A DNA stretch of 25,086 nucleotides from a virus. The notes beneath the pieces are model-generated. The model saw nothing but the letters and a program-made list of their open reading frames with translations, was not told where the DNA came from and searched no databases. Both the position numbers and the translations under genes were made by a program. The stretch lies in the IMG/VR virus record IMGVR_UViG_3300009488_000071, positions 1 to 25,086 of that record; one strand, written 5' to 3'. Positions 1 through 25,086 of this stretch are shown here, one piece after another; position 1 is the first letter of the stretch; each line of letters opens with the position of its first letter.

Positions 1-31
1 AAAAAGGTTTTGGCAGATTTGTAGCTATTGT

Positions 32-86
32 TGCCAACGGTCTTGTATAAACGCCTGTTTTAATGGCGTTTTATACCGTGTTAGCA
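32..86 (+). repeat. attC-like imperfect palindrome
   Basis: An imperfect inverted repeat has outer arms TGCCAAC (32-38) and GTTAGCA (80-86) and an inner stem TATAAACGCC / GGCGTTTTATA around a loop of about 9 bases. The arms pair as TGCYAAC/GTTAGCA, and the two sides differ by a few unpaired bases. This is the architecture of integron attC recombination sites (R''-L''-L'-R' with extrahelical bases), although the outer boxes match the classical RYYYAAC/GTTRRRY consensus only in part. Similar palindromes are, from memory, common between genes in Bacteroidota chromosomes. An alternative is an ordinary intergenic repeat or terminator-like hairpin; no integron integrase is visible. Confidence 0.5.
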
Positions 87-146
87 CCCGTTTTTTTGTT
101 TTAGTAGAATTATTTTAAAAATATTTACACTTTTTTACTTAAAAAG

Positions 147-177
147 TTTGCGTGTATAAATATTTATTGTATATTTA
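147..177 (+). promoter_or_regulatory. Bacteroidota-type promoter with internal palindrome
   Basis: TTTG at 147-150 is followed after 19 bases by TATATTTA at 170-177, a one-mismatch version of the Bacteroidota -33 TTTG / -7 TAnnTTTG promoter. Transcription would begin near 184, about 20 bases before the ATG at 204. Between the two boxes lies a perfect 12-base palindrome, ATAAATATTTAT (156-167), well placed to be an operator. ATATTTACACT occurs twice, at 121-131 and 171-181, the second copy overlapping the -7 box; this could be a second protein-binding site. Confidence 0.6.
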
Positions 178-203
178 CACTATCAAATTAAAACAATAAG
201 AAA

Positions 204-383
204 ATGAACAAGCAAGAATTAAAATTAGAAATTGAAAAATTAGCAAAAGAAGAAAATATTACATTTTTAGCTGCCTGTTCAGCAATGCAAGGTGCTGCTG
301 CAAAAATGGGAAGCGAAAAAATGATAGCTATAATTTCAGAACTTAAAGAAGAATCTGATGAATATAAAGCTCTTTTTGCATAA
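204..383 (+). CDS. Small hypothetical protein, 59 aa
   Basis: A 59-residue ORF starting MNKQELKLEIEKL and ending SDEYKALFA. It is Lys/Glu-rich and looks almost wholly alpha-helical: a charged N-terminal helix (about 1-18), a central Ala-rich stretch (about 24-34) and a C-terminal acidic helix. I recognise no domain. It sits about 20 bases behind a credible promoter start, and its stop overlaps the next ATG in a TAATG junction, so the two ORFs are probably translated as a coupled pair. It is visibly more AT-rich than the phage genes to the right. It could be an antitoxin-like or regulatory peptide, or an early phage protein; nothing in the sequence decides this. Confidence 0.6.
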   Translation: MNKQELKLEIEKLAKEENITFLAACSAMQGAAAKMGSEKMIAIISELKEESDEYKALFA

Positions 384-562
384 TGAACCAAAACATAATA
401 ATACTAACAAACGGAGAATCCTACGAAGCGTGGGGTTCTCTTGTTGAGTTGTGCAAAGTAAAAGGATTTAGCTACAATTATTTGAAGCGGTTAAAATTTC
501 CGTTTGAGTACAAAGGATTGAAATTTATTCGTGTTCCGTTTCGGGCTTCAAATGGGTGCTAA
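383..562 (+). CDS. Small hypothetical protein, 59 aa, possible DNA-binding fold
   Basis: A 59-residue ORF whose ATG shares a base with the upstream stop (TAATG). The sequence begins MNQNIIILTNGESYEAWGSL and has a basic, aromatic middle (GFSYNYLKRLKFPFEYKG, about residues 29-46), then a short beta-like tail. The pattern 'SL-x-E/K-LC ... GFSY..LKR.KFPFEYKG' resembles small helix-turn-helix-like phage proteins that I recall from Bacteroidota phages, but this is memory, not a search. The last Cys codon and stop lie inside GGGTGCTAAC (554-563), the reverse complement of 80-89. With the preceding ORF it forms a two-gene unit with its own promoter. Confidence 0.6.
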   Translation: MNQNIIILTNGESYEAWGSLVELCKVKGFSYNYLKRLKFPFEYKGLKFIRVPFRASNGC

Positions 563-600
563 CGTAAGGCTAAACGCAATTAAACGATTTAGCAAACAAC
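554..600 (+). repeat. Partial attC-like site and hairpin
   Basis: GGGTGCTAAC (554-563) is the exact 10-base reverse complement of GTTAGCACCC (80-89). It is followed by an internal hairpin: GCTAAACG (569-576), an 8-base loop, then CGATTTAGC (585-593), with one bulged base. This copies the left side and inner stem of the attC-like element at 32-86. The expected right-hand GTTxxxx box is absent; the sequence there reads AACATTG. I read this as an attC-like site missing its right half. A simple hairpin after the stop codon is the alternative; there is no T tract to make it a convincing terminator. Confidence 0.4.
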
Positions 601-616
601 ATTGCCCCGTGGTAAA

Positions 617-808
617 ATGAAACAAATCAACCTCAATAGCGGAAACGAAGAAACAGTAATACCGGATAAGACATTATTACGCGCTACTGCCTTCTTTGTG
701 TTGGACAAGAACATACTACTAGCAAAAGAAAACCTAACAGTACAGTTCGGCCACTTCAATGGTTACGAAAAGCCATTAAAGCCGCTTATTGTGTTTGAAA
801 TGAACTGA
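617..808 (+). CDS. Small hypothetical protein, 63 aa
   Basis: The chosen ATG gives 63 residues starting MKQINLNSGNEETV and ending PLIVFEMN. A TTG codon at 602 could add five residues but is less likely. The protein has a polar N-terminus, then a stretch with hydrophobic beta-like segments (LRATAFFVL, about residues 20-28). I recognise no family. No promoter is obvious directly upstream. The gene lies between the cassette-like left end and the small terminase, a place where phages often carry small accessory genes. It is plausible but modestly supported as coding. Confidence 0.45.
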   Translation: MKQINLNSGNEETVIPDKTLLRATAFFVLDKNILLAKENLTVQFGHFNGYEKPLKPLIVFEMN

Positions 809-829
809 TAACTTGCACGTTTGAAGAAT

Positions 830-839
830 TTTACGTAAA
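830..839. promoter_or_regulatory. Palindrome in the leader of the small terminase gene
   Basis: TTTACGTAAA is a perfect 10-base palindrome centred 30 bases upstream of the terminase start codon. TTTG at 820-823 and a weak -7-like CTTATTTG at 848-855 flank it, but their 24-base spacing is longer than usual, so a promoter here is only possible. The palindrome may be an operator. Confidence 0.3.
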
Positions 840-864
840 TTAATGTGCTTATTTGTGAAGAGAG

Positions 865-1344
865 ATGGAAGAGAAGAAAGTAAGCGAGAAGACGATAGCC
901 AAACACAAACGAGTGATTGATGTGTGGTTATCCAATGGAGAGAACGGCACCCAGGCGTACATGGAAATTTATCCGAATTCAGAATATGAATCTGCTGACA
1001 AGTCATTCAGAAGACTGACCGAAAATGCCCGAATACAAGAATACATTGCAGAAAAGCGAAAAGAACTATCCGAAAAGACTGAAATAACAAGGGAGTCCTT
1101 AATTAATGACTTGGAAAGAGCTAAGGAGATGAGTTTAGTCCCAAACAACAGCGGCCAACCCAATACTCAAGCATACATAAAGGCCGTAGAAGCTCAGGCA
1201 AAGATGTTAGGACTCAATGAGCCGGATAAACTAGATGTCACTACTGGTGGCGATCCGATAAAGCCGCCTCCCCTTCGATTTGTTGAGAGTAGTCAAAAAG
1301 GTGCCCAAGAGTCGAACGAGTCCAACGAGAAAGTCCAGAAGTAG
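865..1344 (+). CDS. terS: Terminase small subunit
   Basis: A 159-residue protein with the layout of the Terminase_2 family. The N-terminal helical DNA-recognition domain carries the NGTQAYMEIYP segment (about residues 27-37), which corresponds to the 'NgtqAAirAGY' signature, and then 'SFRRLTENARIQEYI'. A central oligomerisation helix follows (about 60-115), with a polar, disordered Lys/Glu/Ser-rich tail. The small subunit binds phage DNA at the packaging initiation site and hands it to the large subunit. The gene is on the + strand and its last 104 bases are antisense to the end of the large terminase gene, so the usual terS-terL operon is broken by inversion. The start ATG follows GAGAG but has no clear Shine-Dalgarno site. 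Confidence 0.85.
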   Translation: MEEKKVSEKTIAKHKRVIDVWLSNGENGTQAYMEIYPNSEYESADKSFRRLTENARIQEYIAEKRKELSEKTEITRESLINDLERAKEMSLVPNNSGQPNTQAYIKAVEAQAKMLGLNEPDKLDVTTGGDPIKPPPLRFVESSQKGAQESNESNEKVQK

Positions 1345-2557
1345 CGTCAATAGCATCCTTAACCACACTCTTGTTAAGTGAATCGTCTTTCATGTAATGG
1401 GTTAAGTGCTTGATAAATTTCCCGTAAGGACTATTTGGATCATACTGTCTTTTGAATCTAAAATGGCGAAGAACAAAACCGGCCTCCATAATTATTCTGG
1501 TATGTTTGTTAGACTTCGAAACGATGGTCATAATAGAGGCTTCATGATCTTCTTCCCTTAAGCGTCTAGCGTAACCATATCCTTGGTTATTACTTTCCAC
1601 TCGAACGTATTGAATGCCGAACCTGTTTATCATATCCACAACCATAGGCATGGTAACGTCCTCTTCTTCTTGTGAGTAAACAACATCAGTGATAAACACC
1701 TCTTTACCAATTATCTGACCAACAGGCATACACAGGTAGTCATTCCCTTGGTCAGCTATATCAATGTAAGAAGCTACACCTTCGACCTTTTTGGGGTCAA
1801 AGTCTTCTTCATCAAACCAATTAAGCTGCCTTTTAGGGTAAACAACCCCTTCAGGATTCTCTAACCATCCTCCTAAGATGATGTGCCGGTATTTCTCCGG
1901 GTCTTCAATCTTCATTCGTTCATATTCCTTCAAGATGTTATCCGGAATAACTGAAGGGTCTACATCTAAATAGGAGGTATGTATGTAAAGGATATTATCA
2001 ACTATTCCGTTGTGACCTTCTGGAACACCACGCTTCTCGAATAACTCCTGAAATATCCAATGCTCCTTAGATGCTGGGTTAAGTATTAGAACACATAGAT
2101 TTCGTTTCTCATTAGAACAAATGGAGAAGTATACACGCTCAAATGTTTCGTAGTCGGGTATCTCCTCTGCTTCATCTACGATAAGGCAATTAAAGCCGGA
2201 AAGGGACTTTAGGTTAGCTGTTTGATTACTAGCTCCTGTCTTCATTCCCTTAAAAGAAACCAAACCTTCACCAACCAATGACTCTACCCTGTTACGTGTG
2301 ATTTTAGCGCAATGGTCGTACCCCAATAAATCTAATTTACTTTTGAACTCAGGAATAATAGAGTCCTGTGTGGATACGTTCGTGAATCTTGTATAAAGTG
2401 TTCTCCAATCGTACTGAATAAATGCCTCAGCACTAAACATTCCAACTCCCCAAGATTTCCCACTGAATCGGCCACCAGTAACAATGGCAATATCAACCTC
2501 TTCTGATTCGTTGTGAAGTAGTTTGAATAATGGCAGATATTTACTTGAAATATCCAT
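1241..2557 (-). CDS. terL: Terminase large subunit (ATPase/nuclease)
   Basis: A 438-residue packaging motor protein. The N-terminal ATPase has a Walker A GGRFSGKS at residues 28-35, a Walker B CLIVDEAEEI at 124-133 (Asp128, Glu129) and a coupling-motif-like LNPAS at 159-163. The C-terminal RNase H-like nuclease begins near residue 258, with ASYIDIADQGNDY supplying acidic candidates Asp266 and Asp269; a further acidic KDAID lies near residue 400. Length and motif order fit PBSX/Terminase_3-type large subunits. It cleaves concatemeric DNA and pumps it through the portal. It is the downstream gene of a two-gene minus-strand operon, starting 6 bases after the portal stop, and its 3' end overlaps the small terminase gene tail to tail. 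Confidence 0.93.
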   Translation of the reverse strand: MDISSKYLPLFKLLHNESEEVDIAIVTGGRFSGKSWGVGMFSAEAFIQYDWRTLYTRFTNVSTQDSIIPEFKSKLDLLGYDHCAKITRNRVESLVGEGLVSFKGMKTGASNQTANLKSLSGFNCLIVDEAEEIPDYETFERVYFSICSNEKRNLCVLILNPASKEHWIFQELFEKRGVPEGHNGIVDNILYIHTSYLDVDPSVIPDNILKEYERMKIEDPEKYRHIILGGWLENPEGVVYPKRQLNWFDEEDFDPKKVEGVASYIDIADQGNDYLCMPVGQIIGKEVFITDVVYSQEEEDVTMPMVVDMINRFGIQYVRVESNNQGYGYARRLREEDHEASIMTIVSKSNKHTRIIMEAGFVLRHFRFKRQYDPNSPYGKFIKHLTHYMKDDSLNKSVVKDAIDATSGLSRWTRSTLGHLFDYSQQIEGEAALSDRHQ

Positions 2558-2563
2558 ACATGA

Positions 2564-3781
2564 CTACCCTGGTAATGTGCCTAATGCTTCAGCAATAGCG
2601 TTTGACTGCTCTTCCAATGATTGCGCTCCTGCCGATCCTAGTTGATTAATCGACCTTGAAGCGTTAAGAAGTACCTCTGATTGCTCCTTCTTGTTCTTCT
2701 GTAGTATCGCTAAGTGGTCATAACTCAACCTTAGCCTTCTGTTCTGTTGATCTAATCCAAGGAAGGTTGTCAGCCCTTGGGCTAAATCTTCTCCTTCGGG
2801 AATAATGGTGTCGTTGTATGCCATAATTAACCCCTGTTTCAGATTTTCGAAGGTGGTGCCCTTGGCTCTTGGTGATATGTTGATGTTTAACCCAAGCATA
2901 TCCAGAAAATCAATGTACCCAGACTCAACCTCTTCAAACAGTCTCAATTCGTCAACAGGGATAGAGAGCTTAATAAAACCAACCTCGCCCTCATTCATCA
3001 TTATAGGAACCTGGCCTTCCTTTGTCCCAAAGTCTTTTACATACTGTTTCGATATGTTTTTCTGTTCTGTATTGCTAAACGGCAATCCCCCATCACCATC
3101 TTTACTTTTTCCAAACAAAACCCCATGAGCTCCACGCTGATTAATCAGTACATTCCTGGACCTATAAGCACCATCAACATTTGACAATGGGTATCTCAGA
3201 GCTTTAGTAATCGATTCCCCAAGTATTGGGTTGTCCAGATCACAATCAGCAAGGAGTAGCACGTCCTTAGTTTCGAATACCCTTGTTTGATTGTTTCCTT
3301 GAGGCAACTTGTATCCAAGGATTATATCTTCAATATTGGTCTGATCATAAAGTTTTCCAGATAGCGTAACCTGAATATCACCTGCCGGGAGATTTGAAAG
3401 AGTTACTGGAAGCTGATTAGATATAAGGCCCCGATTAGCGTATATGAATGAATTAGCGTAAACGTAGTATTGTTTTCTATTCTGTTTCAACCATTGTTTC
3501 CCTGTCTGAACAGGGTTGGGATTATTTAGAAGTGCCACAGCATCTCTTGCCCTTTGGTCATCTTGAAGTTCACCATCCAAATCTTCAACAACCCATTTTC
3601 CTGTGGCTGCCATTGAAGCCTTTCTGGTTACCGCTGTCTTGAATGGCGGTATGGTGTCATACATTAATCTTGAGTTGTTGGTATCAATCCACTGTTCTGT
3701 TTTTTGCCCGAGTAGATAAGAGAAACTTTGAGCGAACGGATTTAGGCTACGTCTGCCGAATAGAGTTGACCATATTCCCAT
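2564..3781 (-). CDS. Portal protein, HK97 family
   Basis: The start chosen is MGIWSTLFGRR (405 residues), typical of HK97-type portals, which often open with a short hydrophobic helix and a basic patch. The frame stays open 23 codons further up to 3850, but that stretch would begin at or before the predicted transcription start from the -7 box at 3840-3847, so the longer form is rejected. Recognisable features include the IPPFKTAVTRKA segment, the LLNNPNPVQTGKQW motif (about residues 85-98), and the central ILGYKLP and VLLLADCDLDNPILGES strands. A C-terminal helical region and a Gln/Ser-rich tail follow. The dodecameric portal forms the DNA channel at one capsid vertex. It is transcribed leftward, opposite to the protease and capsid genes. 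Confidence 0.9.
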   Translation of the reverse strand: MGIWSTLFGRRSLNPFAQSFSYLLGQKTEQWIDTNNSRLMYDTIPPFKTAVTRKASMAATGKWVVEDLDGELQDDQRARDAVALLNNPNPVQTGKQWLKQNRKQYYVYANSFIYANRGLISNQLPVTLSNLPAGDIQVTLSGKLYDQTNIEDIILGYKLPQGNNQTRVFETKDVLLLADCDLDNPILGESITKALRYPLSNVDGAYRSRNVLINQRGAHGVLFGKSKDGDGGLPFSNTEQKNISKQYVKDFGTKEGQVPIMMNEGEVGFIKLSIPVDELRLFEEVESGYIDFLDMLGLNINISPRAKGTTFENLKQGLIMAYNDTIIPEGEDLAQGLTTFLGLDQQNRRLRLSYDHLAILQKNKKEQSEVLLNASRSINQLGSAGAQSLEEQSNAIAEALGTLPG

Positions 3782-3839
3782 GGTAGAATAAAATTTGGTT
3801 TTGGTTACAGTTTGCCAAATAAATGGCAGGTTACATTCA

Positions 3840-3847
3840 CAAAGATA
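3840..3847 (-). promoter_or_regulatory. -7 box of leftward promoter for portal and large terminase
   Basis: On the minus strand this reads TATCTTTG, a perfect match to the Bacteroidota -7 consensus TAnnTTTG. Transcription would begin near 3833, leaving a leader of about 50 bases before the portal ATG at 3781. TTTG lies 9 bases upstream of the box, too close for a standard -33; no correctly spaced -33 TTTG is present. Confidence 0.55.
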
Positions 3848-3889
3848 CAATTTTTACAAAATAAAATTCTGATTTTGATTGATTTGCAA

Positions 3890-3908
3890 AATATTATTTC
3901 GTAATATT
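3890..3908. promoter_or_regulatory. Inverted repeat in divergent control region, overlapping a possible rightward -7 box
   Basis: AATATTA (3890-3896), a 5-base spacer TTTCG, and TAATATT (3902-3908) form a perfect 7-base inverted repeat. Its right arm overlaps TAATATTG (3902-3909), a near match to the Bacteroidota -7 box for rightward transcription, which would start near 3916, just before the ATG at 3934. TTTG at 3883-3886 is 15 bases upstream, shorter than usual. The arrangement is what an operator controlling the structural operon would look like, but no binding protein is known. Confidence 0.4.
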
Positions 3909-3933
3909 GCAGAAAGCCAAAGATTGTTTTGAC

Positions 3934-4107
3934 ATGAAAAAAGAAAGAAAAGTCAATCTGGAGGCACTTAGGAAGTCCATTGAGACTAAACGGGTCGTGA
4001 TCAAGGAGAGTGAGATTGTGACAAAGGATGAACGACCACCTAAGAAACTTAATAGAGAGGAAAGCCGACCACATTCGGATCAAGAAAGCTGCGATCAAAC
4101 ATGCTGA
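3934..4107 (+). CDS. Small charged protein overlapping the protease start
   Basis: A 57-residue ORF starting MKKERKVNLEALRKS and ending SCDQTC, very rich in Lys, Arg and Glu. It has no recognisable domain and could be a short helix followed by a disordered tail. It follows the possible rightward promoter by about 18 bases and overlaps the first 80 bases of the prohead protease gene in another frame. It may be a real leader gene that couples translation to the protease, or a spurious ORF whose transcript is just the protease leader. In-frame stops directly upstream of the protease ATG show that the two are not one protein in a single frame. Confidence 0.45.
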   Translation: MKKERKVNLEALRKSIETKRVVIKESEIVTKDERPPKKLNREESRPHSDQESCDQTC

Positions 4108-4828
4108 TGCGGTAGTTCTATCTGGTTCTAATGAGTTCGCAAGCAAGGCACTTCAAACTGATTTTGAAGATGACCTGTCTTTGGGTAAAATTACCCGGAC
4201 CGTTGTAGCGAATACGTATAACTGGCTAGACTCTCATGACGATGTTCACATTAAAGGACTCTTTTCCAAGTCCATTAAAGAACGTCAGTCAGAAATTTTA
4301 CACCTCCATGATCACGTTCACCAACTAACCGCTCAGGTTGGCCGCCCGCTGAAAGTCTATGAACAGGCTATTCAGTGGGCTGACCTGGGGGTTAATCTTA
4401 AAGGTGAGACTCAAGCACTTCTGTCTGATACAGAGATTCTACAGGATTACAACAAGATGATTTTCGATCAGTACCTAAATGGATTGATCAAACAGCACAG
4501 CGTAGGCATGCAGTACGTCAAACTTGACCTAGCTGTAAATGATGCTGAAGCGAAGGAGGAATTCAAGATTTGGAATGACCACATTAATGATATTGGTAAT
4601 CGTGACAAGGCTGAGGAACAAGGCTTTTTCTGGGCGATCAAAGAAGCGAAATTAATTGAATTCAGCGCAGTCATTCGAGGTTCAAACGAACTAACACCAA
4701 CCATCCAAAATACACCTAAAAGCATTGAGCCGCCAATTACCGGCACTCTAACCCCGGAGCCGCAGGAGCACTCCGACCATATGAAGGAGTTCTACCTAAC
4801 TCTATTAACCAACCAAAACCAAAGCTAA
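4028..4828 (+). CDS. Prohead protease, HK97 family (peptidase U35)
   Basis: A 266-residue protein with the core of HK97-type prohead proteases. A His-rich segment LHLHDHVHQL (residues 91-100) supplies the catalytic His, and KQHSVGMQYVK (155-165) supplies the nucleophile Ser158 in the family's SxG context. A later FSAVIRGSNELTP segment matches the conserved 'vSlVl.ganp' strand. It cleaves the capsid N-terminal scaffold domain during prohead maturation. The first roughly 60 residues precede the usual protease core, and the tail after about residue 220 is Pro/Thr/Gln-rich and probably disordered. It starts at the first ATG after an in-frame TGA at 4019. It lies 6 bases upstream of the capsid gene, the classic order. 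Confidence 0.85.
   Translation: MNDHLRNLIERKADHIRIKKAAIKHADAVVLSGSNEFASKALQTDFEDDLSLGKITRTVVANTYNWLDSHDDVHIKGLFSKSIKERQSEILHLHDHVHQLTAQVGRPLKVYEQAIQWADLGVNLKGETQALLSDTEILQDYNKMIFDQYLNGLIKQHSVGMQYVKLDLAVNDAEAKEEFKIWNDHINDIGNRDKAEEQGFFWAIKEAKLIEFSAVIRGSNELTPTIQNTPKSIEPPITGTLTPEPQEHSDHMKEFYLTLLTNQNQS
4811..4827 (+). repeat. Capsid-flanking repeat, left copy
   Basis: AACCAAAACCAAAGCTA matches the right copy at 6141-6157 at 16 of 17 positions. This copy forms the last codons of the protease gene and ends 7 bases before the capsid ATG. Confidence 0.6.
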
Positions 4829-4834
4829 TTTAAA

Positions 4835-6130
4835 ATGAAACCGTGGAAAGATGAGGCCGGTAACTTCAAGAAGTTGACCGGTGAAGAAATGAAAGATTTC
4901 AGTGCTGTCGAGTTGGCAGACTATCACACAGAAAAAACAGAGGCCGCAATTGAGTCTCTTAAAGGCCATTACGATGGTCAAATTGAGGAGCTTAAAAACA
5001 ATGCTCCTGATTCAGAAGAAATTAAAACATTAAAAGCCGAGTTAGATGCAGCTATAAAGGATTTGAATCTTCATTCAATCCAAATCAAGGCAGCCTTAGA
5101 AGAAGCAAAAGGAGAAACCGAAAAACCAGACACTCTAAAGGAGTTGTTTGAGTCCAAGCGTGAAGCTATCGCAAAACGAAAAGGAACAGTTTCCATGGAG
5201 ATTGCGTTGAAAGCGACACAAGGATATGGAGATATTACACTTGGAGAAGACTTCGCGCAAATGCGTCAGTCTATTACGGACATCCCGGTTCGGATGCCAA
5301 GATTCAGGAGTTTGTTCCCTGTTACTCCGTTGAGTACAGAGTTTTACAAGTATCCAGAACAAGAAACCGTTGTTCGTGATGCTCAAAATGTTGCAATCTG
5401 CTCACCAGTAACATCGAACACAAAAGAAACCATCATCGTTCGCACCATTTCAACAGTGGTTGTGAAAGATATGATCGAGTTCTGTATCGATTTTGTGGAA
5501 GACTATCCGTTCATGCGATCAAGAATTGATCGTTTACTCAACGAGTCTCTTGCGCTTCGAATTGATCAACAAGTTCTTCTTGGAACTGGAACGGGTAACG
5601 AAATGTTCTCTATTGACTCGTACTCGTCTGAGTTTAGTGCTGTAAATCCAGTTGCAGACGTTTCGGCTTGCATTCAAGCTGCTAACTACATCGACTTGAT
5701 TGCTGCTATGCAGACTCAGATTATTGAGCTTGGACAGCAGAATTCCTATGATCCAAACACTGTTATTCTAAATAAAGTGGATTGGTTCAAGTTTGTTGAG
5801 TCGTTAAAAGACCTTGATAACAACTACTTAGACACAAGGGTAGCACGAGATGTTAATGGCAATCCAACTGTTAACGGAATGCAAGTCGTTTGGTCTCCAT
5901 TAGTACCTCAAAACACTTTGTATGTACTTGACTCGATGAAAGGAGAGATGCTTGATCGAAGACAAGTAACAATCGACATGGCATTTGAGAACAGAGACAA
6001 CTTCGAAAGTGAATTAGTAACAATGAAAGGAAGAGCTAGACTTAACCTATTAGTTGATGTTAACAACCAAAACGCTTTCATGAAGTGTTCTGATGTTGCA
6101 ACTGCAATCACTGCTATTACTAAGCCGTAA
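4835..6130 (+). CDS. Major capsid protein, HK97 fold
   Basis: A 431-residue capsid subunit of the Phage_capsid family. Residues about 25-115 form a Glu/Lys/Ala-rich coiled coil, the delta or scaffold domain, which is expected to be cleaved off by the upstream protease. The HK97-like core follows: the N-arm and E-loop region (about 120-190), the spine helix with FCIDFVEDYPFMRSRIDRLLNESLALRIDQQVLLGTG (about 210-250), the A-domain, and the P-domain end with the strand-rich VARDVNGNPTVNGMQVVWSP and VNNQNAFMKC. It is preceded by an A-rich leader (TTTAAAATG) rather than a Shine-Dalgarno site, as usual for strongly expressed Bacteroidota genes. An intrinsic terminator lies 21 bases downstream, in keeping with high expression of this gene. 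Confidence 0.92.
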   Translation: MKPWKDEAGNFKKLTGEEMKDFSAVELADYHTEKTEAAIESLKGHYDGQIEELKNNAPDSEEIKTLKAELDAAIKDLNLHSIQIKAALEEAKGETEKPDTLKELFESKREAIAKRKGTVSMEIALKATQGYGDITLGEDFAQMRQSITDIPVRMPRFRSLFPVTPLSTEFYKYPEQETVVRDAQNVAICSPVTSNTKETIIVRTISTVVVKDMIEFCIDFVEDYPFMRSRIDRLLNESLALRIDQQVLLGTGTGNEMFSIDSYSSEFSAVNPVADVSACIQAANYIDLIAAMQTQIIELGQQNSYDPNTVILNKVDWFKFVESLKDLDNNYLDTRVARDVNGNPTVNGMQVVWSPLVPQNTLYVLDSMKGEMLDRRQVTIDMAFENRDNFESELVTMKGRARLNLLVDVNNQNAFMKCSDVATAITAITKP

Positions 6131-6140
6131 CCTTCAACCT

Positions 6141-6157
6141 AACCAAAACCTAAGCTA
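6141..6157 (+). repeat. Capsid-flanking repeat, right copy
   Basis: AACCAAAACCTAAGCTA is the second copy of the repeat found at 4811-4827 (one mismatch). Its last six bases form the left foot of the terminator stem. The core AACCAAAACC recurs at 23382-23391. Confidence 0.6.
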
Positions 6158-6182
6158 GGCCCCACTAGGGGCTTGGCTTTTT
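6152..6182 (+). terminator. Intrinsic terminator after the capsid gene
   Basis: A 12-base-pair stem, AAGCTAGGCCCC (6152-6163) against GGGGCTTGGCTT (6168-6179), closes on the 4-base loop ACTA and contains two G-U wobbles. A run of T residues (6178-6182) follows. This is the strongest terminator in the window. It probably limits read-through from capsid into the connector genes, giving capsid mRNA in excess. Confidence 0.88.
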
Positions 6183-6196
6183 AAACCATTCAAACA

Positions 6197-6379
6197 ATGA
6201 TAGTTGAATTCATTAAAGACCACCCTTCGGGGATTGGTAAAGGCGAGATTCGGGACTTGGAGGAAAGACACGCACAACGCCTTGTAAAAGATGGTTACTG
6301 CAAATCCGAGAAGGATTCGGAGCCAAAAAAAAAACTGGATAACGAAAGCGAGACATTGGGCGATAGCCCAAATGAATAA
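6197..6379 (+). CDS. Small hypothetical protein downstream of capsid, 60 aa
   Basis: A 60-residue protein starting MIVEFIKDHPSGIGKGEIRD. The N-terminal 35 residues show a pattern (beta strand, 'G.GKGEIRDLEERHAQRLVKDGYC') shared with short phage proteins found between capsid and connector genes in many phages, in which a small beta domain precedes 'A..Lv..G.a'. The rest is Lys/Glu/Ser-rich and disordered. It begins 14 bases after the terminator T tract. Its role is unknown; head accessory or connector assembly is a guess from position. Confidence 0.7.
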   Translation: MIVEFIKDHPSGIGKGEIRDLEERHAQRLVKDGYCKSEKDSEPKKKLDNESETLGDSPNE

Positions 6380-6384
6380 CGGGA

Positions 6385-6951
6385 ATGCCATTATTAACGA
6401 CAGATGATTTCAGAACAGGCTTTCACGCCTTGCCACTCGACAAATACAATCAGCTTCAAAGCTACATTGATAAGTTCGAGCCGCTAATCCTTTGTCAATT
6501 ATTTGGGTCAGAGCTCTACGATCTGTACGTGGCTGACCTGGTAGATGGTGTACCTCAAAGCCCACGATTTTTAGAAGTCTTCAATCCATTCTGCAAGACA
6601 GTCCAGATAAAGTACTGCTGTTGGAAGGGGATTTGGGAGTATGACTACGAGTCAAGATGGTGCGAGGAGCTACTTCAGTCCGAAGGTATTAAGGAAATGC
6701 TGAAGGGATTCATCTACTTCAACTACTTACCTCAATTGGGGAACCAACAAACCCCGGTGGGGCTTACCAGGAAGAAGGTGGCTGCGAGTGACATGCTGTC
6801 TGATAAGCAAGTCGGACGAGATGCAGAGCAGAAACTAAACCAAGCGATAATCAGCTATCAAGCTATTCAAAAGTTCATGTGCTATAACCATGATGTTTAC
6901 CCTGAGTTTGATGGGCAGGCAAAGGGTTATAGCTATTCCTCAGTGATATGA
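6385..6951 (+). CDS. Putative head-tail connector/adaptor protein
   Basis: A 188-residue protein, mostly helical by eye, starting MPLLTTDDFRTGFHALPLDK. The opening helix (DKYNQLQSYIDKFEPLIL), the 'CQLFGSELYDLY' motif and the later NQAIISYQAIQKFM helix fit the all-helical adaptor-type proteins that Bacteroidota phages carry directly after the capsid. Such proteins attach to the portal ring and form the neck. The FNYLPQLGNQQTPVGLTRKKV stretch (about 112-132) is the conserved-looking core. Its stop overlaps the next ATG (ATGA). The assignment rests on position and pattern. Confidence 0.6.
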   Translation: MPLLTTDDFRTGFHALPLDKYNQLQSYIDKFEPLILCQLFGSELYDLYVADLVDGVPQSPRFLEVFNPFCKTVQIKYCCWKGIWEYDYESRWCEELLQSEGIKEMLKGFIYFNYLPQLGNQQTPVGLTRKKVAASDMLSDKQVGRDAEQKLNQAIISYQAIQKFMCYNHDVYPEFDGQAKGYSYSSVI

Positions 6952-7286
6952 GTAAGCCGATTAAAATAAATTTTTCTGTTGGCGGTACGCCTGTGGTAAA
7001 CTATGACGGGACATCGGATTTCACTACAGACACGCAAGAGGTTTGCTTTAACCATGTGTGGAGCTTCCAAGTGGAAGATAACACTACTGGTGGTAATCCG
7101 AATTACACAATTGAGGTTTCGAATGATGGTTCGACATGGACTAGTTACTTCAACAATGCAGAGAACATTCCGCTCGATGAGTCATATGAGGATAATCGTT
7201 TAGCATTCCTTTACATGAGAATCGTGTATAACGCAACTGGTGTTTCATCCGGAACAGTAACATTTAATCTGGTTTTGAAGCGATGA
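6948..7286 (+). CDS. Hypothetical beta-rich structural protein, 112 aa
   Basis: A 112-residue protein, nearly all beta strand by pattern: alternating hydrophobic residues, many Thr, Asn and Gly, and the segment YTIEVSNDGSTWTSYFN followed by FLYMRIVYNATG. This resembles a small jelly-roll or Ig-like sandwich. It may be a head decoration or neck protein, or a carbohydrate-binding-like domain. No family was recognised. It is coupled at both ends by 4-base ATGA overlaps, placing it firmly in the structural operon. Confidence 0.6.
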   Translation: MSKPIKINFSVGGTPVVNYDGTSDFTTDTQEVCFNHVWSFQVEDNTTGGNPNYTIEVSNDGSTWTSYFNNAENIPLDESYEDNRLAFLYMRIVYNATGVSSGTVTFNLVLKR

Positions 7287-8089
7287 GTGTTCGAAGGCCA
7301 GATAGAACAGGGCTTGATACCTCGCCATCAAGCAAAGTGATTAAGTATACCGCAACCAATTATACTGATTTAACCACAACAGTTGCACCTACTGCAAATG
7401 AAGGTGATATCGCTGTTGTGTATAACTCTCAGGGGGTTTGGCTGATCAACAGAAGACTCAAGGGTGTCTACATCTACCAATCTGGAGTCTGGGAGTACGG
7501 AAATCAGGAAATTCAGGATCGATTGTCAGCTAAAGTGGATTCAGTTTCTGGTCAATTCGTGGACAACTCAGACCCATTGAATCCAGTAGTTACTAATCCC
7601 TATTACAAGTCAGAGAAAAGTACCACATCACGACCCGGACAAACTACCGTGGGATTGATTAACCAACAAGCGAATACGTACGAAAACTACCAAACGCTAG
7701 CCGTTGATCCAGAAACAACCGACAACTATGTGATTAGTTCCGGGTTTGTGTGGTCCTACAATGATGGAGGGCAGGATTTCCTATACCGGCTAAGAGTAAT
7801 GCAAGGAGCCGTGGTAGTGGATGAATTCTTTAATCCTGAGCTTGCAATGGAGCCACAAGACACTGGAGGGCCTGGAATTGTTCTTAACGTAATCTCTGGC
7901 GGCTCGGTGATTGGTAGTGCCAACACGAGTACTAATCAACGATACACTGAGTGCCCGCAATTCAACACCACATTGACAGGAGGCCAGTCTTACACGATTG
8001 AGCTGGATTGGACATCTAGTAGCGCAAACGATGAAGCTGCTATCTATCAGGCTGAATTAACCTGTGAGCAAATACCTAAAACACCATAA
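7283..8089 (+). CDS. Hypothetical virion protein, fibre-like, 268 aa
   Basis: A 268-residue protein. Residues about 20-80 (YTATNYTDLTTTVAPTANEGDIAVVYN, then VYIYQSGVWEYGN) match the short beta segment common at the start of phage fibre-type proteins, where 'GD.A.V....gvw.i....kg.YiY..g.W' recurs. The C-terminal half (about 125-265) looks like a beta sandwich with aromatic and Asn/Thr-rich strands. It could be a head fibre or a neck whisker, given its position between connector genes. No transmembrane or enzymatic motif is visible. Its stop shares a base with the next start (TAATG). Confidence 0.55.
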   Translation: MSVRRPDRTGLDTSPSSKVIKYTATNYTDLTTTVAPTANEGDIAVVYNSQGVWLINRRLKGVYIYQSGVWEYGNQEIQDRLSAKVDSVSGQFVDNSDPLNPVVTNPYYKSEKSTTSRPGQTTVGLINQQANTYENYQTLAVDPETTDNYVISSGFVWSYNDGGQDFLYRLRVMQGAVVVDEFFNPELAMEPQDTGGPGIVLNVISGGSVIGSANTSTNQRYTECPQFNTTLTGGQSYTIELDWTSSSANDEAAIYQAELTCEQIPKTP

Positions 8090-8571
8090 TGAAGCTTTGG
8101 AGATACATACATTATGATGTTGCTACTCATGTAGTACTACTTCCTCATGAGTATAAGGAGCCAGAGGTTTGGTCCGAAACGTCTCCTGGACCTGATTATA
8201 TCGAAATCACAGGTGATGAACTCGAACAAATACTGATTAGTGGTGAGAAAGGAAGATACCCTGATAGAGAAAAGGCGGGTAAGGACTTTGCTTACACGAT
8301 GGATGCTAGGTTGATTATTCTTGGAAAAAAAATAACAGACCCTGAAGTAAGTGAAGATGTCCGTGCCAAGCTGGATGCTATGTTTAAGAATGTTCGATTT
8401 GAGGTTTCATTGGGGCGTTGGAGAAGTGCAGCGAGAGAAATCGACCAAGTGGTGGAAGACCCAAGCTTGCAGACGATAATCGACACCCATTCGCTAGACA
8501 TTAATCAAGCTAATCTAATAATCGAAATCAAACTAACCATCGATGCGGCAATAGCTGCCTATTATGACTGA
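8089..8571 (+). CDS. Hypothetical protein, 160 aa
   Basis: A 160-residue acidic protein. An N-terminal beta-like region (MKLWRYIHYDVATHVVLLP) is followed by a mainly helical C-terminal half with a LDAMFKNVRFEVSLGRWRSAAREI stretch. It accompanies the fibre-like protein upstream with a TAATG junction and overlaps the next gene by 8 bases. A chaperone or companion of the upstream fibre-like protein is one idea based only on adjacency. I do not recognise its family. Confidence 0.5.
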   Translation: MKLWRYIHYDVATHVVLLPHEYKEPEVWSETSPGPDYIEITGDELEQILISGEKGRYPDREKAGKDFAYTMDARLIILGKKITDPEVSEDVRAKLDAMFKNVRFEVSLGRWRSAAREIDQVVEDPSLQTIIDTHSLDINQANLIIEIKLTIDAAIAAYYD

Positions 8572-9259
8572 CATTGTACAAATATTGACTGATTTTTTTG
8601 CTACATGGAGACGCAGTAGCGAAATTATTTCCATTACCGATAATGGGGATGGTACAGCAGATATTGAGGTATGCGACACACTATTTGTTGCACCATGCCA
8701 GTCTATTCGAATTGATGGTGTTAATTACGAGGTAACCAAAGTAGATGGAAAAGTGATTACCGTAATGTTTACGGTGTTGCCAACAGGTACAGAGTACCAA
8801 ACACAGCTCATTCATTTCACTGCTGGAACGGTATACCGATTTAACCAAGAAGACACTCAAGATGATAATCTAAAGGAACCCCTAAAAGCGTGGCTCATGG
8901 AGCCTACTGTTGAAGAAGAGGAGCCAATTGATTCGATCTATGAATACACGGCTAAGATTCGACTGTTCTTCATAATGGAAACAAACCTAAAGGACTGGAT
9001 TATCGAAGACATCTACACCAATATTTCAAAACCACTTATCAAGTTAGCCAGAGAATTTAAGTCTATCCGTGGCATTGATAGAAAGTTCGGAGTTGGCAAG
9101 ATCGTGGACAAAGGAGATACAATTACACACCAAGATTTTCAGGTTTACATACTTGGTAAAGAAGACCTAAATGAAGGTGAACTAGATATGAATTATTCAG
9201 GAGTCGAAATCACCCCTCGACTTCCGGTATACGTGACATGTAACAAATGCAAAACCTAA
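8564..9259 (+). CDS. Hypothetical neck/tail-completion-region protein, 231 aa
   Basis: A 231-residue protein. An N-terminal helix (MTDIVQILTDFFATW) leads to a small beta domain (ISITDNGDGTADIEVCDTLFVAPCQSIRIDGVNYEV, about 22-57). A central alpha/beta part follows with EYTAKIRLFFIMETNLKDW (about 127-145), ending in SGVEITPRLPVYVTCNKC. It sits just before the probable major tail protein, where siphophages place tail-completion or terminator proteins, which is the best guess. Two Cys pairs (residues 37/44 and 226/229) are noticeable. Its stop lies in the first of two repeated leader elements. Confidence 0.5.
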   Translation: MTDIVQILTDFFATWRRSSEIISITDNGDGTADIEVCDTLFVAPCQSIRIDGVNYEVTKVDGKVITVMFTVLPTGTEYQTQLIHFTAGTVYRFNQEDTQDDNLKEPLKAWLMEPTVEEEEPIDSIYEYTAKIRLFFIMETNLKDWIIEDIYTNISKPLIKLAREFKSIRGIDRKFGVGKIVDKGDTITHQDFQVYILGKEDLNEGELDMNYSGVEITPRLPVYVTCNKCKT

Positions 9260-9288
9260 AAACCAAATAATAACTAAAACCTAAAAAA
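9251..9288 (+). promoter_or_regulatory. A-rich repeated leader of the tail protein gene
   Basis: AAAACCTAAAAA occurs twice, at 9251-9262 and 9276-9287, exactly 25 bases apart, the second copy running straight into the ATG. The first copy contains the upstream stop codon. AAAACCTAA also occurs after the capsid gene (6145-6153). An A-rich, Shine-Dalgarno-free leader is what highly translated Bacteroidota genes use. Confidence 0.4.
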
Positions 9289-10209
9289 ATGTCAAAAGCA
9301 TGCGCATGCGAGATTGGATTGAGGAGTACGGGCGCACCAAATTGCACACCGGTAGTTAAGGTAGCTAGAAAGGCTATTTATGTACCATACTTCGCAAACG
9401 ATGGAAGCATTAACAAAATTGATTTATCTGTGGACCTGAACCAAGCGTTCTGGGATGCAGCATTAACCAACACAGACAACAGTAAAAGGTACTTCCCTTC
9501 TTTGTTGTTCGACAACGTAGAGGAACTACGTAACGACCCTATTTTTGAATCACTGAATTCCGGTGCAAACATCTTTGTTCAAGATGGAACCGCAACATTT
9601 GCGGGTTGGCACGTAGGGGCAGACCCTTCTATTTCTGGAAAGTATGATGGGTACAAGTGCATCGATCTGGGTGTTTTCATTGTTGACCTTGATGGTAACC
9701 TTATCGGAAACACTAGCGAGGATGGTTTTTTGAGACCTATTCGAGTAGCCAAAAACACTTTCTACCCGCTCTACATGAGAGCAACCGACACAACTATTGC
9801 AAAAGTTGCTGCTCGATGGGAATGGCACAGAACAGAGTGCGATGGAGATTTAGGTCTCGTTTCTGCTTCTGATATCGGAATTGACCTGCTCGATTATGAT
9901 GGTCTAATTGAAGTCACTGCTGACAACGAGACAGCTACTTCTACCACTGAAGCCACATTTGACCTAGTAACCTGTTTCGGAAGTGCTAAAAACCCGATCA
10001 AAGCTCAAGGGGTAGTTATCGCAGACTTATCAGTTTTCAACCAAACTACGCAGTTGGCAGTTGTCCCTTCAACACTTGTTGAAAGCACTATTAATCCAGG
10101 AAGTTACACGTTGACTTTTCCAGCGCAGACATCTTCTGATGTGCTAGCTATTTCTGTGTTGAGTTCGACATACGTAACGAAAGAAGCATTCACTGTAACA
10201 ATCCCATAA
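9289..10209 (+). CDS. Probable major tail (tube) protein
   Basis: A 306-residue protein with a small Cys-containing N-terminus (MSKACACEIG), then a predominantly beta region with IFVQDGTATFAGWHVGADPSISGKYDG (about residues 95-121) and LGVFIVDLDGNL. These fit a tube-forming beta-sandwich. The C-terminal 90 residues (about 215-306) look like an appended Ig-like domain (TTQLAVVPSTLVESTINPGSYTLTFPAQ), a common decoration on major tail proteins. Position between completion-type genes and the tape measure, plus the repeated A-rich leader expected of an abundant protein, supports the call. No family motif proves it. Confidence 0.6.
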   Translation: MSKACACEIGLRSTGAPNCTPVVKVARKAIYVPYFANDGSINKIDLSVDLNQAFWDAALTNTDNSKRYFPSLLFDNVEELRNDPIFESLNSGANIFVQDGTATFAGWHVGADPSISGKYDGYKCIDLGVFIVDLDGNLIGNTSEDGFLRPIRVAKNTFYPLYMRATDTTIAKVAARWEWHRTECDGDLGLVSASDIGIDLLDYDGLIEVTADNETATSTTEATFDLVTCFGSAKNPIKAQGVVIADLSVFNQTTQLAVVPSTLVESTINPGSYTLTFPAQTSSDVLAISVLSSTYVTKEAFTVTIP

Positions 10210-10210
10210 G

Positions 10211-10450
10211 ATGAAGATATGTGACAACATGTCTGTTAGACCTGGGGATGCACCACACATGACCAAAGAGGAGTTTGTCGCTAAATACAGCGGCAAGCTC
10301 TCCGGAGGTTCTATTGAGGAAATCTACAAGGTTTATCAGAAGCAAATGAAAGCTAAAGATGACCCAAAGACTAAGGCAAGTTCTCGAAAATCTACTAAAA
10401 ATCGATCCAAATCAAGTTCTGGATCAGATTCTAGCGAGGCCGGAGTTTAG
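10211..10450 (+). CDS. Small protein, possible tail assembly factor, 79 aa
   Basis: A 79-residue ORF starting one base after the upstream stop. Residues 1-48 look folded (MTKEEFVAKYSGKL and SIEEIYKVYQKQM helices). Residues 50-79 are a Ser/Lys-rich low-complexity tail encoded entirely inside the 92-base overlap with the next gene. It may be a tail-assembly chaperone component, since such small proteins lie between the major tail protein and the tape measure. I do not recognise the family. The tail composition suggests that it is constrained mainly by the other frame. Confidence 0.55.
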   Translation: MKICDNMSVRPGDAPHMTKEEFVAKYSGKLSGGSIEEIYKVYQKQMKAKDDPKTKASSRKSTKNRSKSSSGSDSSEAGV

Positions 10451-10829
10451 GGACTTCATTTTAGACTTAGTAAGACAAAGGCAACTCTTTGAAAAAGGAG
10501 AGGATGGCTTGGGCAGGAAGCTGCGTTCTGAGTTCGCTATTGGGGGGAAGGTTTACGCCACGTTTACCGAAATCCTAAAAGAGGCAAAGAATCAGCCTAC
10601 TGACCGGGTTACATTGAAAGACACAGGAGCGTTTTATCGATCGTTTCGGTTGAAAATAACTAGAACATTTTTCGAGATAGACGCGGACACCAGAAAGGCA
10701 GACGGTGATCTTGCCGACACCTGGGGCGAAGCAATTTTAGGGCTTCAAGACGAGAGTTTACAAATGCTAATAGACAGAATACGCAATGAGATGGCCCCGA
10801 TTATTATCAAGGAAGCACTCGCAGCATAG
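10359..10829 (+). CDS. Putative tail completion protein
   Basis: A 156-residue protein starting MTQRLRQVLENLLKIDPNQV. The segment FRDFILDLVRQRQLFEKGEDGLG, then VTLKDTGAFYRSFRLKITRTFFEIDADT (about residues 82-109) and WGEAILGLQDES (about 120-131), follow a pattern seen in HK97 gp10-like or virion-morphogenesis proteins ('l.dTG.l..Si.v......i.a....yg..'), and in a family that I recall from Bacteroidota phages. Such proteins finish the neck or tail end. It overlaps the upstream gene by 92 bases and the downstream gene by 44. Its frame is offset by +1 relative to the upstream gene. Confidence 0.65.
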   Translation: MTQRLRQVLENLLKIDPNQVLDQILARPEFRDFILDLVRQRQLFEKGEDGLGRKLRSEFAIGGKVYATFTEILKEAKNQPTDRVTLKDTGAFYRSFRLKITRTFFEIDADTRKADGDLADTWGEAILGLQDESLQMLIDRIRNEMAPIIIKEALAA

Positions 10830-11253
10830 AACCTACACAGGTATTGATAATCTACCCCAAATCATTTGGGACAAGATTCACAAGACTGCGGACTTAACCT
10901 TGTTAATAAAGGAAGGGAAACCATCAGATGAAGAGCTCCAAGATGTGTGGACTAAAATTTATGACGAGTTCATAAAAGAAATAGGTCTTTCATCCGAGTT
11001 TATCGCTTTGCTTAAGAAGAAGGAGAAGCTGCACTCACTCCGATGTAAGTACATCATAAGCAGAAAAAGGGTGTTCCTAACCCAGATTGAAATCTTGGAG
11101 GATTCAATTAAAAGAACTGAGGAACGAGAATTCGTTGACCGGTTTAGGGAGAACGTGGTGGAGATAGAAAGATTCATGAAGAGGGGGATAAATGCACAGG
11201 AGATCACTGTAGCACAATACCATAGTTACCTAAAGCGAATGAGCAATGGCTAA
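10786..11253 (+). CDS. Hypothetical protein before the tape measure, possible tail assembly chaperone
   Basis: A 155-residue, mostly helical protein. The well-formed part starts at YTGIDNLPQIIWDKIHKTADLTLL (about residues 17-40), a pattern I recall from proteins directly upstream of tape measures in Bacteroidota phages. DVWTKIYDEFIKEIGL and a long coiled helix follow. The first 16 residues (MRWPRLLSRKHSQHR) are encoded inside the overlap with the upstream gene and look like a by-product of that frame. No ATG lies nearer the conserved part, so either this ATG is used or ribosomes enter by frameshifting. Position suits a tail assembly chaperone that coats the tape measure. Confidence 0.6.
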   Translation: MRWPRLLSRKHSQHRTYTGIDNLPQIIWDKIHKTADLTLLIKEGKPSDEELQDVWTKIYDEFIKEIGLSSEFIALLKKKEKLHSLRCKYIISRKRVFLTQIEILEDSIKRTEEREFVDRFRENVVEIERFMKRGINAQEITVAQYHSYLKRMSNG

Positions 11254-14200
11254 TAGAGTAGAGAGAAAGGACTTATTCGGAGACAAGTTAATTCCAGCGG
11301 AAGAAATAAAGCAGGGGATAAAATTACTAGACCTGTTTGACGCGTCACTTGTCTCTATTGCTAAGAATTCAACAAAGGTAAAAGAAGGTTTTGATTTCAA
11401 ATCCATTAGCGGGCTCAAGAAGGCAAATGATGAATTTGATAAAATCGAAGTAGCGTTTAAAGAGACAAACAAACTCGCCAAGGAAAAGATACGGCTCAAT
11501 GAGCGTTTAAAACAATCCACCTCCGAACAAGCCAAATCAAATGCCGTATTAAGTGAGCGGCTTAGAGAGCAAAAAAAGGCAAATAAAGAACTTGCCCGGG
11601 AGCAGTTGGGCTTAATCAGTGAGTATCAGAAGCTGAGTAAAAGATTAATCTCGCTCAGGAATGAATACAAAAACCTCGCAGCTCAAAACAAAGAAAACAC
11701 AAAAGAGGGTAGAGCTTTATTAAAGCAAGTGAAAGCCCTTGATTCTCGACTCAAAGGCATTGACAAAACAGTAGGCCAATCTCAAAGAAATGTTGGTAAT
11801 TACTCAGGTGCTTTAAAGGGTTTAAGGTCTGAATTCAGGTCCCTTGGTTTGCGGGTGGTGGGCGCAGCAACATTAATTAGAGGATTTGGACGCGCCTTGA
11901 AAAGCGGCTTCTCCATAATCAAGAACTTTGACAAGGCAAACGCTGAACTTGCCGGGGTTTTAGATAAAAACAGGGGTCAGATACAAGCCCTAACAGATGA
12001 CGCTAAAAGATTGGGATCAACAACTGCGGTAACTGCTACAGATGTTACAAAACTTCAAATAGCTTACTCCAGACTAGGGTTTACTCAGGCACAAATACTA
12101 AATCTAACTGAACCAACCATTAGCGGCTCTATTGCATTAAATGCAAGCCTTGAAGATACAGCCACTTTGGTAGGGGCAATGGTTAATTCGTTCGATGATT
12201 TTTCTGCACAAGATGCTCCCAAAATTTTAGACTCATTAAGTGCGTCAACACAAAAAACAGCACTTGACTTCGAAAAACTACAGGCCGCTTTACCAATTGT
12301 TTCAGGAGCGGCTAACACTGCCGGTATTTCATTTAACCGACTCCTTGCGTTGCTTGGTAAACTATCCGATTCCGGAATAGATGCTAGTTCTTCAGCAACA
12401 GCACTTCGAAACATCTTTATTGAGTCAGCCAAACAGGGCAAATCTTACGATGAGATATTAGAGGAGATAGTTAATTCACAGGATAAGTTAACAGCAGCTA
12501 ACGATGAATTTGGGAAACGTGCGGCCGTATCTGCTACAGTGCTATCTAAAAACCTATCGGCCACTAAAGACCTAGAAGAGGCTCTTGACAACGCAGGTGG
12601 TACAGCTGAAAGAGTTGCTGAGACTCAACTAGACACATTAGATGGAAAGCTGAAGTTGTTAGATTCTGCTTGGGAAGGTTTTGTTCTAAGTTTAGAGAAT
12701 GGTGAGGGAGTTTTCGCCCAGATATTAGGTGGTGCTATTGAGTTCGCCACCGAATTTTTAAACCTTCTGAGTGGTGGAAGAAAAACAGTCCAGGATGTAA
12801 TCAGCGACCAAATAGAGTTTAATGCCCAGTTCAACAGAAGTATTGACATATTGAAAAACAGCAACATTCCTTTCGCTCAAAGAAAGGAAATAATGAACGA
12901 CATTAATAAAGAGTATGGGGAGTATTTACCATCGTTATTAGATGAAAAGACAACACTTGAGGACTTAACAGCCATTCAAAAACAATTTAACCTTGAATCG
13001 AAAGAACGCCTTCGATTAGCAGTTAGGCAAACTGCTATTAACAACCTTCAGGAAGATCAGCAAAACAGAATAAAGACAATTACAGCTCTTCAAACTGGAA
13101 ACCTAAGTAAGTTATCCCTTTCACAAAGAGTATTGTTCAATACGATCACGGAAGGCCAAAAACAAGAGATACTTAAAAGACTTCAAGATGGATACATTGA
13201 GTCAGAAGAGGCACTTGCTAAACTTCTTGAAACATCAGGAGAAGCCCCTAATCTAATTGATGCAGCAACAGCTAGTTTCAAAAACCTAGGAGAAGCCGCG
13301 AAGCAATCCGGAGAAGAAACCGAAGGCGCGAATAAAAAGACATTAAGAGGGCTTGAAAAATTACGAAACCAACTTTCTGAGTTAAAAAAGGATCGAGATC
13401 AAGCGGTGAGTTCTGAAAAAGACCTGAATTCAGCTAGGGTTAAAACTCTTTCAAATGAAATATTCCTCACTTCTCAGAAGATAAAATTACTAGAAGAAGA
13501 ACTGAATATTCGTGATGAAATTGCTGCTTTAGAATTAGAAGAAGTGGAAATTCTTTCACCGGAATTAATTGATACTGAAAGAGCAGAGGAGCAAGGCTCA
13601 ACCCTGATAAGTGCCCTTCTTAGGGTTAGCGATGAACAAGAGAAGGCGCACCAAAAGGAAAGAGAAAGAATAAAAAAGGAGCAGGAAGAGTGGTTGAAAA
13701 ATCTTGCAGAGAGAGAAGATGCTTTTAAGGAGTTGGCTAGGGGCATATTGAGTCAACTAGAAACAATTCAAGAAGCCTCTATTGATCTGAAAATAGGTGA
13801 AATTGACGAGGAGTCAGAAAGAAGACAACAGCGATTAGCAACATTCCAGGAGCAAGCAGCAAAAGGACAACTAGACGCAAAGGAATCTTTAGCTGAGGAA
13901 GAAAAGAAAATATCCGACCTAGAGGACAAAAGAGCAACCCAAGAAAAAAGAAAACTAATATTCGAAGCATCGATTGCAGCTCTCACGAGTCTTGTTGAGC
14001 GACTTAAGCTAGGTCAGCCTCAACCAGTGGCTGCGGCAGGAGCTAGTTCAGACGTGCTACAAGTAATAACCGCAGTTAGTGCGCTTCCATTACCCGGAAC
14101 ACCTGCGTTTTACGAAGGAACAGAGAACACAGGGCCACAAGGGAGAGGTATAGATGGAAAAGGCGGCTTTAATGCTATCCTTCACCCTTACGAAAGAGTT

Positions 14201-14518
14201 GTTCCTGCTAAGGACAATTCACTTATTCCGGATAGCATGGATAACGAAACACTAGCAAGAGTTGCAAACCTGTACAACAAAGGGTTGTTGCTACCTATGA
14301 ACGCGTTCCCTGGGTTAAGGGCTGCAAGCGGGGGACAAGCAATTATCCCGGATAGTAGTATGCAGCAACTCGCTACGCTTATTACTGGAAACTTTGACAG
14401 CAAGACACCGGTAAGTCCAAAGACATTCCGCAAAGTAATGTTTGGAACTACTGACGCAATGGTGGAAGCACTAAGAAAAAACACCGAAGCGATTAAGGCT
14501 AAAAAAACTAATTGGTAA
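11246..14518 (+). CDS. Tail tape measure protein
   Basis: A 1090-residue protein. Residues about 50-190 form long charged coiled coil. A TP901-type core (about 190-490) contains RVVGAATLIRGFGRALKSG, DKANAELAGVLDKNRGQIQALTDDAKRLGSTTAVTATDV and TAGISFNRLLALLGKLSDSGIDASSSATALRNIF. Another coiled-coil region covers about 700-920. The C-terminal domain carries FYEGTENTGPQGRGIDGKGG and AILHPYERVVP, a motif frequent at the end of Bacteroidota tape measures. The protein sets tail length and helps DNA exit. By the usual proportionality of about 0.15 nm per residue, it would give a tail in the 150 nm range. It overlaps the upstream gene by 8 bases and shares a base with the next start. Confidence 0.92.
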   Translation: MANRVERKDLFGDKLIPAEEIKQGIKLLDLFDASLVSIAKNSTKVKEGFDFKSISGLKKANDEFDKIEVAFKETNKLAKEKIRLNERLKQSTSEQAKSNAVLSERLREQKKANKELAREQLGLISEYQKLSKRLISLRNEYKNLAAQNKENTKEGRALLKQVKALDSRLKGIDKTVGQSQRNVGNYSGALKGLRSEFRSLGLRVVGAATLIRGFGRALKSGFSIIKNFDKANAELAGVLDKNRGQIQALTDDAKRLGSTTAVTATDVTKLQIAYSRLGFTQAQILNLTEPTISGSIALNASLEDTATLVGAMVNSFDDFSAQDAPKILDSLSASTQKTALDFEKLQAALPIVSGAANTAGISFNRLLALLGKLSDSGIDASSSATALRNIFIESAKQGKSYDEILEEIVNSQDKLTAANDEFGKRAAVSATVLSKNLSATKDLEEALDNAGGTAERVAETQLDTLDGKLKLLDSAWEGFVLSLENGEGVFAQILGGAIEFATEFLNLLSGGRKTVQDVISDQIEFNAQFNRSIDILKNSNIPFAQRKEIMNDINKEYGEYLPSLLDEKTTLEDLTAIQKQFNLESKERLRLAVRQTAINNLQEDQQNRIKTITALQTGNLSKLSLSQRVLFNTITEGQKQEILKRLQDGYIESEEALAKLLETSGEAPNLIDAATASFKNLGEAAKQSGEETEGANKKTLRGLEKLRNQLSELKKDRDQAVSSEKDLNSARVKTLSNEIFLTSQKIKLLEEELNIRDEIAALELEEVEILSPELIDTERAEEQGSTLISALLRVSDEQEKAHQKERERIKKEQEEWLKNLAEREDAFKELARGILSQLETIQEASIDLKIGEIDEESERRQQRLATFQEQAAKGQLDAKESLAEEEKKISDLEDKRATQEKRKLIFEASIAALTSLVERLKLGQPQPVAAAGASSDVLQVITAVSALPLPGTPAFYEGTENTGPQGRGIDGKGGFNAILHPYERVVPAKDNSLIPDSMDNETLARVANLYNKGLLLPMNAFPGLRAASGGQAIIPDSSMQQLATLITGNFDSKTPVSPKTFRKVMFGTTDAMVEALRKNTEAIKAKKTNW

Positions 14519-16281
14519 TGGCAAGTTCTCTGAAATTCAAAATAGACAACCAATTTGTTAACGCTCCTGTTGGATGGGAAGGGTTGGCCATTAATGCAAC
14601 CTTTGACGGTAACAACCCCCAAGCAATTGAGATAAACACAGACGCTTTTGAGTTTGCCAATGAAGAGGCACAAACTTTAATCAATTGGATTGCGGGAGGG
14701 CAAGACGGTTCAACCACTGGGATATTTGAGGGGCCAAAATTCTCCATAATACAGGAAGACGAGAACAACTCATTAAATGTATTTGATGGGGCTGTTGATC
14801 TTAGAGATGAGTTTAGAATAGAAAGCCCTGTCAGTGCTTTTGCAAAAGTGTTTAAGGGTTCTGGGCTTACGGAACTAGATGAACGCGCTAAGGCAATTAG
14901 TTATCAGTTACTTTATTCAGAAGGATTAATAACGGATTCTGATTTCTTGTCTGTTCCGTATTTAACCGAACCTAACAGAAGTCTGTTAGAAACGGCATTA
15001 TTGAATCTTGCAAACTTCATTATGATTGAAAAGTTAGCCTCTGAGATTCGCGCTTTAAGTACGGACACCACCAACGTAACAGCAAATGCAGCTTCAAGTG
15101 CAACGGCTGCTCCTGCTGCTGCTGCGCAGGGAGTCGCGCTAACCATCATTAGGCTTATTTATTGGGGGCTGCTATTTACCTACATTATTATCATAGCCAA
15201 CAACCTGCGGAAGACCTTGATTAGCCCAGTCAAATATCACAAGGCTATCAAAGTGAAAACTCTTTTAGAAAGAGGGTTTCAAAAACTTGGATACCAATAC
15301 AACACCTCAATACAGGAATTGAACGACTTGGTTTACTTCCCTTCGAAAAACAGTGTTGATTTAAATGGGCTTGTTGATCAAATACTTTCGGATTTCATCA
15401 TTAATCAACCCGGATTAGGAATACCCAGTGCCGGAGACTTTGGGTATACCGTTTCGGAAATGGTGGAGTTGATTAATACCTGCTGTTATGCAAAGGTTGC
15501 TGTAATCGATGGAAGAATAGAACACCACGCGCTCATTAGCAATTTCTGGACGATAAATTCAACGTTCAGTGTTCCAGATGTGCTAAACGAAGAGATCAGA
15601 TACAATGCTGACGAACACAACGCTCGAACATTAATCACCTTCGCTCAAGATGAATCAGACATCTATACTAGGCAGAACTACAAAGGAACTGCCTTTGAGG
15701 TTATAGAATCGGCAATTACGGTAGATAATCCACAGTTTCAAACTTTAAAAGGTTTAGATTCTGTAAGAATACCTGTCGGACTAGCTAATCGAAAGAACGA
15801 ATTAAACAACACAGAGAAGTTTTTAGCTACTCTACTTGGAGCTATAGATGAACTAGTTGAATTTATAGGCTTCAGTTCAGACCAAGCAAGCGAAGTAACC
15901 AGAAGGGTTGGGATGTTATTGTTCGAAAAGGAAATGATATCTACCCCTAGGTTAATGCGCCTAAATAATTCGAACAAACTAGATGCTAACCACAGGGATA
16001 AGTGGAGCGCAAGATACCTATATGAAAACTTCCATGTTGAGAAGAGCTTTGTGGGTAACAACTACGCAGGTCAGTACCGAGTATTCCAAGACATCAAAAT
16101 ACCATTTGGATTTTCAGACCTCCTTAAAGTCTTGAATAACTCATACTTCACCACGAACCAAGGTGCCCAAGGCAAAATATTATCCCTACAGTATCAAATG
16201 GATAAAGACTTTGCTATTGCCACCTATCGGGTGCAAGAAATATTTACCAGAAACCTAAAACAAACACTAATAGAGCCATGA
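14518..16281 (+). CDS. Distal tail/baseplate protein with internal hydrophobic segment
   Basis: A 587-residue protein from the TAATG start (an ATG two codons upstream lies inside the tape-measure gene and is less likely). The N-terminal 100 residues (KFKIDNQFVNAPVGWEGLAI, and later EIPSE-like strands) resemble a tail-tip beta domain. Residues about 185-205 are an Ala/Thr/Pro linker with a GCT trinucleotide run, followed by a strongly hydrophobic segment, IIRLIYWGLLFTYIIIIANN (about 208-228). The C-terminal 350 residues are mixed alpha/beta with WTINSTFSVPDVLNEEIRYNADEHNARTLI. Position after the tape measure suggests a distal tail or hub protein. The hydrophobic segment could insert into a host membrane during DNA entry. 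Confidence 0.6.
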   Translation: MASSLKFKIDNQFVNAPVGWEGLAINATFDGNNPQAIEINTDAFEFANEEAQTLINWIAGGQDGSTTGIFEGPKFSIIQEDENNSLNVFDGAVDLRDEFRIESPVSAFAKVFKGSGLTELDERAKAISYQLLYSEGLITDSDFLSVPYLTEPNRSLLETALLNLANFIMIEKLASEIRALSTDTTNVTANAASSATAAPAAAAQGVALTIIRLIYWGLLFTYIIIIANNLRKTLISPVKYHKAIKVKTLLERGFQKLGYQYNTSIQELNDLVYFPSKNSVDLNGLVDQILSDFIINQPGLGIPSAGDFGYTVSEMVELINTCCYAKVAVIDGRIEHHALISNFWTINSTFSVPDVLNEEIRYNADEHNARTLITFAQDESDIYTRQNYKGTAFEVIESAITVDNPQFQTLKGLDSVRIPVGLANRKNELNNTEKFLATLLGAIDELVEFIGFSSDQASEVTRRVGMLLFEKEMISTPRLMRLNNSNKLDANHRDKWSARYLYENFHVEKSFVGNNYAGQYRVFQDIKIPFGFSDLLKVLNNSYFTTNQGAQGKILSLQYQMDKDFAIATYRVQEIFTRNLKQTLIEP

Positions 16282-16529
16282 TGAATTTCGATGACGCAGC
16301 AAAAAACTTAAGACCTTTCATGAACTCCATTAAAAATGGTTTGCAGAAAGAGCTAGAAAACTCTAATAATCAGATTAGTAACAGTTCTTTATCCGAGGAG
16401 CAAAAAGCAGCTTTCCATTCACTTAAGGATCAGGCAATGAAAGCAGTTGGTGACCCGGAAAAACTGGGGTGTTTGTTAGTGGAGGTTCAAAACATGATTT
16501 CAAAAGTAACACCTAGCAATCCAGAGTAA
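16278..16529 (+). CDS. Small helical protein, 83 aa
   Basis: An 83-residue protein (or 82 from the second of two adjacent ATGs) with an ATGA overlap to the upstream stop. It is hydrophilic and helical: FDDAAKNLRPFMNSIKNGLQKELE, a Ser/Asn hinge, then EEQKAAFHSLKDQAMKAVGDPEKL. No domain was recognised. Placed between two large tail genes and probably co-translated with them, it may be an assembly factor or small structural part. Confidence 0.55.
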   Translation: MMNFDDAAKNLRPFMNSIKNGLQKELENSNNQISNSSLSEEQKAAFHSLKDQAMKAVGDPEKLGCLLVEVQNMISKVTPSNPE

Positions 16530-16531
16530 TT

Positions 16532-19500
16532 ATGGCTTCAATAGTAACCAAAAGAGAATTCAGGTCACAGATTGTAAACGGTGAGAACTGGACAGATAAC
16601 CCACTAGATTTCACATTTAACCTTGTTGGAACAATTGGAGCAAGGATACAGGCTACCCATGAAGTAGATATTTCTTGGGAGTCTACCGCAAATGCCTTTA
16701 ATGCTTTTGATATTGATGGTACTGTAGTAACACAGAGTACAGGGAGTTTTGTTAATGACGGTTTTTACATTGGTGATGTGGTAGACTTTATCCAGTTTCC
16801 CGCTGTTGGTGCGCCGGTTACCATTTTTTCTGGATACACAATAACCAATGTTACTGACCTTGAAATGAGATTCGATGGTGATCCACCATTAGCCCCGCAG
16901 AATTACACAGGGGCGGCTATGTATGGTAAGACTCCACAGACTGGGTTTCAGTGGAACTTCGGATTAATTCCAAATGATGCCACAGCCTCCTATAATTCTC
17001 TACTTGATGGGGCATTACAACAATGGTACGCTGACGGGGTAGGAACCGGCCCGTTTGGAGGAAGAGATACAACGCCTGTAGCGATGCAATGGAATGGATT
17101 AGAAGAGTCTAATTTAACCGGATCGTGCAAGGTAAACTTTGTGGGTGAGTTTGGGGACTTTCTTGAGATTCAAAGATTTAGAGTTGTTCATGATTTTATT
17201 ATACCATTTTACCAAGATGGTGACGTTATTGATCCCAACCAATTAACGCCTCCCGCTTTGTTTGCTGGTGCTAGTACGCTGAAATACACGTTGAAAGCTG
17301 ATTCAATGAGAGCCCTAAGCAATCCCAATACGATTAAGAGTGCCGTTGACTCGGAAAACCTCGGATCGGTAGGATGGTTTAATGAGAGGTACAACGGCCA
17401 AAACAATAACTACTTTAGAACAACACTCACCTACACCGATACAGTAACTGCGCAAGCAATTTCCGGGATAAATGCCAAGAGCACAACAGCCGTTTCTTTT
17501 AGAATTGTTAATGGTGATTCTCCGTTCTCGGCCACTACAAAAGCCGTTCTATGTGTTGGTAAGCTCCCTGATCCTGACGAGTACCAGAACCTAACAACAA
17601 CTTTTGAAGAGAATTTTGTTTTTGACAGCAAACTGGTTAGCCAAGGACAGCCACCGGTTAGCTCAACAATAATTAACAATTTAGAGCTACTACAAATCAG
17701 CCCTTTGGAGATTCAAGTGGACTGTGAGATAACTTATTCGGCAGCCCAACAAGCACTACTTGGAGATGACAAAGAATTTGCACTTTGGCTGATAATTCAA
17801 AACGATGCGCTGGATAACGAGTCAGCAGATAGAGTGCCCTTATTAATAGATTCGGACAACTTTCTGTTTGACAACGACATTCCTGATCTTTTCTTTCCTA
17901 ACGAACCAGACTTCAAAATTATTCCTCATGACCAAACAGAGGCCAATCCTGGATACACTGATTACAAGGGGTGGGTTGAAGACGGTTTGTTGTTAAAGTG
18001 CCCATTCTTCCTTAATACTGATCTCACTGCGATACTCGAGGAGCTTAATGTTACTGTATCTGCCTTCAATTCTTCTACTCAGGAATCGTTCGACATTCAA
18101 ACCATCCCTATCAATCTATCGAGTGGGGTTACTGTTTCCGGTGTTCAACAGTTTGCAATCGATGAAACGAGAGGATATAAACTTGCAGATGGAGATATTT
18201 TTAACAAACTATTTCTTGAAAACACGGGGGCAACTACATACAATAATGGAATGACCGTTTTCAATGTTGAGGGGTATGATCTTACTGTAGGAATTAAACT
18301 TAACTTCGAAGACCACATTCCACTACCTGAAGCAGATACAATATTTTTCGACTCAAACGAACCTCTTGATAATCTCAACAAGAAAACTAGTAATTACTCC
18401 GGTTTAAACGGTTACCAAATACAGTTTCACGTAAATGCAGTTGTTTCAGATGGAAGTGTATTGACGAATTACAGAATTCAGTCAGGCAATTGCGACATTA
18501 GGGATTATGATCAACCGGTAGGGGATTGGACTTGTGAAATTGAAACCTTTGATCAGTCAAGTAACAATTTAGATGGAGGGTTGAGCGACACCGAAAACAC
18601 CCTTGTAAAAGCAACCTACACTTTAGCAAGTGGTTCTTTACCTCCAAACTTATGGGGAATAATAAGAGCTTACCCAACCTCTGGAACAATTGCAGACATC
18701 ACCGAATTATCATCACTTAACGCGCCACCACCAAATAACTTGTTGGTCCCGGTTCCAGGTGAAAGTTTGGCTAAAGTCAGCACATCAGGAAATCAGGTTT
18801 TCGTAGAAGCTGAAACAGATGTCAATCAACTAGACCCAGACACTCAGTATTGTGAGTCAACCCGTTTAGGAGCTTCTCTAACCGCTGTCAATTTCACCAT
18901 TACTGGAACGCCATCATTTACCGGTGGTTCCGGTGGAACTTGGGAAACAACTCTTGAGATCAAAGAAGATGGATTACCTGTATCTCCTGGAATTACATTT
19001 ACAATTGCAGTGTCTGACTCCGGTGGCCCTGCCGGATTGATTACCTACCTGACTGGTGATGAAATTGGGGTTGATGCTCCACAGCAGGCTTTAGGCATTG
19101 GCCCGGATTTAATACCCCACATGACGGGAACATTGATCGATGGTGGAAATTTAACCCTAAACAAAAAAGACTACGCTATTGATACATGTAGAATTGACGA
19201 TGCTTTAAATGATACCGCTGAACCTTTGACATTCAACCTAAGTGTGACGGATGGGTTCAACATGTCCAATCTGTATTCTCCTGTTTTTGCTGTAGTTCAA
19301 GAGCAATCAGAATTTAATAGTCCATTCAGCATTCATTATTTAGAGGACGAAATTTTCGTTTTTGTAGATAGGGATAACAACAAGATTCGTCTTATAGACC
19401 ACGTAACAGGTAAGACAAAAACAATTGATTCTCAAGCCTCTCCTTATGACGTGGCAATTGATACTTCGGATATTTCGAATGGGTTGCCGGTTATATACAT

Positions 19501-20389
19501 GCAACCATGGTCGAGTACAGCGGCCGCATTGTCTTTGTATGAGTACCGGTATGACGGCAAGGATTTTATTAAAACAAACATTCACAATTACACCATTCCT
19601 GCTGGAAGACAAATACTCGTTGATCCGGTAAACAAGAAAAATGGAAAGAGTTTTATTTGGGTAGGAACATGGAGAGGAACCGGAATAGGAAGAGATGACG
19701 AAAGACTGATTCTTTTGTCATGGAATGGGGCGAGTTATGACGAAACAGACTTCAAACCATTAGTAACAAACATTGTTAATGCGGAAGGATTGGGTGGTAA
19801 CTCAAATATGGAAATCCGTGACATGAAGTTTGTTAATGGTGATATATATCTGGCGTGGCAATTTGGAAACCTTATAGACAATGGCATTATAAGACTTCAA
19901 TTTACTGGCGCAGACTATGAAGACCCAAACGATTGGACGCACACAGTAATGAGTGGTCTTGCTCCGGGCAATGCAGATGGGAATGGAGCCGCTATTATGA
20001 CATGGGTAATATTTGGACTTGACATTGTCGGGTTCGATGGGTTTTTAGGGAAATCTACCGGAGTAGAGCCAATGTTAGGAATTGTTGATGGTTTAGGACA
20101 AGGCTCATTCAACATTGCTAACTACAGGCAATTCACCTATAATGCTGGCCTAGATAATTTCGACTCTGTTAAACTGATAGCGGGCACCACTATTGGGGAT
20201 CAAGACGGCATAGGTCCAGCAGCAGAGTGGAGGGCAGTTAGGCACATTGCGTCCAGACCAGGACTAACAACAGCAGTTATTGTTGATTCAAACAATGATT
20301 GTGTTTACAAATTAGATTTATCAACCAATTCCAGTACCAAAATAGCTGGATTTAATGCGGGAGGCGATCAGGATGCGATCGGGTATTAA
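16532..20389 (+). CDS. Tail-tip protein with C-terminal NHL-like beta-propeller
   Basis: A 1285-residue protein, beta-rich throughout. Residues about 1-930 look like a chain of beta-sandwich domains rich in Asn, Thr, Asp and Gly, without collagen or coiled-coil repeats. From about 930 the sequence changes to propeller-type repeats: EIFVFVDRDNNKIRLIDHVTG (about 940-960), LIAGTTIGDQDGIGPAAEW (about 1214-1232) and VIVDSNNDCVYKLDLSTNSS (about 1248-1267). These fit the NHL pattern 'v.D..N..I.kid..tg....lAG....G..dG.g..a.f'. The chain ends right after a second AG..GGDQDAIG, as if the last strand closes the ring. It probably projects from the tail and binds a cell-surface glycan or protein. It is the largest gene here and is coupled to the next by TAATG. 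Confidence 0.65.
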   Translation: MASIVTKREFRSQIVNGENWTDNPLDFTFNLVGTIGARIQATHEVDISWESTANAFNAFDIDGTVVTQSTGSFVNDGFYIGDVVDFIQFPAVGAPVTIFSGYTITNVTDLEMRFDGDPPLAPQNYTGAAMYGKTPQTGFQWNFGLIPNDATASYNSLLDGALQQWYADGVGTGPFGGRDTTPVAMQWNGLEESNLTGSCKVNFVGEFGDFLEIQRFRVVHDFIIPFYQDGDVIDPNQLTPPALFAGASTLKYTLKADSMRALSNPNTIKSAVDSENLGSVGWFNERYNGQNNNYFRTTLTYTDTVTAQAISGINAKSTTAVSFRIVNGDSPFSATTKAVLCVGKLPDPDEYQNLTTTFEENFVFDSKLVSQGQPPVSSTIINNLELLQISPLEIQVDCEITYSAAQQALLGDDKEFALWLIIQNDALDNESADRVPLLIDSDNFLFDNDIPDLFFPNEPDFKIIPHDQTEANPGYTDYKGWVEDGLLLKCPFFLNTDLTAILEELNVTVSAFNSSTQESFDIQTIPINLSSGVTVSGVQQFAIDETRGYKLADGDIFNKLFLENTGATTYNNGMTVFNVEGYDLTVGIKLNFEDHIPLPEADTIFFDSNEPLDNLNKKTSNYSGLNGYQIQFHVNAVVSDGSVLTNYRIQSGNCDIRDYDQPVGDWTCEIETFDQSSNNLDGGLSDTENTLVKATYTLASGSLPPNLWGIIRAYPTSGTIADITELSSLNAPPPNNLLVPVPGESLAKVSTSGNQVFVEAETDVNQLDPDTQYCESTRLGASLTAVNFTITGTPSFTGGSGGTWETTLEIKEDGLPVSPGITFTIAVSDSGGPAGLITYLTGDEIGVDAPQQALGIGPDLIPHMTGTLIDGGNLTLNKKDYAIDTCRIDDALNDTAEPLTFNLSVTDGFNMSNLYSPVFAVVQEQSEFNSPFSIHYLEDEIFVFVDRDNNKIRLIDHVTGKTKTIDSQASPYDVAIDTSDISNGLPVIYMQPWSSTAAALSLYEYRYDGKDFIKTNIHNYTIPAGRQILVDPVNKKNGKSFIWVGTWRGTGIGRDDERLILLSWNGASYDETDFKPLVTNIVNAEGLGGNSNMEIRDMKFVNGDIYLAWQFGNLIDNGIIRLQFTGADYEDPNDWTHTVMSGLAPGNADGNGAAIMTWVIFGLDIVGFDGFLGKSTGVEPMLGIVDGLGQGSFNIANYRQFTYNAGLDNFDSVKLIAGTTIGDQDGIGPAAEWRAVRHIASRPGLTTAVIVDSNNDCVYKLDLSTNSSTKIAGFNAGGDQDAIGY

Positions 20390-20715
20390 TGAAAATTAAA
20401 GATAAGAAAGCACTCGAAAGTGGAGATCAGTTCACACACCTAGATGAAGGAGTGCAAGTTTTTTGCGAAACACAGAAGGGATATTTAAAGACCTTGGCCA
20501 ACATGAAATTACACGGTTCTAACTATACAAACTATAGCGGTGAAGACACTTATTCAAGTTGTGATTCATTTGATATTCTTTCGTTATTAAACGAAGATGG
20601 AGTAGAGGGTGAGAATGGGAAAGTTTATGAAGACCTCGGATTAATTGTCACAGAGGAATCTACCGTGGAGGACGTTTTAAATCAGCTCGAACCAAATAAA
20701 GTTCTGGTAAAATAA
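20389..20715 (+). CDS. Hypothetical acidic protein, 108 aa
   Basis: A 108-residue protein joined to the tail-tip gene by a TAATG junction. It is acidic and contains KALESGDQFTHLDEGVQVFCETQKGYLKTL and a Ser/Tyr/Asp-rich middle (NYTNYSGEDTYSSCDSFDIL), then a helical end. I do not recognise its family. Being last in the transcription unit that carries the putative receptor-binding protein, it could be a chaperone or cap for it; this is inference from adjacency only. An 8-base inverted repeat starts within its stop codon. Confidence 0.5.
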   Translation: MKIKDKKALESGDQFTHLDEGVQVFCETQKGYLKTLANMKLHGSNYTNYSGEDTYSSCDSFDILSLLNEDGVEGENGKVYEDLGLIVTEESTVEDVLNQLEPNKVLVK

Positions 20716-20734
20716 CATTATACAGAATAATGTT
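20714..20734. promoter_or_regulatory. Perfect 8-5-8 inverted repeat upstream of promoter
   Basis: AACATTAT (20714-20721), spacer ACAGA, and ATAATGTT (20727-20734) form a perfect inverted repeat starting inside the stop codon of the upstream gene and ending 12 bases before the -7 box at 20746. As a hairpin it is AT-rich and lacks a T tract, so it is a poor terminator. As a dyad next to a promoter it looks like an operator. The half-site AAYATTA also occurs in the inverted repeat at 3890-3908. Confidence 0.45.
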
Positions 20735-20745
20735 TGGCAAATTCG

Positions 20746-20753
20746 TATATTTG
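20746..20753 (+). promoter_or_regulatory. -7 box of internal promoter
   Basis: TATATTTG is a perfect match to the Bacteroidota -7 consensus TAnnTTTG in the 57-base gap before the gene at 20773. Transcription would start near 20760. TTTG at 20733-20736 is only 9 bases upstream, so a standard -33 is missing. It probably drives the tail-end and lysis genes separately from the structural operon. Confidence 0.55.
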
Positions 20754-20772
20754 TAGTATAATCTTCTGAGGG

Positions 20773-21675
20773 ATGATCAGTTACCAAATATCCAACACCC
20801 GTCCAATGCCTTTGGCAATAATGTCATGCAGGGTGTGTTCGGACGTTTTGCGATTTCCAAAAGAAGTTTTGCAGATCACTTCAACAAGTTGTGGGGAGTG
20901 TTGTTATGACGAAAAGGTTTTAGCTCTTCCGGGGGGTGAGGCATACCAAAATGATTTTTCCAGCTTCATTGCTCGTAAGTTGATTGGTGTTGACACTATT
21001 CAGTTTAGGTTGTTGAAGGATGGCTTCGAAGTAGCTGTTCTCAATGATGACACTTACGGGGAGTATTTTGCTTCTTTTACAGAACAACCCTTGTACTCCG
21101 GTTTTGTTGTGAGTTGGGAAAAGGTACTAAACCTGTTGGGTCCGGGATGCTATAGCGTCCAGACAGTGACAAATATTCTCACTGTAGAAAAAACTGAAAC
21201 TTCACACAATTACAGATTATACCCATTTTCTGATGCCATTGCTGACGGAACTGTTAGAATTGAGACTTACATGAATGGGTGCGTTGAATCTTCTGATTTC
21301 GATTTTACTGGTTTGAATTGGTATCAATCGAGTCGCATCGAAGGATTCTTCGGGTTGGTTGAACCGGAATTTGAAACGGATAATTACCAAGACAGCACAA
21401 GACGAAAGAGACAAATTCAGGATTCTATTAACAGAACCTACACGCTTGAAACTAACGACTTACCAAGCATCATTTCAAACCGATTGGTTTACGAGTCTTT
21501 GCTTTCAAACGAAATACTAGTAACCGATTACAACCAATTAAACTTTGAGAGGTACGTACAGGTGCCGGTTTATCCATCAGAGATAAGCAAATCAAACAAG
21601 GTTGAACAGAAAGAGTTATTGGAAATCAAGTTCACTGATAAGGTGCCTAACATTCTCAAAAGAAATTTTAAATGA
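20773..21675 (+). CDS. Conserved Bacteroidota-phage tail protein, 300 aa
   Basis: A 300-residue protein. Its C-terminal half has a pattern I recall from many Bacteroidota phage tail proteins: YRLYPFSDAIADGTVRIETY (about residues 147-166), FDFTGLNWYQSSRIEGFFG, the basic RRKRQIQDSINRTYTLET, then a run ending KFTDKVPNILKRNF. The N-terminal quarter has Cys pairs (SCRVCSDV, and TSCGECCYDE near 40), which might bind metal. Its biochemical role is unknown; it lies between tail-tip and lysis genes and is probably a minor tail component. It is first in its own short transcription unit behind the -7 box at 20746, and overlaps the next gene by 4 bases. Confidence 0.65.
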   Translation: MISYQISNTRPMPLAIMSCRVCSDVLRFPKEVLQITSTSCGECCYDEKVLALPGGEAYQNDFSSFIARKLIGVDTIQFRLLKDGFEVAVLNDDTYGEYFASFTEQPLYSGFVVSWEKVLNLLGPGCYSVQTVTNILTVEKTETSHNYRLYPFSDAIADGTVRIETYMNGCVESSDFDFTGLNWYQSSRIEGFFGLVEPEFETDNYQDSTRRKRQIQDSINRTYTLETNDLPSIISNRLVYESLLSNEILVTDYNQLNFERYVQVPVYPSEISKSNKVEQKELLEIKFTDKVPNILKRNFK

Positions 21676-21881
21676 AACTACACGACTATTTAATAGGAGC
21701 GGTTAATGTCGGAGCATGGGGTATAACTCTATCCGACTTTGAGTTACCACTAAGGCTAATATCGCTAACCGTTGCTGCGATATACACAGCATACAAAGGT
21801 ATTGCAATGTATCAAGACCGGAGGGAAAGGAAAGAGAGTAGAGACAATGATAATAAATCTAATACTATACATATTAGCTAG
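21672..21881 (+). CDS. Small membrane protein, holin candidate
   Basis: A 69-residue protein starting in an ATGA overlap. Residues about 6-21 (YLIGAVNVGAWGITLS) are moderately hydrophobic and about 26-45 (LPLRLISLTVAAIYTAYKGI) form a clear membrane segment. A strongly basic and polar cytoplasmic-type tail follows (YQDRRERKESRDNDNK). Small size, one or two membrane helices, a charged tail and location upstream of an amidase fit a phage holin or small pore protein. Its last 35 bases overlap the next gene in another frame. Confidence 0.6.
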   Translation: MKLHDYLIGAVNVGAWGITLSDFELPLRLISLTVAAIYTAYKGIAMYQDRRERKESRDNDNKSNTIHIS

Positions 21882-22281
21882 TGTGTTGGCACCATTCGTC
21901 AATCTATTAGGATTGATTGTTGGTACTATTATTATAGCTAGTTCAAAGAAATTCAAAGGACGAAGGAAAGATGAGTTTTCGAAGTACTATCACGGGCAGG
22001 CATTATCCAAAGATCAGCACGCTAATGTTGCGAACAAGTATTTTTTCGGTCTAATTTTAACCAAAACGAGGCACGCTACCAACGAAGAGGTTGTTGGAGA
22101 AGACCAAGTAATCATTGATCCAACTCCATTTGGAGACCCGGATCAAACCATAAGCTATGTATTAGGTAAGAATAAGCAACTAGGAACACTAAATCTTCAT
22201 GGAAAGTTCTGGTGCTTTTTATTGAACCTAATCGACAAGGGGCATGTGGAGAAAGCAGTAATTAATGAGGAGGAAAGATGA
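21847..22281 (+). CDS. Membrane-anchored protein of the lysis region, 144 aa
   Basis: The preferred start is MIINLILYILASVLAPFVNLLG, since it places a signal-anchor helix or pair of helices (about 1-31) at the N-terminus; an upstream ATG at 21772 would prepend 25 residues encoded over the holin-like gene and is rejected. A soluble part follows, with YYHGQALSKDQHANVANKYFFG, TPFGDPDQTISYVLGKN and GKFWCFLLNLIDKGHVEKAV, a pattern I recall from uncharacterised membrane proteins next to lysis genes in Bacteroidota phages. A helper of lysis or a spanin-like role is conceivable. The stop overlaps the amidase start (ATGA). Confidence 0.65.
   Translation: MIINLILYILASVLAPFVNLLGLIVGTIIIASSKKFKGRRKDEFSKYYHGQALSKDQHANVANKYFFGLILTKTRHATNEEVVGEDQVIIDPTPFGDPDQTISYVLGKNKQLGTLNLHGKFWCFLLNLIDKGHVEKAVINEEER
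22268..22273 (+). promoter_or_regulatory. Strong Shine-Dalgarno-like site before the amidase gene
   Basis: AGGAGG lies 4 bases before the ATG at 22278 and 7 bases before the adjacent ATG at 22281, the latter being the better spacing. Such a site is unusual in Bacteroidota-type leaders and in this window. It sits within Glu-Glu codons of the upstream gene, so it may be coincidental. Confidence 0.4.
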
Positions 22282-22856
22282 TGGGAGATATAGAAAAAAT
22301 GGCTGTAGAAGCTGCGGAGGAAGCGATTTCTGTCAAGAAGGTTGCTGTAGTGGTCGGACACACTAGGAATAATCCAGGAGCAAGCTCTGAAGTCGTTGGT
22401 TCAGAGTTCTTCTATAACTCAAAAGTTGGCGAATACCTAGAAGATATTGTTGATGTGTACCACTATGATACATATAAGGGTGGTTATACCAACATGGTGA
22501 AAAGAAACGCCAAAAAACTAAACAAACATGATTACTCGCTAGTGTTAGAATTGCATTTTAATTCGGCCGGAGAAGATGCAGAAGGGTGCGAAGCTCTCTA
22601 TTATCGTGCAAATAAAAAAGGTAAGGAATTAGCCGAACTATATTGTGAAATAATGTGCAACACTTTTGGATCGAAAAACAGAGGTGCCAAGGCAAGAACA
22701 TTGGAGGATCGGGGAGGGGCTGCGTTGTACTACCCAAAATCCACGACACTTATTCTGGAGCCATTCTTTGGATCAAACAAGGAGGATTCAAACCGATATA
22801 AAGACGCTGAGAAGTATGCCATTGCTTTGAGATGGTTCATTAAACAAGCTGTATAA
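22278..22856 (+). CDS. N-acetylmuramoyl-L-alanine amidase (Amidase_3), endolysin
   Basis: A 192-residue zinc amidase that cuts the bond between muramic acid and the peptide stem. Motifs in order: GHTRNNPGA with His28, SEFFYN with Glu43, and ELHFNSAG with His93, as the zinc ligands; TLILEPFFGS with Glu161 is the catalytic acid. All key residues are present and the length is that of a single catalytic domain, with no cell-wall-binding domain and no signal peptide. It therefore needs holin-type help to reach the periplasm. The two preceding membrane proteins and the following one are candidates. It starts at either of two adjacent ATGs and ends in a TAATG junction. Confidence 0.88.
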   Translation: MMGDIEKMAVEAAEEAISVKKVAVVVGHTRNNPGASSEVVGSEFFYNSKVGEYLEDIVDVYHYDTYKGGYTNMVKRNAKKLNKHDYSLVLELHFNSAGEDAEGCEALYYRANKKGKELAELYCEIMCNTFGSKNRGAKARTLEDRGGAALYYPKSTTLILEPFFGSNKEDSNRYKDAEKYAIALRWFIKQAV

Positions 22857-23383
22857 TGGGGAAAGAGAAGAAAGAAAAGAAGCCGTTCAAGGAAACCGGA
22901 TTCGGCAAATTCCTGAAGAAGGCCGGGGCCGTTGTTAAGGATAAAGGTCTAGATGTTGCTGAACTAGCAATTAAAGCTGTACAAGGCGATCTCAAGGGAG
23001 CCATAGGGGAAGTAAAAGAGATTCTTGGAAAGGAAGGTACTCCTGAAGCAAATGCGTTGCTCACGGAGCTTGATTTGAAGCACAAGGAAATGATTCTTGA
23101 GTTTGAAAAGGACATTTATAGTCTGGAAGTTCAAGACCGAGACAGCGCAAGAAAACGAGAGGCTGAAATTGCGAAGGCCGGAGGCCAGGATTTGCTAATG
23201 GATATTACCGGATACGCGATTCTAGTTGCTTTCATTGGTACCTTATCTTATGGTTTTTTTGCTTCAAGCGTAGATAAAGAAATTTACTTCCACATTGTTG
23301 GTCTTGTTGAAGGCTTGCTAATGTCTCTAGTGGCATACTTCTTCGGAATGAACAAGATCATGCGTGGGAAGTTAGAGCAGTAA
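22856..23383 (+). CDS. Putative holin-like membrane protein, 175 aa
   Basis: A 175-residue protein. It has a very basic N-terminus (MGKEKKEKKPFKE), an amphipathic helical region (about 15-70), a charged coiled segment LDLKHKEMILEFEKDIYSLEVQDRDSARKREAE (about 73-105), then two membrane helices: GYAILVAFIGTLSYGFFA (about 119-136) and IVGLVEGLLMSLVAYFFGMN (about 147-166). The 'D...AR..E' stretch before the helices and the 'yfFG...' ending resemble the holin-like family typified by GTA-type 3TM holins. It could be the main holin, with the 21672 gene as partner, or an antiholin-like regulator. It is followed by a 14-base gap holding AACCAAAACC. Confidence 0.65.
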   Translation: MGKEKKEKKPFKETGFGKFLKKAGAVVKDKGLDVAELAIKAVQGDLKGAIGEVKEILGKEGTPEANALLTELDLKHKEMILEFEKDIYSLEVQDRDSARKREAEIAKAGGQDLLMDITGYAILVAFIGTLSYGFFASSVDKEIYFHIVGLVEGLLMSLVAYFFGMNKIMRGKLEQ

Positions 23384-23397
23384 CCAAAACCAGGTCT

Positions 23398-24504
23398 ATG
23401 GGAAAGAAGACCAAAGTAAACATACCGGATGACATTTGTCGTCAATTAGGAATTAAAACCAACAACTGTGGTGAGTACCGAGTTGATAAGGAAACCTTGA
23501 ATAAGGTCAGGATTCTAAAATTCCAAAAAACACACCAAGGAGATCACGATGCTTTAATTACGGAGTGCGAAAGGCTTGGTATTCCAGTTGAAAGTGTTTC
23601 TCATTACTGGTATAAGGGAAAGCATTTCTCTATAAACGTTAAGAATAAGAAAGAATCAATGCTGGACCTACAAAAGGTGTTGATTGATGAACTTTCTAAC
23701 TATTCCCCTAAATATCCAAAAGTAAAACGTAGTCGGTCTAAAGACCCGCATTTGTTGGTAGTCGATCCGGCAGATGTTCACATAGGAAAGTTGTGTACTT
23801 CCTTTGAGTCAGGGCAGGACTACAACAACCAGATTGCAGTTAAGAGAGTGAAAGAAGGTGTTCAAGGGATACTTGATAAATCACATGGGTTTGATATTGA
23901 CCGGATTATGTTTGTGGGAGGGAATGATATTTTACACATCGATACTCCACAAAGGAAAACTACTTCTGGAACACCACAAGACACTGATGGTATGTGGTAC
24001 AATAACTTTCTTCTAGCTAAGAAGCTCTACGTAGACATTCTCGAACAGTTAATGACTGTAGCAGATGTTCATTTTGTGTTCAACCCAAGTAATCACGACT
24101 ATACAAATGGGTTCTTTTTGGCAGATGTAGTTAAAACACATTTCCAATACTGTTCAAACATAACCTTTGATTGTTCTATTGCTCACAGAAAGTACTTCTC
24201 TTACGGTAATAACCTGATAGGTTCTACTCATGGAGATGGAGCAAAGACCAATGATTTGCCGCTGCTTATGGCTAATGAATCTAAAGACTGGACTAGGTGT
24301 AAACATCGCTACATGTATACCCATCACGTGCACCACAAAACATCAAAGGATTTTCCAGGGGTAACGGTGGAGAGTTTGAGAAGTCCGTCCGGAACTGACT
24401 CTTGGCACCACAGAAACGGATATCAACATGCTCCGAAAGCTGTAGAAGGATTCATTCACCACCCCGAACATGGGCAGGTAGCGAGATTAACCCATATCTT
24501 CTAA
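23398..24504 (+). CDS. Calcineurin-like metallophosphoesterase
   Basis: A 368-residue protein with a full set of metallophosphoesterase motifs: DVH (Asp126, His128) in LVVDPADVHIGK, GGND (174-177), NPSNHD with Asn232 and His233, THGDG with His278, and HHVHH (309-313) as the terminal metal-binding motif. These predict a two-metal phosphodiesterase active site. Residues 1-110 are a separate N-terminal part, with a helical region about 31-75 that could be a small DNA-binding or regulatory domain. The substrate is unknown; nuclease activity on DNA is the likeliest guess for a phage. It is the last rightward gene, 14 bases after the holin-like gene, and its 3' end overlaps the integrase gene by 18 bases tail to tail. 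Confidence 0.85.
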   Translation: MGKKTKVNIPDDICRQLGIKTNNCGEYRVDKETLNKVRILKFQKTHQGDHDALITECERLGIPVESVSHYWYKGKHFSINVKNKKESMLDLQKVLIDELSNYSPKYPKVKRSRSKDPHLLVVDPADVHIGKLCTSFESGQDYNNQIAVKRVKEGVQGILDKSHGFDIDRIMFVGGNDILHIDTPQRKTTSGTPQDTDGMWYNNFLLAKKLYVDILEQLMTVADVHFVFNPSNHDYTNGFFLADVVKTHFQYCSNITFDCSIAHRKYFSYGNNLIGSTHGDGAKTNDLPLLMANESKDWTRCKHRYMYTHHVHHKTSKDFPGVTVESLRSPSGTDSWHHRNGYQHAPKAVEGFIHHPEHGQVARLTHIF

Positions 24505-25086
24505 GGGCTTAATTATCTCCCAATGCGCCTTATCTCTAACCTCTTCTGGATAACGATCTTTATAGTAGTTGTCTATATCGTCTCTTTCATGGGCCATTAA
24601 TTCCCGGATAAGGTCCACTTCAAGGAACAAACTCTTAGCAATATTGGCAAAGGTGTGCCTCGACAACTTCCAGCCTAAGTTGCCAATGCCGCGAGGGGAC
24701 AACCTTATACCTAGCTTCTTCTGAACATTGATAAGCTCATCGTAGTGGTTTCTCTTAAATGTATTGTACCCTGTAAAGTCTTTTCTGCCTTTTAACAGGT
24801 ATTCATCATTCTCAGGTGCCTTTAGACGCTCTATAATGTCTTTAGCGCAATCAAATACCCGCATATCGAATTCATATCCATCCTCATGCCTCTTGTGTCT
24901 AGTAAAGAACACCCTATCATTAAAATAGTCTGTCTTCTTCAGGTAGTAAACATCTTTCAAATCTTGCCCACCTAAGTAAAAACTAAGCATCCAAATATCC
25001 CGAGCTCTGGATTGAGTTCCACTTAGTTCTGCATCCCTGAACAATTGAAGCGATTTTCTATCAAGGTATTTCGGACGCTTGGCATA
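24487..25086 (-). CDS. int: Tyrosine recombinase/integrase, C-terminal part (cut by window edge)
   Basis: The reading frame is open to the right edge, so only the last 199 residues are seen; the first visible residues are YAKRPKYLDRKSLQ. It is the catalytic domain of a tyrosine recombinase: RARDIWMLSFYLGGQDLKDVYYL aligns with the first catalytic box, KLSRHTFAN holds the RH pair, ELMAHERDD the second His and DNYYKDRY the nucleophile Tyr. Arg I appears to be Gln (GGQ instead of GMR), and the His three residues before Arg II is Lys. The CTnDOT integrase of Bacteroides is also known to lack Arg I. It would mediate phage integration and excision, implying a temperate life style. Confidence 0.85.
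   Translation of the reverse strand, partial: YAKRPKYLDRKSLQLFRDAELSGTQSRARDIWMLSFYLGGQDLKDVYYLKKTDYFNDRVFFTRHKRHEDGYEFDMRVFDCAKDIIERLKAPENDEYLLKGRKDFTGYNTFKRNHYDELINVQKKLGIRLSPRGIGNLGWKLSRHTFANIAKSLFLEVDLIRELMAHERDDIDNYYKDRYPEEVRDKAHWEIIKPLEDMG

Follow-up and report, generated by a model that had tools for sequence, protein, structure and literature searches.

Classical integron cassettes are promoterless; the integrase IntI inserts them behind a platform promoter, the choice of attC strand being linked to cassette-gene expression, and an additional segment is described as required for IntI activity (PMC2727003). In sedentary chromosomal integrons, arrays lie beside the integrase gene, with attC sites of 57–142 nt and a complement of 9–11 nt (PMC2727003). 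Integrons or intI genes are already known in Bacteroidota (PMC8618304, PMC2426708), and IntegronFinder 2.0 reported one complete Bacteroidetes integron, in Salinibacter, besides those of Chlorobi and Ignavibacteriae (PMC9024848). Phage attC sites and CALINs (at least two attC sites, integrase absent) have also been described: 17 CALINs were counted, IntI1 recombined five of the six phage attC sites that were assayed, and divergent attC directions were noted in Polaribacter phage P12002L (Qi 2023, PMC9892861). The main text of that paper contains neither 'Bacteroid-' nor 'Flavobact-', and its abstract, introduction and section 3.4 are without the family described here. Among the titles and abstracts listed by our search, which covered open-access literature, none dealt with flipped phage cassettes or with phage-encoded sets of integrase, attI and array.

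The window analysed here is the whole of an IMG/VR record of 25,086 bases, a tailed-phage contig encoding small and large terminase subunits, a major head protein, a tape measure protein, an endolysin and an integrase. Its first 600 bases are AT-rich, with a GC content of 28–34% compared with mostly 39–45% at 750–3,000. Positions 39–563 are very probably one complete integron-type cassette inserted in a tailed phage, with the hairpin at 39–89 as its attC and with genes pointing away from that attC. The features are as follows.

About 39–563, minus strand: in all probability a complete integron-type cassette of 525 bp, a unit conserved between unrelated flanks in five relatives (L005, L006, L007, L008 and L013), its hairpin tracking the right-hand segment
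32–89, plus strand: attC-type site of 58 nt, the match to our covariance model R1 including the flanking AAC, recognized by its fold, a score of 52.9 bits and covariation in 63 aligned sites
36–38, plus strand: AAC (GTT on the opposite strand), the probable recombination point, where the left flanks of relatives change; the boundary in Flavobacterium phages mumin6-1 and mumin6-4 is identical
80–89, plus strand: GTTAGCACCC box, complement of 554–563
104–181, plus strand: promoter-like leader with a 28-nt direct repeat (104–131 and 154–181), kept in copies that have other ORF1 genes
204–383, plus strand: ORF1, 59 aa, variable cargo, matching phrog_20811 (unknown function) at E 5.5e-4
383–562, plus strand: ORF2, 59 aa, conserved phage protein, its final codons and stop inside the cassette box
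554–563, plus strand: GGGTGCTAAC box, the first cassette bases on the minus strand, containing the ORF2 stop codon (560–562)
564–616, plus strand: right flank, forming the leader of the following phage gene, without a convincing attC by fold and R1 score; L005 has a similar AACGATTTA leader to the right of its cassette
24487–25086, minus strand: the window's own integrase, cut by the right contig end, with a weak match to phrog_216

On the plus strand the order is hairpin, GTTAGCACCC, promoter-like repeats, ORF1, ORF2 and GGGTGCTAAC; read on the minus strand, the cassette starts with GTTAGCACCC (563–554) and has attC at its 3' end (89–39), with both genes backwards. A first-pass annotation, made from the letters of the window, had described a palindrome at the left edge, and it is indeed present: AAC is followed by a 6-nt spacer, a left arm (45–55), a loop (56–64), a right arm (65–76) and then the GTTAGCACCC box. 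The core boxes AAC (36–38) and GTT (80–82) thus enclose inverted pairing arms, as in attC sites, and the 58 nt fall within the attC length range. The right (3') arm holds a single unpaired T on the plus strand, at a place where most rows of our alignment A1 are gapped, and the classical extrahelical bases are partly seen, no more. As single-stranded DNA, 20–100 gave a better fold than any of 200 shuffles, with z −3.0 for one strand and −3.4 for the other. The annotation's two co-oriented ORFs also stand, neither of them matching any Pfam family, as does the exact complementarity between 554–563 and 80–89, for which a chance expectation of ~0.0013 was calculated in 3 kb. The complement runs for 10 nt (cassette starts pair with the R'' box over 7, often 9–11 nt) and ends in a G/A mismatch at position 11, like the relatives; the same pattern read backwards has zero occurrences in the record. 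Whereas a classical cassette gene is promoterless and directed towards attC, the two genes here point away from it and are preceded by the promoter-like leader. We infer that this leader acts as a promoter, and the unit could therefore be expressed wherever it lands.

The annotation had placed the cassette's own attC at the right end and had suggested that incoming phage DNA may have cut the cassette. The right-hand GTT is missing as stated, no GTT occurring between 563 and position 700, but the inner hairpin claimed past 563 did not hold up: 540–620 folds like shuffles (z 0.01 and −0.4), and 545–600 gives z −1.05. The fold proposed for both ends was accordingly found on the left and not on the right. 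R1 divided them in the same way, with 52.9 bits for the left site, whose row belonged to the training alignment A1, and 9.6 bits for the right stretch (match 554–607, E 0.022 in an unfiltered search of 221 bases). An Rfam scan over 1–1400 returned zero matches, and BLAST of 1–870 against named phages gave weak matches alone (best E 2e-3). The contig ends 31 nt left of the R1-matched site. R1 finds one site in the window at an E cutoff of 0.05, a count below the two attC sites of a CALIN, and the intI, attI and array of a complete integron are not found together in the window, which is a contig fragment. No member of the cassette-linked recombinase family described below was found within the 25 kb, and no attI-like TAT..TATA motif adjoins the cassette. 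The window's integrase fragment matched no NCBIfam family at 1e-5 and has GGQDLKD in place of the usual arginine motif. The terminase genes are unusual in being convergent with an overlap of ~100 bases (small, 865–1344, plus strand; large, 1241–2557, minus strand).

The cassette recurs as a unit. The five relatives share the frame of hairpin, GTTAGCACCCGTTTTT, promoter-like leader, variable first part, ORF2 and GGGTGCTAACG, followed by unrelated DNA, in segments of 483–621 bases. Their hairpin loop is TCGTTTTAATG, and that of the window is CTGTTTTAATG. In the variable first part, the window's ORF1 recurs in L005, and the remaining relatives have different genes. ORF2 is 84–93% identical in eight viral contigs and has 19 relatives overall. 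Comparison of the right side showed the right-hand box to be absent beside the ORF2 relatives of L009–L012, so the box does not come with the gene family. To the right of GGGTGCTAAC, each of the five relatives has different DNA, and a hairpin occurs there in two only (L006 and L007). On the left, the flanks of the relatives diverge at AAC; the window holds 35 bases left of the site, and its own left flank is too short to judge. Since all five relatives lie in viral contigs with unrelated flanks, an interrupted host array is not shown.

The hairpin belongs to a large family. The pattern TCGTTTTAATG-N(8-24)-TGTTAGC occurs in at least 120 viral stretches, some of them duplicates and roughly a dozen of them, judged by eye, apparently chance matches. 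"Viral" here denotes classing by IMG/VR; a capsid gene was checked in 12 large contigs, and a T4-type capsid gene scored over the cutoff in 8 of them. The elements were found first through the loop motif, and conservation of the loop is in part a product of that selection. Alignment A1 holds 63 sites including the window and demanded stems of at least 8 pairs, the window row being exempt; without the stem filter, 72 of 100 distinct pattern matches still have an ungapped stem of at least 8 pairs. Among the 63 aligned sites, two-sided changes occur at 10 of 11 inner stem pairs, with 205 double-change cells observed versus 58 ± 9 in shuffles, and pairing reaches 94% in the true structure versus 30–49% in slid structures. 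A 10-nt complement lies downstream of 39 of 119 hairpins compared with 1 of 119 in the upstream control, and a complement of the left box lies upstream of 28 of 119 compared with 2 in the downstream control. The covariance-model match and the complementarity in relatives, whose absence the annotation had named as evidence against itself, are thus both present, and the start-to-end complementarity that it took for the cassette rule recurs across the family. Some contigs carry multiple R1 sites, such as L184 and L138 with five each and L173, L142 and L160 with four each. Two long attC-like sites of ~90 nt were seen together with a short R1-type one in viral contigs L018 (2295–3801) and L019. A genome-collection scan for a partial loop plus GTTAGCACCC returned 44 stretches, which by eye were chance, largely in coding sequence, and were set aside.

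Because a cassette with its attC on the left and one with its attC on the right look alike in arrays, the test lies in what the hairpin travels with. Among 7,021 pairs of contigs from 119 distinct hairpins (a set that excludes the window, which the filter missed), 149 share the right-hand segment only, and 46 of these have near-identical arms, compared with 6% of 6,868 background pairs; three pairs share the left flank only, with similar arms in none. The hairpin is therefore part of the right segment, in many cases together with the spacer on its left, and the left boundary of the unit is AAC. Cassette direction was read from the mark at position 11. For 72 viral R1 matches with a 9-nt downstream complement, the complement is exactly 10 nt long in 46, 9 nt in 23 (mostly with T/A there) and longer in 3; the first mismatch of the 46 exact-10 pairs, window included, is G/A in 37, T/A in 8 and A/G in 1 in hairpin orientation. 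In 14 chromosomal pairs, 6 are exactly 10 nt long, all G/A, and 8 end at 9 nt; the genes run the opposite way. As the hairpin travels with the right segment and the site has minus-strand polarity, the attC chosen by the annotation is the wrong one and the cassette looks complete, contrary to the proposed cut. What had been observed was thus partly confirmed, being largely real with the orientation reversed, and its interpretation as integron-cassette architecture with a truncated host cassette is partly supported.

Gene orientation differs sharply between viral and chromosomal cassettes. Taking the longest ORF, rather than annotation, to give the strand, the ORF runs against cassette direction in 84, along it in 12 and is absent in 1 of 97 cassettes from viral contigs, whereas in 37 chromosomal loci it runs along in 98 and against in 9 of 107 (Fisher's exact p 7.5e-33 for 84/12 versus 9/98, with cassettes treated as independent, which they are not fully). 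Isolate phages gave 12 flipped and 3 along (15 cassettes, seven loci), and the control stretches gave zero cassette pairs. The same tendency appears around the 166 viral R1 matches that remain from 169 after removal of three in duplicate loci: the main ORF to the right is on the plus strand in 139, minus in 23 and absent in 4, and to the left plus in 125, minus in 32 and absent in 9. For 16 chromosomal R1 matches, it is minus in 15 and absent in 1 on either side. The window cassette belongs to this large Bacteroidota-phage pool, whose genes are flipped relative to normal integron cassettes. Such a pool is unexpected, because strand choice in classical integrons is tied to expression of the cassette genes (PMC2727003).

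Within this pool, some phages seem to have integrons of their own. When the viral loci were searched for motifs, two tyrosine recombinases of this kind came up, in L101 and L184, and each of them immediately follows an array; the proteins of L101, L184, L322 and L366 are 266–270 aa long. Scanning viral contigs with the L101 and L184 proteins aligned with two chromosomal ones gave 223 relatives, of which 80, including the query contigs, were kept; 17 with <1 kb of upstream DNA were dropped and 63 were examined, with near-duplicate loci counted separately (for example L304–L306, L314/L315, L362/L363, L368/L369, L184/L293 and L295/L345). Complements of GTTR words are concentrated upstream of the recombinase (300 of 2,669) compared with downstream (33 of 2,538), the control motif giving 64 and 92. 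At least one cassette-like pair lies upstream in 62 of 63 loci and at least two in 57, compared with at least two downstream in 11 of 61; the last pair ends within 120 nt of the start of the recombinase match in 45 of 63. In 51 recombinase loci, where near-duplicates also remain in part, R1 found 117 sites, all on the recombinase strand and one of them downstream of the gene. In 16 loci selected for alignment, the attI-like TAAC|TATnnTATAT stands after the last cassette end (third T in 15); L300, L314, L327 and L329 are examples of departures. In 40 of 53 loci, a distance of 36–61 nt separates the last cassette end from the start codon or match start downstream of it; the end lies elsewhere in 4 and is undetermined in 9. 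Upstream of 57 recombinases, 143 distinct cassettes (median 268 bp) have G/A polarity in 143 cases and A/G in 0, only these letters being counted; their ORF is flipped in 120, not flipped in 4 and absent in 19.

The best family for these proteins is NF040815 (XerA / integron integrase), with 228 bits for chromosomal L247 (cutoff 220), 218 for L242 and 168–186 for three phage proteins. The predicted fold of a phage recombinase (mean pLDDT 78, pTM 0.62, supporting the family and not the detail) lies near 5hxy and IntI4 2a3v, with XerA and IntI4 about equal. No IntI-specific segment was found in the related phage and chromosomal recombinases. IntI4 aligns with the chromosomal proteins in two blocks, with IntI4 residues 187–244 having no counterpart in L247. 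The spacing between catalytic arginine motifs is 86–88 residues in 79 of 81 viral loci and 92–93 in 30 of 32 chromosomal loci (2 unscored), compared with 135 in IntI4, counted by hand on the alignment, and it is this short spacing that argues for absence of the segment. Distant relationship to the L184 recombinase (37–39%) does not imply an integron, since Polaribacter phage Freya and Cellulophaga phage Ingeline encode such relatives with no array and no R1 site. The sequence TTGTTGCTAACACCC is common to both (L372, L373), ~50 nt before the integrase gene, and is perhaps an empty or different attachment site.

Counterparts occur in Flavobacteriales chromosomes. R1 matched at E ≤ 1e-4 in 32 of 296 genomes; the integron integrase family TIGR02249 matched at E ≤ 1e-30 in 58 of 296 and above its own cutoff in 0 of 296. 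In 30 integrase loci, R1 gave 8 matches at E ≤ 1 spread over 8 loci, compared with none in 9 control stretches. To these 30 loci were added L242 and L247, chosen as already known R1 carriers. GTTR 9-mers have a downstream complement in 190 of 3,418 cases in these 32 loci versus 13 of 884 in the controls, the control motif differing little (140 of 5,383 versus 39 of 1,810), and at least three complements are found in 24 of 32 integrase loci versus 1 of 9 controls. In L242 and L247, same-strand genes come after an integrase of 375 and 366 aa, respectively, with attC-type sites between several of these genes. Runs of ~8–10 units with gaps of ~125 nt stand beside a Xer/IntI-like integrase in L262, L263 and L273, among others, and integrases adjoining arrays have open frames of 310–385 aa, short arginine-to-arginine spacing and scores below the TIGR02249 cutoff. 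A nearly identical 282-aa gene occurs twice in one array (L247, 5527–6375 and 8610–9458), which looks like a duplicated cassette. Several ORFs of L241 start MIKFFRKIRQ, a recurring small protein family filling several cassettes in one chromosomal region.

Isolated phages provide one case of presence and absence. The early regions of mumin6-1 and mumin6-4 differ by one 506-bp unit, present in the former and absent in the latter: mumin6-4 has GGTTAAC directly followed by GTTATCAGG, and mumin6-1 has GGTTAAC, then GTTTGG, the gene and GCATAAC, and then GTTATCAGG. Read by eye, the unit consists of a long attC-type site and then one gene, in the flipped arrangement. Also by eye, on the minus strand of L193 (mumin6-1) at ~4190–4700 the long attC overlaps the gene start, with the start codon in the loop region and the GTT box in coding sequence. 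A 10-nt complement search of mumin6-1 found 9 pairs on one strand and 12 on the other, several of them adjacent, versus 1 and 1 for the control motif. As both unit ends share the 7-nt TAACGTT, the pair does not prove an enzyme, and slippage or homologous recombination could account for it. Differences between the tail genes of mumin phages were discarded as cassette events because they lie outside the cassette region. P12002L has six R1 matches, all at E ≤ 3e-4 (60, 54 and 48 bits and three weaker); one attC site of this phage, which may or may not be among the six, recombined with IntI1 (Qi 2023, PMC9892861). Of the closely related Nonlabens phages P12024S (L194) and P12024L (L252), a single one carries a methyltransferase segment, with an AAC boundary and a hairpin of opposite polarity; the pair was not counted as support because its polarity breaks the flipped rule and its ends are less clean. 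A term search of the papers on the mumin phages (PMC7077304) and on Tenacibaculum phage JQ (PMC11267871) found no mention of integron, attC or cassette.

Three other readings of the window were weighed, and a terminator hairpin, a MITE and a truncated host cassette were considered and rejected. In the one closest to the annotation, the hairpin on the left serves as attC for a host cassette lying upstream, which would start GTTGGCAA, and the cassette's own attC at 554–600 was truncated by incoming phage DNA. The complementarity of start and end is identical in this arrangement and in the one that we favour, and the lack of GTT on the right and the weak match at 554–607 fit it; the hairpin nevertheless tracks the right-hand segment (46/149 versus 0/3), the right stretch folds no better than chance, the same right boundary meets different DNA in five viral relatives, and the position-11 mark has the other polarity. 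This reading is already disfavoured, and we regard it as very improbable. A transposon or MITE, with the 10-mers as terminal inverted repeats, or a single-strand element like IS200/IS605 with an end hairpin, would account for the hairpin at one end, the inverted 10-mers and the AAC found at each boundary. It has hardly any probability given that the ends vary between elements and yet co-vary, that the hairpin lies outside the 10-nt ends, that by eye no flank repeat extends beyond AAC in the window or its relatives, that ORF1 and ORF2 lack a Pfam match and no transposase is seen, and that similar units stand in head-to-tail arrays.

Phages have mosaic genomes, and modules may be swapped by homologous or replicative recombination at short ends, in which case the attC-like sites would be relics or transcription signals with no recombinase acting now. 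The absence of the family's integrase from the window and the 7 nt common to both ends in the mumin pair are in keeping with such swapping, which we nonetheless think unlikely in view of the covariation of the stems, the 10-nt complement with its recurrent mismatch, and the placing of cassette pairs upstream rather than downstream of the recombinase, close to its start. For the complete cassette with its attC at 39–89, we envisage that the host or another phage would supply, in trans, a Xer/IntI-type tyrosine recombinase, which would bind the folded plus strand of attC, here also the gene-sense strand, and recombine between AAC and G (GTT on the opposite strand). The unit would be excised, circularised and inserted by this recombinase. 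The flipped polarity may be a way of keeping cassettes transcribed along with the phage genes. Against this explanation stand the lack of a family recombinase in the window, the breaks in the flipped rule (12 of the 97 viral cassettes, 3 of the 15 from isolates and the methyltransferase site of P12024S), the 23 of 72 viral complements that end at 9 nt, the partial extrahelical bases, the 7 nt shared by the mumin ends and the reading of the mumin site by eye.

Collectively, these observations suggest that large Bacteroidota tailed phages run integrons of their own, with a Xer/IntI-like recombinase of ~266–270 aa without the IntI segment, a conserved attI-like site some tens of bases ahead of the recombinase start codon and arrays of short flipped cassettes, that their hosts hold a sister type of ordinary polarity, and that the window cassette is a traveller from this phage pool that landed in a smaller, enzyme-less phage; we consider this wider picture likely, if by some way less than firmly established. 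If it is true, capture of folded attC sites is separable from possession of the IntI segment and from Pc expression of cassettes, phages gain an organised means of exchanging small genes and DNA methyltransferases, and the origin of single-strand-hairpin use by a tyrosine recombinase becomes open to natural comparison.

The phage attC sites and CALINs described by Qi 2023 (PMC9892861) resemble the present elements in their hairpin sites, AAC/GTT boxes and occurrence in phage genomes, P12002L included; here, by contrast, one loop pattern alone yields at least 120 viral stretches, with genes mostly flipped relative to attC. Sedentary chromosomal integrons have arrays like those seen here in Flavobacteriales, but the integrase here is without the IntI segment and the phage genes run against cassette direction. 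As in class 1-type integrons, phage cassette direction leads away from the 5' end of the recombinase gene, beside an attI-like site, whereas the phage genes point towards a recombinase that is Xer/IntI-like and 266–270 aa long. XerA-type recombinases serve chromosome resolution; the phage recombinases share with them the best-matching family, NF040815, and a predicted fold near 5hxy, but are tied here to cassette arrays instead.
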